Source: Synergistaceae bacterium
GTDB taxonomy: Bacteria > Synergistota > Synergistia > Synergistales > Aminobacteriaceae
Assembly (NCBI GenBank): GCA_017540085.1
Contig: JAFYBQ010000028.1
Span: 1 to 64,000, forward strand
Reading direction: 5' to 3'
Length of the DNA stretch: 64,000 bases
This document shows, one piece after another, positions 1-64,000 of the stretch (position 1 is its first letter; the number at the start of each line of letters is the position of its first letter). A model generated the notes under the pieces. It did no database searches, had not been told where the DNA came from, and saw only the letters and a program-made list of their open reading frames with translations. The position numbers were made by a program, and so were the translations under genes.

Positions 1-148
1 AGAACTGTTTAATCACAAGCCGCAGTGCTACAGATTAGGATTTACGTCCGTAGGTGCCTATATATTCGCAGGCAACGTAGCTTACGCTAAGGCTAGTCAG
101 TCAAGGCTTTTACAAGCCTCCGGCTTTAGCCGTGAGGTTACGGACTGA
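1..148 (+). mobile_element. Putative IS200/IS605-type right end with TnpB-like C-terminal tail (partial)
   Basis: Bases 117-137 form an imperfect hairpin: CCTC, CGGCT, a TT loop, AGCCG, a bulged T and GAGG. A hairpin of this kind ending in GGCTTTAGCCG is characteristic of the right end (and omegaRNA 3' part) of many IS200/IS605 elements. A second small hairpin, AGGCTT-ttac-AAGCCT, lies just before it. A reading frame open from base 2 to the TGA at 146-148 runs through both hairpins. In TnpB elements the 3' coding end likewise overlaps the omegaRNA. The 48 visible codons carry no catalytic motif, so the TnpB assignment rests on the hairpin and layout only. The rest of the element lies outside the window. 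Confidence 0.4.
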
Positions 149-217
149 AATATGCCTCCTGATAATGCTTCATGATATACTAGCAAAAATTCCGCAGAAA
201 GGCATATGTAAATTGCA

Positions 218-1513
218 ATGAGACATCAGAAAAATTTTACTAGGATAACTGCTGCTTTGTTTCAGGCCGCGCTTGACGTTCTAATTTTCCGGCTAAGTTT
301 CAGGCTTGCGGTAAATTTCTTCATGGCATGGAGAAATATGCACCCCTTCTCGCCGGAGGCCAATACGCTTTTCACATGTACAATGCTTGCCGTGTTCTAC
401 TCCAATTCGCTTTACGCCTTCAAGACGTGGCAGCTATGGGACGAAATGAAAGCTATCCTGAAATCTTCCGTGCTGATACTTTTGGTTGTCGTGCTTTATT
501 TTTACTCGCAGGGCTTTGACTTCTCGCGCTTCATGATGTCGGCGGGGACAATAATTTTCATACCGCTGTGTTCAATGTCCCGCTATATTTTCAGGAGGGT
601 ATTATTTGCGCTGGGCATTCTGTCAACAAACATAATCATACTGGGAGCGGGGCAGACAGGCGAAATATTCGCGAGAAAAATCACCCATCACCCTTTCACG
701 CTTGCCCATGTGATTGGTTTTCTTGACGATGACAAGTCAAAGAGGGGCAGAAAGGTCGCAGGGTTCAAAGTTCTTGGAGCTATTGATGATTTCGAGAAAG
801 TCTGTGAGCGGGAAAGGATAGACGAAGTAGCCGTAGCTATATCAAAAGCCTCCCGCGACCTTCTGACGCATATACTCAGCCTTGTTGAGTTCCGCGTAAG
901 GCAGGTGCATTATATCCCGGACATGTACATGCTTGTTACGTTCTCATCATCGGTCAGGGATGTCGGCGGAATGCCGGTTATATCAGCCTCGCAGGGGTTG
1001 CTGAGTCCTGTCAGCCGTGCGGTGAAGTCTTTTGCCGATTACATCGCGGCACTGGCCGGGCTTCTGATAACATCGCCGATGATGATATATTTCGCGCTGA
1101 AGATGAAACGGAAATACGGCGGGGAAATATTTTCACGGTACAAATGCTCAGGGCTTGGCGGAAAAACATTCATGATGTACAAATTCAGGTCATCAGAGGA
1201 CGGAAATTCCCGGCACCCATACATTGACGGCCTGCCCAAGCTGTTTAACGTTCTTAGGGGTGAAATGTCGATTGTAGGCCCGCAGGCATTAACGCCGGAA
1301 TACATGACGCGCATTTACGGCGAAGAGGCTACCCGGAAAATATCAGCGGTAAAGCCGGGCATAACAGGATTATGGCAGATAAGTCTGCGGAAGGACGACA
1401 TGAGAATATGCGGTGAGATGAGCATATACTACATACGGAACTGGTCATTGTGGCTCGACATGGTGATTATCATGAAGACAATTCTCATTGCGGTATTCAG
1501 GATAAAACCGTAA
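218..1513 (+). CDS. Polyprenyl-phosphate sugar-1-phosphate transferase family protein, degenerate
   Basis: The protein is a membrane member of the WbaP/bacterial sugar transferase family, which moves a sugar-1-phosphate from a nucleotide sugar onto undecaprenyl phosphate to start exopolysaccharide or O-antigen synthesis. Four N-terminal membrane segments fall in residues 10-125. They are followed by a Rossmann-like domain (GAGQTGEIFARK, from about residue 143), a re-entrant membrane segment near 275-295 and a C-terminal transferase domain with MMYKFRS, LFNVLRGEMSIVGP and KPGITGLWQI. The transferase core is abnormal. The usual stretch of about 40 residues between KFRS and LPxLxNVL is almost gone, the catalytic Asp-Glu dyad reads Asp-Gly (YIDGLPKL), and the usual GPRP is GPQA. 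It may be inactive or have changed function. The ATG at 218 is the first good start; an AAAGG lies 15 bases upstream. It converges on the next gene. Confidence 0.75.
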   Translation: MRHQKNFTRITAALFQAALDVLIFRLSFRLAVNFFMAWRNMHPFSPEANTLFTCTMLAVFYSNSLYAFKTWQLWDEMKAILKSSVLILLVVVLYFYSQGFDFSRFMMSAGTIIFIPLCSMSRYIFRRVLFALGILSTNIIILGAGQTGEIFARKITHHPFTLAHVIGFLDDDKSKRGRKVAGFKVLGAIDDFEKVCERERIDEVAVAISKASRDLLTHILSLVEFRVRQVHYIPDMYMLVTFSSSVRDVGGMPVISASQGLLSPVSRAVKSFADYIAALAGLLITSPMMIYFALKMKRKYGGEIFSRYKCSGLGGKTFMMYKFRSSEDGNSRHPYIDGLPKLFNVLRGEMSIVGPQALTPEYMTRIYGEEATRKISAVKPGITGLWQISLRKDDMRICGEMSIYYIRNWSLWLDMVIIMKTILIAVFRIKP

Positions 1514-1544
1514 AAGTAAGCCCGCATTTTTCCCGAAAGGCGCA

Positions 1545-1587
1545 CAAAAAAAACTCCCCCCGTTAATTTTGGGAGGAGTTTTTTTTC
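1545..1587. terminator. Bidirectional rho-independent terminator
   Basis: An A-run, a stem of ACTCCCCCC pairing with GGGAGGAGT around a TTAATTTT loop, and a T-run of eight lie between two convergent genes, so either strand can use it. Confidence 0.85.
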
Positions 1588-1602
1588 CCCTGAGTGCCTA
1601 TG

Positions 1603-2172
1603 TTACTTTTTCTTGGCGCGGACGACTCTTTTCGCAGGGACTGTGCTGGATTTCTTTGCGGTGGATTTCTTTGCTGTTGCTTTTGTCTCTGACGCTACAG
1701 ACCTTCCGAGTGCATACTGGGCGGCTTTGGCCGGAGTTGAGCCTGCAACCGCTGATAGGGCTATAAACTCTTTCTTTGTGGCCTCTGAGCTGTCATCGTA
1801 GACAGTGCCGTGAATCTCATTGCCGAGCATGTCATAGTGGCGGACATATGTCTGTGCAAACTGCTTCCCGTCGGGGGTGTACTCGTAGCCGTATTCAGTA
1901 AAGTAGAGGCTTCCGGCTTTCTCAGGCGACAGACCGAACTTTGACATAAGAAGCTCGATTGTGTCGTTCTTGATTGTGGGATTGGTGTAGTATTTGCGTG
2001 AGACCGCAAAGGGGACTCCGTTTGCATCCTTGCCGTAATCGAGGATATACCATGTCATTTTGTTCTTGTCCTGGCCTAACTGCTTCTGTTTCGCCGCGTC
2101 CCATGCAAACGAGGGAACAGCCATCAGGGCAACAAGTCCGAGAATTAACGCGCATACTGTAAATTTCTTCAT
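1603..2172 (-). CDS. Exported protein of unknown function with Lys/Ala-rich tail
   Basis: A clear signal peptide (MKKFTVCALILGLVALMAVP, cleavage after SFA) is followed by about 130 residues of unknown fold rich in Tyr and charged residues. The protein ends in a tail of roughly 25 residues rich in Lys, Ala, Ser and Thr, of the histone-H1-like AKKSTAKK type. I do not recognise a family. The start at 2172 (ATG) gives a compact signal peptide; an in-frame GTG at 2184 would add four residues but sits only two bases after its AAAGG. A basic tail on an exported protein could bind nucleic acid or anionic cell-wall polymers; that is inference only. Confidence 0.6.
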   Translation of the reverse strand: MKKFTVCALILGLVALMAVPSFAWDAAKQKQLGQDKNKMTWYILDYGKDANGVPFAVSRKYYTNPTIKNDTIELLMSKFGLSPEKAGSLYFTEYGYEYTPDGKQFAQTYVRHYDMLGNEIHGTVYDDSSEATKKEFIALSAVAGSTPAKAAQYALGRSVASETKATAKKSTAKKSSTVPAKRVVRAKKK

Positions 2173-2253
2173 GATTTTACGCACAGCCTTTCGTGTAAAT
2201 TATCAGGCGTTATTGTAGCACAGAAAACAAACATTTAGGCACAATGCCGAACA

Positions 2254-2703
2254 TTAAAACGCCTGCCTTAACGCTTCGAGTCCCTCGCGGGCATGTGTCT
2301 TGCTTACGACGCATATGGCACTCTCTGCCGTTGAGTTGATGATTTCGATGTTGACATTTGCGGAGGCCAGCACCCTGAAAACTTTCGCCAGGACATGAGC
2401 CGAGTCAGCCGGAGATTTCAGCGCGACAGTTATTGCGGCGACTTCCGACATGAAGGACACGCCCTGCCCGCCGACCCTCTCAGACACTTCACGGCATATC
2501 GGGATAACGTCATCGAGTCTTTCTTTCGGGATGAGGAATGACAGATCCGAGCGTCCTCCGCGCATTGTGTTTTGAGTTACCATGCTGACCCCGACAAAGT
2601 GAGCCGACAATGCCCCGAAAATCTCAGCGGCGATTCCCGGGACATTCGGCAGTCCCAAAAAGACAACGTGAACGCACTCTTCATTGAATGTAATATCGTG
2701 CAT
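2254..2703 (-). CDS. Tandem ACT-domain protein (aspartokinase regulatory-domain-like)
   Basis: The 149 residues are made of two ACT domains, about residues 8-75 and 85-148. Their arrangement matches the C-terminal regulatory half of aspartate kinases: VFLGLPNVPGIAAEIFGALS in the first, VFRVLASANVNIEIINSTAES in the second. There is no kinase domain and no nearby biosynthetic gene, so it is probably a stand-alone amino-acid sensor or a separated regulatory subunit. An AGGAG-type ribosome site precedes the ATG. The ligand, a lysine- or threonine-like amino acid in the kinase family, cannot be read from the sequence. Confidence 0.75.
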   Translation of the reverse strand: MHDITFNEECVHVVFLGLPNVPGIAAEIFGALSAHFVGVSMVTQNTMRGGRSDLSFLIPKERLDDVIPICREVSERVGGQGVSFMSEVAAITVALKSPADSAHVLAKVFRVLASANVNIEIINSTAESAICVVSKTHAREGLEALRQAF

Positions 2704-2817
2704 GAAAAATTTTCTCCTTCTGCAAATTGTGATGAGTTAATTTTACACGTGCTATGCTAAAATTTCAGAAATCAATCACATTTCACACAAAACAAATCAC
2801 GCCGGAGGTGTATATTA

Positions 2818-3294
2818 TTGAGCCTCGTTTACTTCTTGTTATGGCTAATCTTCAACGGCAGGATTACTTTTGAGATAGTCATTGCCGGAGCGTTAATATC
2901 ATTCGCGCTTGACGTGTTCATACGCAGGGTGCTTTGCCTGAACCTGACAGCCGGAAAATTATTCATGGCCGTGAAAATTCTTCCTCACATTCTGCTGTAT
3001 GTCATTGTGCTTCTCGCTGAAATAGTCCGCGCTAACTTCTCAATCATAAAACTTGTGCTAGCTCCTCATATTGACGTAGAGCCGTGCTTAGTGAAGTTCA
3101 AGACTCCGTTAAAGACAGAGGCGGCGAGGGTGGCACTTGCGAACTCAATCACATTGACACCGGGAACAATAACGGTATCGCTTGAGGGTGATAATCTTCT
3201 TGTCCACGCTCTGAACCGTGAAATAGCAGACGGCCTTCAGGGCAGCATATTCGAGAGGCTTTTAGCGGGAATGGAGGGTAAATTCAATGCCTAG
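2818..3294 (+). CDS. mnhE: Mrp-type Na+/H+ antiporter subunit E
   Basis: This is the first gene of a multisubunit cation/proton antiporter operon. The 158 residues match MnhE/MrpE in length: two or three N-terminal membrane segments (about residues 1-30 and 50-75), then a cytoplasmic domain containing the family pattern ANSITLTPGTITVSLEGDNL (about 107-126). The start is TTG, preceded by GGAGGTG at a good distance. Subunit E is needed for assembly and activity of the antiporter. It overlaps mnhF by eight bases, which indicates translational coupling. Confidence 0.9.
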   Translation: MSLVYFLLWLIFNGRITFEIVIAGALISFALDVFIRRVLCLNLTAGKLFMAVKILPHILLYVIVLLAEIVRANFSIIKLVLAPHIDVEPCLVKFKTPLKTEAARVALANSITLTPGTITVSLEGDNLLVHALNREIADGLQGSIFERLLAGMEGKFNA

Positions 3295-3580
3295 TGCTGA
3301 AAGTTTGCGTAATGTCCTGTTAATTGGGAGTGCGGTATTTCTGTCGGCCACAATATTTTTGTGCTTAATGCGTGCGGCGTTAGGGCCTAGATTTTCGGAC
3401 AGGATAATAGCGGCGAACATAATCGGGACAAAGATAATCCTGCTAATCGCGGTTCTGTCGCTGATTGTGGGAGAAAGCTACCTTGCTGACATATGCCTGA
3501 TATACGCGGCAATAAGTTTCCTGTCTGTCGTGGTATTGGCGCGTTCGGTCATCGAAAAGAAAGAGGGGGAAGAGGAATGA
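3287..3580 (+). CDS. mnhF: Mrp-type Na+/H+ antiporter subunit F
   Basis: A protein of 97 residues with three membrane segments, the size and topology of MnhF/MrpF. It contains the family stretch RAALGPRFSDRIIAANIIGT between segments one and two. It overlaps mnhE at its start and mnhG at its end (ATGA), as in other mrp operons. MnhF is a small integral subunit, linked in some bacteria to bile-salt or sodium efflux. Confidence 0.9.
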   Translation: MPSAESLRNVLLIGSAVFLSATIFLCLMRAALGPRFSDRIIAANIIGTKIILLIAVLSLIVGESYLADICLIYAAISFLSVVVLARSVIEKKEGEEE

Positions 3581-3984
3581 TACGGGTGATAATCGCAGGA
3601 GTGTTAATGCTTGCGGGGCTGTTTGTGCTGGGAATTGCTACGATTGGGATATTCAGGTTCTCGACGATGCTGAACCGTATTCACGTTGCGGCCAAATGCG
3701 ACACTCTCGGCGCGCTGTTAATGCTTTCGGGGCTGATAGTGCTTTCGGGTTTCACGGTGTACTCGCTGAAATTGGGACTGGTGATAGTGTTCCTATGGCT
3801 GTGCAACCCTGCGGCGAGTCATTTGGTGGCGCGTGCGGAAGTGAAGACGAATCCGAACTTGGAGCAGATATGCGATTTTGTTGACTTGACCGCCTGTAAT
3901 CCCGCATTTGAAGAATTACCCCCCTCCGCAGGCGGTTTCCCCCCTAACTTAGGGGAGACAGGGAAAGGCGGTGAGCGCAAATGA
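3577..3984 (+). CDS. mnhG: Mrp-type Na+/H+ antiporter subunit G
   Basis: MnhG/MrpG family, with three membrane segments and the signature FSTMLNRIHVAAKCDTLGAL (about residues 24-43). The start is the ATG at 3577, overlapping the mnhF stop. The family core ends around residue 110. The last roughly 25 residues (PPSAGGFPPNLGETGKGGER) are not MnhG-like and are encoded by a copy of the dispersed palindromic element at 3916-3971, so the native C terminus appears to have been replaced or extended by the element. The stop overlaps the next start. Confidence 0.9.
   Translation: MIRVIIAGVLMLAGLFVLGIATIGIFRFSTMLNRIHVAAKCDTLGALLMLSGLIVLSGFTVYSLKLGLVIVFLWLCNPAASHLVARAEVKTNPNLEQICDFVDLTACNPAFEELPPSAGGFPPNLGETGKGGERK
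3916..3971. repeat. Dispersed palindromic element, copy 1 (in mnhG 3' end)
   Basis: A C-rich half (ACCCCCCTCCG, then TTTCCCCCCTAA) faces a G-rich half (TTAGGGGAGA). It aligns closely with the copy at 6303-6362, sharing TTACCCCCCTCCG and CCCCCCTAA-TTAGGGG with few differences. It is read in frame as the C-terminal tail of MnhG. Confidence 0.7.
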
Positions 3985-4238
3985 TAATAATTGAGTGGCT
4001 GTTACTGCTATTCCTGATAGTTTGCGCTGTAGCTGTGTCGATCTCGAAGAATTTATTGAACTCGGTGATTATCTTCATGAGCTACAGCTTGGTGATGGCG
4101 GTGATATGGGTGCTGTTACGTTCGCCGGACTTAGCGATTACGGAAGCAGCAGTAGGGGCGGGGGTAACGAGCGTATTGTTCTTTCTTGCACTGCGTAAGA
4201 TTGGGAGGATGGGACATAAGGACGAGGAAGAGAAGTAA
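3981..4238 (+). CDS. Antiporter/hydrogenase subunit D-like (DUF4040, MbhD)
   Basis: An 85-residue protein with three membrane segments. SYSLVMAVIWVLLRSPDLAI and TEAAVGAGVTSVLFFLALRK are typical of the DUF4040/MbhD subunit found in Mrp antiporters and in Mrp-like modules of membrane-bound hydrogenases; in MrpA it is the C-terminal extension. It overlaps mnhG by four bases. The operon then pauses: a Sel1 gene and a toxin-antitoxin pair lie before the next antiporter subunit. Confidence 0.85.
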   Translation: MIIIEWLLLLFLIVCAVAVSISKNLLNSVIIFMSYSLVMAVIWVLLRSPDLAITEAAVGAGVTSVLFFLALRKIGRMGHKDEEEK

Positions 4239-4256
4239 CAGAAGGGGGAAATAATC

Positions 4257-5051
4257 ATGAGCAGGAAAATTCGGGTATTGGCGGTATTTATGGCGGTTGT
4301 AATGGTGGTATGCTGTGCTGTTCCGGCGTTGTCAGCGTCAAAAAAAGGAAGACGCAAAAAAGTCCAGAGCAGAGAAGCACAGATCGAAGACGCAGAGACA
4401 CAATATAAACGCGGTCTTGCATACATTAACGGAGATGGAGTAAATCAGAATTACGCTGAAGCTGTCAAGTGGTTCATGAAAGCGGCAGAACAAGGGCATA
4501 CTAAGGCACAATCTTGTTTAGGATTCGCATATATGCAGGGCGAGGGAGTAAGACAAGACTATACGGAGGCTGTTAAGTGGCTCATAAGAGCGGCCAGACA
4601 GGGAGATGCGGGAGCGCAATATAATCTAGGTCTCATGTATAACCAAGGCTATGGGGTAGAACAAGATAGCTCTGAAGCAATTAGGTGGTGGCGAAAAGCA
4701 GCTGAACAAGGATTTGTGATTGCCCAAAATAATCTTGGTGCCATGTATGGAAATGGTTGGGGAATAAGGCAAGATTTTGCTGAATCTGTCAAGTGGTATC
4801 GTAAGGCAGCGATGCAAGGTAATGCTGTAGCACAATATAACTTAGGTTTCGCATACCACAAGGGCAGAGGTGTAAAACAAGATTATTCTGAAGCTGTCAA
4901 ATGGTATAGTAAATCTTCAAAACAGGGAGATGCTTCGGCACAACACAATTTAGGAGTGATGTATTTTAATGGTTTGGGAGTAACTCCTAATTATTCAGAG
5001 GCATTCAAATGGTGGCGTATGGCAGCCCAGCAGGGACATACTAAATCTTAG
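4257..5051 (+). CDS. Exported Sel1-repeat (TPR-like) protein
   Basis: A signal peptide (hydrophobic residues about 6-26, cleavage near ALSA) and a short basic linker are followed by six Sel1 repeats of 36 residues. Each has the pattern A-A-x-Q-G-x-x-x-A-Q-x-x-L-G-x-x-Y-x-x-G-x-G-V-x-x-x-Y-x-E-A-V-K-W-[FYW]. Sel1 repeats form alpha/alpha solenoids that bind other proteins; here it would act in the periplasm. The gene is visibly more AT-rich than the antiporter genes on either side and has no role in them, so it looks like an insertion into the operon. Confidence 0.85.
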   Translation: MSRKIRVLAVFMAVVMVVCCAVPALSASKKGRRKKVQSREAQIEDAETQYKRGLAYINGDGVNQNYAEAVKWFMKAAEQGHTKAQSCLGFAYMQGEGVRQDYTEAVKWLIRAARQGDAGAQYNLGLMYNQGYGVEQDSSEAIRWWRKAAEQGFVIAQNNLGAMYGNGWGIRQDFAESVKWYRKAAMQGNAVAQYNLGFAYHKGRGVKQDYSEAVKWYSKSSKQGDASAQHNLGVMYFNGLGVTPNYSEAFKWWRMAAQQGHTKS

Positions 5052-5107
5052 AACGCATTAAAGGAACTAGGTCAATCATGGTAGCCCGACGAAAGGAGAC
5101 TCGCACA

Positions 5108-5377
5108 ATGAACACACAGACATTCACGGACAATATCAGCACCATTCAGGACGGCAAAATCATTATTCCCGGCGAAATCCAGAAATTACTGGGACTATCA
5201 GACGGCGGAAGAGTCATGTTCATTACTGACGGTGAAGAAGTCAGAATCGTTAATCCGGCAACACGGGCTTTCAGTGAGCTTCAGGAGGCCATGAAGGGCG
5301 CAGCTGAAGAAGCAGGATGGACATCTGATGATGATGTTGTTGATTACATTATGGACATGCGGCGAAATTCACGATGA
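5108..5377 (+). CDS. AbrB/MazE-type antitoxin
   Basis: Ninety residues. An N-terminal SpoVT/AbrB swapped-hairpin DNA-binding domain (about 8-45) contains the family pattern DGKIIIPGEIQKLLGLSDGG, followed by an acidic C-terminal tail that would wrap the toxin. The ATG at 5108 is chosen because AAAGGAG precedes it; an upstream in-frame ATG at 5078 lacks a site. Its end overlaps the PIN gene by four bases, the standard layout of a toxin-antitoxin pair. It probably represses its own promoter. Confidence 0.85.
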   Translation: MNTQTFTDNISTIQDGKIIIPGEIQKLLGLSDGGRVMFITDGEEVRIVNPATRAFSELQEAMKGAAEEAGWTSDDDVVDYIMDMRRNSR

Positions 5378-5778
5378 AGATATTTATTGACACAAACATT
5401 CTGATTTCCGCTACTTTATGGCCTGACAGCAAACCGGCAAGGGCATTCTACAAAGCTCGCTCATTCCCGAATATCGGTATGATATGCCAGCAGAATATAG
5501 ACGAGATGATAAGCACATTTTATGACAAATTCCGCAACCGTCTTTACCTGCTGGAAAAATTTTTGTCCGACACCGTTCCCGCGCTAATATTCGTTCCTAT
5601 TCCGCCCTGCATAAGCCCTTCAGAGAGCCGAGTCAGGGACGTGAAAGACCGCCCTATACTCAGAGCCGCTATACACGCAAAAGCCGATATTCTCATCACA
5701 GGCGACAAAGATTTTCTCAGCTCCGGCATAACCTCCCCGAAAATCATGAGCGCGTCAGAATTTCTTGACATCACATAA
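5374..5778 (+). CDS. PIN-domain toxin ribonuclease
   Basis: A 134-residue PIN-domain protein of the COG1569 type. The acidic metal-binding residues are visible: Asp6 in FIDTNILISATLW, an Asp in VRDVKDRPILRAA, and the Asp pair in ADILITGDKDF. PIN toxins of this kind cleave RNA and are held inactive by the antitoxin encoded just upstream with ATGA overlap. With the antitoxin it forms a two-gene module that splits the antiporter operon. Confidence 0.85.
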   Translation: MKIFIDTNILISATLWPDSKPARAFYKARSFPNIGMICQQNIDEMISTFYDKFRNRLYLLEKFLSDTVPALIFVPIPPCISPSESRVRDVKDRPILRAAIHAKADILITGDKDFLSSGITSPKIMSASEFLDIT

Positions 5779-5800
5779 ACACGGAAGGAGACACACAACC

Positions 5801-6835
5801 TTGAACGAAGAATTACGCAGAATATGGCAGTCCTTCTTCAACTGGGTAATGGGCATAGGCCCGCGACCCGAAAATGAAGTTATCCCCCCCGAACCGCCCC
5901 CCGATTTACCATTCACGCAAAGACCAAAGGACAAATATTCACGCTTCCACGAGGCAACACTAAAGGAACGCTACAATCAATGGCTCGAAATTCACGGCCT
6001 GCATTTATTCTCGGTGCTTTATGCCGGACTCAGCGTCTTAACATGCGTTGTCATTGTCTCGTTATTGCTTGCTACTGTCGCGGAGCTTCCCCCGTTCGGC
6101 CATGAAAGGAATCCCGCGAACAATGAGGTTATCCGGCGTTACGTTGAACACGGCGGACACGAAACGGGAGCGCAGAATATCGTTGCGGGACTCATTCTCG
6201 ATTACCGTGCTTTTGACACTTTCGGAGAGTCGGCGGTTCTCTTCACGGCAGCTGTGAGCGTCCTAATGTTATTGGGAGCTTCACGGAAAAATGCCGCTTC
6301 CACGTTACCCCTCTTACCCCCCTCCGTAAACGGTGTCCCCCCTAAGTTAGGGGGGAGGGAGCTACAGCGGAAGGAAGGTAACAGCATGGAGACAAATGGC
6401 GGTATCTCAACGCTCCGAAAAGATGACACAATTTTACGCGGAGTCGCTAACCTCTCAATACCCGTCATTCTCATGATGGGCTGCGTTGTCGTCATCAACG
6501 GCCATTTATCCCCCGGCGGAGGCTTCTCAGGAGGCGCAATCCTCAGCACAGCATTAATTCTCGCGGCTAATGCTTACGGTTTCGGACGTGTTCACAGCTT
6601 CTTCAATGAACGCACATTCATTGTCTCAAGCTCAACAGCTCTCATGATTTACGCGCTCTCTAAAGGCTATTCATTCTTCACGGGCGCGAATCACATTCAC
6701 TCAATCATACCGAAAGGCACAATCGGCGACATTCTCAGCGGAGGATTGATACTCCCTCTGAATATCTGCGTGGGATTAATCGTTGCCGGGACTCTTTACG
6801 GATTTTACGCACTGTTCAGCGAGGGGGATATTTAG
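5801..6835 (+). CDS. Fused MbhE-like and MnhB antiporter subunits
   Basis: A 344-residue protein from a TTG at 5801, preceded by GGAAGGAG. Residues about 1-165 resemble the Mbh/Mrp subunit E partner, with two membrane segments and the motif ETGAQNIVAGLILDYRAFDT. Residues about 196-344 are a complete MnhB domain, with four membrane segments and INGHLSPGGGFSGGAILSTA. The two are joined by a Pro/Gly-rich linker encoded by a palindromic element (6303-6362). An ATG at 6386 with GGAAGG upstream could still start MnhB separately. The fusion may therefore be a product of element insertion at the boundary of two once-separate genes. Confidence 0.85.
   Translation: MNEELRRIWQSFFNWVMGIGPRPENEVIPPEPPPDLPFTQRPKDKYSRFHEATLKERYNQWLEIHGLHLFSVLYAGLSVLTCVVIVSLLLATVAELPPFGHERNPANNEVIRRYVEHGGHETGAQNIVAGLILDYRAFDTFGESAVLFTAAVSVLMLLGASRKNAASTLPLLPPSVNGVPPKLGGRELQRKEGNSMETNGGISTLRKDDTILRGVANLSIPVILMMGCVVVINGHLSPGGGFSGGAILSTALILAANAYGFGRVHSFFNERTFIVSSSTALMIYALSKGYSFFTGANHIHSIIPKGTIGDILSGGLILPLNICVGLIVAGTLYGFYALFSEGDI
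6303..6362. repeat. Dispersed palindromic element, copy 2 (mbhE-mnhB junction)
   Basis: Its C-rich half (TTACCCCCCTCCG then TGTCCCCCCTAAG) mirrors a G-rich half (TTAGGGGGGAGGG). It is closely related to copy 1 and read in the same frame (LPPSVNGVPPKLGG against LPPSAGGFPPNLGE). It links the two domains of the fused subunit without a stop codon. Confidence 0.7.
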
Positions 6836-6837
6836 AC

Positions 6838-7272
6838 ATGCTCGAAAAATTACTGCTCAATCATTACGAGGCCGCCGCCGTAATTCTCTCAGGTATAGGA
6901 CTCACCAACCTGTTATTACAGCGCAATCTCATCAAGAAGATCATCGGCCTTAACATTATGGATACGGCTGTATATCTCTTCCTCGCGGCAAAGGGTTACG
7001 TTGAGGGAAGAGCAGCACCGATTCTTATTGAGAACGGCGCAGGGGGATGGGTCAATTCCGCGTCAGTCTACGTGAATCCAGTTCCTGCAGGGCTTGTTCT
7101 GACGGGAATTGTCGTGAGCGTGAGTGTTACGGCGTTCGCGCTGGCTTTGACTCTGAAACTTTACGAGAGCTACGGGACTCTCAATATTGACGAGGCACTA
7201 ATGAGAATGACGGAGGAACAAGCCGAGATTGAAGCCCGAATCGATGAGGCGGAAGAGGAAGTATTATCATGA
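6838..7272 (+). CDS. mnhC: Mrp-type antiporter subunit C (NuoK-like)
   Basis: A 144-residue NuoK/MnhC family protein with three membrane segments. It has the family patterns LSGIGLTNLLLQRNLIKKII and PAGLVLTGIVVSVSVTAFAL; the acidic residue usually near segment two is here replaced by a short loop. The last 30 residues are an unusually acidic tail rich in Glu. It starts two bases after the MnhB stop and overlaps mnhD by four bases. It works with MnhA/D-type subunits in the ion path. Confidence 0.9.
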   Translation: MLEKLLLNHYEAAAVILSGIGLTNLLLQRNLIKKIIGLNIMDTAVYLFLAAKGYVEGRAAPILIENGAGGWVNSASVYVNPVPAGLVLTGIVVSVSVTAFALALTLKLYESYGTLNIDEALMRMTEEQAEIEARIDEAEEEVLS

Positions 7273-8774
7273 TCGGAATGTTCGCATACAATATCCCGTT
7301 CGCCAGTATTTTCGTCATGATGATTTGCGCGATAATTACCCCGTTATTGCCGAACAGAAACAGAATCCCCGAAAAATTATCGTGCTTTGCGGTTGCGTTT
7401 GTCGGTCTAATGTCAGCATATCTCCTTTACACATTGACAGCAGGAGGCCAGACTCACAGCTTCAACTTTGCGATGGGACATTTTCCCGCGCCCTGGGGCA
7501 ATGAATTACGCGCCGGGCCTCTTGAGGCTGTATTGTCGTTAGTGTTCTGCGTTGCTATGTTATTGTCGCTTACCGGGAATTTCTCATCAACAGCAGAGGA
7601 CATAGCACCGAAACGCCGTAACATTTTCTGTGTCCTCGTGAATTTGCTGACGGCTTCACTTCTTGCGCTCACGTACACAAATGACCTTTTCACCGCGTAT
7701 GTGTTCATTGAGATTAACACTATTGCAGCTTGCGCTATCGTTGCGGTGAAAGAAAGCGCAGAGACAGTAAGAGCTGCATTGCGTTACCTCGTTATGAGCC
7801 TCGTAGGTTCGGGACTCGTGATGATTGCTATATGCCTCCTGTATGATTTGACGGGTCATTTACTCATGCAGAATATGCACCGGGCAATAGGTGAGCTTGT
7901 TGCGACAAAAAGATACATGATGCCCCTGACAGTCTCACTCGCTTTAATCACAGCGGGACTCGCCATAAAGAGCGCGTTATATCCTTTTGCTTCATGGCTT
8001 CCCGACGCTCACGGCTCATCAACAAACGCTTCAAGCGCAATTTTATCGGGACTCGTTCTGAAGGGTCATATATTCACCATCATCAAGATATTCTACAGGG
8101 TATACGGTCTCGATGTGATTCACCTTCTGAGAATGGACACGGTGATATTCATTCTCGGAATCACGGCCATGATTATGGGTTCAGTTCACGCGCTCCGTCA
8201 AAAGAACGTCAAGCGGATGATTGCGTGGTCAAGCGTGGCGCAGGTCGGCTATATCTTCATGGGAGTCGGTCTCAACACAACCGCAGGAATCGCCGCGGCA
8301 TGTCTTCACATTATCGTTCATGCCTGCGTGAAGCCCATGCTATTCACAGCAGCAGGAGGACTCAGCAACGCAGCAGGACACAAGAAAGGTCTTCACGCTC
8401 TCATGGGTACATTCTACGTAAACATATGGGCGGGACTCGGACTGATTGCGGGAGCGTGTTCGATGATGGGCATACCGGGATTCGCGGGCTTTGCGTCAAA
8501 ACTGAGCCTGACTCTTGCGTCATTCGATCATTCCACAGTCATATGGGCATTAACAGCACTTGCAACTAGCTCCGTGTTAAACGCTCTGTATTACGTCCCG
8601 GCGGTTATCGTTGTCCTGACTCACAATAAGGACGCTCAAAAGAATTTCACGGCTCATGCTCCTACATTGTCGTACAAAATATCAATGTCCGTATTTCTTG
8701 CGCTGAATTTCTACTTGGGACTGTTCTGCGTTCCTCTGCTGAGACTGATTACACGGGGGGTGAATGTACTATGA
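7269..8774 (+). CDS. mnhD: Mrp-type antiporter subunit D (proton-translocating)
   Basis: A 501-residue polytopic protein of the NuoL/M/N-MrpD family with about 14 membrane segments. The core motif includes KSALYPFASWLPDAHGSST (about residues 236-254), with the conserved Lys and the WLPDAH box, followed by HALRQKNVKRMIAWSSVAQV, which holds the second conserved Lys. These subunits carry protons coupled to sodium or other cation exchange. Overlaps on both sides show tight operon structure. Confidence 0.92.
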   Translation: MIGMFAYNIPFASIFVMMICAIITPLLPNRNRIPEKLSCFAVAFVGLMSAYLLYTLTAGGQTHSFNFAMGHFPAPWGNELRAGPLEAVLSLVFCVAMLLSLTGNFSSTAEDIAPKRRNIFCVLVNLLTASLLALTYTNDLFTAYVFIEINTIAACAIVAVKESAETVRAALRYLVMSLVGSGLVMIAICLLYDLTGHLLMQNMHRAIGELVATKRYMMPLTVSLALITAGLAIKSALYPFASWLPDAHGSSTNASSAILSGLVLKGHIFTIIKIFYRVYGLDVIHLLRMDTVIFILGITAMIMGSVHALRQKNVKRMIAWSSVAQVGYIFMGVGLNTTAGIAAACLHIIVHACVKPMLFTAAGGLSNAAGHKKGLHALMGTFYVNIWAGLGLIAGACSMMGIPGFAGFASKLSLTLASFDHSTVIWALTALATSSVLNALYYVPAVIVVLTHNKDAQKNFTAHAPTLSYKISMSVFLALNFYLGLFCVPLLRLITRGVNVL

Positions 8775-10264
8775 TAAGCAACTCGATACTGATACTTTCG
8801 CCGATAATATTTCCGATATTGACGGGGTTCGCGCTTTTCTTCCGGCCAATTTTCGAGGACAGGCATGTTTACGTAGGCGTGATGACATTCATAACGTCAG
8901 CAATAACATTCGCGGCGGCAATTTTGACGAACGGGGAAGCCGTAACCTTGTGGCGGATTACTGACACACTTTCTATTGCGTTCAGAATGGATTACCCTGC
9001 GCGGGCGTTTTCGTGCCTCGTTGCGTTTATATGGCCTCTTGTTACGCTGTATGCGTTTGAATATTTGCGGAGGCGGCCACCTGTCGACAGATTTTATGCA
9101 TTCTTCCTGTCAACATTCGGAATATTAATCGGCGTTGCGTCCTCTGCGAATCTTCTGACCCTCTACATGTTCTACGAGCTTATGACGTTTATGACTCTCC
9201 CGCTGGTAATGCACTCACAGAAACGCGAGTCAATCCGGGCTACAATTTCGTACCTTCTTTACTCTCTCACGGGCGCGGCTATGGCGTTAGGGGGATTTTT
9301 CTTCTTTCAGGTTTACGGGGTATCGATGGAGTTCACGCCGGGGGGAGTCTTGGACATGGCGCGGATTACGGCGGAACATCATGAAGGAATGCTATTGACT
9401 GTAACATTTTTGACCCTCGTGGGATTCGGAGCAAAGGCCGGAATTGTCCCCCTTCATGCGTGGCTGCCTACAGCACATCCGCAGGCACCGACTCCCGCAA
9501 GCGCGGTACTCTCAGGACTCATCACGAAAGCCGGAGTGATTGCGATGTTCCGGGTAGTGTATTACGTTGTGGGCGATGACTTTCTGCGCGGGACTTGGGT
9601 ACAGACCGCCCTGCTGTGTATGGCACTGCTAACGATATTCACGGGTTCGATGATGGCATATATAGAGCCTCACTTGAAGAAGCGTATTGCGTGGTCGAGC
9701 GTGAGTCAGGTCTCTTACGTTGTATTTGCGATGATGCTGCTTACGCCGGATGGGATTCGGGGAGCGGTGCTACAGATTGCGGCTCATGCGATGGCGAAAA
9801 GCTGTCTGTTCCTCAGCGCAGGAGTCGTAATATACTTCACGTTTCAGGGGGCGAATTATCACTACGCGGATCAATTGCGCGGTGTCGGAAAGGAGCTGCC
9901 AATCACGATGACGTGTTTCGCTCTTGCGTCAGTCTCGCTAATCGGGCTTCCTGTTACGGGGGGCTTCACGGCGAAATGGTACATGGCCGCGGGTGCGCTG
10001 GGTCTTGGGAATTTCGGCTTGTTCGGGATTGTGATACTGATGATTAGCGCGCTGTTGACTGCGGGATATTTGCTGCCGATTGTTACGGACGCATTTTTCC
10101 CGGGAGATGATTACGACTATTCGAGCGTTGTACCGTTCAAGCTGTTGCCGCTGAAAATGATTGTGCCTCTGTTGTTGCTTGCTACCGGGGCTGTTATGAC
10201 GGGGATATTTGGCGGAAGCATTGTAGATTTTGTGAACACGAGAATCATTCCTGCGTTGCTGTAA
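8771..10264 (+). CDS. Second Mrp/Mbh-type proton-translocating subunit (MnhD/MbhH-like)
   Basis: A 497-residue NuoL/M/N-type antiporter subunit with about 14 membrane segments. It carries AKAGIVPLHAWLPTAHPQAP (about residues 221-240) and EPHLKKRIAWSSVSQVSYVV, and differs enough from its upstream neighbour to be a distinct subunit. No full-length MrpA is present in the window, so this protein plus the small DUF4040 and MbhE-like subunits probably take the place of MrpA, as in Mbh-type modules. No hydrogenase or oxidoreductase gene follows. It is the last gene of the operon and is followed by a terminator. Confidence 0.88.
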   Translation: MISNSILILSPIIFPILTGFALFFRPIFEDRHVYVGVMTFITSAITFAAAILTNGEAVTLWRITDTLSIAFRMDYPARAFSCLVAFIWPLVTLYAFEYLRRRPPVDRFYAFFLSTFGILIGVASSANLLTLYMFYELMTFMTLPLVMHSQKRESIRATISYLLYSLTGAAMALGGFFFFQVYGVSMEFTPGGVLDMARITAEHHEGMLLTVTFLTLVGFGAKAGIVPLHAWLPTAHPQAPTPASAVLSGLITKAGVIAMFRVVYYVVGDDFLRGTWVQTALLCMALLTIFTGSMMAYIEPHLKKRIAWSSVSQVSYVVFAMMLLTPDGIRGAVLQIAAHAMAKSCLFLSAGVVIYFTFQGANYHYADQLRGVGKELPITMTCFALASVSLIGLPVTGGFTAKWYMAAGALGLGNFGLFGIVILMISALLTAGYLLPIVTDAFFPGDDYDYSSVVPFKLLPLKMIVPLLLLATGAVMTGIFGGSIVDFVNTRIIPALL

Positions 10265-10304
10265 AATTTTCCCCCTCGCCGAAATGGTAAGGGGGATTTA
10301 TTTT
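10263..10304. terminator. Bidirectional terminator after the antiporter operon
   Basis: Stem CCCCCT with AGGGGG (10271-10295) around an inner CC-GG pair, with AAAATTTT before it and ATTTATTTT after it, between convergent genes. Confidence 0.8.
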
Positions 10305-10308
10305 GCGC

Positions 10309-10863
10309 TCAACTGTCTATTGTGATTAGGTTATTTTTGCTTGTCATGAAATCGAGGGCTTCTTTCATTCCGGGCTGATTGTCGGTATTAGTCTCAAGCT
10401 GGCAGAGATACCACACATACCCGGAAATGTCATCGGCGCAAAGAGTCCGGCTTGTTTCCTGCCCGCGCTCAAAGTCGGAATTATGATACACCCTGCGTAT
10501 GTCGCTATACCTGAGAATGACGCACTTCCTCCGGCAGAAAATGTATTTATCTCCCATCCTCATGCGGTCATCCATAAATGATTTTGCTGACGGGAAATCT
10601 GAAATTGCTTCCTGATATATTCCGTTGTTCGTAAGAAAATTTTTCATTCTCCTGTAACTTAATGACGGCACAAACGCAAAGCCCATCAGCAATAACCCTA
10701 CAGGAAGAGCGAGCTTTGACACCGGCAAATCAGCGTACCCGGAAATCTTCAGCCCGCCCGCAACAATCAGCGCAACCGACACCGCAAGGCACAGAGTCAT
10801 GAACACCGCCATAAACACGGACGAATATCGCACATACTTCAGCATATCATCTTCAGGAGTCAT
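10309..10863 (-). CDS. Membrane protein of unknown function
   Basis: A 184-residue protein with two N-terminal membrane segments (about residues 14-38 and 50-67) and a cytoplasmic domain of about 115 residues. The motif IFCRRKCVILRYSDIRRVYH suggests a PH-like or small beta-rich domain, but I do not recognise the family. It overlaps the epimerase gene upstream by four bases and is the last gene of a three-gene operon, so it may act with surface-sugar synthesis; that is inferred from position only. Confidence 0.6.
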   Translation of the reverse strand: MTPEDDMLKYVRYSSVFMAVFMTLCLAVSVALIVAGGLKISGYADLPVSKLALPVGLLLMGFAFVPSLSYRRMKNFLTNNGIYQEAISDFPSAKSFMDDRMRMGDKYIFCRRKCVILRYSDIRRVYHNSDFERGQETSRTLCADDISGYVWYLCQLETNTDNQPGMKEALDFMTSKNNLITIDS

Positions 10864-11924
10864 GAAATCTTTCCCCTGAGAATTTCTACGGTATGCGTGA
10901 GTCCCATCTCAGCGTCAAAAATATTCCTCCACCCTAACGCCTGAATTTTTCCACCGTCAACAGAGGAATTATTCATAGGGTTGAAGGCTCTGCGCTCACT
11001 GTCGGAAGCTCCCTCGCGAATCACTTTCACCCCGCCCGACTCCGCTAATATCCCTGACATTTCGCGGATTGTCATAATATCGCCCGGAATGTTATAGGCG
11101 TTTGCATTTTCCCCGCAAAGAAGAATCTTGAGGATTGCCCCGGCGCAGTCAGGAGAGTAGCACCAGCTCCGCAATTGAAGCCCGTCCGATTTCATGATGA
11201 TGTCCTGCCCCCTTGCGGCCATGTACGCGAACGCCGAGGACACACGGCTGTCATTCTCCGCTGCTGACGGCCCGTAGACATGTCCCGGTCTGGCTATGAC
11301 GACATCAGCTCCGTATTCCGCAGCATATGACGCGCAGAGAGTCTCCGCCGCCCTTTTCGCCGCGGGGTAACAGCTCCGGGGATTCAGTATGTCAACATAT
11401 CCGTAATCGTTCTCCGTGAAAGGTGCTGTGTTTCCGTCTGACCTTCTGCCGTAAACCTCACTGCTTGAGACGTACAGCACACGCTTCACACCATGCCCGG
11501 ACGCTTTGAGGATTGCGTTCATCCCGGTAATGTTGGCTGACATTGTTTCAACTGGTTCTGCTGACATGGCTGACGGATGAGCATTGCCCGCGCCGTGAAT
11601 GACGTAATCGGCGGTGAGGCCGGGAATTTCTGAGTCCGTTGCGTCATACTTCATGAACGAGAAATAATCCCGCCCGGAAAATTCCCCGAACCTTTCGCGG
11701 ATTCTGGACTCGTTCCTTCCTGCTGTGATGATTCTGATTGGGTCATGGCCGGATTCGTTCCATCGTATGAGAAGGTCGGCAACTGTTGAGCATATCAGCC
11801 CGCCCGCGCCTGTGATGAGGACGGATTTCTCCGCGAGCGTCTCAAGCTCCGGGAGTGAGGATATTAGCGCGTCAATGTCAGAGAGCCACAAGCCCCCGGA
11901 GTAAATGCTCCCTATTTCAGCCAT
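10860..11924 (-). CDS. NAD-dependent epimerase/dehydratase (extended SDR)
   Basis: A 354-residue nucleotide-sugar-modifying enzyme. The N-terminal Rossmann motif reads ITGAGGLICSTVADLL (about 37-52), the catalytic Ser is in VLYVSSSEVYG (about 148-158) and the Tyr-x-x-x-Lys equivalent is in SCYPAAKRAAETL. The family includes UDP-glucuronate decarboxylase, dTDP-glucose dehydratase and similar enzymes; the substrate cannot be fixed here. It overlaps the cytidylyltransferase gene by 13 bases, so the two may make a CDP- or nucleotide-linked surface sugar together. Confidence 0.82.
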   Translation of the reverse strand: MAEIGSIYSGGLWLSDIDALISSLPELETLAEKSVLITGAGGLICSTVADLLIRWNESGHDPIRIITAGRNESRIRERFGEFSGRDYFSFMKYDATDSEIPGLTADYVIHGAGNAHPSAMSAEPVETMSANITGMNAILKASGHGVKRVLYVSSSEVYGRRSDGNTAPFTENDYGYVDILNPRSCYPAAKRAAETLCASYAAEYGADVVIARPGHVYGPSAAENDSRVSSAFAYMAARGQDIIMKSDGLQLRSWCYSPDCAGAILKILLCGENANAYNIPGDIMTIREMSGILAESGGVKVIREGASDSERRAFNPMNNSSVDGGKIQALGWRNIFDAEMGLTHTVEILRGKIS

Positions 11925-12625
11925 GATGCCCGCTCCGTTTTCAGAAGTGCTTTGAATATATCGATGTCGTCAAGCGTGGTGAGCTTGAGATTCTTTTCTG
12001 AGCCTGCTGAAAAGTATACTTTCACGCCCAATTTCAGCGCAAGCTCACATGAAGCTGCTGTGCTGGCTATTCCGGACTCCTTTGCCCTGCGGTGAAGAGA
12101 GCATATATCACCGAGTCTGAATGCGTGAGGAGTCTGAGTCCGCCTGAGAGTTTCGCGCCTGTAGCTTTTCGCCGACTCTTTGCCGTCTTCGGTCTCAAGT
12201 ATGACTTCAGCGCATGGTATCGCGGCTATAGCGTTCCCGTTCTTGCAGGCAACACGTATATTGTCGGAGATAATTTCAGGCGAGAGCATTGGCCTGTTTC
12301 CGTCATGAATAATTACAATATCATCCGGGGAATAATGCTTCTCAAGCTCAAATATTCCGTTACTTATGGACTCCTGACCTGTAGCACCGCCGGGAACAAT
12401 ATACTTCAGCTTTGTAATGTTGAACTGTTTTGCGTAAGCGTCAAGCACATTTTCCCACCCTCTGAGACAGGCAACACATATAGCGTCAATTTCCGGGTGT
12501 CTCTCGAATGCCTCAAGCGTATAGACAATAACAGGACGCTCATTAACCGTAAGAAACTGTTTCGGGATGTCCTGATGCATTCTGCTGCCTGAGCCGCCCG
12601 CCGTAAGCACTGCTACATTTGACAT
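11912..12625 (-). CDS. IspD/TarI-family cytidylyltransferase
   Basis: A 237-residue nucleotidyltransferase of the IspD/TarI family. It carries LTAGGSGSRMHQDIPKQFL at the N terminus (CTP and metal binding), IIHDGNRPMLSP in the middle and YRRETLRRTQTPHAFRLGDI. The ATG at 12625 is preceded by GGGAG. IspD makes CDP-methylerythritol for isoprenoids and TarI makes CDP-ribitol for surface polymers. Being operonic with an epimerase and a membrane protein rather than with ispF favours a surface-polysaccharide role, but IspD activity cannot be excluded. Confidence 0.8.
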   Translation of the reverse strand: MSNVAVLTAGGSGSRMHQDIPKQFLTVNERPVIVYTLEAFERHPEIDAICVACLRGWENVLDAYAKQFNITKLKYIVPGGATGQESISNGIFELEKHYSPDDIVIIHDGNRPMLSPEIISDNIRVACKNGNAIAAIPCAEVILETEDGKESAKSYRRETLRRTQTPHAFRLGDICSLHRRAKESGIASTAASCELALKLGVKVYFSAGSEKNLKLTTLDDIDIFKALLKTERASWLK

Positions 12626-12723
12626 AAATATTTCTCCCTTCAGTGAATACAAAAAAACCGCGAGGGCTTCACAGTCTCATCATCTGCAAAACCTTCACGG
12701 CCTGTGTGATATTATTCCCGGTG

Positions 12724-14163
12724 CTAAAGCCTCATGAGATACTCTAGGCATGTCCTTACCCCGAAAGATGTCGCGCCCTTTGCGTATACTCCGTATTCCT
12801 TGTCGCAGAAATCTACCCCGGCGATGTCCATATGCGCCCACGCGATTCCGTCAGCAACAAATTCCTTCAGGAACAACGCCGCGAATATCGCACCGCCATA
12901 CCTGTTTCCCGCGTTCACGAGGTCAGCAAAAGGAGACTTCAGCGACTCGGCTATATGCTCATCTTCAAGAGGCATTCTCCAAAACGGTTCGCCCTCTCGT
13001 GATGAAGCGTCAAGAATCTTCCCGGCGAGTCCGTCATCGTTCGTGAAGAGTCCCGCCCTGTATTTCCCTAACGCTACAGCACATGCCCCGGTCAGTGTGG
13101 CCATGTCGACAATAACATCCGGCTTCAGCTCGCTTGCGGCACAAAGAGCGTCAGCAAGAACTAGCCTTCCTTCCGCGTCAGTATTGTTGATTTCGATCGT
13201 CTTTCCGTTTCGGGCGGTGATTATGTCGTCAGGGCGGTATGATTTTCCCGACGGCATATTTTCGGCGCATGACAGGAATCCGTGAACCTCGACTCCGAGT
13301 CCTAATTCCGCGACTCCCTTCATGATTCCGAGTACATTACATGCCCCGGTCTTGTCGCCTTTCATTGTGAGCATGAAATTGTCGGGCTTTATGTTGAGGC
13401 CGCCGCTGTCGAATGTTATTCCCTTTCCGACAAACGCAATTTTCTTTGACGGCGTTCCCTTTGGCCTGTACGTAAGGTGAATAAGCCGCGGGGGATTCTC
13501 TGAGCCGCTCCCGACCGCGAGAAGCGCGCCCATCCTTTCGGACTTCAGGCGGGATTCGTCCCATATGTCGCACTCAAGCCCGTATTCCTTTGCGAGGGAC
13601 TCGGCTTTCTCGGCCATTGTCGCAGGACATACAGCGCAGCCCGGCTCATTCGCGATTGAGCGGGAGAATGTCTGAGCGTCCGCAAACTTTATCCCCGTAT
13701 CTACATCATCGCCGTAAACGTCAGAATATATTTCCGTGAGTGTAAACGGCTCATAGTCCTTGCCCTTTGTCTTGTAGCTGTCGAAATCGTAAGCGCAAAG
13801 CCCGCAAGCCTCGCCCAATGCGAAAGATAATCCGTCATATTCTGACAGGTGGGAGATTAATACGTCTGCGACTTTCCCGCGGGACTTTCCGATTTTCCGC
13901 AAGCCTCTGAAAAGTGCCTCACGAATAATATTGAGGGTGCATTTCTCCTTCTTTCCGAGTCCGGCGACATACAGACAGCCTTCAACAAGAGGAACGCGGA
14001 GAAGGGAGTCCTTTTTCCCCGTGAAGTCTTTGCGCGAAATGAGGACTGAGAGAATCCAGGCCAGTTCCCCGCCAAAGGGAGCGAGATTCTTGCAGTCCTC
14101 CTCACGCAGAAGCACTAACAGCGAATCGGGCGAATGATTTTCGTCCCGGCGGTTAATCTGCAT
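12724..14163 (-). CDS. pepA: Leucyl aminopeptidase (M17 family)
   Basis: A 479-residue cytosolic aminopeptidase that removes N-terminal residues from peptides with two metal ions. The C-terminal catalytic domain has FVGKGITFDSGGLNIKP (metal- and bicarbonate-site Lys and Asp), the MKGDKTGACNVLG stretch and the M17 signature NTDAEGRLVLADAL. The N-terminal domain is divergent, as usual. It starts inside the end of rpmB (11-base overlap), so the two are likely co-transcribed. It fits an organism that lives on peptides and amino acids. Confidence 0.93.
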   Translation of the reverse strand: MQINRRDENHSPDSLLVLLREEDCKNLAPFGGELAWILSVLISRKDFTGKKDSLLRVPLVEGCLYVAGLGKKEKCTLNIIREALFRGLRKIGKSRGKVADVLISHLSEYDGLSFALGEACGLCAYDFDSYKTKGKDYEPFTLTEIYSDVYGDDVDTGIKFADAQTFSRSIANEPGCAVCPATMAEKAESLAKEYGLECDIWDESRLKSERMGALLAVGSGSENPPRLIHLTYRPKGTPSKKIAFVGKGITFDSGGLNIKPDNFMLTMKGDKTGACNVLGIMKGVAELGLGVEVHGFLSCAENMPSGKSYRPDDIITARNGKTIEINNTDAEGRLVLADALCAASELKPDVIVDMATLTGACAVALGKYRAGLFTNDDGLAGKILDASSREGEPFWRMPLEDEHIAESLKSPFADLVNAGNRYGGAIFAALFLKEFVADGIAWAHMDIAGVDFCDKEYGVYAKGATSFGVRTCLEYLMRL

Positions 14164-14365
14164 TTGCGCTGACTGAAGCCCTCTTTACGAACCCGGACTT
14201 GAGGCACTTTGTGCAGATTTTGACCTTCATCAATTCGCCGTCTCCCGCGTCAATTCTCACGGTCTGAAGGTTGATGTTCCAGCGTCTGCGGGTATGACGG
14301 TTTGAATGGCTTACGGCATTTCCTGAAGCAGGCCCGCGCCCGCAGCACTCGCAAAATTTAGCCAT
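14153..14365 (-). CDS. rpmB: 50S ribosomal protein L28
   Basis: A 70-residue protein with the L28 pattern: CCGRGPASGNAVSHSNRHTR, RRWNINLQTVRI and a C-terminal CTKCLKSG. The two N-terminal Cys and the CTKC pair form the zinc-binding version of L28. It sits between the SYNERG-CTERM protease gene and pepA on the same strand, preceded by its own intergenic gap. Confidence 0.95.
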   Translation of the reverse strand: MAKFCECCGRGPASGNAVSHSNRHTRRRWNINLQTVRIDAGDGELMKVKICTKCLKSGFVKRASVSANAD

Positions 14366-14419
14366 GATAAAAAATCCTCCGTTGTTTGTGAAATATGAAC
14401 GGTATTATAGCATTGAGGC

Positions 14420-14454
14420 AAAAAAAATCTCCCTGCCGTTTTCAGGCAAGGAGA
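14420..14454 (-). terminator. Rho-independent terminator of the protease gene
   Basis: Read on the minus strand: stem TCTCC-TGCC pairing with GGCA-GGAGA across a short loop (14428-14454), followed by eight T. It lies just after the stop of the protease gene and before rpmB. Confidence 0.85.
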
Positions 14455-14471
14455 CAAAATTTTTCCGGGCT

Positions 14472-16874
14472 TTAGCGTTTCTTCATGGCCGGAATTGTTC
14501 CCGCGAGCATGACGAGGAACGCGAGTCCGAATCCTGAGTCGCACCCTCCGCCTGAGCCGGAGCCGACCGCCAGAACAACATCACCGCTTGAGGGAACATC
14601 CCTGCTCACGTAGCGGATGACATCATGACTCTCGTACCTTATCTCAATTTCCCTGCTCACTACTGTAATAATGTCGCGGCTGATTATCACATCGTGGCTG
14701 ATTATAACGTCAGGGCTTTCGGGGGCGGGCAGATTTGTCGAGGCGAGCCTAAGCTCAAGGCTTCCCATAAATTCGTCTTCATCGTCCGGGTTGGCTGTGT
14801 AGACAAAATCATAGTACCCTTTCGGGATTGAGCCGTAGTCCCCGCTCTCGTACCTAAGATTGCTGACATCGAGATAAATATAGCCGTCCTCGTCGACAGA
14901 AGTAACAAACGGCCCGTATACAGGGTACTCCGCTCCGTCTCCGGCCTCCCAGAAAACATCAGGCGAGCAGCCCTCATCAAACAGGGGGTCATAGTCGCGG
15001 CTTGCTTCGTAAGGAATCATTCCTGTGGGATATGTCGTGTTTGCCGCTGAGACGTAAGCCTCTACAAATTCGTGCGCTTCTGTTACGTTGGCGAGCCAGT
15101 AATTTATTTTCGTGCCGATTGGGTATGTATCTCCGCTGAGGTCTCTGGGCGCGTATATCAGCCTTGCCGCTAGAGGCTCATCGGGTATATTCTTGTTCGG
15201 GCGAACGTCATTGCTTGACTCGACATCCTTCACGCTGCCTGCTTCAGGGTATTCGACAAGATACCTGCCGAGTATCATCTTCTGGTCGGCTTTAACTTCC
15301 GTGCCTGTTCCGCCTGTTGTGAATGCCTTAATGCAGGCGTTCATAGGGATTTGCTTTCCTGCATTGTATGTATTCACTCCGTCCCACCATGTACCAGTGC
15401 GGCCGCTTCCAGAGAACCAGCTCTCTCCGTCATGCACCGCCGCGAAATCTGATCGGTGTTCCATTTTTCTCTCTACTGCAAGGGGATATTTTTCGTGCGG
15501 ATTCGTTACTCTTGTAACAACAGTGAAGTATGTCCCGAGCGGTATATTGCTGGTCATCTTCTTTGTGTGGTAGCCCGCATTCTTATATGTCTCTGTGCCG
15601 CTTGCCAGCGGAGTCGCGCCGGGAACATAGGGGCCTGCTTCCGGCTTTGTTGCTCCGTTGTCGTAAACCTGCCACTGAACTGTCGCCCCGGCCTCTGTCG
15701 TGTAGAATGATATTCCCTCTAGCACTTCTCCTGTGGAGCGAACCTTGAAGACATTTGCGGCGTACATTGTTGTGCTGTCCTCGCCGTAAGCGTCGCACCA
15801 TCCGAGCGGGTCATGCTGGTAGAGTTTCAGGTCAGAGGACAGATTTTCGACGATAAACGCGGCTCCGTCCTGTACGGGCTGGCAGTAAGACATGTAGAAA
15901 TATCCCTGGTCTTTGCTGTCCGCGACACCTTCAGGCCAGTCAGTTCCCCAGGAGTTTTTGACGATCCACGCGCCGTCTTCTGAAAGCGGGCCGGTTAAGA
16001 CAAACCTGTCTTTCGAGAATGTATCATCCCAGCCGACTATGACGACTTCATGATTAAATTCATCGCCTTTGTTATAGTAAGCGAGCTTTCCGCCGTTTAA
16101 GCGTCCGCTTCCGTCAGCGTTATAGCTTACCGAGACTCCGCCGTGCTTCATGACGAGGTCTTTTACCATATCCCTGCTGATGAACTGCCTGTAAGCACTC
16201 TCGCGGCTGAGCCATACAGGGACTTCCGAGCCGAAAAGAACATCAGTAACCCTCAGCTGAACATCAAACGAGGCATCCGGGGCGGCGGTGGGTTCGGGAA
16301 GGAGCTTATGCCCAAGCGCGGATTGGGCTGCACTCTGGAAAAGCTCGTAGGAAGGATACTGCTTGAAGTCGTACCACTTGGACGGAATATCGCCGCTGTA
16401 GCCTATGCTGCGGAGGACTGCTGTCGACAGGTACGGAAGCTCTTCCTCAAGCAATGGGCCGTCAAGCCGGGTAAGGTATGAGACTGCCGGGAGGATACTG
16501 GCACCCGCGATTGTGGCGAGGGTGAGAGTCCTGGGCATAATGGAAGTCTCGTGAAATCTCTTGTCGGGGTCATTGCGGAGATACCATGCCATATGAAGCT
16601 CGGACAGGTCAAAATCTTCTGACTCTACCGCAGACATGGATTTGCTGTTTATTACAGGCTCAATCTTGCCGCTTGCAGTCCGCGTTAGATAGTTGCTCTC
16701 AAGCGCGCCGAAAACGCCGAACGCCCAGCATGTTCCGAAGTTGCCCTGATTCCTGACGGGGGAAACACGCCCTAATGCCCGCAAATCATACGAGACCGGG
16801 AAATTTGCGCCGTAAGCACCCGCTGACATGACAATCACGACAGCAAGCACCGCCAAAAATAAACGTTTCAACAA
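14472..16874 (-). CDS. Secreted papain-like (C1A) protease with SYNERG-CTERM sorting signal
   Basis: About 800 residues. A signal peptide (cleavage near AYGA) leads into a C1A peptidase domain, residues about 22-330. The catalytic Cys lies in PVRNQGNFGTCWAFGVFGAL, the His in EFNHEVVIVGWDD and the Asn in AWIVKNSWGTDWP. A beta-rich, lectin-like middle region follows, then a stretch of short Ser-Arg-Asp/Val repeats near residues 730-770. The protein ends in a Gly/Ser linker, GGGCDSGF, a hydrophobic segment and KKR, which is the SYNERG-CTERM pattern of Synergistota thought to direct surface anchoring. GAGGTG precedes a TTG at 16874, chosen as start; a GTG at 16883 is the alternative. Confidence 0.88.
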   Translation of the reverse strand: MLKRLFLAVLAVVIVMSAGAYGANFPVSYDLRALGRVSPVRNQGNFGTCWAFGVFGALESNYLTRTASGKIEPVINSKSMSAVESEDFDLSELHMAWYLRNDPDKRFHETSIMPRTLTLATIAGASILPAVSYLTRLDGPLLEEELPYLSTAVLRSIGYSGDIPSKWYDFKQYPSYELFQSAAQSALGHKLLPEPTAAPDASFDVQLRVTDVLFGSEVPVWLSRESAYRQFISRDMVKDLVMKHGGVSVSYNADGSGRLNGGKLAYYNKGDEFNHEVVIVGWDDTFSKDRFVLTGPLSEDGAWIVKNSWGTDWPEGVADSKDQGYFYMSYCQPVQDGAAFIVENLSSDLKLYQHDPLGWCDAYGEDSTTMYAANVFKVRSTGEVLEGISFYTTEAGATVQWQVYDNGATKPEAGPYVPGATPLASGTETYKNAGYHTKKMTSNIPLGTYFTVVTRVTNPHEKYPLAVERKMEHRSDFAAVHDGESWFSGSGRTGTWWDGVNTYNAGKQIPMNACIKAFTTGGTGTEVKADQKMILGRYLVEYPEAGSVKDVESSNDVRPNKNIPDEPLAARLIYAPRDLSGDTYPIGTKINYWLANVTEAHEFVEAYVSAANTTYPTGMIPYEASRDYDPLFDEGCSPDVFWEAGDGAEYPVYGPFVTSVDEDGYIYLDVSNLRYESGDYGSIPKGYYDFVYTANPDDEDEFMGSLELRLASTNLPAPESPDVIISHDVIISRDIITVVSREIEIRYESHDVIRYVSRDVPSSGDVVLAVGSGSGGGCDSGFGLAFLVMLAGTIPAMKKR

Positions 16875-16925
16875 AATTATCACCTCATGTGGAAATTTTT
16901 GTTATGCTAATTATATTCATCCGCA

Positions 16926-16962
16926 CAAAAAAAATACCCTCCCGAAAATTTCAGGAAGGTAT
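16926..16962 (-). terminator. Rho-independent terminator after ilvD
   Basis: On the minus strand the stem ATACC-TCC pairs with GGA-GGGTAT across TGAAATTTTCG and is followed by eight T, directly after the ilvD stop. Confidence 0.85.
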
Positions 16963-16977
16963 CACGGATATTATTCC

Positions 16978-18645
16978 CTATTCAAGAATCGCGCCTTTGT
17001 CCGCTGACGTTACGAGCTTGGCATAACGCGCAAGATAGCCCGTCTTGATTTTCGGCTCATTGGGAGTCCAGTTCTTTCGGCGTTCGGCTAATTCCTCGTC
17101 CGAAACTTTCAGGGTTATGCTGTAATTGTTGATGTCAATCGCAATAATATCCCCCTCATGAACGAGTCCTATATTCCCGCCTGAAGCCGCCTCCGGGGAA
17201 ACATGGCCGATACTCGCGCCCCTCGTCGCCCCCGAAAATCTCCCGTCCGTAATCAGTGCCACGCTTGTGTCGAGTCCCATTCCGCAAATTGCGCTGGTAG
17301 GGTTCAGCATTTCGCGCATACCCGGCCCGCCTTTAGGCCCCTCGTAGCGAATCACAACGACATCGCCGGGGTTAATCTTCCGGGCATATATCGCGGCTAT
17401 TGCGTCATCCTCAGAGTCAAACACCCTCGCGGGGCCTTCATGCGTCATCATTTCAGGAGCGACCGCCGAGCGTTTCACCACACAGCCATCCGGCGCAAGG
17501 TTGCCCTTCAGGACTGCAATACCTCCTGTTGACGAGTACGGATTCTTCACCGTGCGGATTATTTCACCGTCAAGAATCTCACAGCCCGCTATATTTTCGG
17601 CGACTGTCTTCCCTGTGGCGGTGATTAGGTCTGTGCGGATTAGTCCGTTTTTCGCAAGCTCATTCATGACAGCGTAGACTCCTCCGGCGCGGTCTAAGTC
17701 CTCCATGAAGGTATCGCCCGCCGGGGCTAAGTGGCACAAATTCGGGGTGCGTTCGCTGATTTCGTTTGCGTGTGAAAGGTTGATTGTTACACCTGCTTCG
17801 TGAGCGATTGCGGGAAGGTGCAGCATTGTGTTTGTGGAGCAGCCCAAAGCCATGTCAACCGCTTCTGCATTGTCGAACGCTGAGGCCGTCATAATGTCGC
17901 GGGGGCGTATATTGTCCCTCACAAGCTCCATAATCTTCATGCCCGTTAATTTCGCGAGTCTGATTCTTGCTGACAGGGGAGCGGGGATTGTGCCGTTTCC
18001 TTTCAGCGACATTCCGATAGCTTCCGTAAGACAGTTCATAGAGTTTGCGGTGTACATTCCCGAACATGACCCGCAGGACGGGCAGGCGTTCTCGGTGTAG
18101 TCGTCGACTCCGGCCTCGTCAAGTTTCCCGGCATGATACGCCCCGACAGCCTCGAACATATGACTCAGGCAGGTACGCTTACCGTTCTTGAGATGTCCTG
18201 CGAGCATCGGCCCTCCGGCGCAGAATATTGCGGGAATGTTGAGACGCGCCGCCGCCATCAGGAGTCCCGGCACATTCTTGTCGCAGTTGGGAATCATCAC
18301 GAGTCCGTCAAACTGATGAGCGATCGCCATAGCCTCTGTACTGTCAGCAACAAGATCACGCGACACAAGGGAGTACTTCATACCTACATGACCCATGGCG
18401 ATACCGTCGCAGACAGCTATAGCCGGGAACATCATCGGAGTCCCTCCTGCCGCGTAAATGCCTTCTTTGACGGCCTGGGCGATTTTGTCGAGGTGCATAT
18501 GACCGGGGACTACCTCACTGAATGAGCTAACGACTCCGATTATAGGGCGGGAAATTTCTTCCTTCGTCAAACCTAAAGCGTAAAGCAGGCTAACATTCGG
18601 GGTGCGTTCGACTCCGGCTTTGATGTTATCACTTCGACACTTCAT
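16978..18645 (-). CDS. ilvD: Dihydroxy-acid dehydratase
   Basis: A 555-residue IlvD/Edd-family iron-sulfur enzyme that converts dihydroxy-isovalerate and dihydroxy-methylvalerate to the keto acids of valine and isoleucine synthesis. The cluster ligands are visible in [15 protein letters not shown] and [32 protein letters not shown] is near the C terminus. Full family length. It overlaps ilvC by 17 bases and follows it in a two-gene operon. ilvB/N (acetolactate synthase) are not in the window. Confidence 0.95.
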
Positions 18646-19648
18646 CGAGGCTTGAACCGTCCTTCCACAACATTTGCTCGCGTAACTCTTTGCCGATTAC
18701 CTCCATCGGGTGCTTTGCGAGCTGATCCCGGCGTGAGTTGAAGAAAGTGCGCCCGTTCTTGTTCTCGGCGATCCATCTTCCCGCAAATGTTCCGTCCTGA
18801 ATGTCCTGCAAAACTTTCCGCATGTTGGCTTTGATTTCCTCATGAGGAAGCACGCGAGGCCCTGAAACGTATTCGCCGAACTCGGCTGTGTCGGAAATTG
18901 AGTAGTTCATTGCCGCGACTCCGCCCCTGTTCACGAGGTCGATGATTAATTTCATCTCGTGTATGCACTCAAAGTATGCATTAACGGGGTCATAGCCTGC
19001 CTCACAGAGTACTTCAAATCCGCACTGCATGAGGTCAACGACTCCGCCGCAAAGAACAGTCTGCTCCCCGAATAAATCCGTCTCGGTCTCCTGCTGCATG
19101 GTAGTCTCAAGTATTCCGGCTCTCGCTCCGCCAATCCCGGCAATGTATGCTAATGCGGTGTCGAGGCATTTCCCGGAAGCGTCCTGCTCAACGGCCACAA
19201 GGCAGGGGACTCCCTTCCCGGCAACGTACTGACTACGCACCGTATGCCCCGGTCCTTTGGGCGCGGCCATGAAGACATCGACTCCGGCGGGTGCGACAAT
19301 CTGCTTGTACCTGATGTTGAAGCCGTGAGCGAATGCGATTGTCTTTCCCTCTGTGAGGTTGGGCAGCATTTCGGCGCGGTACATGTCGGCCTGCTTCTCG
19401 TCATTGATGAGTATCATGATGATGTCGGCGGCCTTTGTTGCTTCTGCGACTGTCATAACCGTAAAGCCGTCTTTCTCTGCGACAGGCCATGACTTTCCGC
19501 CCTTGTAGAGTCCGACAATGACATCACAGCCCGAATCGCGGAGATTCATTGCGTGGGCGTGTCCCTGTGAGCCGTAGCCGATGATGGCGATCTTCCTGCC
19601 TGTGAGCTTGCCTAAATCGCAGTCCTTCTCATAATAAACTCTTGCCAT
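18629..19648 (-). CDS. ilvC: Ketol-acid reductoisomerase
   Basis: A 339-residue class I IlvC, which rearranges and reduces acetolactate with NADPH. The nucleotide-binding loop is [20 protein letters not shown]. The C-terminal knotted domain holds the metal-binding residues, including [20 protein letters not shown] and the Glu residues of the [12 protein letters not shown] region. AAGGAG precedes the ATG. The presence of ilvC-ilvD and an acetolactate decarboxylase elsewhere in the window suggests that acetolactate is a live intermediate in this organism. Confidence 0.95.
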
Positions 19649-19834
19649 GAAAATTATTGCTCCTTTTTTTTGCGTGGAAATTTGGAATATTTTAGCAGAG
19701 AAAAATTTTTATTACACAGGGCAGAATATGAGTCCCAAAAAAATTAACGCCTGTGAAATTCTGAATAAGTGAAAAATTGCCCGCGCTGTGTCATAATTCA
19801 GGCAGTCCAATTTTCAGCAGGAGGAAAATAAATC

Positions 19835-20509
19835 ATGAAAAAATTTGCGGCATTAGCATTCGTTCTTGTCCTCACAGTTTCGGGAACATCATTCGCGGCG
19901 GCGACTGCGGACTCGATAATCACCGGGGCGGTCTCAATAATCGAGGAAATGTCATCGCAGGGCGACGTTTCTTCAATGGCTGACACCGTGAACGCCTCCC
20001 GCGCCATAGCTATAGTTCCGTCAATGGTCAAAGCAGGCTTCATCATCGGCGGCGAATACGGCGAGGGACTCATTCTCCGCCACGAAAACGGCAAATGGTA
20101 CGGGCCTAGCTTCTACAACATCGGCGGAGGGTCATTCGGATTTCAGGCCGGAGTTCAGAGCGTTGCGCTTCTTCTGTCTGTGTCGAACGAGCGCGGAGTC
20201 GGAGCTTTCACCGGGAGCAAAACGAAACTCGGCGGAGATTTCTCGATTGCCGCGGGGCCTGTGGGAAGACGTGCGGAGGCTGCTACAGACGCGCAGATTA
20301 AAGCGTCAATCTACAGCTACTCAATCGCAAAGGGACTTTTCGCGGGTGTCTCTCTTGACGGCTCTGTGATTAGCATCAGCGTGAAGCGCAACAAAGAGTA
20401 CTGGGGCGACAAGGTTACGGCGAAAGAAGCCCTCAACAAGCCCGCAGATGACAAGCGTATACTTCCGCTCGTTAATGCTCTCGACAATCTCATCAAGAAA
20501 GCAAAGTAG
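19835..20509 (+). CDS. Exported SYLF (YSC84-type) domain protein
   Basis: A 224-residue protein with a signal peptide (MKKFAALAFVLVLTVSGTSF, cleavage after AA) followed by a SYLF domain. IAIVPSMVKAGFIIGGEYGE, GPSFYNIGGGSFGFQAGVQS and a C-terminal AKGLFAGVSLDGSVI are its typical pieces. SYLF domains bind lipids; bacterial exported members are common but of unknown role, and this one would be periplasmic. It has AGGAGG upstream and stands alone, convergent with the grd operon. Confidence 0.88.
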   Translation: MKKFAALAFVLVLTVSGTSFAAATADSIITGAVSIIEEMSSQGDVSSMADTVNASRAIAIVPSMVKAGFIIGGEYGEGLILRHENGKWYGPSFYNIGGGSFGFQAGVQSVALLLSVSNERGVGAFTGSKTKLGGDFSIAAGPVGRRAEAATDAQIKASIYSYSIAKGLFAGVSLDGSVISISVKRNKEYWGDKVTAKEALNKPADDKRILPLVNALDNLIKKAK

Positions 20510-20554
20510 ACCGCAAAAATTACAGGGGGCAAAATTCCTTCACCCCCTGCATTC

Positions 20555-20782
20555 TTATTCCTCTTCTGTTATTTCGTGATACCCCGCAACGTTAATCTTC
20601 TTTTCTCCCGCAATCCCTTCAACATTTTCCTTCATGTCGCAGGGAAACTCGCAGGCTAATCCGCACGATGATGACAATTTTCTTGGCACCGGGGCAATAC
20701 GCGCGGGGATTCCTGATTTCCGGCATGACCGCTCAAAGAGTAACGCCGCGCTTGTAGTCTTGAATGTGGCAAGGCAGAACAT
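20555..20782 (-). CDS. DUF3343 protein, putative Se/S carrier
   Basis: A 75-residue protein of the DUF3343 type, a small family proposed to carry selenium or sulfur as a persulfide-like group. The start contains FKTTSAALLFERSCRKSGIP and the middle the conserved PVPRKLSSSCGLAC, whose Cys-Gly is the proposed carrier site. Its ATG follows the grdD stop with no gap, so it is translated as the last gene of the grd operon. Position next to selenoprotein genes and within 15 kb of selA, selB and selD supports a selenium role; the chemistry is not proven by sequence. Confidence 0.75.
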   Translation of the reverse strand: MFCLATFKTTSAALLFERSCRKSGIPARIAPVPRKLSSSCGLACEFPCDMKENVEGIAGEKKINVAGYHEITEEE

Positions 20783-21952
20783 TTACAGATAGCCGTTAGC
20801 TTTGAGAATTTCGGCGGCCTTCTCCATGTGTCTGCGCGGCATTTTGATTACCGGCCCTGTGCAGCCCATTGCGGACTCGGCGTAAATTCCTTCCTTCCAC
20901 AAAACTTTCACCGCGTTGTCGATCTCAAGTACATCAATTCCGTGTAATTCGTCATCTGTCGGTTCTGCGGGAGGTGCTTTCACTTCCTCTTCAGCCTGAG
21001 CCGCTTTAGGTGTGAGTCCGTCAATTTCATCATCAAGCCCGGCATTTCTGGCGGCTTTGAGTTCGTCAGCAACTTTTTCCGGCAATCCTCCCTGAATCAC
21101 AGCGGCTGTGAACGCAAGAGCATTCGCGATGACTGGCGCGCCTGATGCACGGGAGACGATAGAGACGACATGCTTCCATCCCTCGCCGCATGAAGGCCCG
21201 TAGCCCCAGCCGGTTGCCTCGTAGCTTCCGCCTGTCGTGAATGACGAGAACATTTTGACGAGAACATTCCCCGTAAGAGTGTCAGTAACGCAAACGTCAA
21301 CAGCTCCCGTTAAGATGTCATTTCCGCGCAGAACACTTCCGCCGTCAGCGCGGGTCGACTCACCGAACGTTATCGGGTAGCCTTTCTCCTTCATTCGGGA
21401 CAGCGCACGGAAAACGGGCTGTGCTGTGTCAACATTGAGTATGCCGACAGTAGGATTTGCGATTCCGAGAGACTTTGCGACCGCGATTCCGTAGACTGCG
21501 TTGCGTAACATTGCCTCGCCGCGTACGGTTGATGATGTTCCTGTTGTTGACGCGAGAATCATAGGCCGGCCTCTTCCGGGCGTGAAGACTCTTCCGATTG
21601 TCGTTACGCCGAGCGGGAACGGGAAATGCATTGCCACAGCTCCGGCGACTTCCCCGGACTTCACAGCCTCTTCAAGCCTCGCGGGAATATCGCACTCCTC
21701 GCAGTCTATGTACTCTAAATCCTCGTAGCCTTCAACTTTCGGGCCGATAAGGACGGGGATAACTGCTGATGATGTCTGAAGGGCTAATCTTGCGCCCTTT
21801 GCGATTTCCTTTGCGCCGTGTTCGCTCCCGGAGGCCATGAGTCCGACTCTGACTTTAGGCCCGCCGGATTTCGCGCTCTCTATAATCTCGCTGAGAGCCT
21901 CGCCGACTAATTTTTTGATTGCGTCAGACATTTTAGGCCAGCTTTCCGGCAA
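20783..21952 (-). CDS. grdD: Glycine/sarcosine/betaine reductase component C, alpha subunit
   Basis: A 389-residue PlsX-like protein matching GrdD. Component C releases the acetyl group, bound as a thioester after reduction, onto phosphate to give acetyl phosphate, so the reaction yields ATP through acetate kinase. Recognisable segments include VRVGLMASGSEHGAKEIAKG, AVAMHFPFPLGVTTIGRVFT and a C-terminal AMGCTGPVIKMPRRHMEKA. It overlaps grdC by 20 bases. The same-strand order trxA-grdA-grdC-grdD supports the assignment. Confidence 0.92.
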   Translation of the reverse strand: MPESWPKMSDAIKKLVGEALSEIIESAKSGGPKVRVGLMASGSEHGAKEIAKGARLALQTSSAVIPVLIGPKVEGYEDLEYIDCEECDIPARLEEAVKSGEVAGAVAMHFPFPLGVTTIGRVFTPGRGRPMILASTTGTSSTVRGEAMLRNAVYGIAVAKSLGIANPTVGILNVDTAQPVFRALSRMKEKGYPITFGESTRADGGSVLRGNDILTGAVDVCVTDTLTGNVLVKMFSSFTTGGSYEATGWGYGPSCGEGWKHVVSIVSRASGAPVIANALAFTAAVIQGGLPEKVADELKAARNAGLDDEIDGLTPKAAQAEEEVKAPPAEPTDDELHGIDVLEIDNAVKVLWKEGIYAESAMGCTGPVIKMPRRHMEKAAEILKANGYL

Positions 21953-23477
21953 CTTCGCCTAACGCTTCAAGTATCATTGCTTTGATGTCGTCTTTGCTGA
22001 CTGCTGACGTAGGCGCAACGGGTTCAGGCTTCTCGATGAGGAATGACGCACCGTCAGCAAGATTCGTGAGTCTCGCGAGGAACAATGAGCCTTTGCCGAT
22101 GATCATAGCGCGCTTGATTTTGCCCTCGTTGATGAGTTCACATGCCGGGCCTATGAAGGGAACGCCCGCGGGAATATGTCCCTGTGTGTGTGCGTAGCCT
22201 ATTGTGCCGTGCTGCTTGATGAAGTCCATCATTGCGGGTTTCTCGATTGCCTTCTTCATTACAGCGAGTGCCGCAATCATTTTGATGTTCGCTAAAGGTA
22301 CGTTGCCAGCTCCGGCGGGTTCGGTGATTTCGTGGTTCTGCAGTTCCGGCGCGAATCTGTCAACATCTGCAAACGTGAGTCCGGCTTTCTGCAAAGGCTC
22401 AAACGTCAGCGCACTTGTTACGGCCTGAGGTGCGCCGCCCGCGCCTACCGTGTGTTTTCCGAGAACGTCAAGACGCATTACGGGCATTGTACCGTCATCA
22501 GGCACAATCAGAACGGCGAAACTTCCGACGCAGTCCTCAAGCGCGAGGAGTCCTTTCTTCACGTGGTCGCGTGAGTTCATATAGAGCTTGGGAATTGACC
22601 CGCCCGCGACAACCGCAATATTTTTCCTTGCACCTGAAGCAACCTGTGCCGCCGCGTTAATCATGGCGTTTACAGGCCCGGCGCAGAATCCGCGTACATC
22701 ACAGCCAGAAGCGTTTGTGCAGCCTGCAACTTCAGCGATTGCCTTTGCGAAATTTCCGCCTGCCCTCTGTCCTACGTCCCCGGCTCCTTCCTCTGAACAC
22801 TCAATCACGAAATCGAGGTCAAGGGGATTCATTCCGCTGTTCTTGAGGAGGTGCAGAAGTGCGAGGACTCCTGACGCTTTGCCCGCAAGATTCTCCATCA
22901 GCACATGAGCCGTCAAGCACTGATCTGTAGGATGTCCGCTCCTGATACAGCCGACAACCTTCCCGCCGAAATACAGGGGGAGTCCGGCGCGTTCTTTGTA
23001 TTCCGTCTCAATCTCCGCAAGATCGTGCATATTCTTGGGACGGACGACTCTTTTCACGATTGCTTCTGTGATTACGGGGTCTTCCGCCAATTTCTTGCTG
23101 ACTTCCTCCGCAAATGATTTCTCAAGCCACACAAGCTCGAACTCATCACATGCGCTGATTAATCCGAGAAACTCATCTTCCGGCATAAGCTCGCCGAATT
23201 TCCCGTAGCGTTTCGCTTTCTCATCGGGAAGAAGGTTATCAACCCACGGAGTTTTGAGTCCTTCAAATTCCTCGTAGGAGATTCCGCCGATGTATGTCTG
23301 ATTCGGCGCATAGTGGAGCGCGTGATCGTAGCTCTGCAAATGTTTCGGGAGCGCGTCTAAATACTCCTGCTCTTTTCCGCTGTGGAATGCCTCATAGGGT
23401 GTCCCGCCGTAATGGCTTCCTGTTTCGGGGGCGTGATTGAGGCAGTATGAGTAGCTTTTGATTCCGACTTTTGACAT
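21933..23477 (-). CDS. grdC: Glycine/sarcosine/betaine reductase component C, beta subunit
   Basis: A 514-residue thiolase-fold protein matching GrdC. The start carries the family stretch SYCLNHAPETGSHYGGTPYE, a probable acyl-accepting Cys lies in NASGCDVRGFCAGPVNA, and the C-terminal half has AHTQGHIPAGVPFIGPACEL. GrdC receives the carboxymethyl-derived acetyl from selenoprotein A and passes it to phosphate together with GrdD. A GGAG site precedes the ATG. Between grdA and grdC lies a strong stem-loop that may set different expression levels. Confidence 0.93.
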   Translation of the reverse strand: MSKVGIKSYSYCLNHAPETGSHYGGTPYEAFHSGKEQEYLDALPKHLQSYDHALHYAPNQTYIGGISYEEFEGLKTPWVDNLLPDEKAKRYGKFGELMPEDEFLGLISACDEFELVWLEKSFAEEVSKKLAEDPVITEAIVKRVVRPKNMHDLAEIETEYKERAGLPLYFGGKVVGCIRSGHPTDQCLTAHVLMENLAGKASGVLALLHLLKNSGMNPLDLDFVIECSEEGAGDVGQRAGGNFAKAIAEVAGCTNASGCDVRGFCAGPVNAMINAAAQVASGARKNIAVVAGGSIPKLYMNSRDHVKKGLLALEDCVGSFAVLIVPDDGTMPVMRLDVLGKHTVGAGGAPQAVTSALTFEPLQKAGLTFADVDRFAPELQNHEITEPAGAGNVPLANIKMIAALAVMKKAIEKPAMMDFIKQHGTIGYAHTQGHIPAGVPFIGPACELINEGKIKRAMIIGKGSLFLARLTNLADGASFLIEKPEPVAPTSAVSKDDIKAMILEALGEVAGKLA

Positions 23478-23507
23478 GATATTTTCTCCGCTTTCTGTAA
23501 AATTAAT

Positions 23508-23540
23508 GCCCGGAGGATTCTTTAACGGATTCCCCCGGGC
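23508..23540 (-). terminator. Intercistronic stem-loop between grdA and grdC
   Basis: On the minus strand GCCCGG-GGGA pairs with TCC-CCGGGC across a loop of about ten bases, followed by a weak ATTAATTTT tail. Component A is usually made in excess over C, so this could be a leaky terminator or an mRNA 3'-end stabiliser rather than the end of the operon. Confidence 0.55.
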
Positions 23541-23560
23541 GTTTTGTTTCAGGATGTTAC

Positions 23561-24037
23561 TTATTCAATAGCGTTCTTGCTGTACTGGTCGCGCATACCT
23601 TTGACTGCCGCGGTTAATGCTTCAGGATCAAGCACCATTTCCATCATGCTAATCTGCTCTTCCCATGCTGCGGGGTCGCACTCAGCTCTGATTACGGGGT
23701 CAAATACGTGATATACAGGGAGTTCCAACGAAACTCCGGCGAGGGGTCCTGCGTAGGTCGGGTCGCCTGCTGTAACTGTCTCGGCGTAAATCTCTGCGCC
23801 CTCTGCGTCAGATGATCCGAGAATTACAATGCAATCCGTACCGTATTTCTCTCCAGCGTCCTTTACACGCTGCTGATTCTGCAGGTCCATCGCTCCTGCG
23901 GCCGTTCAGACAAAGCACTCGGTAGCTGAGAATATTATCTCCGCTCCGCTGTCTTTGAGACATGCTTCCATTGCAGGCCCGGGAACGCCGTCGCGCTCGC
24001 CGAGAAGCAATAATTTCTTACCTGCAAGTTTCCCCAT
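23561..24037 (-). CDS. grdA: Glycine/sarcosine/betaine reductase selenoprotein A (Sec44)
   Basis: Reading through one in-frame UGA (23908-23906) gives a 158-residue protein of exactly GrdA size. The diagnostic motif CFVUTAAGAMD places selenocysteine at residue 44, as in known GrdA. Selenoprotein A takes the carboxymethyl group from component B onto its Sec and hands it to component C as a thioester; thioredoxin then reduces the mixed selenide-sulfide. The ATG at 24037 begins [20 protein letters not shown], the family N terminus. A plain ORF call would miss the first 49 codons. A SECIS-like hairpin follows the UGA. trxA is immediately upstream. Confidence 0.96.
23881..23908 (-). promoter_or_regulatory. 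SECIS-like hairpin of grdA
   Basis: After the UGA and six bases, GCAGG pairs with CCUGC across a nine-base loop AGCGAUGGA. Bacterial SECIS elements sit directly downstream of the UGA inside the coding sequence and are bound by SelB. Confidence 0.6.
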
Positions 24038-24171
24038 GTCAAGACACCATCCCTTCATTTAATTTTTTGTTTGCTGACTGATTTTTATTCCGTGCTGATT
24101 TTTTGCTGACTTACACTTTCACTTTACGTTTAACGCTTTGAGGATTACCTCCGACATTAATGGCTTTCCCT

Positions 24172-24236
24172 GCTCCTGCCTCCCCTGCGCAAGGGGAGGT
24201 GCCTGAAAGGCGGAGGGGTCGCGGAGGGGTCGCCGA
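24172..24236. repeat. Dispersed palindromic element, copy 3 (trxA-grdA spacer)
   Basis: CCTCCCCTGCGCAAGGGGAGG is a near-perfect palindrome. It is followed by a tandem GGAGGGGTCGC unit and GGAGGGGTCGCCG. The tandem part is identical over 24 bases to the reverse complement of part of the selD copy. It lies just downstream of trxA, before grdA, outside coding sequence. Confidence 0.75.
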
Positions 24237-24248
24237 AGCATTCCTCGT

Positions 24249-24587
24249 TTAGCCCATAAGCTCGTCAACCTTTGCTGTTATCGTCTCGATTGTAAGGTCA
24301 TCGCCTCCGAGCCGTGCCACTTCTGCGCCGTCCTTGTAGAAAAGGAATGTGGGCTGTGCCATTACTGCCGGGCGTACCATCATTGCGACTCTCCTGTTCT
24401 TTGACGTGTCGACTGAGCAGAACTTGAATTTTCCCTCGTACTTGGGATTGTCGGCTAACTCGTGGTACTTGGGCATTAACGCCATGCAAGGCCCGCACTT
24501 AGGCCCCCAGAAGTCTAACACTGCGGGTACGGGGCTGTTCTTGAACTCGGCCTCGAAGTTTTCCTTTGTGATTTCGGTGATTGCCAT
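24249..24587 (-). CDS. trxA: Glycine-reductase-associated thioredoxin
   Basis: A 112-residue thioredoxin fold. The active site is in FWGPKCGPCMALMPKYHELA: the WGPKC form, rather than WAPWC, is typical of thioredoxins encoded with grd genes. The cis-Pro is in MAQPTFLFYKDG. It reduces the oxidised selenoprotein A during each turnover and is itself reduced by TrxB, encoded at 34667. It heads the trxA-grdA-grdC-grdD-DUF3343 operon. Both Cys are intact. Confidence 0.93.
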   Translation of the reverse strand: MAITEITKENFEAEFKNSPVPAVLDFWGPKCGPCMALMPKYHELADNPKYEGKFKFCSVDTSKNRRVAMMVRPAVMAQPTFLFYKDGAEVARLGGDDLTIETITAKVDELMG

Positions 24588-24976
24588 CTTTGATTTTCAC
24601 CTCGCTGTCCTTATGGAATGATTGTATTTTCCTGATTCGATTTGATTCCGTCAATACGTGATTCATTTGATTAACGGTTAATGATTTTTGTTATGGCCGA
24701 AAATTTCCCGCGCCGTTAAAATTTTAGACGCTGATAACATTTTTATTCCAACAAAATTTTCACACACACTTCACTTTTACGAGGCGGACTCTTTCTGAGG
24801 AATAAAGGCCGTGAATTTGTCGCTGTGATTTCCGGGAGCTGATTCAGAGTCAGCGGTGCGGTTTTCATGGAGTCGGTTTGTTAATGGCCATAATGATTCG
24901 GGAAGGGCGTTAAGGTTTTATGCGCGTGAAATTCTGCGTGCATGTTTCAACAACAATAAGGATGTGAAATTCAATA
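24588..24976. other. 389-base divergent intergenic region between trxA and grdE
   Basis: No gene is visible. The region must hold the promoters for both halves of the reductase system. A small hairpin, GCTGA-TTCAGAG-TCAGC (about 24839-24855), could be an operator. I looked for a glycine riboswitch and did not find the paired aptamer core. No confident -35/-10 pair was found on either strand. Confidence 0.4.
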
Positions 24977-26287
24977 ATGAGACTTGAAATAGGAGCGTTT
25001 CACGTCAAGGATATAAAGTTCGGCGACAAGACAGCATACAATGCCGGAGTCCTTACGGTGAACAAAGAAGAACTGCTCAAGGTCGTAAAAGAAGACGAGC
25101 ATATAACGACAGCGGATTTCAGAATCGTACACCCGGGCGACAACGTGATACTCTGCCCCGTGAAGGAAGCCGTAGAAATGCGGTGCAAAGTTTCAGGCGG
25201 ACACGGAATTTTCCCCGGCGTTCTGTCAGAAATGGAAGTAGCGGGTTCAGGCCGTACACATTGCCTTCAGGACTGCTCATTAATCGTAGTCGGTGAACAC
25301 GCAGGCGGATTCCAGGACGGCGTAATCGCTATGGGCGGGAAATACCAGCACCATACGATTTTCGGCGACATGGTGAATCTTGTGCTTGTTGCTGACACTG
25401 ACGAGGATTTTGAGCGGCACGAACAGCAGAAGAAGAATCACGCTCTCAGATGGGCGGGAATGAGACTCGCGGAATACATCGGCCAGTGCGTAAAGGACTT
25501 AGAGCCGGAAAATATCGAGGTCTACGATTTACCGTCAATCTACGAGAGAAGCGAAGAAGTCAACAAACTTCCGAGAGTAGTATACGTATTACAGCCTCAG
25601 ACTCAGATGGAAGCGATGGGCTACAACACATTGATTTACGGCTGGGACGGGAATCACATTCTGCCCACGTTCATGCACCCGAATGAACTTCTTGACGGCT
25701 GTATGGTGTCAGGCTCATTCATGCCTACGTCATCAAAGATTTCAACCTACGAGTTTGCGACGAATCCGATGATTAAGAGACTCTACGCACAGCACGGAAA
25801 GACAATAAACTTCCTCGGCGTAATAATGTCGACTCTTAACGTCAAAATGGATGAGAAAGTCCGCTGTGTGAAAATGGCCGGGCAGATCGCAACATCACTC
25901 GGCGTTCAGGCGGCTGTTGTCGCTGAAGAGGGCTACGGCAACCCCGATGTCGATTACACGGCTATGCTTGTTGAGCTTGAGAGACTCGGAATCAAGACGG
26001 TAGGACTCTCGGACGAATGCACAGGGCGCGACGGAGCATCACAGCCCCTTGTGTCAATGAACCCCGCAACTAACGCGCTTGTTACGACCGGCAACGTTTC
26101 GCAGATGTACGAGTTCCCCGCAGGAATGGAAGTTATCGGAGAGCTTGAAGCACTTGCGAGGGACGGCAATTCGGGCGGCTGGGAAGGCTGCATAAAGCCG
26201 GACGGGTCATTTGTCATGGAGAATAACGGAATGTTCTGCGCGAATCACATCAGCGGTTACTCCATGAGGACATGCGCGGATTTCTAG
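24977..26287 (+). CDS. grdE: Glycine/sarcosine/betaine reductase component B, proprotein subunit
   Basis: A 436-residue proprotein of the GrdE/GrdG/GrdI family. It is cleaved at a Cys whose backbone becomes a pyruvoyl group, which forms a Schiff base with the substrate amine. Here the Cys at residue 242, in NELLDGCMVSGSFMPTSS, matches the known cleavage position. The C-terminal part carries VGLSDECTGRDGASQPLVSM. GrdE (glycine), GrdG (sarcosine) and GrdI (betaine) cannot be told apart by eye. The BCCT transporter two genes downstream favours betaine or another N-methylated substrate, so the symbol is given at family level. Confidence 0.88.
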   Translation: MRLEIGAFHVKDIKFGDKTAYNAGVLTVNKEELLKVVKEDEHITTADFRIVHPGDNVILCPVKEAVEMRCKVSGGHGIFPGVLSEMEVAGSGRTHCLQDCSLIVVGEHAGGFQDGVIAMGGKYQHHTIFGDMVNLVLVADTDEDFERHEQQKKNHALRWAGMRLAEYIGQCVKDLEPENIEVYDLPSIYERSEEVNKLPRVVYVLQPQTQMEAMGYNTLIYGWDGNHILPTFMHPNELLDGCMVSGSFMPTSSKISTYEFATNPMIKRLYAQHGKTINFLGVIMSTLNVKMDEKVRCVKMAGQIATSLGVQAAVVAEEGYGNPDVDYTAMLVELERLGIKTVGLSDECTGRDGASQPLVSMNPATNALVTTGNVSQMYEFPAGMEVIGELEALARDGNSGGWEGCIKPDGSFVMENNGMFCANHISGYSMRTCADF

Positions 26288-26310
26288 TATAAAGGGGGGA
26301 AATCAGAATC

Positions 26311-27624
26311 ATGAAAGCTATACATTACATCAACCAGTTCTTTGCAGGAATCGGCGGCGAGGAAATGGCCGATCAGACTCCGGTCTTCCACGACAAATTA
26401 ATCGGCTGCTCGATGATGCTCAATGCCATGTGCAAGCCTGACATCGAAGTAACAAACACGATCGTCTGCGGAGACAACTACATCACGAATCACACGGAAG
26501 AGGCGTTGAAGGAGATTTTCGCGTTCCTCGACACAAAGGAGTTCGGGATATTCTTTGCGGGGCCTGCATTCATGGCAGGGCGTTACGGAGTCGGCTGCGG
26601 AATCATCTGCAAGGCCGTATCAGAACGCTATCACGTGCCTGTAATCACCTCAATGAACGAGGAGAACCCCGGCGTTGAGGAGTACAAAGCGGCGGCGTAT
26701 ATCTTCAAGGGCGGGCGCAAAGCTACGTTCATGAAGCAGGACGTTACACCGATGGCGGCATTCGCGAAAAAGATCGCAAAGGGTGAAGAGCTTTTACCGG
26801 CAGCACAGGAAGGTTATTTCCCGCGCGGAATCCGTATGGAAATTCCTGAGCCTAACGGAGTCATGGCGGCTGACAGAGTTATTGATATGCTCCTCAAGAA
26901 GATTAACGGCGAGCCTTTCCAGACAGAGTTAATCATTCCGAGCATGGAGAAGATTCCGCCCGCAGCACCGTTGAAGGATCTCGCACACGCTACAATCGCT
27001 CTTGTTTCGTCAAGCGGAGTCGTACCCGTCGACAACCCCGACAGGATTCAGAGTGCTTCCGCTCAGAAATGGGGCAAGTACAACATTGCAGACAGGGACA
27101 ATTTACCCGAAGGCGTGTACAAGACGATTCACGCAGGATTTGACCCGGCGGCAATGTGCGCAGTTCCTGACAGAGGAATCCCGCTTGATGCTATGCGCTA
27201 CTTTGAGAAGCAGGGCAAAATCGGCAAGGTCTACGATTGGTTCTATGTTACAGTCGGAACAGGAACGACACAGGCATTTGCGGCGAAATTCGGCCGTGAA
27301 ATCGCAAAGGAGCTTCACGAGGCGGGAGTTGACGCGGTAATTCTCACATCGACCTGAGGAACCTGCACGCGTTGCGGTGCAACGATGGGAAAAGAAATAG
27401 AGCGTACAGGAATCCCCGTAACAGTAATGTGCAACCTTATCGATGTTGCGAAAACAGTCGGGTCAAACAGAATGGTGCAGACAGTATCAGTGCCTTACCC
27501 GCTCGGAGACCCCGAACTCAGCAAAGAGGCAGAATGGCAGCTCAGGACTTCACGTGTTGAAGCAGCACTTAACGCCCTTGCTACACCGGTTGAAGAGCCG
27601 ACAGTCTTCCCGTCAAAATTCTAG
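26311..27624 (+). CDS. grdB: Glycine/sarcosine/betaine reductase component B, selenoprotein subunit (Sec349)
   Basis: Reading through the in-frame UGA at 27355-27357 joins the upstream 348 codons to a continuation ending at 27624: 437 residues, full GrdB length. The motif TSTUGTCTRCGATMGKEIE gives Sec349 in the family UxxCxxC arrangement. The Sec attacks the substrate held by the pyruvoyl subunit and forms the selenoether that is passed to selenoprotein A. The start is ATG 23 bases after grdE. A SECIS-like hairpin lies 12 bases after the UGA. GrdF (sarcosine) or GrdH (betaine) identity is possible, for the reason given for the proprotein subunit. Confidence 0.95.
27355..27384 (+). promoter_or_regulatory. 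SECIS-like hairpin of grdB
   Basis: Twelve bases after the UGA is a perfect six-base-pair stem, CGUUGC-GGU-GCAACG (27370-27384). The GGU apical loop matches the loop that SelB reads in the E. coli fdhF SECIS. Distance and loop both fit. Confidence 0.8.
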
Positions 27625-27634
27625 TGCAAAAATT

Positions 27635-27673
27635 ATGCTGGGAGTTGTGAGAATCAGCCCCCGGCATTTTTTT
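27635..27673 (+). terminator. Rho-independent terminator after grdB
   Basis: Stem ATGCTGGGAG pairs with CCCCCGGCAT (one U-G wobble and one end mismatch) and is followed by seven T. The BCCT gene starts 38 bases later, so it is reached by read-through or by its own promoter. Confidence 0.75.
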
Positions 27674-27710
27674 ACGCGCAAAAAATCACAAAAGGAGCTG
27701 AGTTTTTCAC

Positions 27711-29282
27711 ATGTCCGACAAAAAGAAAGACGAAGGCCGCGATTTTCTCGTAACGGGATCAGTCAGCGGCGTGGAAAAGTCAACATCAAAAGTTAATTCC
27801 GTCTACATAATCTCAATCGCAATCACATTCGCAATCGTAGCATGGGGCTATCTCGCGCCGGAAAATTTCGGAGGGTTCGCAAACGCGCTTTTCGGAGGAC
27901 TCACAAAATATTTCGGCTGGGGCTATCTCCTCACAATGAATGCGTTTGTCATCTTCTGCCTCGTAATGGCGTTCAGCAGATTCCGCAATGTCAGACTCGG
28001 TAACCCTGAAGACCGCCCGGAGCACAGCAATATTTCATGGTTCGCAATGCTTTTCTCCGCCGGAATGGGAGTCGGACTCGTCTTCTACGGAGCAGGAGAG
28101 CCGCTGATACACTTCCAGAATACGCCGTTCGGAGCGGAGCCGGGATCTATTCAGGCAGCAAGAGACGCAATGCAGATTTCCTTCTTCCACTGGGGGCTTC
28201 ACCCTTGGGCGGGCTATGCAGTAATCGCTATGCCTATGGCCTATTACCAGTTCAGGAGAAATTCACCGGGACTCATCAGCTCATTGTTCATTCCGATTTT
28301 CGGACAGAAGGCCGTTGATGGGTGGTTCGGGAAATTTATTGATGTTCTCGCAATCTTCGCGACTCTCGCGGGAATCACAACGTCATTAGGACTCGGAACG
28401 TTACAGCTTAACAGCGGATTGAACGAAATCGGCGGCATCGACAAAACGACAATGATACAGGTAACAATCATCATCATACTTGCGGTGCTTTACACAGGTT
28501 CGGCGGTTCTGGGAATCGACAAGGGCATAAAGTTTGTGGCGAATCTCAATCTCGTAATATGCCTCGCGTTAATGGTGCTGTTATTTTTCGTAGGGCCGTC
28601 GCTCCCGATTCTTGAGTCATTGATGACAGGTATCGGCGATTTCACAAGCGGACTCGTAAAAGAGAGTTTCATGATGGCACCGTACGGAGGAAAATACGCG
28701 GATCATCTCAAGAATTGGACGCTCTACTATTGGGCGTGGTGGATTGCCTGGGCACCTTTCGTCGGCTCATTCGTCGCAAGAATTTCACGCGGAAGGACAA
28801 TCGGCGAATTTGTTGCGGGCGTTCTCATTGTTCCGGCGTTAGGGAGCTTCACATGGTTTGCGATTTTCGGAACGTCAGCATTACATCTCCAGCTCGTTAA
28901 AGGAATCGACATCGCCACGCAGGTAACGAAAGATATATCTGTGGGAGTCTTTGCGCTCTACAAGTATTACCCGATGGGCTTCATTATGTCCGTAACAATG
29001 CTCGTCTTAATCACAACATTTTTCGTTACGTCTGCGAACTCTGCAACGTTCGTGTTGTCTATGTACTCGAATCACGGCGACCTCAACCCGTCAAAGTCAA
29101 AGATGGGCGTATGGGGAGTCCTCATGGCCGCGCTTGCTATCGTTTTGCTGATGACGGGAGGACTTCAGAACTTGCAGACAATCTCATTAACGGCTGCTCC
29201 TCCGTTTGCGATCATAATGGTGTGCGCTTGCTGGTCATTGTGGAAGTCTCTGTGCAAAGACGAAAAGGAAGGCAAATTGTAG
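27711..29282 (+). CDS. BCCT-family betaine/carnitine/choline transporter
   Basis: A 523-residue inner-membrane transporter with 12 membrane segments. The BCCT signature is clear: NWTLYYWAWWIAWAPFVGSF (about residues 336-355) followed by ARISRGRTIGEF. GMGVGLVFYGAGEPLIHF is in the third segment region. BCCT proteins take up quaternary ammonium compounds with sodium or by exchange. Lying directly after a grd component B pair, it probably brings in betaine (or a related methylamine) as electron acceptor for the reductase rather than only as an osmolyte. AAAGGAG lies upstream of the ATG. Confidence 0.93.
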   Translation: MSDKKKDEGRDFLVTGSVSGVEKSTSKVNSVYIISIAITFAIVAWGYLAPENFGGFANALFGGLTKYFGWGYLLTMNAFVIFCLVMAFSRFRNVRLGNPEDRPEHSNISWFAMLFSAGMGVGLVFYGAGEPLIHFQNTPFGAEPGSIQAARDAMQISFFHWGLHPWAGYAVIAMPMAYYQFRRNSPGLISSLFIPIFGQKAVDGWFGKFIDVLAIFATLAGITTSLGLGTLQLNSGLNEIGGIDKTTMIQVTIIIILAVLYTGSAVLGIDKGIKFVANLNLVICLALMVLLFFVGPSLPILESLMTGIGDFTSGLVKESFMMAPYGGKYADHLKNWTLYYWAWWIAWAPFVGSFVARISRGRTIGEFVAGVLIVPALGSFTWFAIFGTSALHLQLVKGIDIATQVTKDISVGVFALYKYYPMGFIMSVTMLVLITTFFVTSANSATFVLSMYSNHGDLNPSKSKMGVWGVLMAALAIVLLMTGGLQNLQTISLTAAPPFAIIMVCACWSLWKSLCKDEKEGKL

Positions 29283-29332
29283 CGCGTGATATGATTCTAG
29301 CGTAACTTCCCCCTATGATGACCCCCATTCCG

Positions 29333-29380
29333 CTTGCGCTCCCTCCCCCCTTGGCAGGGGGGACAGGACTTGCGGGGAAG
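29333..29380. repeat. Dispersed palindromic element, copy 4 (BCCT-selA spacer)
   Basis: CCCCCCTTGGCAGGGGGGAC at 29345-29364 is a palindrome identical over 20 bases to part of the copy inside the glpB-like gene (61757-61776). It is a short copy, between coding sequences. Confidence 0.7.
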
Positions 29381-29421
29381 GGAATTGCATAGAGGCAGAA
29401 TATCAGAAGGAGTTGTTGACA

Positions 29422-30810
29422 TTGGACAAAGGGCAGAAGCTCCGGGCTATTCCTGCAATGGATATAGTTCTCGGACTTGAATGGGTGCAATCATGGCTAG
29501 AGTCTCTCGGACGAATGAGAGTTAAGCGGATAATCACGCGGGAGATGTCAGAGATTCGGCGGTCTATTCTTGAGGATGACGGGGATTTTTCGCCTGATGA
29601 TTTCCGTGACTCATGCCTGAATGCGTTTGCTTCTGCCTCACGTCCCCTTCTCCGGCGCGTCGTGAATGCTACGGGAGTCGTAATTCACACGAACTTGGGA
29701 CGCTCATTAATCGCAAGTGAAGCTGTCTCGGCCATGTCGGAAATTGCCGGGAGCTACAGCAACTTAGAGTACGACCTCAAAGCCGGCGCGAGGGGTCAGA
29801 GAAATTCACACGTTGAGGATTTATTGTGCGCTCTCACTGGTGCGGAGTCATCGTTCGTCGTCAACAATAATGCCGGGGCGGTCATGCTCGCATTGTCGGC
29901 ACTCGCAAAAGACTCAGAGGTCATTGTTTCACGCGGAGAGCTTGTAGAGATTGGCGGGTCATTCCGAATCCCTGACATAATGGAGTTATCCGGCGCGACT
30001 CTTCACGAGGTCGGCACAACAAACCGCACTCACCTTTACGATTACGAGCGGGCAATCAATGAGTCAACAAAAATGCTCATGAAGATTCACCCGTCAAATT
30101 TCAGGATTGAAGGCTTCACATCATCACCCGAACGCAAAGAATTATCACGCCTCGCAAAAGAACACGGCCTAATCTTTATGGAAGATGCCGGAAGCGGATT
30201 GCTTGTTGACGGTGAAATAATCGGCCTGTCGTCAAACAGCGGGGAAATTAGCATACGCGAATGTATAGAGGCAGGCGCGGACATCGTAACATTTTCGGGC
30301 GATAAGATACTCGGCGGGCCTCAGATAGGCGGGATTGCAGGAAAGAAGAAATACATTGACCGACTGAAGAAATATCCCCTTGCGCGGGCGTTGAGGTGCG
30401 ACAAAGTTACGCTAGCAGGATTCGAGGCTACATTGAGGCTTTACGCTCAGGGAAAATATGATGACATTCCGACTCTGAGAATGATACGGCGCGACATTGA
30501 CGGAATGAAATCACAGGCTGAGTCGCTCGCTGAAAGTTTGCGGGAAAAAGTGAAAGCTGAGATTCGAATCATTGAGACTGAAGACGCTACCGGGGGAGGC
30601 TCCTGCCCTGAGATAAAGTTGCGGGGATATGGAGTCGCCGTCAAGCATGAGTCATACGGGGCGGGATATATTCAGAAACTTTTGCGCGGACTCGATGTCC
30701 CGATTCTTTGCGGTGCGCGTGAAAATGAGATTGTGATTCACGTTCGAACGCTTCAAGATTCTGACGCTGAATCAATTTCGGCAAGTCTGGCAGGTGTCCT
30801 CAATGCGTGA
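29422..30810 (+). CDS. selA: L-seryl-tRNA(Sec) selenium transferase
   Basis: A 462-residue PLP enzyme that converts seryl-tRNA(Sec) to selenocysteinyl-tRNA(Sec) using selenophosphate. The N-terminal region has RRVVNATGVVIHTNLGRSLI, and the PLP lysine lies in TFSGDKILGGPQIGGIAGK. Of several in-frame TTG codons, the one at 29422 is chosen because it lies nine bases after AGAAGGAG; TTG at 29413 or 29416 would be too close. It overlaps selB by eight bases. The chain selA-selB-selD is one operon. Confidence 0.95.
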   Translation: MDKGQKLRAIPAMDIVLGLEWVQSWLESLGRMRVKRIITREMSEIRRSILEDDGDFSPDDFRDSCLNAFASASRPLLRRVVNATGVVIHTNLGRSLIASEAVSAMSEIAGSYSNLEYDLKAGARGQRNSHVEDLLCALTGAESSFVVNNNAGAVMLALSALAKDSEVIVSRGELVEIGGSFRIPDIMELSGATLHEVGTTNRTHLYDYERAINESTKMLMKIHPSNFRIEGFTSSPERKELSRLAKEHGLIFMEDAGSGLLVDGEIIGLSSNSGEISIRECIEAGADIVTFSGDKILGGPQIGGIAGKKKYIDRLKKYPLARALRCDKVTLAGFEATLRLYAQGKYDDIPTLRMIRRDIDGMKSQAESLAESLREKVKAEIRIIETEDATGGGSCPEIKLRGYGVAVKHESYGAGYIQKLLRGLDVPILCGARENEIVIHVRTLQDSDAESISASLAGVLNA

Positions 30811-32683
30811 AATATCGTTAGTGTTAGGCACGGCAGGCCACATAGATCACGGCAAAACAGCACTCATCAACGCATTAACGGGAATCAACTGCGACCGCCT
30901 AATAGAGGAACGCAAGCGCGGAATCACAATAGAGTTAGGGTTCGCGCCTCTGAAACTTGAGGACGGGAGAGTCGTAAGCGTTATTGATGTCCCCGGCCAT
31001 GAGAGATTCATTCGCCAGATGGTAGCGGGGGCTTCAGGAATTGACGCGGCATTACTCGTGATTGCGGCTGATGAGTCCGTAATGCCTCAGACTCGCGAGC
31101 ATTTAGCGATTATGGAGCTTCTTGGCGTTCATGACGGGCTTATAGCAGTAACAAAAATCGACCGCGTTAAAGATGATGAAGGAATGCTTGAGCTTGTTAT
31201 TGATGACGTGAAAGAATTTGCGCGGGGAACGTTCCTTGAGGGAAAATCGGTTGTGCCTGTGTCGAGTGTTACGGGCGAGGGACTCGATGACTTGCGGCGG
31301 GAGATCACAGCACTGATTGACCGCGTGAAAGTGAGACCGAGAAGCGGGGCGTTCTTTCTTCCTGTTGACCGTGCGTTTACTGTTTCGGGATTCGGGACTG
31401 TCATAACGGGGACTGCGTATCACGGCACGGCTCATCCTTCAGACCGAATAGAAGTATTACCGTCCGGGCGCGAGGGAAGAATACGAACGCTGCAGGTTCA
31501 CGGGCAGAATGTAGAGAGCGCATACGCAGGACAGAGAGTCGCGGCGAATCTCGCGGGGATTGATATTGATGATATTTCGCGGGGTGATGTCGTATGCCAC
31601 AAGGGAATATTCAGACCCACGAAATGTTTTGAGGCCGTCATAAAAATTCTCCCGAACGTGAAAGAACCCATAAAGCATTGGCAGCGGGTACACGTCTGCA
31701 CAGGAACATCGGAAGCATTAGCCCGCGTATCACTCCTCACAACAAAGCAGATTGAGCCGGGAGAGTCTCAGCCCGCACAGCTCGTACTTGAAGAGCCTGT
31801 AGTCTGCACATACGGACAAAGATTCATTCTCCGATTCTACAGCCCGCTGATCACAATCGGAGGCGGGGAAATCATCTACCCTTACTCCTACAAGCCTAGA
31901 GGAGCGGCCATGCGTGCGAAAATCCTTCAGCGGATAGACAGCCTAAAGTCAGCAAAAAATCCCGCAGAAAGATTCGCATACCTCATCAATGAAGCCGGAG
32001 TCATGCAAAAGTCTGAAGCGTTGCAGGTGTTGCAGGACACACAAGAGAATTTAGACTCATTAACTGAAAAATTATCGTCAGCCGGAAAAATAGTTATTGC
32101 AGACAACAATATTATGTCGGAAAATTACTGCGGTGAAATCATGAACTCCCTTAAAGAATCCGTTAAGCAGTATCAATCACATTATCCCGCAGAAAAAGGA
32201 ATGCCCCTAGAGGAGGCTAATGTTTCGCGCTCAGTCATAAATCTTGCTGTCGAACGAGGAATTATAGCGATGACTGATGGCAAACTTCACACGCCTGATT
32301 TTGTCCCTGAGAATGACGAGGCATTTACCGCAAATATTGAGGCCGTCAGAAATTTCTGCATGAGTCGGAAATGGCAGCTCCCTACGCTTGACGAACTCAG
32401 GAAAGAATTATCGCTCCCGGAAAAAGGCGGGCAAAAATTCACGAAAATTATTCAGGCAATGAGGAATGACTCATCACTCGCATTAATCCCGGAAGGCTAT
32501 GTGTTAATACGTGAGCTTGAAGACGAAATGCGGAGTCTTCTGCGCGGACTCGGAAGCCAGGTAACATTAGCGCAGGTTCGAGACGCAACTGGCAGCACAC
32601 GGAAATACATTCTCCCTATACTTGAGTATTTCGACAGCAAAGGCTACACGAGAAGGGCGGGTGATGTTCGTGTCGTGCTGTAA
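30803..32683 (+). CDS. selB: Selenocysteine-specific elongation factor SelB
   Basis: A 626-residue GTPase that brings Sec-tRNA to the ribosome at UGA codons marked by a SECIS hairpin. The GTP motifs are GTAGHIDHGKTALI, DVPGHERFIRQM and VTKIDRV. EF-Tu-like domains 2 and 3 follow, and the C-terminal 250 residues form the winged helices that bind the SECIS, ending in TGSTRKYILPILEYFDSKGY. The ATG at 30803 is inside the selA end. Its own end overlaps selD by 20 bases. Its targets visible here are grdA, grdB and selD. Confidence 0.96.
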   Translation: MREISLVLGTAGHIDHGKTALINALTGINCDRLIEERKRGITIELGFAPLKLEDGRVVSVIDVPGHERFIRQMVAGASGIDAALLVIAADESVMPQTREHLAIMELLGVHDGLIAVTKIDRVKDDEGMLELVIDDVKEFARGTFLEGKSVVPVSSVTGEGLDDLRREITALIDRVKVRPRSGAFFLPVDRAFTVSGFGTVITGTAYHGTAHPSDRIEVLPSGREGRIRTLQVHGQNVESAYAGQRVAANLAGIDIDDISRGDVVCHKGIFRPTKCFEAVIKILPNVKEPIKHWQRVHVCTGTSEALARVSLLTTKQIEPGESQPAQLVLEEPVVCTYGQRFILRFYSPLITIGGGEIIYPYSYKPRGAAMRAKILQRIDSLKSAKNPAERFAYLINEAGVMQKSEALQVLQDTQENLDSLTEKLSSAGKIVIADNNIMSENYCGEIMNSLKESVKQYQSHYPAEKGMPLEEANVSRSVINLAVERGIIAMTDGKLHTPDFVPENDEAFTANIEAVRNFCMSRKWQLPTLDELRKELSLPEKGGQKFTKIIQAMRNDSSLALIPEGYVLIRELEDEMRSLLRGLGSQVTLAQVRDATGSTRKYILPILEYFDSKGYTRRAGDVRVVL

Positions 32684-33872
32684 TGAGTCGCAAGCCGTCA
32701 AAAAGAGACTCACGGAGCTTTCACACTCCAGCGGGTGAGCTGCGAAAATAGGTCCGGCGGATCTAAAAGAAGTGTTATCGGGAATCCCTCAGATTTACGG
32801 CGACAGGATTCTAGCCTCATGGAACGGGAACGAGGACGCGGCAGTCTTTGAGCTTGATGAGAATCGTTACGGCATTTTGACGGTTGACTTCATCACGCCA
32901 GTAGTTGATGACGCATTCACGTGGGGACAGATTGCGGCGGCTAATTCGCTGAGTGATGTTTTTGCGATGGGAGGCCGTCCGATTGTTGCGCTTAATGTCG
33001 TATGCTTCCCGACAAAATATCTTGAGCTTGACGTTCTGAAATCGATACTTGAGGGAGGATTCGAGCGTGTGAGGACCGCAGGAGCTTTTCTTGTGGGAGG
33101 ACACAGCGTGCAGGATGACGAGCCTAAATACGGGCTTGTTGTTTACGGTGAGGCGGAGAAGTTAAAACTTTGGCGCACAACGGGAGCGCGTGAAGGCGAC
33201 AAACTCATTCTCACAAAGCCCCTCGGAACAGGGATCGCAGTAACAGCCATCAAAGCCGGAATGATTGAGGACGAGTCAACAGTAACAGAAGCTACTGACA
33301 GCATGAAGACTCTAAACATTGTGAATCTCCCTGATGATTTGCACATGGCCGTGAATGCCGCTACAGATGTTACGGGATTCGGACTCGCGGGTCATCTTCT
33401 CGATATGTTAGGCGGGAGTCTCAACTGCGTAATCAATCCGAAAATTTTGCCGACAATCGCGGGAGTGAAGGAACTTGCTGACATGGGATTAGTCCCTGAA
33501 GGCGCGTATAGGAACATGGCCATGTATCAAGACAATGTTGACGTAGTTCCGAGATTCTGCGGCGACCCCGCGGCGACCCCTCCGCGACCCCTCCCTGCCC
33601 TCCCCTTTCGCAGGGGAGGCGAGAACCCCGGCGACTCTCTCGTCCCCCATGCCAATAAGGGATACAGGGGGGTAAGTAGCGGGCTTAATCAGTCGGATAT
33701 TGATATGATATATGACGCTCAGACATCGGGCGGGCTGTTATTGGCCGTGAGTCCCGGAAAATCTCAGGCGGTACTGAATCACATCAGGAAGGAGGGATTC
33801 GGAAGGGCAGAAATAATCGGCGTGTTCACGAAAGGGAATGGCAGAATAATTGTTAGTGAAAGAAGGCTTTAA
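32664..33872 (+). CDS. selD: Selenide, water dikinase, selenocysteine-containing, with in-frame element
   Basis: SelD makes selenophosphate from selenide and ATP. Reading through an in-frame UGA at 32736-32738 restores the normal N terminus: LTELSHSSGUAAKIGPADLK, with Sec25 at the catalytic position usually held by Cys or Sec. The ATG at 32664, inside the selB end, has AGAAGGG six bases upstream. The ATP-binding and core segments are VDFITPVVDDAFTWGQIAAA and LVGGHSVQDDEPKYG; IYDAQTSGGLLLAV is near the C terminus. Between residues about 301 and 337 the chain contains some 37 Pro/Gly/Arg-rich residues absent from the family, encoded by a palindromic element. Total length is 402, against about 350 usual. 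Confidence 0.93.
32736..32765 (+). promoter_or_regulatory. SECIS-like hairpin of selD
   Basis: Ten bases after the UGA is a seven-base-pair stem (one G-U pair), UAGGUCC-GGC-GGAUCUA (32749-32765). Its spacing and GG-containing three-base loop are close to those of the grdB hairpin. Confidence 0.75.
33562..33680. repeat. Dispersed palindromic element, copy 5 (inside selD)
   Basis: A long composite copy: tandem GCGACCCCTCC units, the palindrome CTCCCCTTTCGCAGGGGAGG, a unique core, and a degraded CCCCC-ATGCCAATAAGGG-AGGGGGG end. Bases 33611-33648 are identical, as reverse complement, to 61771-61808 in the glpB-like gene. The insert is open in the selD frame and interrupts a conserved region before IYDAQTSGG. 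Confidence 0.85.
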
Positions 33873-33873
33873 C

Positions 33874-34647
33874 ATGAGGAAATTTTTGGCGGTTCTGGTT
33901 GTTGTGTTGTCGGTGAGTCAGGCGTTTGCGGCGGGGGATGAGCTGTTTCAGACGGCGTTGCTTCAGTCGCTGATGCAGGGAGAATATGACGGCGTTATTA
34001 CCGTGAAAGAGCTGAAGTCTTACGGCGATACGGGCATCGGAACATTTCAGGGCGTGAATGGCGAGCTGATTATGTCAGGCGGAAAAGTCTATCAGGCTTT
34101 GTGGGACGGAAGTGTGAAAGTTGCTTCAGATGATGAGACAGTCCCATTCGCGAACGTTACATTTTTTGACGCGGACATATCGAAAGACGGCGTAACAGCA
34201 GAGAATTTCAGCGCGCTTGCAGAAATTATGACCTCGATAACCCGCGAGCATGGCCGGAATCAGTTCTACATGGCAAAAGTCAGCGGATTAATGCCTCATA
34301 TCCTTGTACGCAGTGAGCTTAAACAGGAAGAACCCTACAAGCCGCTGAATGACGCTCTCAAGACTGACCAGCGGGAATTTGAGTACAGCGACATACGCGG
34401 GACAATCGTAGCTCTTTACTGCCCTAACTACATGCGCGGACTCAATTCGGCGGGGTGGCACCTTCATTTTGTCTCTGAAGACGGGACAAAGGGCGGCCAT
34501 GTCTTGAACGTCTCAACAAAAAATTGTCTTCTCGAAATGGACACAATAAGCGAGTTTGTTATGATTGTTCCAAACAGAAAGACTTTCAACGACAAAGATT
34601 TATCCGTCAACATGCAGAAAGAAATTCAGCAGGTAGAAGGAAACTAA
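33874..34647 (+). CDS. Exported alpha-acetolactate decarboxylase family protein
   Basis: A 257-residue protein with a signal peptide (MRKFLAVLVVVLSVSQAFAA) and an AlsD/BudA fold, which converts acetolactate to acetoin. Family motifs are LFQTALLQSLMQGEYDGVIT, GIGTFQGVNGELIMSGGKVY, TPFANVTFF-like VPFANVTFF, and the zinc-binding GWHLHFVSEDGTKGGHVLN, whose His residues are intact. AGAAGG precedes the ATG at 33874. Cytosolic versions are usual; secreted ones are known in some Gram-positives. It lies between selD and trxB, with no known link to selenium. Confidence 0.85.
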   Translation: MRKFLAVLVVVLSVSQAFAAGDELFQTALLQSLMQGEYDGVITVKELKSYGDTGIGTFQGVNGELIMSGGKVYQALWDGSVKVASDDETVPFANVTFFDADISKDGVTAENFSALAEIMTSITREHGRNQFYMAKVSGLMPHILVRSELKQEEPYKPLNDALKTDQREFEYSDIRGTIVALYCPNYMRGLNSAGWHLHFVSEDGTKGGHVLNVSTKNCLLEMDTISEFVMIVPNRKTFNDKDLSVNMQKEIQQVEGN

Positions 34648-34666
34648 GAAGGAGGAATTTACCACA

Positions 34667-35869
34667 ATGGAAAAGCATGAACTTGTCATCATCGGAGCAG
34701 GCCCGGCAGGAATGTCGGCGGCAATTTACGGAAGGCGCGCGGGTCTTGACGTTCTCGTACTTGAGAGAGCAGCAACAGGCGGACAGATTAACATCACGGA
34801 CGAGATCGAGAATTACCCCGGTGTCGCACACGCAACAGGCCCGGAAATCGGCGACTTGCTGAAGAATCACGCGCTCAAATTCGGGACTGAGTTCCGCATG
34901 GTCGACAACAGCAAAGTAGAATTACGCGGCGACAAGAAAATCGTCATCACGAAAAAGGGCGGAGAAGAGAACGAAATCGAAGCCGAAGCTATCATCGTTG
35001 CAACGGGCGCGCATTTCCGCAGGCTCGGCTGTGAGGGTGAAGCGGAGCATATTGGGCAGGGCGTAAGTTTCTGCGCTGTGTGTGATGGCGCGTTCTTTGA
35101 GGATTTAGAGGTTGCCGTTGTTGGAGGAGGAAATACAGCGGTTGAAGAGGGCGGATACCTCACAAAATTTGCATCAAAAGTCTACATCATTCACCGCCGT
35201 GATGAGTTCCGTGCTGACCGTGCCGCAATCGCTCAGGCTCTCGCCAATCCCAAAATTGAACCCGTCTACAATACCGTTGTCGAGAAAATCGAGGGCGATG
35301 GAATGGTCGAAAATCTCGTGCTGAAGAACGTACGCACCGGGGAAATCTCAAACCTTCCTGTTTCGGGCGTGTTCATGTTTGTGGGACAGGAGCCGGATGT
35401 TGACTGCGTGAAAGGTCTCGTGAAGTCCGAGAAGGGCGGATGGATCATTACGAATGACCACATGGAGACATCAGTCGAGGGAATTTTCGCGGCGGGCGAT
35501 GTCAGAAGCAAATACCTGCGTCAGGTAATCACGGCAGCTGCTGACGGTGCAGTCGCGGCAATGGCGGCAAGCTCATACATCAACGAGCAGCTTCATTTGC
35601 GCTCAACACTCTTAGAGCCGGAAGAGGTCAAGGCGTTCTTCTACTCAAGCATTGACGAAGCACAGGTGAAACTGTCGAACGCTGTCGAGAATTGCGCGAA
35701 AGCAAAGGGCGTGAAAGTCCCGGTGATTGACGGCTACAGGAACGCGAGAATGATCGACAAGCTCGGACTCGCTGACAAAATGCCCGCAGTCGCAGTGATA
35801 AAGAAGGGCGTTGTTGACAAAGTAACGACTCTCAAGAGCGAGGCAGAAATTGAAGGGGCATTAGCATAA
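34667..35869 (+). CDS. trxB: Thioredoxin reductase with C-terminal thioredoxin-like domain lacking CxxC
   Basis: Residues about 1-312 are a standard FAD/NADPH thioredoxin reductase: IIGAGPAGMSAAIYGRRAGL, the redox CAVCD motif, VVGGGNTAVEEG for NADPH and GIFAAGDVR. It would reduce the grd thioredoxin. An extra domain of about 85 residues follows. Its end, MPAVAVIKKGVVDKV, looks like the cis-Pro and last strands of a thioredoxin. At the place where the CxxC helix should start it reads FFYSSIDEAQ, with no Cys pair. The domain may dock thioredoxin or GrdA. GGAGG lies upstream; a strong terminator follows. Confidence 0.92.
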   Translation: MEKHELVIIGAGPAGMSAAIYGRRAGLDVLVLERAATGGQINITDEIENYPGVAHATGPEIGDLLKNHALKFGTEFRMVDNSKVELRGDKKIVITKKGGEENEIEAEAIIVATGAHFRRLGCEGEAEHIGQGVSFCAVCDGAFFEDLEVAVVGGGNTAVEEGGYLTKFASKVYIIHRRDEFRADRAAIAQALANPKIEPVYNTVVEKIEGDGMVENLVLKNVRTGEISNLPVSGVFMFVGQEPDVDCVKGLVKSEKGGWIITNDHMETSVEGIFAAGDVRSKYLRQVITAAADGAVAAMAASSYINEQLHLRSTLLEPEEVKAFFYSSIDEAQVKLSNAVENCAKAKGVKVPVIDGYRNARMIDKLGLADKMPAVAVIKKGVVDKVTTLKSEAEIEGALA

Positions 35870-35887
35870 CAGCCCGGTGAAAAGTGA

Positions 35888-35923
35888 AAGCCTCCCCAGT
35901 GAATTTGCGAGGGAGGCTTTTTT
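35888..35923 (+). terminator. Rho-independent terminator after trxB
   Basis: Stem AAAGCCTCCC with GGGAGGCTTT, 13-base loop and T-run; ends the selA-to-trxB transcription region. Confidence 0.9.
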
Positions 35924-35973
35924 GTCACGGTGAAACTCTGAGGGCTAATAGTAGCTAGCTATGCCGTTACAGC

Positions 35974-36111
35974 ATGAAATACTTAATGGGAGTCGATGAA
36001 GGCACAACAGGGTGCAAGGCGGTATTATTTGATGAGGAAGGCAGGCAGATTTCAGACCGTGCTATAGGCTCAGGAGCTGGGCAGACGGGGACTCAGCTTA
36101 TGGAACGTTGA
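35974..36111 (+). pseudogene. N-terminal remnant of an FGGY-family carbohydrate kinase
   Basis: The 45 codons begin MKYLMGVDEGTTGCKAVLFD, the ATP-binding start of FGGY kinases (xylulokinase/glycerol kinase group), continue to EEGRQISDRA, then diverge and stop at a TGA. In the next frame, just before the stop, WNVDPCDI resembles the W-x-x-x-D-P-x-x-I segment found further into FGGY proteins, so a frameshift and a larger deletion both seem to have occurred. No ATPase C-terminal half is present. The full-length glycerol kinase at 58356 is a different gene. Confidence 0.7.
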
Positions 36112-36171
36112 CCCCTGCGACATAATCACACTGGGGATTTTTCGGTATCAGTCGGGCGTATATGCCCGGTC

Positions 36172-36921
36172 TTACGTCAATATATACTTCACGGCCTCAA
36201 AGATTAATCTGTAGACATAATATAACCTGCTCATGCCGTACTTCTTGTGAATACCGTAAATCTCATCAAGCCGCCTTTTTGCCTCGCACAGACTCTTCTT
36301 TGTACTCATTCCCCCGAATGTGAAATTGCTGATTACCTTGTCGACCGGGATTAACTTTTTCCCGTCAACATAAAGATGAGTCGCAAAGTCAAAATCATCG
36401 TGCGAATTAATCAGCGGATAGGGATACTTCAGCAATATTTCACGGGACGCAAACGCCGCAGGGTGGCACCAGTGAGACGTTGACCAGAAGAGTCCGCGTT
36501 TTGCGTGCTTTATGATGTTCCCCTTCCCCGTGATAACGTTCAGGCTTCCCCACGCAAGGTCGTATTTCTCTCGCCCGTAAAGCTCCGCCATCGTCTGAAC
36601 CGCGTCAGGCTCGTACCAGTCATCCGCGTTAATCTGCCCGACAATGACACCGTGAGCGAGTCGCGCTCCCTTGTTGAGAGCGTCATACATTCCCCGGTCA
36701 GGCTCGGAAATCACGCGCATGACTCTTCCCGGCCTCGCGCAGAATTTCTCCACATACGACTCCGCTATCATGGCCGTGTCGTCTTTCGAGGCTCCGTCAA
36801 TCACAATGTACTCTATATTCTCGTATGTCTGACTCATAACGCTCTCTATTGTCCGCGATATAGTTGCCTCAGCATTATATGAGACAGTCAGAACTGTAAC
36901 AGGCAGCGCGATTTTTATCAC
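36172..36921 (-). CDS. Family 2 glycosyltransferase
   Basis: A 249-residue GT-A fold glycosyltransferase. VLTVSYNAEATISRTIESVM is at the N terminus, YIVIDGASKDDT holds the nucleotide-binding Asp, and QINADDWYEPDAV gives the metal-binding DxD-like pair. The acceptor is unknown; proteins of this kind decorate lipopolysaccharide or exopolysaccharide. The GTG at 36921 overlaps a GAGG sequence, so a start a few codons further in is possible. It stands alone, divergent from hrcA. Confidence 0.85.
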   Translation of the reverse strand: MIKIALPVTVLTVSYNAEATISRTIESVMSQTYENIEYIVIDGASKDDTAMIAESYVEKFCARPGRVMRVISEPDRGMYDALNKGARLAHGVIVGQINADDWYEPDAVQTMAELYGREKYDLAWGSLNVITGKGNIIKHAKRGLFWSTSHWCHPAAFASREILLKYPYPLINSHDDFDFATHLYVDGKKLIPVDKVISNFTFGGMSTKKSLCEAKRRLDEIYGIHKKYGMSRLYYVYRLIFEAVKYILT

Positions 36922-36973
36922 CTCATTTTGGATTCAATGCCGCGATTATAGCAGATTAGTTTTCCCGTTAATG

Positions 36974-37002
36974 TTGACATTTTAGAGTCTCTCTGCTAAT
37001 CT
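36974..37002 (+). promoter_or_regulatory. Sigma70-type promoter of the hrcA operon
   Basis: TTGACA, 17 bases, TAATCT. It stands just upstream of the CIRCE operator, so HrcA bound at CIRCE would block transcription from it. Confidence 0.75.
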
Positions 37003-37020
37003 TATCCGCGCTAAATCGTA

Positions 37021-37047
37021 ATGGCACTCTTTGTGTGTGAGTGCTAA
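37021..37047 (+). promoter_or_regulatory. CIRCE operator (HrcA binding site)
   Basis: ATGGCACTC, nine bases, GAGTGCTAA. The right half matches the CIRCE consensus fully and the left half at seven of nine positions, with the correct nine-base spacer. It is the heat-shock repressor site for the hrcA-grpE-mtnN-dnaK operon. Confidence 0.92.
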
Positions 37048-37073
37048 AATCATAACAGGAGGTGAAAAATCAA

Positions 37074-38087
37074 ATGACGGAAAGGCAGTTAAGCATAATT
37101 CTTGCGGTAGTGTATGAGTACATAAAGACAGGAGAGCCGGCCGGGTCGCGCACGATTGTCCGAAAATACATAAAGGGACTCAGCCCCGCCACAATCCGCA
37201 ACGAGATGGCAGACCTCGAAGAGATGGGATACTTCTATCAGCCGCATTCGTCATCAGGGAGGCTCCCTACAGCGAGGGCTTACCGGGTTTATGTCGACTC
37301 CGTAACGTCAAGGGCGCGGAATCATTCGCAGTCTGAAGACATAAAGCAGGAAATTCTCGGCAGCAAGAGCGGAATCGAGTCCCTTCTCAGGCACGTGACT
37401 CACCTTATGGCGCGCCTCACAAACTGTGTGGCGGTCGCGGCGGTTCCGGCACTTGAGAACGCAGAGATTCAGCACATCGACTTCATACTCATGGGAGGCA
37501 ACAACATTCTTGCGCTGATTGTGCTTAAAGGCGGACTCGTCCATCATTCGCAGTTCACGCTTCCGTATGAGGTTGACGCGAAAACGCTTGAGGAGTTCAG
37601 CAGGAGGATTAACGCCTTTGCGGGCGGGCATTCGTGGAGCGAGGTCAAAGAGATTCTGTATCAGTACGCTTCATCGGGACTCACTGAGGCTGAGACTTCA
37701 TGCAGGGACGCAATAAGGGAGCTTGACAGATTTTTGACGGAGCAGAATTACAAGTTTTTCAGCTCAGGCGCAAGGAATATTCTTGACTTACCGCAGTTTC
37801 AGACAGTCTCACGGATTCAGGCCGTCTTGAATCTCCTAGAGCAGGAAAAGCCCCTTGCCCAGATGATAGAGAAATGCCGCAAAAGCAAAGCCCTTAATAT
37901 CACGCTTGGTGAGGAAAACGAAACCGAGGGCATGGAGGACAACGCAATGATCCTCATACCAGCGCGCCCCCGTCAGCAAAAAGCCGTGTTAGGTCTAATC
38001 GGGCCGCTGAGAATGGACTACGAGAAATCTATAAGCGTTCTTGAAACTGTAGCAGACATTCTTGACGAGGACTCATCAGGGAGGTGA
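37074..38087 (+). CDS. hrcA: Heat-inducible transcription repressor HrcA
   Basis: A 337-residue HrcA. The N-terminal winged helix has GSRTIVRKYIKGLSPATIRN and MGYFYQPHSSSGRLPTARAY, followed by the GAF-like and inserted domains. It binds CIRCE and is helped by chaperones to stay active, so unfolded protein lifts repression. The ATG at 37074 is chosen with AGGAGGTG about six bases upstream; the in-frame GTG at 37062 overlaps that site. It represses its own operon through the CIRCE at 37021. The stop overlaps the grpE start region. Confidence 0.95.
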   Translation: MTERQLSIILAVVYEYIKTGEPAGSRTIVRKYIKGLSPATIRNEMADLEEMGYFYQPHSSSGRLPTARAYRVYVDSVTSRARNHSQSEDIKQEILGSKSGIESLLRHVTHLMARLTNCVAVAAVPALENAEIQHIDFILMGGNNILALIVLKGGLVHHSQFTLPYEVDAKTLEEFSRRINAFAGGHSWSEVKEILYQYASSGLTEAETSCRDAIRELDRFLTEQNYKFFSSGARNILDLPQFQTVSRIQAVLNLLEQEKPLAQMIEKCRKSKALNITLGEENETEGMEDNAMILIPARPRQQKAVLGLIGPLRMDYEKSISVLETVADILDEDSSGR

Positions 38088-38092
38088 TGACA

Positions 38093-38620
38093 TTGGACGA
38101 GGAAAAATTAGAGGAGGAAGAAGAAGCACAGCCGGAAATTACAGAGAATGACGAGCCGGAAGACTCCGAGTCCGACAAGCTGAAGAAAGAAATTGACAGC
38201 CTCAAAACGGAAATAAAAACAGTGAGGGCGGATTTCTTCAACTTCCGTCAGCGGACAATCAAAGAGCGTTCCGAGACTCGAACCCGCGCAAAAGAGGAAG
38301 CAGTAACAGAATTTTTGCCTGTTCTCGACAACTTAGACCGGGCATTGATGGCAAGCAGTGATGACCCCGCCGGAATCGTGAAGGGAGTCGAGATGGTACA
38401 GCGTCAGTTTGTCGGAGTTCTTGAGGGACTCGGAGTCAGCGTCATAAAGACAGACGGCGAAAAGTTTGACCCCTCACTTCATGACGCAACAGGCACGGAG
38501 AATGTTGATGACCCCTCGCTTGACGGCGTTATAGTCGCGGAAGTCCTCAAAGGCTACAGGACAAAAGACAGGGTTTTGCGCCCGGCAAAGGTCATAGTCG
38601 GCAAAAAAACAGGTGAATAG
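38093..38620 (+). CDS. grpE: Nucleotide exchange factor GrpE
   Basis: About 175 residues. A very acidic start (Glu-rich) leads to a long coiled coil (about residues 30-90, with RADFFNFRQRTIKERSE), then the beta-domain with EKFDPSLHDATGTENVDDPS and VLRPAKVIVGK. GrpE speeds ADP release from DnaK. The TTG at 38093 lies eight bases after GGGAGG; an ATG at 38087 two codons earlier is the alternative. Confidence 0.94.
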   Translation: MDEEKLEEEEEAQPEITENDEPEDSESDKLKKEIDSLKTEIKTVRADFFNFRQRTIKERSETRTRAKEEAVTEFLPVLDNLDRALMASSDDPAGIVKGVEMVQRQFVGVLEGLGVSVIKTDGEKFDPSLHDATGTENVDDPSLDGVIVAEVLKGYRTKDRVLRPAKVIVGKKTGE

Positions 38621-38621
38621 T

Positions 38622-41163
<2,542 letters not shown>

Positions 41164-41203
41164 TGTAAATTGACATAATCCCCGCGCCTATCGCGGTATG
41201 TGT

Positions 41204-41260
41204 GGCAGTTAGGACTTTCCCATTCCCCTATCTTCAAGTCCTTTACTGCCTTATTTTTAT
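41204..41260 (+). terminator. Terminator of the hrcA-dnaK operon
   Basis: GGCAGTTAGGACTT (41204-41217) pairs with AAGTCCTTTACTGCC (41236-41250), two helices with a small mismatch, then TTATTTTTAT. The rest of the gap to 41426 shows no gene. Confidence 0.7.
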
Positions 41261-41426
41261 CTTACTCCGCAAGAAGACTCCCCGCATTGGCAAAAAATTC
41301 AGGAATCGCGCTGACAGCATGGCCGAGAAACAGTGAAGCCCCTCAACGAAAGCAGGGACGCTCCTACACTCAGAAGCAATCCCCGCCCAAAATACAACGC
41401 AGAAATTATTGTGTGATGTTCAGCCG

Positions 41427-42392
41427 TCAAACCGCCGCAGGAAATTTTGCTCCCTGCGACTCTCCGTCATGTATCTGCCTCAGAATCTCTACGGCAACTT
41501 CAAGAGCCTTCTTGCCGTCCCCGCCCCCTACAACAGGCTGCTTATGTTCCCTCACGCACCGCACGAAATCGGCAAGCTCCAACTTCAGCGGCTCGCTTTT
41601 CGGGAAAACGGGAGTCTCTCTGATCTCTACCTGGCCTTCAGGATTGTTCACGCACCGCGAAATCTGCACCGTCTGAAGCTCATAGTTCACCGTAATCTGT
41701 CTCTCGCGCTCGACAACCTCAAGCTGTCTGCATTTCTTCTGTGCGCACCTCGATGTCAGTATATGCGCCAGTGTCCCGTCCTCAAACGTTATGTGAGCGT
41801 CGGCAATGTCTTCATGCTCCGTGAAAACACATGCCCCCGTCGCGGCAATCCTCGCGATTCTTGACGGAACAAGGGACATCACTATGTCGATGTCGTGAAT
41901 CATAAGGTCAAGAACGACTCCTACATCATTGATTCGCGGCGTGAATGGTGCTGTGCGCCTCGCGTCAAGATATACGGGGCGGCAGGGTATCTGTGATATG
42001 TAGCGTATTGCGCTGTTGAAGCGTTCAATGTGGCCGACCTGAAGCACGAGATTCTTTTTGTCGGCAAGCTCTAATAATTCTCCGGCCTCTGAAGGTTTCA
42101 CAGTTACAGGTTTTTCGACAAGGACGTGAATCCCGGCCTCAAGTGCTTTCTTTGCGATTTCGTAGTGCTGGCTCGTCGGGACAACTACCGATATTGCGTC
42201 AGGCGATTTTCGGGTGATTAATTCGTCAAGTGAGCCGTAAGCAGGGACTCCGAGATGTTCGCCGATGAATCTTGCCCGGTCTATGTCGCTGTCGGCAACC
42301 CCTACAAGCTGTGCGTCAGGAAGCTCCGTGTATATCCTCGCATGATGCTGGCCTAAATGCCCTACACCTATAACCGCTACTTTCTTTGTCAT
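41427..42392 (-). CDS. Gfo/Idh/MocA-family oxidoreductase
   Basis: A 321-residue NAD(P)-dependent dehydrogenase. The Rossmann loop is AVIGVGHLGQHHARIY, the family Lys is in HVLVEKPVTVKPSEAGEL, and the probable catalytic His is in VLDLMIHDIDIVMSL. It belongs to the branch often encoded with lipid A or surface-sugar genes, but no such neighbour is present and the substrate is unknown. The ATG at 42392 is chosen because AAGGA precedes it; an upstream 35-codon extension is not protein-like. It is a single gene, convergent with dnaK. Confidence 0.85.
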   Translation of the reverse strand: MTKKVAVIGVGHLGQHHARIYTELPDAQLVGVADSDIDRARFIGEHLGVPAYGSLDELITRKSPDAISVVVPTSQHYEIAKKALEAGIHVLVEKPVTVKPSEAGELLELADKKNLVLQVGHIERFNSAIRYISQIPCRPVYLDARRTAPFTPRINDVGVVLDLMIHDIDIVMSLVPSRIARIAATGACVFTEHEDIADAHITFEDGTLAHILTSRCAQKKCRQLEVVERERQITVNYELQTVQISRCVNNPEGQVEIRETPVFPKSEPLKLELADFVRCVREHKQPVVGGGDGKKALEVAVEILRQIHDGESQGAKFPAAV

Positions 42393-42563
42393 GATTTGCG
42401 AATCCTTCCCCTTGTGAAAAATATCTCTATTGTTACTTATCACAAAATACGTAATTTTTGTGGCACGGAAATTTTCATGATTATATTTTTTTCTCACTGA
42501 CTTTGCAAATTCGGCGGTGTGGTATCATAAATCAAAATCCCAAATCAGAGAGAGTGAATCATT

Positions 42564-42896
42564 ATGACAAAACAGGAAATCCTCGCGAAAGTCAAAGAGT
42601 TAATCGCGGCTCCGTCAGTCTGCAAAAGTATAAAGTCAGCGGCAGAGTCCTACGTCAAGAATCAGGACAGAGAATCGGCGGAGGCTCTCGTGAAAGCTCT
42701 TGAGGCTGATGTACGCTCGGTGGACGAACTTATAGGGCTTTGCGAATCTGAGTCGGGCGCAAAATTTTTCGGAGCTGAGAAAGCCAAAGCTATGGCGGAA
42801 CAAGCAAGGGAGTCAAAAACTAAGGGCAACAAGTACTGCATATGCCCCGCGTGCCAGGCAGGAGGACTCATCTGGGAAAACAGGCAGGCACTGTAG
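42564..42896 (+). CDS. Small protein with C-terminal CxCPxC motif, unknown function
   Basis: A 110-residue mostly helical protein, rich in Ala, Glu and Lys, ending in KYCICPACQAGGLIWENRQA. Two Cys-x-x-Cys-like pairs overlap there and would suit a single metal site or a redox centre. I do not recognise the family firmly. It has GAGAG upstream and lies just before the phosphotransferase genes, but with its own gap. Confidence 0.6.
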   Translation: MTKQEILAKVKELIAAPSVCKSIKSAAESYVKNQDRESAEALVKALEADVRSVDELIGLCESESGAKFFGAEKAKAMAEQARESKTKGNKYCICPACQAGGLIWENRQAL

Positions 42897-42904
42897 CACA
42901 TAGG

Positions 42905-42933
42905 CGCAAAAATCCCGCTGTTTGTATTATAAT
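42905..42933 (+). promoter_or_regulatory. Possible promoter of ptsH-ptsI
   Basis: A perfect TATAAT at 42928-42933, 71 bases before the HPr start. The -35 region 17 bases upstream (CGCAAA) is weak, so only the -10 box is firm. Confidence 0.4.
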
Positions 42934-43003
42934 TTCCCGTAACAATATCCCGGTACAAATTGCACAGCTTTATTCATATCACACAGAAAGGAAGCACACA
43001 GTC

Positions 43004-43261
43004 ATGAAGGAATTTACGTACACCATCACCGACCCTGTAGGCATCCACGCACGCCCCGCCGGACTCCTCGTCAAAGAGGCAAAGAACTTCAAGAGCACAG
43101 CAACATTCATCAAAGGCGAGAAGTCAGCAAAAGCAACCGCCCTCATGAAGCTCATGGGAATGGGAATCAAGCAGGGTGATGAAGTCCTCGTGAGAATCGA
43201 GGGGGAAGACGAAGAAGCCTGCGCCGCCGCCTTGGAGAAGTTCATGAAGGAGAATTTCTAG
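43004..43261 (+). CDS. ptsH: Phosphocarrier protein HPr
   Basis: An 85-residue HPr. The phospho-accepting His15 is in TDPVGIHARPAGLLVKEAKN. The regulatory Ser46 of low-GC Gram-positives is replaced: residues 43-48 read KATALM, with Ala at 46, so HPr kinase control is unlikely. AAAGGAAG precedes the ATG. It is followed four bases later by Enzyme I. No sugar-specific EII gene lies in the window. Confidence 0.93.
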   Translation: MKEFTYTITDPVGIHARPAGLLVKEAKNFKSTATFIKGEKSAKATALMKLMGMGIKQGDEVLVRIEGEDEEACAAALEKFMKENF

Positions 43262-43265
43262 TGCC

Positions 43266-44978
43266 ATGAAAACCTTCAAAGGCACGAAAATCGTAAACGG
43301 GATAGCAATCGGCAAAATAAAAATCTACAAGGCTCCCGTCTACGAAATAAGTGAGGAGCTTGTCAGCGACATTTCAGCGGAGTTAGCGCGTTTCGAGGCC
43401 GCCCGCGTCAAAGTTCAGGAGGATCAGAACGCACTTTATGACAAAGAAATGAAAGCCGGACATAAGGACACCGCCGGAATATTCGAGGCTCACGCAATGA
43501 TGCTTGACGATGAGGACACCCTCATAGACCCGTGCAAAGAGATCATGGCCGAGGGTCATACAGCAGAATACGCCGTGAGAGAAGCATTTGACGAGGCCGC
43601 AAAGCAGTTCAGCGAAATGGAAGATGAATACTTCCGGGCAAGAAGCGCGGATGTTGTCGACCTCAAAAACTCAATGCTTGATGTGTTGTTCGGTGCTGAC
43701 ACTTCAAGCCTTCAGGGGACAGAACCCGCCATCCTCGTAGCGGAAGATTTAGCCCCCTCCGAAACCGTCAAGCTCGACAAGTCTTTACTTCTTGGACTCG
43801 TTACACGTCTCGGAAGCTCCAACAGCCACACCGCAATTTTAGCCCGCTCTATGAACTGGCCGACTCTGATTCAGTGCCATGATATAGCAGACGATTGGGA
43901 CGGAAAATTTGCCATTCTTGACGGCTACAACTCCTGCATTTACATTGAGCCGGAGCAGAAAATCATTGACGAGCTTTCAGCAAAGCAGGCCGAGGACAAG
44001 CGCAAAGAAGAGGAATTGCAGAAGCTCAAAGGACAGCCCAGCGTTACAAAAGACGGCAGGAAAGTCAAACTTTACGCCAACATAGGCGGGCCGAAAGACG
44101 TTAAAGCCGTAATCGAGAATGACGCAGAGGGAGTCGGCTTGTTCCGCTCGGAGTTCGTTTACCTCAACAGCAAGACAGACCCGACAGAGGAAGAGCAGTT
44201 CAAAGCGTACAAGCAGGTGCTTGAGGGACTCGCGCCCCGTATGGTAATCATAAGAACGTGCGACATTGGCGCGGATAAGACAATCGACTATATGAATCTC
44301 GACAAAGAAGAGAATCCCGCGCTCGGTTTCAGGGCTGTGCGAATCTGCCTTACCCGGCCGGATTTCTTCAAGCGTCAGTTACGCGCACTGCTCCGGGCTT
44401 CAGCGTTCGGCAATCTCGGTATCATGTTCCCGATGATAATATCCCGCTGGGAAGTCGTGAAATGCAAGGAGATTCTGAACGAGTGCAAAAAGGAGCTTGA
44501 GTCGGAGGGCGTGAAGATTGGCGAGTACCAAATCGGTATAATGATAGAGACACCCGCCGCGGCTTTGTGCGCTGACGAATTAGCCGAGGAGGTTGACTTC
44601 TTCTCGCTCGGAACGAACGACTTGACGCAGTACACGTGCGCTATTGACCGACAGAGCGCGAGTCTTGAGCCTTTCGCCAACACACATCACCCCGCTGTTC
44701 TCAGGCTCATACGCGAAACAATAGAGGCAGGACACCGCCATAACACATGGGTGGGAATCTGCGGTGAATTGGGAGCTGACCCGACATTGACGGAAGATTT
44801 CCTGAAATGGGGAGTCGATGAGCTTTCAGTCAACCCGAAAAGCATTTTACCCCTGCGCGGAAATGTGCGGAATGTTGACCTGTCGAAATACAAAACTGAA
44901 TCCCCGAAAGCTGAGGAAAAGCCCGAAACAGTACAGGCACCCAAGCAGAAGGGATTTTTTGGGAGGTTGTTTAGCTAG
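43266..44978 (+). CDS. ptsI: Phosphoenolpyruvate-protein phosphotransferase (Enzyme I)
   Basis: A 570-residue Enzyme I that moves phosphate from PEP to HPr. The active-site His lies in LGSSNSHTAILARSMNWPTL (about residue 189). The PEP-binding barrel has GVGLFRSEFVYLN, NPALGFRAVRICL and the catalytic Cys region NTWVGICGELGADP. A short Lys/Pro/Glu-rich tail ends the protein. AAGGAG lies in the end of ptsH. The ROK kinase starts one base after its stop. Confidence 0.95.
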   Translation: MKTFKGTKIVNGIAIGKIKIYKAPVYEISEELVSDISAELARFEAARVKVQEDQNALYDKEMKAGHKDTAGIFEAHAMMLDDEDTLIDPCKEIMAEGHTAEYAVREAFDEAAKQFSEMEDEYFRARSADVVDLKNSMLDVLFGADTSSLQGTEPAILVAEDLAPSETVKLDKSLLLGLVTRLGSSNSHTAILARSMNWPTLIQCHDIADDWDGKFAILDGYNSCIYIEPEQKIIDELSAKQAEDKRKEEELQKLKGQPSVTKDGRKVKLYANIGGPKDVKAVIENDAEGVGLFRSEFVYLNSKTDPTEEEQFKAYKQVLEGLAPRMVIIRTCDIGADKTIDYMNLDKEENPALGFRAVRICLTRPDFFKRQLRALLRASAFGNLGIMFPMIISRWEVVKCKEILNECKKELESEGVKIGEYQIGIMIETPAAALCADELAEEVDFFSLGTNDLTQYTCAIDRQSASLEPFANTHHPAVLRLIRETIEAGHRHNTWVGICGELGADPTLTEDFLKWGVDELSVNPKSILPLRGNVRNVDLSKYKTESPKAEEKPETVQAPKQKGFFGRLFS

Positions 44979-45878
44979 ATGTTATACGGAGCATTAGAGG
45001 CCGGCGGAACAAAAATGCTTTGCGCTGTCGGCAACGAAAACGGACAAATATTAGATCAGGAGTCAATTCCTACAACGACACCTGACGAGACTATGCCGAA
45101 AATCATCGAGTACTTCAAAGCAAAAGTATCGCCAGATCTCCCGGAGGAAGACAGAATTACAGCTCTCGGAATCGCCTGCTTCGGGCCTGTTGACGTGAGG
45201 CCGAAATCGAAAACTTACGGCAACATCCTCAACACACCCAAAATTCCGTGGCGCAATTATCCCATCCTCACAACGCTGAAAGACGCGCTGAATATTCCCG
45301 TCAGCATTGACACGGACGTGAACGGCTCACTTCTCGGCGAGGCTACATGGGGCTGCGCTCAGGGACTCACGGACGCGGTATATTTCACCATCGGCACAGG
45401 GATCGGAATGGGCGCGATGTCAGGCGGAAATCTCATTCACGGAATGCTTCACCCGGAGGCAGGTCATCTCTTCATGGTGAGGGTTGACGGCGACGACTAC
45501 AAGGGACACTGCCCCTCGCACGGAGCCTGCTTTGAGGGAATGGCAAGCGGCCCTGCTGTTCAGGAACGCTGGGGCAAACCGGGCAAGGAACTCGCCGACA
45601 TGCCGGAGGTCTGGGAGCTTGAAGCGAAATATATCGCACAGGCATTGACGGACATCACTATGGTGTTAAGCCCGCAGAAAATCATACTCGGAGGCGGAAT
45701 CATGAGCCAGACTCAATTGTTCCCGCTCATCAGGAAATATCTTGCGGAATACATCAACAATTACATCGACACAAAGGAACTCCGCAACATGAACGCTTAC
45801 GTGTCGCCCGCAGCCCTCAACGGAAATCAGGGCATAATGGGCGCATTGAAGCTCGCTGCAATGGCGGCGGAAGAATAA
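44979..45878 (+). CDS. ROK-family sugar kinase (fructokinase type)
   Basis: A 299-residue ROK kinase. The N-terminal phosphate loop is GALEAGGTKMLCAVG, the catalytic Asp lies in VSIDTDVNGSLLGEATWG, and the zinc site has HPEAGHLFMV with HCPSHGACFEG. The layout matches the fructokinase branch, which also acts on mannose, so fructose is the likely substrate. It is co-transcribed with ptsH-ptsI and would phosphorylate sugars that enter without a PTS or are released inside the cell. Confidence 0.88.
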   Translation: MLYGALEAGGTKMLCAVGNENGQILDQESIPTTTPDETMPKIIEYFKAKVSPDLPEEDRITALGIACFGPVDVRPKSKTYGNILNTPKIPWRNYPILTTLKDALNIPVSIDTDVNGSLLGEATWGCAQGLTDAVYFTIGTGIGMGAMSGGNLIHGMLHPEAGHLFMVRVDGDDYKGHCPSHGACFEGMASGPAVQERWGKPGKELADMPEVWELEAKYIAQALTDITMVLSPQKIILGGGIMSQTQLFPLIRKYLAEYINNYIDTKELRNMNAYVSPAALNGNQGIMGALKLAAMAAEE

Positions 45879-45974
45879 TATCCCGGACAAAATACAATCC
45901 CTGCCCTTTTTGCTGACACGGGGCGGGGATTCTCCATTCAGCACAGGGCAATTCTTACAGAGAGGAAAATTCTT

Positions 45975-46493
45975 ATGGCTGACGAACCAGTGAAAAAAGA
46001 AGTAAATCAGGATTTCAGAGATATTGACGTAGAGTCGCTCGGCGAGGAGCATATCAATCTTGTGTTCAAGCTGGGACTTGAGAATTTCGGCGTTGATGTG
46101 AACATGGTGCGCGAGATTGTGCGCGTTCCGTCATTCATCACTAGAGTCCCGAACGCACCCGCATATATACGCGGAGTCATTAATCTGCGCGGGACGATTG
46201 TGCCGGTTTTCGACATGCACATGAAAATAGGCATGGCCGGACATCCCCTCACAGATGAGGCGCGTATAGTCGTTATCTCCGTCAATGAAGTAACATTCGG
46301 AATGATAGTAAATTCTGTGCGGGAAGTGCTGACGATATATGACTCACAGCTTGAAGTAGCAACGAAATTGTCATCAGCGATAGATCGCCGCTATGTCTTA
46401 TGGGTGGCCAAGCCTGCTGATGACAGGCTAATATTGCTTCTTGACGTGTCTAACCTGTTTGAGCTTGACCAGATTTTAGAGGACAGCGAGTAA
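45975..46493 (+). CDS. cheW: Chemotaxis adaptor CheW
   Basis: A 172-residue CheW. FKLGLENFGVDVNMVREIVR opens the first SH3-like half, VINLRGTIVPVFDMHMKIGM is the central signature, and SVREVLTIYDSQLE follows. CheW couples chemoreceptors to the kinase CheA. No other chemotaxis gene is in the window. It is five bases before the amidase gene and likely co-transcribed with it. Confidence 0.93.
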   Translation: MADEPVKKEVNQDFRDIDVESLGEEHINLVFKLGLENFGVDVNMVREIVRVPSFITRVPNAPAYIRGVINLRGTIVPVFDMHMKIGMAGHPLTDEARIVVISVNEVTFGMIVNSVREVLTIYDSQLEVATKLSSAIDRRYVLWVAKPADDRLILLLDVSNLFELDQILEDSE

Positions 46494-46498
46494 TTCAT

Positions 46499-48655
46499 AT
46501 GCGTAAAATTTTACTGGGCGCGTTTTTCGTGATTTTCGTGATGACGTTATGCGCGTCCGCATTTGCTGATGCGGTTCTCTACAGGGGGCAGGACAATATC
46601 GGGGCTGTTCCTTCTGTCGACAACAATTCGCAGCTGTGTGTTTCTGTTGAGGACACCGGGCGGATTTTCGGGTTCAAGTCAAAGCGCAAGGATGACGAGC
46701 TTACACTGACGCGGGGAAATGCGGTTATCCGTGTCGCGCTTGGCTCTGCGGCGGGGTGGAGAGGGTATGCGATTGTCCCGTTATACTCTGCGCCGTTCGA
46801 GAAGGACGGAAAATTCTGGCTGGACTCTCATAGTGTCGCGGCATTGTTTCAGGCTTTAGCGGGGAGAGGAGTCGAAAACCGTCTCAGGTTCGCGAAAATT
46901 TCAGGCTACACCGCCTCGCGCCCCGGCGATTTCGGGCAGTTCAGCGGGACTCAGACTACCGCGCAGACTCCTACAGTAACCCCGCAATCACCCACAGCGC
47001 AGACTCCGCAAGTGCCATCATCACCGACTCCGACTCCGCAAGCCGCAAGAGTCCCCGCAGCGACTCCGGCAGTCCCGACAGCCACACCGCAGACTCCTTC
47101 TGTCCCGGAGCCGTCCGAAACTGTCGCAAAAGAACCTGAGACTCCCGCAAAGGCTGAAGATGACATAGACCTTGACGCGATATTATTGGAGGCACTGCGC
47201 GAAAGGACTCAGGCCGAATCAGCCCAGACTGCCTCGCAGGACATACAGCCCTCACAGCCGCAGACAGCAAAGCTCCCGGAAAAATCATCACAGCAGACAA
47301 TCACAGAGCCTTCACAGACAGAACAGCCCGAAAAGCTCCCGGAAAAATCATCACCCAAGAAACACGCCGGAAAGCCTCAGCCCCGTATGCAGATATTTGA
47401 GCCGGGCGACTCGAAATCAGAGAGAGGCAGCAACTACAGCGGAGTGATTCAGGGCATACGATGGACATCACAGGAAGGCACAAACAAGAAAATCCGCGCC
47501 GTAATCATGGCCGGTGAAGAGTCAGATCCGCAGGTCTATATGGATAACGGGAAACTTCACGCGCTGTTTGAGTCAAGCCTCGAAAACTCAAAGAGCATCG
47601 CTTCTCCGTTTGCCGAAAATATCAAAGCCGAAATCAAATCCGCCTCCGATGGCGTTGATTTAGTGTTCACGCCAAAGGGAATCACTAAGGCCGAAAAGCT
47701 CGTGCTGAATAATCCCCGCCGTATAGTGTTCGATTTCTTTTACCCGGAGGACGCGAACATAATCGGCACTGCACCAAAGCCAGCACCCGAAAATATACGC
47801 CTTCCCGGGCAGGTGTCAGAGACTCAGACAGCGCAGACTCCTTCCGCGCCTGACCCGGAAATTACCGCTGACCCTAAGCCCGAACCCCCCGCCAAACTCC
47901 CCGCGGTCATGACCCCTCCCAGCACTATCACAATTCCCACAAGCCCGCAGGCCGCTCAAAGGTTAGGCCGAATCAACAACGGCAGGAAAACTGTCGTAAT
48001 TGATCCAGGGCACGGAGGAAAAGACCCCGGCGCAATGGACAACGGAGTCCGCGAAAAAGATGTGAATCTCGCTGTCGGACTCGAACTGAAACGCGCTTTA
48101 ACCGAAAAAGGCTACAACGTCGTAATGACAAGGGACACAGATATTTATCTCAAGCTACAGGAACGCACAGACATAGCCAATAATGTCGGAGCTGATTTGT
48201 TCGTAAGCGTTCACGTAAACGCCCTGCCAAACAAGAAATCAATGACGGGATTCGAGATTTATATCATGGCTCTTCCTACAGACAAGGACGCAATGAACCT
48301 CGCGAAAGCCGAGAACCGCGAATATGTCGAGGGCAAAGGAATGGACACAGAGAACGTAGACAGGAAAACAGAAATGCTCCTGCGTATATTGGGCGACCTT
48401 CAGCAGAACAACAAAATTTCCGAGAGTACAGATTTTGCGGCCATGCTCTACAATGCCGGAGTGAGAAGCGGACTCCCGATGAGACGAGTCGCGCAGGCTC
48501 CTTTCTTTGTGTTACGTGGCGCGGGAATGCCGGCGGTCTTGCTTGAGATAGGATTCGTAACAAACGCAAACGAGTCCCGGATTCTTACGACACCGCAATA
48601 CCAGCAGAGAATAGCGGCCGCGATGTCTGAAGGAATCGCAAACTACATAAAGTGA
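46499..48655 (+). CDS. N-acetylmuramoyl-L-alanine amidase with AMIN domain
   Basis: A 718-residue exported cell-wall hydrolase. A signal peptide (cleavage near AFA) and a copper-amine-oxidase-N-like domain (about 25-140) are followed by a Pro/Thr/Gln-rich linker (about 150-305) with repeated QTP and SPTPT units, an AMIN-like septal localisation domain (about 310-420), a second linker, and an Amidase_3 domain (about 497-717). Zinc ligands and catalytic Glu are in VVIDPGHGGKDPGA, NGVREKDVNLAV, DLFVSVHVNAL and AVLLEIGFVTN. It would split daughter cells by cutting stem peptides from peptidoglycan. Confidence 0.92.
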   Translation: MRKILLGAFFVIFVMTLCASAFADAVLYRGQDNIGAVPSVDNNSQLCVSVEDTGRIFGFKSKRKDDELTLTRGNAVIRVALGSAAGWRGYAIVPLYSAPFEKDGKFWLDSHSVAALFQALAGRGVENRLRFAKISGYTASRPGDFGQFSGTQTTAQTPTVTPQSPTAQTPQVPSSPTPTPQAARVPAATPAVPTATPQTPSVPEPSETVAKEPETPAKAEDDIDLDAILLEALRERTQAESAQTASQDIQPSQPQTAKLPEKSSQQTITEPSQTEQPEKLPEKSSPKKHAGKPQPRMQIFEPGDSKSERGSNYSGVIQGIRWTSQEGTNKKIRAVIMAGEESDPQVYMDNGKLHALFESSLENSKSIASPFAENIKAEIKSASDGVDLVFTPKGITKAEKLVLNNPRRIVFDFFYPEDANIIGTAPKPAPENIRLPGQVSETQTAQTPSAPDPEITADPKPEPPAKLPAVMTPPSTITIPTSPQAAQRLGRINNGRKTVVIDPGHGGKDPGAMDNGVREKDVNLAVGLELKRALTEKGYNVVMTRDTDIYLKLQERTDIANNVGADLFVSVHVNALPNKKSMTGFEIYIMALPTDKDAMNLAKAENREYVEGKGMDTENVDRKTEMLLRILGDLQQNNKISESTDFAAMLYNAGVRSGLPMRRVAQAPFFVLRGAGMPAVLLEIGFVTNANESRILTTPQYQQRIAAAMSEGIANYIK

Positions 48656-48674
48656 TACAGGAAGGTGATAATTC

Positions 48675-49436
48675 ATGCCGCCTTTAAGACGAAATGACAC
48701 AGGAAGACCGATTCCCAACAGGCGCAGGCAGGCACAGCAGGCTATGGCAGAAGCGGAAGCACGCAGGCGCATTCTTCAGCACAAAAAGCCGAGACCGCTC
48801 CCGCAGGATTATGACGAGGAAAAACCGACTCCGCTCCTCCTGCGGATATTGTCATTACTGGGAGTGATACTGCTTTGCTTTGTGCTTGGCTATCTGGGAA
48901 CGTCGTGGGTTGTGGATTTCCTCAACAAAAAATTATTCCTCAAGCCCGAAAACAGAATCGAGAATCAGGAAGACTTGTCGCGCTTTGAAGAGTCAGAAAG
49001 AGAACAGGCCGCCCGCAAAGCTCTTATGTCCGGGGCTGACGTTCAGCAGGTCTCAATCAATATATATCACGTCAAAGATGACACTATAGCTGAGGTCAGG
49101 CGGAATTTCCTCGTACAGACAAGAGAAGATAACATGCGGGATGCCGTCAACGAAATAATTTCATTAAGCGGTGTCCCGAACGCCGACAGGATAAGGCTGC
49201 TTCACGTGTTCAGGAATGAGGATACAGCATTTCTTGACATGCCGGGGCAGTTTGCCTCCTCCCTTAACGTTATAGGCAAGCAGAAATCACTTCTCCTTAT
49301 CACAAGCATAGTGCGGACACTGCAGGAAAACTTTTCGCCCGTATCGGAAGTAAGATTCCTGCTCGACTCAAAGTCTCCCAGCAACGGCGGAATTGTAGAC
49401 CTCTCATCAGTATGGAAGCTCCCGCAAAAATCATGA
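48675..49436 (+). CDS. Membrane-anchored GerMN-domain protein
   Basis: A 253-residue protein with a basic cytoplasmic N terminus of about 55 residues (Arg- and Gln-rich), one membrane segment (about 57-80) and an extracytoplasmic GerMN domain (about 110-245). Its typical pieces are TAFLDMPGQFASSLNVIGKQ and LLLITSIVRTLQENFSPVSE. GerMN domains occur in spore-germination GerM but also in non-sporulating bacteria, often beside amidases, as here. It lies 19 bases after the amidase gene and overlaps the next start, so cell-wall work is likely. Confidence 0.85.
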   Translation: MPPLRRNDTGRPIPNRRRQAQQAMAEAEARRRILQHKKPRPLPQDYDEEKPTPLLLRILSLLGVILLCFVLGYLGTSWVVDFLNKKLFLKPENRIENQEDLSRFEESEREQAARKALMSGADVQQVSINIYHVKDDTIAEVRRNFLVQTREDNMRDAVNEIISLSGVPNADRIRLLHVFRNEDTAFLDMPGQFASSLNVIGKQKSLLLITSIVRTLQENFSPVSEVRFLLDSKSPSNGGIVDLSSVWKLPQKS

Positions 49437-50026
49437 CATTCACAAAATTAATCATAGCGACAGGAAATCAGAACAAGTACAGGGAGTTCACCGAGATAAT
49501 ACGCGGAGTAGCGGGTGAAAATTTTGCTGATGAGATAATTTTTGCCCCTGAAATTTCGCGGATGATTGTTGACGAGACCGGGAAGACTTACGCCGAAAAC
49601 GCTATGCTGAAGGCTCGCGCATGGGCTGAATATTCCGGGCTTCCGTGCCTTGCTGATGACTCCGGGCTTGAGGTTGACGCGCTTGACGGTGCGCCGGGTC
49701 TGTATTCCGCAAGAGTGATTCAGGGCGGGGACTCGGATAAAGTTTCGTGGCTTCTCGGTCAGCTTGAAGGAGTCGCGAAAAGGTCGGCAAGATTCGCCGC
49801 GGCATTATGCTTGTGCGTTCCGGGAGAATATACGCTCATCACGGAAGGAGAATGCCGGGGGAATATCACCGAGTCAGCAAGAGGCTATGACGGATTCGGC
49901 TATGACCCTGTATTTTTGCCGGACGGCTACAATCAGACATTCGCGGAATTGTCCGGCCATGTCAAGAATAATATCTCCCACAGGGCAGACGCATTCAGGA
50001 AAATACAGCTTGCCGTTCAGAAATAA
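49433..50026 (+). CDS. rdgB: Non-canonical purine NTP pyrophosphatase (RdgB/HAM1)
   Basis: A 197-residue ITPase that hydrolyses ITP, dITP and XTP to keep the nucleotide pool clean. IIATGNQNKYREFTEII at the start, LADDSGLEVDALDGAPGLYS in the middle and GYDGFGYDPVFLPDGYNQTF are signature parts; ELSGHVKNNISHRADAFR ends the fold. The ATG at 49433 overlaps the previous stop (ATGA); a start at 49412 is possible. Confidence 0.93.
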   Translation: MTFTKLIIATGNQNKYREFTEIIRGVAGENFADEIIFAPEISRMIVDETGKTYAENAMLKARAWAEYSGLPCLADDSGLEVDALDGAPGLYSARVIQGGDSDKVSWLLGQLEGVAKRSARFAAALCLCVPGEYTLITEGECRGNITESARGYDGFGYDPVFLPDGYNQTFAELSGHVKNNISHRADAFRKIQLAVQK

Positions 50027-50039
50027 TCCCAAGAAATTT

Positions 50040-50774
50040 ATGAGTGAGACAACGTTCGATGATGTTCTTTTCGGGAGCGTGAGAATGATACAGCCCCTCA
50101 CAGGCCCGCGTGTGAACATGGACACGGTTTTATTGTCGGCGTGGGTGAAAGTCCGCTCAGGGACGCACGAGATATTAGAGGCCGGGTGCGCGTCCGGGGC
50201 GGTGTCTCTGATACTCGCACAGCGTTACGGGAATATTCATGTTACAGGAGTCGACATTCAGCCGGAATTAGTGAGGATAGCCGAAATCAACGCGGAGAAT
50301 AATAATCTTTCAGGCAGGGTGAAATTCATTGCGGGAGATTTCCGCGTGAAGAGTCTTCTGCCTTCCGGGAAATTTGACGCTCTCGTGATTAATCCGCCGT
50401 ATTCGTCCGTCATGGCCGGGCGTGAAAGCCCCGATGAGTCACGAACGTCAGCCCGTCTTGAAGTCTCATGCGCCCCTGATGATGTCGGAGAATTAGCGCG
50501 GAGAGTCCTCAAGAGCCGGGGGAGACTCTTTGCGGTGTTCGCAAGTTTGAGGCTTGACGGATTTTTGTCGGCAATGAGAAATCACCGCATAATACCCAAG
50601 AGACTGCGCCCCGTTTACCCGGATATAAATCACAATTCCGGGATATTCCTACTTGAGTGCGTGAAGGACGGCGGAGAAGGACTCAGCCTGCTTCCCCCGC
50701 TTTATGTGAGGGACGGGAGCGGGAATTATACATCCGAAATCCTGAAGGCGTACCAGCCTGACGGAAATATATAG
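50040..50774 (+). CDS. tRNA1(Val) (adenine37-N6)-methyltransferase family protein
   Basis: A 244-residue SAM-dependent methyltransferase of the TrmN6 type. The SAM loop is ILEAGCASGAVSLILAQRYG and the N-methyltransferase motif NPPY is in ALVINPPYSSVMAG. The N-terminal VRMIQPLTGPRVNMDTVLLS resembles the R-x-x-x-D-T-x-L box of the group. The ATG at 50040 follows rdgB by 13 bases and is preferred over a long upstream extension that overlaps rdgB in another frame. It modifies N6 of adenine 37 in one valine tRNA in the family; the exact target is inferred. Confidence 0.85.
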   Translation: MSETTFDDVLFGSVRMIQPLTGPRVNMDTVLLSAWVKVRSGTHEILEAGCASGAVSLILAQRYGNIHVTGVDIQPELVRIAEINAENNNLSGRVKFIAGDFRVKSLLPSGKFDALVINPPYSSVMAGRESPDESRTSARLEVSCAPDDVGELARRVLKSRGRLFAVFASLRLDGFLSAMRNHRIIPKRLRPVYPDINHNSGIFLLECVKDGGEGLSLLPPLYVRDGSGNYTSEILKAYQPDGNI

Positions 50775-50792
50775 GGAGGCTCTATTTACATT

Positions 50793-51860
50793 ATGTACGA
50801 GGCATTAGCATTAGGCGCACTGTTATTTATTTTACGCAAACTTAATGAGGCGGGAGTCCCGAAAACCGCGCTGAATATTTTTGCGGTGATTCTGATTTTG
50901 TGGCTTGCGCTGGGATTCGCTGCGGGATTTGATTTCAGAAACGCGGAATATGACTTTTTCCCCTATCATTTTGCGGAGATTGTACGCGCCCTGAATATGA
51001 ATGTCATTATCATTACGCTTTACGGTTTTATTGCGTTCCTTCTTGTGTGCATTGCTGCGAGATTCGCGCCGTTCACGAAACAGAAAGCATTATGCTCCGT
51101 CATTCTTATGATTATTGTTACGGTCTACAGCATGTGGGAGGCGTATAACATTCAGCCGAGATATATTACAGTCCCGACAAAGAAACTTCCCGCAGGCACG
51201 GACAGAATCAGAGTCGCGTTCCTTGTTGACGTTCATATAGGCGGAGTATCGACTCTGAATCATCTTGAGCGGGTCATGAAAATTGTCTCAGACGCAAGCC
51301 CGGATATAGTGATGCTTGGCGGTGATATTCTTGACGGGGATATGTCATGCAGGAAGCAGGAGCTTGAATTACTGCGTGAGGCGGCGAAAAATGCGCGTTA
51401 CGGAGCTTTTGCGGTCAACGGGAATCACGAGCATTATATTATTCTTGATGTGAATGTTGAAGGCGTTATCCGTGAATGCGGCTATGACCTTCTCATAAAC
51501 GAGCGCAGGGAGACTCACGGCATTACGGTTTTGGGACTCGATGATGTCAAATACGGCTGGATTCGGCCATACCTCAAGCCGGAAGACAAAGAAAGATTCG
51601 TCCTCCTCCTGAAACACCGCCCCGGAGTCCCGAATGACGCGGACGGAAATTTTGACCTCATGCTTTCGGGGCATACTCACGGGGGGCAGTTCTGGCCGCT
51701 GGGCTACTTCAAGAACATGGCACTCCACAGCCGGCAGGGTCTCACACAGAAAGCCGGGGGATATGTCTACGTCAGCAACGGTGCCGGGTTCAACCAGGCC
51801 GCAATGAGATTGTTTGTTCCGCCTGAAGTTACGATTGTTGATATTGTGCGGGAAAAATAA
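50793..51860 (+). CDS. Membrane-anchored metallophosphoesterase
   Basis: A 355-residue protein with three or four N-terminal membrane segments (residues about 4-120) and a calcineurin-like phosphoesterase domain. Metal ligands are VDVHIGG, LGGDILDG, VNGNHEHY and the C-terminal MLSGHTHGGQFWPLGY. It belongs to the YkuE/YaeI group found in many bacteria; the substrate is unknown. It overlaps rsmI by one base. Confidence 0.88.
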   Translation: MYEALALGALLFILRKLNEAGVPKTALNIFAVILILWLALGFAAGFDFRNAEYDFFPYHFAEIVRALNMNVIIITLYGFIAFLLVCIAARFAPFTKQKALCSVILMIIVTVYSMWEAYNIQPRYITVPTKKLPAGTDRIRVAFLVDVHIGGVSTLNHLERVMKIVSDASPDIVMLGGDILDGDMSCRKQELELLREAAKNARYGAFAVNGNHEHYIILDVNVEGVIRECGYDLLINERRETHGITVLGLDDVKYGWIRPYLKPEDKERFVLLLKHRPGVPNDADGNFDLMLSGHTHGGQFWPLGYFKNMALHSRQGLTQKAGGYVYVSNGAGFNQAAMRLFVPPEVTIVDIVREK

Positions 51861-52678
51861 TGCCGCTGACTCTAGTCCCGACCCCGATCGGGAATCTTGA
51901 AGATATAACTTTGCGTGCGCTCCGTGTCCTTCGTGAGGCCGACATTATAGCCTGCGAGGACACGCGGACTTCATCAATCTTTCTTCAGCACTACGACATT
52001 CACAGGCCGCTGACATCATTTCACATTCACAACGAGAACGACAAACTTCCCTTCCTCCTGCAAAAACTCCGGGAGGGGGCAAATATCGCGGTGATTTCTG
52101 ACGCAGGGACTCCGGGAATCTCCGATCCGGGATGGATATTATTGCGCCGGGCGATAGATGAGGGACTCCCCGCCGATGTTCTCCCCGGCCCGAACGCCGT
52201 AATACCTGCCGTGCTTCTGTCGGGACTCAATCCTCAGCCGTTCATGTTCATGGGATTCCCGCCTGAGAAACACGGGGAGAGAGTCAGACTCTTTGAGGGC
52301 GTGAAGGATTTTGCCGGGACATTATGCTTTTACGTCTCACCGCACAAAATAGCGAGGGACATTGCCGACATGCTTCAAGTTTTCGGGGACAGGGACTCGG
52401 CGTTAGTGCGGGAAATCAGCAAGGTGTACCAGGAGACTATACGCGGGACTCTGAATGACATTCTCGCGAAAATTAATGACGGCGTGAAAGGTGAATTAGT
52501 GCTTGTGATTTCGGGCTGTAATTCTGAGGGCATTAATGACTCATGGAAGGAAGAAGCCCGCTCAATGTATGAGTCCGGCCTAAGCGTGAAGGATATTGCC
52601 TCGTCAGTCTCAGAAAGATTCGGAGTCCCTAAGAATGACATAAAGAAATATATATTGTCAGAGTCGCGCTTAACGTGA
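51860..52678 (+). CDS. rsmI: 16S rRNA (cytidine1402-2'-O)-methyltransferase
   Basis: A 272-residue tetrapyrrole-methylase-fold enzyme, RsmI. LVPTPIGNLEDITLRALRVL is the N-terminal signature, CEDTRTS and AVISDAGTPGISDPGW follow, and FMGFPPEKHGER is in the second half. It methylates the ribose of C1402 in the ribosomal P site. Its ATG overlaps the stop of the phosphoesterase gene. Confidence 0.95.
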   Translation: MPLTLVPTPIGNLEDITLRALRVLREADIIACEDTRTSSIFLQHYDIHRPLTSFHIHNENDKLPFLLQKLREGANIAVISDAGTPGISDPGWILLRRAIDEGLPADVLPGPNAVIPAVLLSGLNPQPFMFMGFPPEKHGERVRLFEGVKDFAGTLCFYVSPHKIARDIADMLQVFGDRDSALVREISKVYQETIRGTLNDILAKINDGVKGELVLVISGCNSEGINDSWKEEARSMYESGLSVKDIASSVSERFGVPKNDIKKYILSESRLT

Positions 52679-52739
52679 TTTTTTGCGTATATATGAGTAA
52701 AATATACCCCGTAAAAATTACAGGAAGGAAAAATAGATT

Positions 52740-55079
52740 TTGGATCAGGAAAAAGTATACTCGGTAAGAATCGGAGCGGAAGAACTCGTGTTCAGGACAG
52801 GACACGCGGCAAAGCAGGCAAACGGAGCCGTCATAGCTTCTCACGGTGATACGGTCATGCTCTCAACGGCCTGCATGTCTGACACAGCAAGGACAGGAAT
52901 AGACTTCTTCCCGCTCGTAGTCGACTATGAAGAGAGATATTACGCGGCAGGGAAAGTTCCGGGAGGGTTCATTAAGCGTGAGGGGAAACCGGCGGACTCG
53001 GCTATATTAGGCTCAAGAGTCGCTGACAGGGCTATACGCTCTCTTTTTGCTGACGAAATGCGGAACGATGTGCAGATAGTGAACACCGTGCTTGCTATGG
53101 ATCAGGTGTACCCCCCGAACATTCTCGGCATAAACGCGGCAAGCGCGGCTCTCTCAATCTCAGGAATCCCCTGGGGTGGCCCCGTTGGAGCTGTCAGAAT
53201 CGGACTCATCGGCGGAAATTTAGTCGTCAACCCGACAGAAAAGCAGATGCTTAACTCCATGCTGAATCTTATTGTCGCCGGCCATGATGACGGCATAACA
53301 ATGGTAGAGTCAGGGTCGTATGAAGTCTCAGAGGAATTACTTGTTGACGCTTTAGAGCTTGCACACAATGAGATACGGAAGATTATAGCCCTCTTCCGCA
53401 GAATGAAGGACGAAATCGGGAAGCCTCAGCTTGAAATAGAACTGCCCGAAAAACTGCCGGAGATAGACGAATGGATACGCGAGAATTTAGACGGCGAAAT
53501 AGACTCAGCAGTCAGAATCCATGAGAAGAAGCCCCGCGAGAAGAAAATCAATTCAGTGAAAGACACGGCCAACGAACATTTCAGCGAACTAATCAAAGAA
53601 GACCCAGCGAAAGAAGAATACATAAGCGCGTACATTGACAGCAGAGTGAAGGCCATAATGCGCGGGATAATCATCAATGAGCATATACGGGTTGACGGCA
53701 GGAAGATGGATCAGATTCGCCCGATAACGTGTGAGATTGGAGTCCTCCCGAAAGTACACGGCTCTGCGATATTCACACGCGGCGAGACTCAGTCATTGGC
53801 CACAACAACGCTCGGCATGATCGGCGAGGATGACCAGATTCAGGACGGCATAAAGCTGAATGAGCCTGCGAAAAGATTCCTGCTACACTACAACTTCCCG
53901 CCGTATTCTGTCGGAGAAGTCAGAGCGATTCGCGGACCTGGACGGCGTGAAATCGGGCACGGGGCATTAGCGGAGAGAGCATTATTGCCCGTGATACCGT
54001 CTGAGGAGGAATTTCCGTATGTTATCCGCGTTGTGTCGGACATATTAGAGTCGAACGGCTCAAGCTCACAGGCAAGTATCTGCGGCGGAAGTCTGTCAAT
54101 GATGCACGCAGGAGTCCCGATTCGCTGCCACGTTGCCGGAATCGCAATGGGACTCATCAAAGAGGGCGACAAAGTTCAGATTCTCACAGACATACAGGGA
54201 CTAGAGGATCATTACGGGGATATGGATTTCAAGGTAGCCGGGACAAGGGCAGGGGTTACGGCTCTTCAGATGGACAACAAAGCCGGAGGAATTACCCGCG
54301 AGATTCTCGAAAAGGCATTAGGGCAGGCAAGGCGGGCAAGATTCCAGATACTTGAAGAAATGGAAGCCGTTATCCCGGTTCCGAACAAGATTTCACCTGA
54401 CGCACCGAGAATAATATCGTTCGAGATTGACCCGGACAAGATACGCGACGTAATCGGCTCAGGCGGCAAGGTTGTACGGAGCATTACACAGCGCACGGGC
54501 GTGAAAATGAATATCGAGGATGACGGAGTAATCACGATTTCCGGGCCGACAATGGCGCAGGTTGAGGACGCTCACGCAATCGTCATGGCATTAACGCGGG
54601 AGCTTGCGCCGGGCGAGGTGTATTACGGGACTGTTACGCGGATGGTGAATTTCGGCGTGTTCGTGGAATGCCTGCCGGGGAAAGAAGGACTCCTCCACAT
54701 CAGCGAGGTAAGCACAGCCAGAGTCCCAAGAGTCGAGGACGTATTCAAGCCTGGCGACAGGGTGCTAGTCATGGTGAAGGAAATTGACGAGCAGGGCCGG
54801 GCGAATCTCACAAGGCGCAGGATTATGGCGAATGAGGACAAAATCAGGTCAGCCGGACTCGCTTATGCCCTCCCTGACGAACGAGAGCGCGACAATCTCA
54901 TCACGACTCTTGCCTCCCGTGAAAGGGGCTACGGCAGCTTCTCCATGCGCGACAGAATGGGCGGTGTTTCCTCAGCGACAAAATATCTTGAGCGGGGCTA
55001 CTCCTCCAACCGCGCCACAAGGAACGATTACGACCGCGAGGGGCGCGGAAGGCGCGACAGGGGCAGGAGGGATTATTGA
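52740..55079 (+). CDS. pnp: Polynucleotide phosphorylase
   Basis: A 779-residue PNPase, the phosphorolytic 3'-5' exoribonuclease of mRNA decay. Two RNase PH domains contain AILGSRVADRAIRSLFADEM and VHGSAIFTRGETQSLATTTL. The KH domain has IRDVIGSGGKVVRSITQRTG (about residue 574) and the S1 domain YYGTVTRMVNFGVFVECLPG. The last 50 residues are an Arg/Gly/Asp/Tyr-rich disordered tail. The start is TTG with GGAAGG upstream. The stop overlaps the dut ATG. Confidence 0.96.
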   Translation: MDQEKVYSVRIGAEELVFRTGHAAKQANGAVIASHGDTVMLSTACMSDTARTGIDFFPLVVDYEERYYAAGKVPGGFIKREGKPADSAILGSRVADRAIRSLFADEMRNDVQIVNTVLAMDQVYPPNILGINAASAALSISGIPWGGPVGAVRIGLIGGNLVVNPTEKQMLNSMLNLIVAGHDDGITMVESGSYEVSEELLVDALELAHNEIRKIIALFRRMKDEIGKPQLEIELPEKLPEIDEWIRENLDGEIDSAVRIHEKKPREKKINSVKDTANEHFSELIKEDPAKEEYISAYIDSRVKAIMRGIIINEHIRVDGRKMDQIRPITCEIGVLPKVHGSAIFTRGETQSLATTTLGMIGEDDQIQDGIKLNEPAKRFLLHYNFPPYSVGEVRAIRGPGRREIGHGALAERALLPVIPSEEEFPYVIRVVSDILESNGSSSQASICGGSLSMMHAGVPIRCHVAGIAMGLIKEGDKVQILTDIQGLEDHYGDMDFKVAGTRAGVTALQMDNKAGGITREILEKALGQARRARFQILEEMEAVIPVPNKISPDAPRIISFEIDPDKIRDVIGSGGKVVRSITQRTGVKMNIEDDGVITISGPTMAQVEDAHAIVMALTRELAPGEVYYGTVTRMVNFGVFVECLPGKEGLLHISEVSTARVPRVEDVFKPGDRVLVMVKEIDEQGRANLTRRRIMANEDKIRSAGLAYALPDERERDNLITTLASRERGYGSFSMRDRMGGVSSATKYLERGYSSNRATRNDYDREGRGRRDRGRRDY

Positions 55080-55522
55080 TGCCGGACGAAATCACCGTGA
55101 AGATAAAGCGCGAGGCCAACACGATAGCCATACCCGAATACGCGACTCCGGGGTCTGCGGGTGTTGACCTTTGCTCTATGAAGTACTGCATGATTAAGCC
55201 GGGCGAAATGGCGTTAATCTCAACGGGGATATATCTCGAAATCCCTGAAGGCTACGAGGGTCAGATACGCCCCCGCAGTGGCCTTGCCATGAACAGCCGA
55301 ATAATCATCCCGAACAGCCCGGGAACAATCGACTCCGATTACCGCGGGGAGATTCGAGTCCTGCTGCTGAACATGGGCGAGGATCCGTTCACATTGAGAT
55401 TCGGCGACAGGATAGCGCAGCTTGTGTTTGTGCCTGTAGCGCGGGCAAAATTTCAGGAAGTCAAAGAACTGTCAGCGACAAAACGCGGGGCAGGCGGTTT
55501 CGGCAGTACAGGAACGAGATAA
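55079..55522 (+). CDS. dut: dUTP diphosphatase
   Basis: A 147-residue trimeric dUTPase that converts dUTP to dUMP. All five motifs are seen in order: GSAGVDLCS, IRPRSGLAMNSR, SPGTIDSDYRGEIRV, LRFGDRIAQLVFVP and RGAGGFGSTGTR. The ATG shares bases with the pnp stop (TGATG), so translation is coupled. A terminator follows. Confidence 0.96.
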   Translation: MPDEITVKIKREANTIAIPEYATPGSAGVDLCSMKYCMIKPGEMALISTGIYLEIPEGYEGQIRPRSGLAMNSRIIIPNSPGTIDSDYRGEIRVLLLNMGEDPFTLRFGDRIAQLVFVPVARAKFQEVKELSATKRGAGGFGSTGTR

Positions 55523-55528
55523 ATTTTT

Positions 55529-55558
55529 CCCCTTCATGAGAACGTGAGGGGGATTTTT
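55529..55558 (+). terminator. Terminator after dut
   Basis: Stem CCCCTTCA with TGAGGGG around a short loop, followed by GATTTTTG. Confidence 0.75.
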
Positions 55559-55603
55559 GTTGAGTTTTTTTGCGCTATAATTCCGCGTGAGGTGATATTT
55601 TAC

Positions 55604-57223
55604 ATGAAAAAACTTTTTACGCTGGTCATGTTATTGGCGGTTATGTGCGTTTTTGGTGAGCCTTCATTCGCAAAAGCACCGGACAAGGACATCATCATCC
55701 TGTACACAAACGATGTTCATTGCGGAGTCGATGAGAATATCGGCTATGCAGGCTTTGCGTTTTGTGCTGACGAGGTGCGGAAAGAATCCCCGTATGTTAC
55801 TCTTGTTGACGCGGGAGACTGGGCGCAGGGCGGTACAATCGGCGCGATCTCGCAGGGGCGTTACATCCTCGAAATCATGAACGCAGTCGGGTATGACATA
55901 GCGGTGCCGGGAAATCATGAGTTTGATTACAACTGGAGTCAGTTCGAGAATTTCGCAAAGAATCTCAAGTGCGGATTCATTTGCTGCAACCTGAGAGACC
56001 TGCGGACGGGTGAATTAGTCTTCAAGCCCTACAGGATTTTAACGTACGGCGATGTGAAAGTCGCTTTTGTCGGAGTCGCTACTCCTGAGTCAATTACTAC
56101 ATCAACTCCCTATTACTTCATGGACGAGAATGGGAAATACATCTACGATTTTGACGGCGAGCATACCGGGCAGAAGCTCATAGCCTCGATACAGAAAGCC
56201 GTTGACTCAGCCAGGGCTGAAGGTGCTGACTACGTTATTGTTGTCGGGCATCTCGGCGAGTATGACGACGTTGTAGATGTATGGGCTGTTCCGTTTATTG
56301 CGCCGCGAACAAAGGGAATCGATGTGTTCATTGACGGTCATTCGCATGAGATTACGCCGTCTCTTGTCTTCAAGAACGCAGAAAGCAAAGACGTAATAGT
56401 TACTCAGACAGGAACGAAATTAAACAATGTCGGAAAGCTCACAATCAGCAAAGAAGGCAGAATCACTACAGAGCTTATTAACAAAGTTGACGGAAAAGAC
56501 GCGAAAATCACCGCGCTCATCAACGAGAAAAAAGCCATCCTCGAAAGTACATTGAGCAAACGTCTCAGTCATACGAGCTTTGATCTTCTTGCAAAGGACG
56601 AAAAAGGAAACTGGCTTGTGAGGAACAGCGAGACGAATTTATGCAACCTCATAACAGATGCCTTCCTCGATTCAGCAAAGAAGACAAAGACAGGAAAAGC
56701 GGATATAGCTGTCAATAATGCAGGAGGCTTCCGGACGGACATCAAAGCAGGCGAGATAACGTACAGCGATGTGTTGGGCGTTCTCCCCTTCAACAACACC
56801 GTGTGCATCTGCGAAGTGCCGGGGCAGAGTCTTCTTGACGAACTCGAACTCGGAGCGCAGTCTCTTCCCGACAATAACGGCGGATTTCTTCACGTTTCGG
56901 GAATGACATACACGGTCGACTCATCAATCCCGACTCCTGTTATCGTTGACGACAAAAATATGCTCGTTGCGGTTTCGGGCGACAGGAGAGTCAGAGACGT
57001 GAAAGTGAACGGCGAACCGCTTGACCCCGCGAAAATGTACAAGGTCGTATCAACAAGCTACGTTCTTTACATGAATGGCGACGGGCATATGTTCAGGGGC
57101 GCAAAAGTAATCGAGCCTGACTACATAGCCTATGACCAGACATTAGCAAACTACGTGAAACAGTTTGAGACTCTCCCGGAGAAATACAGAAACGCAGAAG
57201 GGCGAATCAAATTCGTGAAGTAA
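55604..57223 (+). CDS. Exported 5'-nucleotidase/UshA-family metallophosphatase
   Basis: A 539-residue exported protein. The signal peptide ends near SFA. The N-terminal metallophosphatase has IILYTNDVHCGVDENIGYAG, DAGDWAQGG, VPGNHEFDYNW and FIDGHSHEITP. The C-terminal 5'-nucleotidase domain (about 330-520) has DIAVNNAGGFRTDIKAGEIT and VLPFNNTV. It frees nucleosides from nucleotides outside the cytoplasm. The ATG at 55604 gives a compact signal peptide. It has TATAAT 22 bases upstream and its own terminator, so it is a single-gene unit. Confidence 0.92.
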   Translation: MKKLFTLVMLLAVMCVFGEPSFAKAPDKDIIILYTNDVHCGVDENIGYAGFAFCADEVRKESPYVTLVDAGDWAQGGTIGAISQGRYILEIMNAVGYDIAVPGNHEFDYNWSQFENFAKNLKCGFICCNLRDLRTGELVFKPYRILTYGDVKVAFVGVATPESITTSTPYYFMDENGKYIYDFDGEHTGQKLIASIQKAVDSARAEGADYVIVVGHLGEYDDVVDVWAVPFIAPRTKGIDVFIDGHSHEITPSLVFKNAESKDVIVTQTGTKLNNVGKLTISKEGRITTELINKVDGKDAKITALINEKKAILESTLSKRLSHTSFDLLAKDEKGNWLVRNSETNLCNLITDAFLDSAKKTKTGKADIAVNNAGGFRTDIKAGEITYSDVLGVLPFNNTVCICEVPGQSLLDELELGAQSLPDNNGGFLHVSGMTYTVDSSIPTPVIVDDKNMLVAVSGDRRVRDVKVNGEPLDPAKMYKVVSTSYVLYMNGDGHMFRGAKVIEPDYIAYDQTLANYVKQFETLPEKYRNAEGRIKFVK

Positions 57224-57233
57224 GAAAACTTTT

Positions 57234-57269
57234 CCCCCCTTGCAGAAAATGTGAGGGGGATTTTTTTTT
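57234..57269 (+). terminator. Terminator after the 5'-nucleotidase gene
   Basis: Stem CCCCCTT/TGAGGGGG type with a loop of about 12 bases and nine T. Confidence 0.85.
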
Positions 57270-57475
57270 CAGCAACAACCGCAAAATTTCTCATTCATAC
57301 CTTGCCTGAATGCACTAAAATATTACCCATCAATCCACAAATTACCACTGCAAATTCTGACTGCGATTTTTCCGTGAGACTCTCAGCGGGGGCTTGAGGC
57401 TCCGTGAAAATTCCGGCCATGTTTGCAGGAAGAGTCATCAGCAAAAACTTTCACACACAGGAGGAATCATTTGAC

Positions 57476-58231
57476 ATGTTTACACCTGGACCGATATTAG
57501 GCGAGTTTTTCGGGACGCTCGTCCTTGTGGTATTCGGAGACGGCAATGTAGCAAACCTCGTACTCAAAGACTCAAAGGCTAACGGCTCAAACTGGGTACA
57601 TATCTGCTGGGGCTGGGCTTGGGCAGTAGGACTCGGAGTTTTCGCGGCCAATGGTCTCGGCTCACCTCAGGGCGACCTGAATCCCGTCGTAACAGTCGCA
57701 AAGACTCTCGCGGGGACTTACGGCTCATGGGCTGAGGCTTTCGGGATAATCATCGCTCAGATGTGCGGAGGGTTCTGCGGTGCCGTTGTAGTGTGGCTTG
57801 CGTACCTAGATCACTGGAAGGGGTCAGACCCTAGCGCACAGCTCGGTGTATTCTGCACAGCACCCAACAAGAGCGAGAAAGACAGGAGTCTCCCGTGCTG
57901 CTTCCTGACTGAGGCAATCGCGACATTCTTCCTTGTTACGCTGATTATGTGCGTGTTCTCTGAGGGAGTTGCGACAAAGGCAGGCTTCACGCCCGGAGTC
58001 GGTACTTTCCTCGTTGCGGGCATAATTTACGGACTCGGCGCGGCTCTCGGAGGGCCTACAGGCTACGCGCTCAACCCCGCAAGAGACCTTTCACCGAGAA
58101 TCGCTCACTTTGTACTCCCGATACCCGGAAAGAGGGACTCGGACTGGGCATATTCATGGGTTCCTGTAGTCGGGCCGTTAGTGGGAGCGGTTGCGGCGTA
58201 CTTCTTCTGCCACGCCTGCGGAATAATGTAG
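57476..58231 (+). CDS. glpF: Glycerol facilitator / aquaporin (MIP family)
   Basis: A 251-residue MIP channel with six membrane segments. The second half-helix has [11 protein letters not shown], the NPA box followed by Asp that marks glycerol-conducting members. The first box is altered: [13 protein letters not shown] reads NPV. It is the first gene of the glycerol operon, preceded by AGGAGG at a good distance from the ATG at 57476. Glycerol enters by diffusion and is trapped by the kinase encoded next. Confidence 0.9.
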
Positions 58232-58355
58232 CGTAAATTCACCAAAGCCCCCGCAGTTTTCACACACAGGAGTCGGAACAATGATATTCAAGCTATTCGG
58301 AAAAAAGAAAGAAGAAAGCGCACCTTCAGAAACGAAACAGGAGGAGAAAATATCA

Positions 58356-59888
58356 ATGTCAGGCAAAAAATATGTAGCCGCGATTGACCAGGGAACAACA
58401 AGCACGCGCTGTATGCTTTTCACGAAAGACGGAAAGCCCGCCGGATCATATCAGATGGAGCATGAACAGATTTTCCCTCATCCCGGCTGGGTCGAACATA
58501 ACGCGATGGAAATATGGAGCCGGACTCAGGACGTTATCCGCGGGGCATTGAACGCCGTCAACGCTTCACCTGACGAAATCGCCGCCGTAGGAATCACGAA
58601 TCAGCGCGAGACAACGGTAGTGTGGGACAAAGCAACAGGCAAGCCGATATACAACGCAATTGTGTGGCAGTGCACAAGGACTCAGGACTTCTGCGCGGAA
58701 TGGCTCAAGAAACCCGGCTGGAGTCAGAACGAGAAAGGCGAGGGAAAAGTCAAAGACATCACTGGCCTTCTGATTAACCCGTATTTCTCCGGGACAAAGA
58801 TCCGCTGGATTCTCGACAACGTTCCCGGAGCGCGTGAGAAAGCCGAGAAGGGAGAATTATTATTCGGCAACACAGACACGTGGCTCATCTGGAATCTTAC
58901 GGGCGGAGTCAACGGCGGAGTCCATGTAACAGACGTGTCGAACGCCTCGCGTACCCTCCTCATGAATATTGAGACGTGCGAATGGGACAAGACGATGATG
59001 GATGAGCTGAAAGTTCCCGCGTCAATGCTGCCCAAGATTATGCCGTCAAGCTCGGTATACGGCTACACGACAGAGTCCGGGCCTTTCGGGGCAAAAATTC
59101 CTGTTGCGGGCGATTTGGGAGATCAGCAGGCGGCTTTGTTCGGCCAGGCGTGTTTGAGCGAGGGCGAAGCGAAAAACACATACGGCACAGGCTGCTTCAT
59201 GCTCATGAACATAGGCGACAAACCGATTCCCTCAAAGAATGGACTCCTCACGACAGCGTTCTATTCACGCGAGAAGGGGAAATGCTATTACGCTCTCGAA
59301 GGGTCAATAGCGATTGCGGGTGCTGCGATTCAGTGGCTGCGCGATAATCTCAAGATGGTAGATGACGCGCCTGTAACGGAATATTACGCGGGGAAAGTGA
59401 AAGACTCCGCCGGAATATATTTCGTCCCTGCGTTTTCGGGACTCTTTGCGCCTTACTGGGACATGACAGCAAGAGGGGCGATTGTCGGATTAACGCGCTA
59501 CGTCCGCAAAGAACACATTATCCGTGCGACTCTTGAGAGTCTCTGCTATCAGACCCGTGATGTCATTGAGGCGATGGAGAAAGACTCCGGCAAAAAACTC
59601 ACAGCCCTGAAGGTTGACGGCGGTGCGGTCGTGAATAATCTGCTCATGCAGTTACAGGCGGATATTCTCGGAGCAGATGTTGTCCGGCCTGTAGTGAATG
59701 AGACAACAGCATTAGGCGCGGCATATGCTGCGGGACTCGCCGTAGGTTTCTGGAAAGATGAGGGCGACATTCGCGCGAACTGGGCGCAGGATCACAAGTT
59801 TACGCCTGAGCTTGAAGCCTCCGAACGCGAGAAAGCCTATGCAGGGTGGAAGAAAGCTATAGAGAAGTCAAGAGCGTGGACGGACTAA
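58356..59888 (+). CDS. glpK: Glycerol kinase
   Basis: A 510-residue FGGY kinase matching Glp[21 protein letters not shown] at the start, [39 protein letters not shown] and [20 protein letters not shown]. It makes glycerol 3-phosphate. The ATG at 58356 gives family length and is preceded by AGGAGGAG. An in-frame ATG at 58281 with its own AGGAG would add 25 residues beginning [12 protein letters not shown]; both starts look usable. Confidence 0.95.
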
Positions 59889-59917
59889 TTCCGCAATAAA
59901 CAGCAGAGATGAACAAT

Positions 59918-59990
59918 ACCCCCCTGCCTTTATGGCATCCCTCCTGCGTAAGGGGGGAACACAAGGGGGGTTTGTTATAGGGAGGGAAAA
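59918..59990. repeat. Dispersed palindromic element, copy 6 (glpK-glpA spacer)
   Basis: ACCCCCCTGCC with a TTTATGGCATCCCTCCTGCG middle, then AAGGGGGGAACACAAGGGGGG, is related to the end module of copies 5 and 7. The GGGAGG at its right edge serves as ribosome site for the next gene. Confidence 0.7.
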
Positions 59991-59993
59991 TTT

Positions 59994-61463
59994 TTGTATG
60001 ACATTGTGATAATCGGCGCAGGCATAACAGGAGCTTCAATAGCCCGCGAGCTGTCAAAATATCACGTGAAAATCGCCGTAATCGATAAAGCGTCAGAACT
60101 CCCCGCAGGAGCTTCACGCGCTAACAGCTCAATGATACACGGAGGATTTGACGACAAGCCCGGAACAGTCAAAGCAAAATTCTGCGTTCCCGGCAATAAA
60201 TTATGGCACAAGCTCAAAGATATTCTTGACGTTCATTTGGACGAATGCGGGTCTTACGTCTGCGCTTTCAATGATGACGAAACAAAGCACCTTGAAGAAT
60301 TGCTACAGCAGGGAAAAGCTAACGGCTCTGCGGGAGTCGAAATAATTTCCGGCGATGAGTTACGCAAGAAAGAACCGAACGTTTCACCCGACATTGTTGC
60401 GGCTCTGTGGTCTCCTGAAGCGGGAATCATCAATAACTTTGAGGCCGTAAACGCAATGATAGAGAGCGCACGAATCAACGGGGCTGAATTGTTCCTTGAG
60501 ACAACAGCAACGGGCCTCCTTCTTGATGACGCGGGGAACATTCGCGGAGTGTCAACAAACAGGGGCGACTTCACCGCAAAAATTGTGATTAACGCGGGCG
60601 GTGTACATTCGGGCGAGATTGCTTCATGGGCGGGCGATAACTCGTTCAGAATCATTCCGACAAAGGGAGAATATTTTTTGCTTGACCGTGCGACAAAAGG
60701 ATTCATTCACAGCTTCCTTTTCTCCTGCCCGTCAAAAGCCGGAAAAGGAATCACCGTTTTGCAGACAGCAGAAGGAAATCTCATGTCAGGCCCTACAGCA
60801 ACAGAGCAGCTTGACCCGGAAGACAGGTCAACTACCCCGGAGGGACTCGCGGAAGTCCTCAAAGGTGCGCGGCGACTCGTGCCAAATTTCCCCGTCAACA
60901 TGAACATTACGACATTCGCAGGAGTCCGGGCTAATACAGAGTCGGGGGATTTCGAGATTTCAGCGTTGAAGAGTCCCCGCGGATTCGTCAACGTCGCCGG
61001 AATAAAGTCCCCCGGCTTCACATCAGCACCCGCAATAGCAGAGTACATAGCCGAATTGCTGAAGGAAGAATTTTCCGACATCGTAACATTTTCACCAAAC
61101 GAAAAATTTATCCCCGAACGCCGGAATATTCCCCGCTTCCTGTACATGGACATGGCCGGGCGCAAGGCATTGGCGGAAAAAGACTCGTCTTACGCTCAGA
61201 TTGTGTGCAGGTGCGAGACAGTAACAGAAGGGCAAGTGTTAGAGGCAATACGCAGAGGAGCGCGCACAGTCTCAGCCGTAAAGATGATGACACGCGCAGG
61301 AACGGGAAGATGTCAGGGAGGCTTCTGCTGTCCGAGAGTCGCCGAAATATTATCCCGTGAGCTGAATATACCGCTTGACGAAATCACGAGGCACGGCGGG
61401 GAGTCAAAACTTCTTGCCGGGAAGACAAAAGAATTTCTGCTGAAGGAGGCTGTGTCTGAATGA
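59994..61463 (+). CDS. glpA: FAD-dependent glycerol-3-phosphate dehydrogenase-like protein with BFD domain
   Basis: A 489-residue oxidoreductase. The FAD loop is YDIVIIGAGITGASIARELS, a DAO-type core follows (MIHGGFDDKPGT, VINAGGVHSGEIASWAG), and the C terminus is a BFD-like [2Fe-2S] domain with CRCETVTEGQVLEAIRRGAR and CQGGFCCPRV. In anaerobic Gram-positives and Thermotogota this GlpA form oxidises glycerol 3-phosphate together with the next two genes. The start is TTG at 59994 after GGGAGG. It overlaps the next gene by four bases. Confidence 0.88.
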   Translation: MYDIVIIGAGITGASIARELSKYHVKIAVIDKASELPAGASRANSSMIHGGFDDKPGTVKAKFCVPGNKLWHKLKDILDVHLDECGSYVCAFNDDETKHLEELLQQGKANGSAGVEIISGDELRKKEPNVSPDIVAALWSPEAGIINNFEAVNAMIESARINGAELFLETTATGLLLDDAGNIRGVSTNRGDFTAKIVINAGGVHSGEIASWAGDNSFRIIPTKGEYFLLDRATKGFIHSFLFSCPSKAGKGITVLQTAEGNLMSGPTATEQLDPEDRSTTPEGLAEVLKGARRLVPNFPVNMNITTFAGVRANTESGDFEISALKSPRGFVNVAGIKSPGFTSAPAIAEYIAELLKEEFSDIVTFSPNEKFIPERRNIPRFLYMDMAGRKALAEKDSSYAQIVCRCETVTEGQVLEAIRRGARTVSAVKMMTRAGTGRCQGGFCCPRVAEILSRELNIPLDEITRHGGESKLLAGKTKEFLLKEAVSE

Positions 61464-62878
61464 GTGAAAAAATTGACGTGTTAATCATCGGGGCAGGGCC
61501 TGCAGGAGTCGCGGCGGGAATCGGCGCAAAGCGTGAAGGGGCTGAAAATGTCGTAGTGATTGAGCGTGATTGGGACTTGGGCGGAATATTGCAGCAGTGC
61601 ATTCACCCGGGATTCGGTCTGCGGACGTTCAAAGAGGAGCTGACCGGGCCGGAATACATGCACAGATTCATTCAGCAGGCACACGAGGCGGGAGTCGAAT
61701 TTCGCACAAATACGATGGTATTTCAGATTGATGCCCCATCTTTACCCCCCTTTAATTCCCCCCTTGGCAGGGGGGACGAGAGAGTCGCCGGGGTTCTCGC
61801 CTCCCCTGTGCAAGGGGAGGTGGCCGAAGGCCGGAGGGGTCGCAACATCGCACAAGGAGAGGTGTCCGAAAGCCGGAGGAGTCGTAGCGGTGTTACCGTG
61901 TGGACAATGAACAAAGAGCGCGGAATCGAGTCGCTTAACCCGTCCGCAATTGTCCTCACAATGGGCTGTCGCGAGCGTCCCCTAGGCGCAATCCGAATCC
62001 CCGGAACACGCCCAGCAGGAATCTACACAGCCGGGACTGCTCAAAGATTCGTCAACATGGAAGGCTACATGCCGGGAAAACGTGCGGTGATTCTCGGTTC
62101 GGGCGACATAGGGCTAATCATGGCGCGGCGAATGATCTGGGAGGGCGCAACGGTTGAAGGTGTCTACGAGGTAATGTCATGGCCGGGCGGATTAAGGCGC
62201 AACATTGCTCAGTGCCTCGACGATTACGGGATACCATTCCATTTGCGGACGACTGTAACACGCATTCACGGCAACGACAGGCTAGAGGGCGTTACGGTCG
62301 CAGAAGTTGACGATCATATGACACCGATAGCCGGGACAGAACGCTACGTAGAGTGTGATACGCTCCTGCTTGCCATCGGGCTTATACCTGAGAACGAGTT
62401 ATCCCGCATGGCCGGAGTCGAAATTCACCCCGTAACGGGCGGGCCTGTCGTGAATGATTTATTGCAGACGAGTAACCCCGCAATATTCGCCGCCGGAAAT
62501 GTCGTTATCGTCTATGATCTTGTCGACAACGTAAGCGACGAGGGACTAATAGCCGGAGCGAACGCCGCAAAATTCGCCGCCGGGAAAATTTCACCGTCAG
62601 CAAGAATCCCGGTCAAAGGCGGGGAAAATGTCAGGCTATATTCTCCGCAAATTGTTACGGGCGAAACTGACGCAACAATCTTCATGCGCGTAACTCATCC
62701 CATAGAGGAAGCGTGCAGGGTCTTTGCTGTCTGTGATAACGGGGCGGAATTATATTCGCAGAGACTGAGATATGCCCGACCCGGCGAAATGAACGAGGTT
62801 AGAATCAATGCGGAAAAATTGCGCGGAGCAGGAAAAGTTTCAGGCATAACGATAGATATACAGGCGGTGAAAAAATGA
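61460..62878 (+). CDS. GlpB-like NAD(P)/FAD oxidoreductase with in-frame palindromic element
   Basis: A 472-residue flavoprotein with FAD loop VLIIGAGPAGVAAGIGAKRE, the conserved CIHPGFGLRTFKEELTG, and a second nucleotide loop VILGSGDIGLIMARRMIWEG. It is the partner of the GlpA-like protein. Residues about 93-144 (PPFNSPLGRGDERVAGV onward, then EVAEGRRGR and EVSESRRSR) are foreign to the family and come from palindromic element copy 7; the flanks NTMVFQID and VTVWTMNKERG would otherwise join directly. The insert lies in an exposed loop position before the strand carrying VLTMGCRERP. Confidence 0.88.
   Translation: MSEKIDVLIIGAGPAGVAAGIGAKREGAENVVVIERDWDLGGILQQCIHPGFGLRTFKEELTGPEYMHRFIQQAHEAGVEFRTNTMVFQIDAPSLPPFNSPLGRGDERVAGVLASPVQGEVAEGRRGRNIAQGEVSESRRSRSGVTVWTMNKERGIESLNPSAIVLTMGCRERPLGAIRIPGTRPAGIYTAGTAQRFVNMEGYMPGKRAVILGSGDIGLIMARRMIWEGATVEGVYEVMSWPGGLRRNIAQCLDDYGIPFHLRTTVTRIHGNDRLEGVTVAEVDDHMTPIAGTERYVECDTLLLAIGLIPENELSRMAGVEIHPVTGGPVVNDLLQTSNPAIFAAGNVVIVYDLVDNVSDEGLIAGANAAKFAAGKISPSARIPVKGGENVRLYSPQIVTGETDATIFMRVTHPIEEACRVFAVCDNGAELYSQRLRYARPGEMNEVRINAEKLRGAGKVSGITIDIQAVKK
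61738..61888. repeat. Dispersed palindromic element, copy 7 (inside glpB-like gene)
   Basis: The longest copy, about 150 bases. Its modules are ACCCCCC-TTTAATT-CCCCCC-TTGGCA-GGGGGG, a unique core, the palindrome CTCCCCTGTGCAAGGGGAG, and two tandem AGGTG-CCGAA-GCCGGAG-GTCG units. Bases 61771-61808 equal the reverse complement of 33611-33648 in selD. No stop codon falls in the gene's frame. Confidence 0.85.
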
Positions 62879-63252
62879 GCAGTGAGAGAAAATTTATCTG
62901 CGTTTCATGCCCTTTAGGGTGCGGCTTAACCGTAACGCTTGATGATTCGGGCGAGGCCGTGAAAGTTGAGGGCAACACTTGCCCAAGGGGTGAGAGTTAC
63001 GCCCGCTCGGAAGTGAAAGATCCCCGGCGCGTTTTCGCGTCAACCGTGAGAGTCAGCGGAGGAAAGCTCCCTGTATGCCCCGTAAGAAGCAAAACTCCCG
63101 CTCCAAGGGGAAAACTTTTCGACATCGCCAGGGCTGTGGCAGGTCTGAACGTTGAAGCTCCCGTGAAAATCGGACAGGTATTAATTCACAATGTCTGCGG
63201 GACTGATGTCGATATTGTAGCAAGCAGAGATTTAGAGGCCGCAAAATTCTGA
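62875..63252 (+). CDS. DUF1667 protein, glycerol-3-phosphate oxidation partner
   Basis: A 125-residue DUF1667 protein with the Cys motif CVSCPLGCGLTVTL at residues 9-22, a third Cys in EGNTCPRGESYARSEV and VPxRS-like PVCPVRSKTPAPRGK. The Cys set would hold a metal or Fe-S centre. DUF1667 genes usually follow a GlpA/GlpB pair in anaerobes, as here (four-base overlap), so it is probably the electron-transfer third subunit. A terminator follows. Confidence 0.88.
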   Translation: MSSERKFICVSCPLGCGLTVTLDDSGEAVKVEGNTCPRGESYARSEVKDPRRVFASTVRVSGGKLPVCPVRSKTPAPRGKLFDIARAVAGLNVEAPVKIGQVLIHNVCGTDVDIVASRDLEAAKF

Positions 63253-63277
63253 ATGAACGAGAAGTAATCCCGCAAAG

Positions 63278-63322
63278 AAAAAACCGGCAGACCCCCTCGC
63301 GAGACCTGCCGGAAAATTTTTC
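63278..63322. terminator. Bidirectional terminator
   Basis: Stem CCGGCAG with CTGCCGG (63284-63312) around an ACCCCCTCGCGAGAC loop, A-run on the left and AAAATTTTT on the right, between convergent genes. Confidence 0.85.
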
Positions 63323-63325
63323 CCC

Positions 63326-64000
63326 CTACCTTGAGCCTAAATATTTTCGGAAGAATGCTTCAAGCTCCCTGTAGAAATCAAATCTGTTCTCCTCGTTGTG
63401 AAAGCCGTAGCCCTCGTTGTCTTTCACCATGTATACGACTTCTTTGCCCGTCTTCCTCACAGCCTCGACAATCTGATCTGACTCGGCCTTGTTGACTCTT
63501 GGGTCATTAGCACCCTGCGCCACAAAAAGCGGTATCCTTATATTTTCCGCGTGGAAAACCGGCGACACTTCCCGCAGTAATTCTTTGTCGGCTGAAGGAT
63601 CCCCTATCATTTCGTGCTCCATCTCAATAAACGGCTTCCAGTACGGCGGAATACTCTCAAGAAGCGTGAAGAGGTTCGACGGCCCTACATAGCTCACCGC
63701 ACAGGCATATAGATACGGCGTGAATGTTGCCCCCGCAAGCGCGCTGTAACCCCCGTAGCTGCACCCGTAAATAGCCAGCCTCGAACGGTCTGCGATGCCC
63801 TCGTTCACCGCCCACTGCACACCGTCTGTAACGTCTTCCTGCATTTTTCGCCCCCACTGCTTGAAGCCGGCCTGCCAGAATGATTTACCGTAGCCCGTTG
63901 ACCCCCGGAAATTCACCTGAAGCACAGCGATTCCCCTGTTGGCGAGAAATTGTGCCTCCGAGTCAAATCCCCATGTGTCGCGCCCGCTCGGCCCTCCGTG
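63326..64000 (-). CDS. S9-family prolyl oligopeptidase-like peptidase (partial)
   Basis: The gene is open to the window edge; 224 C-terminal residues are visible, starting HGGPSGRDTWGFDSEAQFLA. The catalytic triad is complete: Ser in AIYGCSYGGYSALAG, Asp in VAQGANDPRVNKAESDQI and His in NEGYGFHNEENRFDFY. It belongs to the S9C/dipeptidyl-peptidase group of alpha/beta hydrolases; the beta-propeller half lies outside. With the aminopeptidase and C1A protease it fits a peptide-eating lifestyle. Confidence 0.9.
   Translation of the reverse strand, partial: HGGPSGRDTWGFDSEAQFLANRGIAVLQVNFRGSTGYGKSFWQAGFKQWGRKMQEDVTDGVQWAVNEGIADRSRLAIYGCSYGGYSALAGATFTPYLYACAVSYVGPSNLFTLLESIPPYWKPFIEMEHEMIGDPSADKELLREVSPVFHAENIRIPLFVAQGANDPRVNKAESDQIVEAVRKTGKEVVYMVKDNEGYGFHNEENRFDFYRELEAFFRKYLGSR

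Follow-up and report, generated by a model that had tools for sequence, protein, structure and literature searches.

The gene considered here lies among glycine reductase (grd) genes in the window, by which we mean the whole 64,000-nucleotide stretch of Synergistaceae DNA that was analysed (contig JAFYBQ010000028.1). The following features of the window enter the argument:

20521..20551, minus strand: hairpin followed by a T-run, a probable intrinsic terminator, immediately 3' of the DUF3343 stop
20555..20782, minus strand: DUF3343 (PF11823) putative Se/S carrier, 75 aa, E 4.3e-22; type A, with C3, C20, C40, C44, C48 and H69
20783..21952, minus strand: grdD, component C alpha (NF040747, 557.6 bits, cut-off 350)
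21933..23477, minus strand: grdC, component C beta (NF040746, 702 bits)
23561..24058, minus strand: grdA, selenoprotein A, with one in-frame TGA (NF040748, 245.5 bits; PF04723 with 1 TGA)
24249..24587, minus strand: thioredoxin gene, first of the minus-strand unit (PF00085, E 2.8e-18)
24920..26287, plus strand: grdE-like component B subunit in the divergent unit (PF09338, E 2.5e-176); a read-through ORF whose real start may be internal
26311..27624, plus strand: GrdB-type selenoprotein B with an in-frame TGA (PF07355; best model betaine GrdH NF040795, 663 bits, cut-off 775)
27358..27395, plus strand: SECIS element inside selenoprotein B (RF01990, 54.4 bits)
after the component B genes, plus strand: BCCT (betaine/carnitine/choline) transporter (PF02028)
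29413..30810, plus strand: selA (PF03841, E 2.7e-139)
30794..32683, plus strand: selB (GTP_EFTU and SelB-wing_3)
32664..33872, plus strand: selD, with Sec25 if translation starts at ATG 32664; it contains an in-frame insertion missing in the four relatives compared

The minus-strand order is thioredoxin, grdA, grdC, grdD, DUF3343 and hairpin. The DUF3343 reading frame runs from an ATG at 20782 to 20555, and the TAA of grdD (20785-20783) abuts that ATG with a gap of 0 nt. An earlier note on this DNA had placed the ATG directly at the grdD stop, exactly as found, and had called the gene fused into the grd operon; the genes do abut, but the proteins are separate, so that "fused" is a loose word. 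It had also pointed to a Sec25 form of SelD nearby, and the selenocysteine indeed falls at residue 25 if selD is read from the ATG at 32664. The hairpin (20551-20521) has a 14-pair stem, the longest among the sites found, and sits where a terminator is expected; the scan returned four sites of this kind, fewer than the mean of 6.2 for shuffled sequence. Because the hairpin and its T's stand directly behind the DUF3343 stop, the gene probably closes the grdA-grdC-grdD unit. It is more than a chance ORF, on the basis of its conserved junction with grdD and a median dN/dS of 0.10 (22 genus members, 100 of 231 pairs usable). A profile search found this gene to be the sole member of its family in its genome.

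Two observations concern the divergent plus-strand genes. Within 24920-29282, the top models for the component B subunits are sarcosine GrdG and betaine GrdH, both with scores under the cut-off. Given these best models and the BCCT transporter behind the genes, the substrate of the reductase in the window may be betaine rather than glycine. The selD insertion (33556-33690) is in frame and repeat-like, and lies just before the QTSGGLL motif. It looks like a palindromic element of the kind inserted into protein genes, and stretches resembling it also occur at 24178-24235 and 61764-61820.

The membership of the protein in DUF3343 is clear: residues 3-70 match PF11823 with 77.8 bits against a gathering cut-off of 25. 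PF11823 was the sole Pfam match up to E 0.01, with no match to the TusA/YedF family (PF01206), and the PHROGs and NCBIfam profiles gave zero matches. As a single-domain protein of 75 aa, it is a little shorter than the 80-100 aa typical of the family (PMC5322559); the Pfam model has 69 positions. All 127 of the DUF3343 domains that we aligned from the phylum have Cys40, which follows a P-x-P-R motif. These domains were sorted into type A (97 domains, 96 genomes), type B (13) and type C (17), type A being defined by an SCGxAC motif, to which C44 itself belongs, together with an N-terminal ATF-like motif. Unlike the family at large, the type found in the window has further conserved residues besides C44, namely C3 (96 of 97 domains), C20 (88), C48 (89) and H69 (93). 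Scanning GTDB species contigs for the two type A motifs, with strict patterns that relatives with other letters escape, returned 71 loci, 70 of them in Synergistota; the remaining locus, in a planctomycete (E 8e-4), was taken as chance.

CxxC forms the metal site of HMA/CopZ metallochaperones. No CxxC occurs in the 75 residues. A four-ligand metal site of C3, C20, C48 and H69, suggested by the order of the strands, was ruled out as an obligate feature, since C20 and C48 are missing in different sequences (for example, L010 and L015). The AlphaFold model (pLDDT 83.4, pTM 0.68) predicts a ferredoxin-like b-a-b-b-a-b fold (E-H-E-E-H-E) and is least certain around Cys40 (residues 31-40) and at the C-terminus. 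Fold searches return just this common arrangement: the best VIA match has a Z of 7.8, the match to TM0320 (Z 6.9) lies inside the range of common arrangements and is weak and unspecific, and Foldseek gave nothing at E <= 0.001 (best 0.011). A sequence search of the PDB returned no relevant structure, with two matches at E 0.55.

The junction seen in the window is conserved within its genus. Among sampled genus members with both genes, 19 of 21 have grdD and DUF3343 adjacent on the same strand; in the two others (G110 and G133), the genes are on separate contigs, with DUF3343 deep within its contig. Between the grdD stop and the DUF3343 start, 18 of the 19 linked genomes have 0-6 nt and G068 has 80 nt. 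Start codons of the linked copies are ATG in seven, TTG in seven and GTG in five, so that 12 of 19 are non-ATG. For 92 of the 96 type A genomes (in the other four, the start or the upstream sequence could not be used), we computed the best duplex with the anti-Shine-Dalgarno sequence, which has a median of -3.8 kcal/mol in linked copies vs -9.5 kcal/mol in unlinked ones. A duplex at -6 kcal/mol or below was present in 0 of 19 linked copies vs 94.5% of 73 unlinked copies (p 1.6e-9, with the 19 linked copies being one lineage and not independent). Since the linked copies have lost their Shine-Dalgarno sequence, their translational coupling to grdD is likely. The earlier note had proposed that DUF3343 is translated with grdD, a proposal that the short gaps, the non-ATG starts and the Shine-Dalgarno loss support well. 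In G068 (L189), the 80 nt between the two genes are a hairpin-like insert, and its DUF3343 also has no Shine-Dalgarno sequence, a case that speaks against the coupled model.

Being last in a trxA-grdA-grdC-grdD unit and coupled to its last reductase gene, DUF3343 could serve the GrdCD complex as an accessory protein, assembly factor or thiol-redox factor and, for example, protect or reduce a GrdD cysteine. A constant glycine reductase subunit would be expected in grd operons generally, and among the 72 genomes outside the genus that have both genes, none shows the same-strand adjacency, though contig ends may hide some; in nine of the 72, the genes lie 3.4-11.6 kb apart on opposite strands. 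Moreover, one member of the genus (G056) retains DUF3343 without grdA or grdD, and in Terrisporobacter, DUF3343 is carried on a proline-reductase plasmid while grd is chromosomal in three type strains (PMC10564238). We therefore regard a GrdCD helper as quite unlikely.

The 19 linked copies and the copy of G056 form one clade (support 99/95, from 70 columns), in which G056 stands on a long branch that leaves its position unsure. Because the linked copies group in this way, the junction is probably a single event retained across many species rather than 19 independent ones. A single relocation would also suffice if the gene had moved behind grdD by chance and stayed because it was linked or conveniently expressed there, unrelated in function to the demand of grd, and joint loss with the linked grd genes could then be mechanical. 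However, the junction outlasts the decay of the surrounding gene order: ilvC stands 0.9 kb away from DUF3343 in the window, yet not one of the 15 other linked genomes that carry ilvC and grdD has the two within 10 kb of each other, to which contig ends may contribute. The transporter gene YedE, on another contig in the genome of the window, also has the same distribution as DUF3343. Taking both sides together, we consider such hitch-hiking very unlikely.

To find whether DUF3343 co-occurs with grd and selD, as the earlier note had suggested checking, we used 149 Synergistota genomes, 38 of which belong to the genus of the window. Profile matches were found for DUF3343 in 102, grdD in 102, selD over the cut-off in 103 and grdA in 107. 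Type A and grd (grdA or grdD) occur together in 92 genomes, with type A alone in 4, grd alone in 21 and neither in 32. The corresponding counts are 83, 13, 20 and 33 for selD, and 80, 16, 12 and 41 for YedE. Within the genus, they are 21, 1, 2 and 14 for grd and 22, 0, 1 and 15 for YedE, as raw counts that ignore kinship. Fourteen control genomes had DUF3343 matches in two (E. coli and M. jannaschii) and grdA or grdD in none.

Kinship was taken into account with a tree of one gene (PNPase) for 36 of the 38 genus members and two outgroups; G060 and G090, which had no PNPase match, were left out. Type A changes state at least 10 times on this tree. Across eight independent pairs contrasting in type A on well-supported branches, grd differs the same way in 7.2, not at all in 0.8 and the opposite way in 0 (averages, median p 0.016), and for selD the values are 6.3, 1.7 and 0 (median p 0.031). 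In the genus, then, DUF3343 is gained and lost along with grd and selD, and YedE has a similar distribution. Two control genes compared without a tree gave no such pattern: ilvC is present in 19 of 22 members with type A and in 15 of the 16 others (p 0.62), glpK in 19 of 22 and 12 of 16 (p 0.43). Ten of the 16 members that lack type A have a completeness of 93-99% and the other six of 79-92%; the co-loss of DUF3343 with a physically linked operon is partly mechanical. Three members with selD and no DUF3343 were kept in the counts; in G054 and G090, grdA is near a contig end where the remaining operon is expected, so that the absence may reflect the assembly, and in G119, the selD contig is 4.3 kb.

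As 21 of 113 grd-positive genomes have no type A gene, six of them more than 95% complete (G006, which has another DUF3343 type, G027, G042, G062, G096 and G118), type A DUF3343 is not essential for grd. Conversely, 4 of 96 type A genomes are without grd and 13 of 96 without selD over the cut-off. Only five selD-positive genomes in the phylum lack grd, two of which have type A. A tie specific to the grd enzyme is inseparable here from a tie to selenocysteine use, because grd and selD nearly coincide in Synergistota, and we dropped the former. Of the earlier claim that the family is tied to a selenoenzyme, the link to selenium is supported by the co-loss, the YedE distribution and the gene neighborhoods described below; the link to the grd enzyme itself is not, given the absence of the adjacency outside the genus and the few genomes with selD alone.

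The closest DUF3343 copy without grd, that of G056 (L084), lies in a selenium-gene island: DUF3343 comes first in a run of DUF3343, YedE, TusA and lyase genes that is divergent to SelA-SelB-SelD. In family f4, ten type A genes are found 153-270 bp from a divergent YedE. In the genome of the window, contig C16 holds genes for YedE, a TusA-like protein and a lyase (TIGR01977) within approximately 4.4 kb; a two-component pair, identified by eye, lies between them. However, 29 type A loci were mapped beyond the genus and family f4, and not one of them has a neighbor of the YedF, lyase, YedE, TusA or SelD type; this lowers our confidence in a perselenide carrier a little. A neighbor cluster at one locus (L055), at first SelB-like, has, by eye, the sequence of a TypA-like GTPase and was not counted. 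A second DUF3343 type in nine genus members (PTPREADKCCG, L073-L081) is found beside activase-like and 2-hydroxyacyl-CoA-dehydratase-like genes, as judged by eye, with an adjoining YedF-like gene in seven of the nine maps. In G138 and G140 (L087 and L202), a divergent DUF3343 has a non-Sec SelD approximately 100 nt downstream, with YedF-like and lyase-like genes after it in G138.

Plasmids provide further examples. In a collection of 72,556 plasmid records, 10 match DUF3343, eight of them from Terrisporobacter; the three that were opened carry selD-selA-selB-LysR-lyase-DUF3343 beside prd genes. The two others are a Vescimonas plasmid with selD-yedF-DUF3343 and an Enterococcus raffinosus plasmid with lyase-YedE-DUF3343. 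The Terrisporobacter plasmids (L216, L220 and L221) are compact selenium kits for proline reductase that include a LysR regulator as well as DUF3343. The 21-kb Terrisporobacter plasmid has been described with its lyase and hypothetical genes listed, and the word DUF is absent from the main text of that report (PMC10564238). Like the window, it packages a Stickland selenoreductase with selD, selA, selB and DUF3343, here together with a lyase; it differs in that the reductase is for proline, not glycine or betaine, and in that DUF3343 follows the lyase rather than grdD.

DUF3343 could also be a general carrier of sulfane sulfur and selenium with a mostly sulfur cargo, in which case its link to grd would reflect the sulfur and thiol chemistry of an amino-acid fermenter. 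The family was found in organisms lacking SelD, with no Se-specific clade (Lin et al. 2015, PMC5322559), type A is present in 2 of the 31 phylum genomes without grd and selD, and the 29 loci without selenium neighbors fit this explanation as well. It accounts poorly for the loss of the gene with grd and selD on the genus tree and its YedE-like distribution, which ilvC and glpK do not share, or for the all-selenium island around the closest grd-less copy. A mostly sulfur cargo is, in our judgment, unlikely. The earlier note would have given up its reading if DUF3343 genes were frequent in genomes without selenium traits and showed no co-occurrence; the published occurrence of the family in SelD-lacking organisms goes half of the way to this.

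The idea that DUF3343 carries selenium is not new, having been proposed by Lin et al. in 2015 (a Se/S carrier, PMC5322559) and repeated in a 2022 review (PMC9312934). The passages on DUF3343 in these two papers do not mention grd, and a literature search on PF11823 returned nothing relevant; an account of the link under another name may exist. The gene in the window resembles the DUF3343 of Lin et al. in its HMM family, small size, highly conserved cysteine and, in some relatives, selenium-gene context. It differs in being probably coupled to grdD, whereas the neighbors reported there are YedF and Sec lyase (PMC5322559). What is added here is the grdD junction, the coupling signature, the tree-aware co-loss, the selenium island and the plasmid kits.

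We consider it somewhat probable that DUF3343 is a perselenide carrier that feeds SelD and is co-translated with a selenoenzyme operon in the genus of the window. The gene, its family, the junction, the probable terminator, the conservation, the coupling signature, the co-loss and the selenium neighborhoods of some relatives are established, and from these we infer the cargo, the donor, the acceptor and the use of the coupling. DUF3343 would be a small carrier with the predicted ferredoxin-like fold, in which the family-wide Cys40, in the loop after PVPR, would accept selenium as a Cys-S-SeH perselenide. The donor would be a supply module made up of the YedE transporter, a TusA/YedF-like protein and a selenocysteine-lyase/cysteine-desulfurase-like enzyme. 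The carrier would then pass its selenium to SelD, the Sec25 loop of which would make selenophosphate for SelA. The earlier note saw support for selenide delivery to SelD in the operon structure; in our reading, such delivery is a proposal, and selenium binding by DUF3343 is putative. In the genus of the window, the gene may have been relocated to follow grdD, lost the ribosome-binding site that it once had and become translationally coupled, so that the output of the carrier could track that of a selenoenzyme with a high demand for selenium. As a more tentative extension, a dedicated carrier of this kind might match selenium delivery to demand in real time, with C3, C20, C44, C48 and H69 serving as a multi-site relay or store rather than as a single-Cys shuttle.

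If this model holds, DUF3343 would resemble the mammalian selenide carrier PRDX6, a cysteine protein that hands selenium on to the machinery of Sec synthesis; PRDX6 is a peroxiredoxin, of another family, and its role has been shown experimentally (PMC11327102). In bacteria, thioredoxin-dependent delivery is likewise a candidate route from selenite to SelD via protein cysteines, although thioredoxin is a general redox protein with Cys33 and Cys36 and not a dedicated carrier (PMC8538045). The Km of SelD for selenide is in the toxic range (PMC8538045), and according to a 2026 review, neither the form of selenium that SelD uses in vivo nor its donor system has yet been fully worked out (PMC13188914). 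DUF3343 has its appeal as a candidate in its probable coupling to a selenoenzyme operon, its loss along with selenium use in the genus and its presence on plasmids beside selenium genes. With 75 aa and one obvious residue to mutate, C40, it allows the delivery of selenium to SelD to be put to the test in a single small protein.
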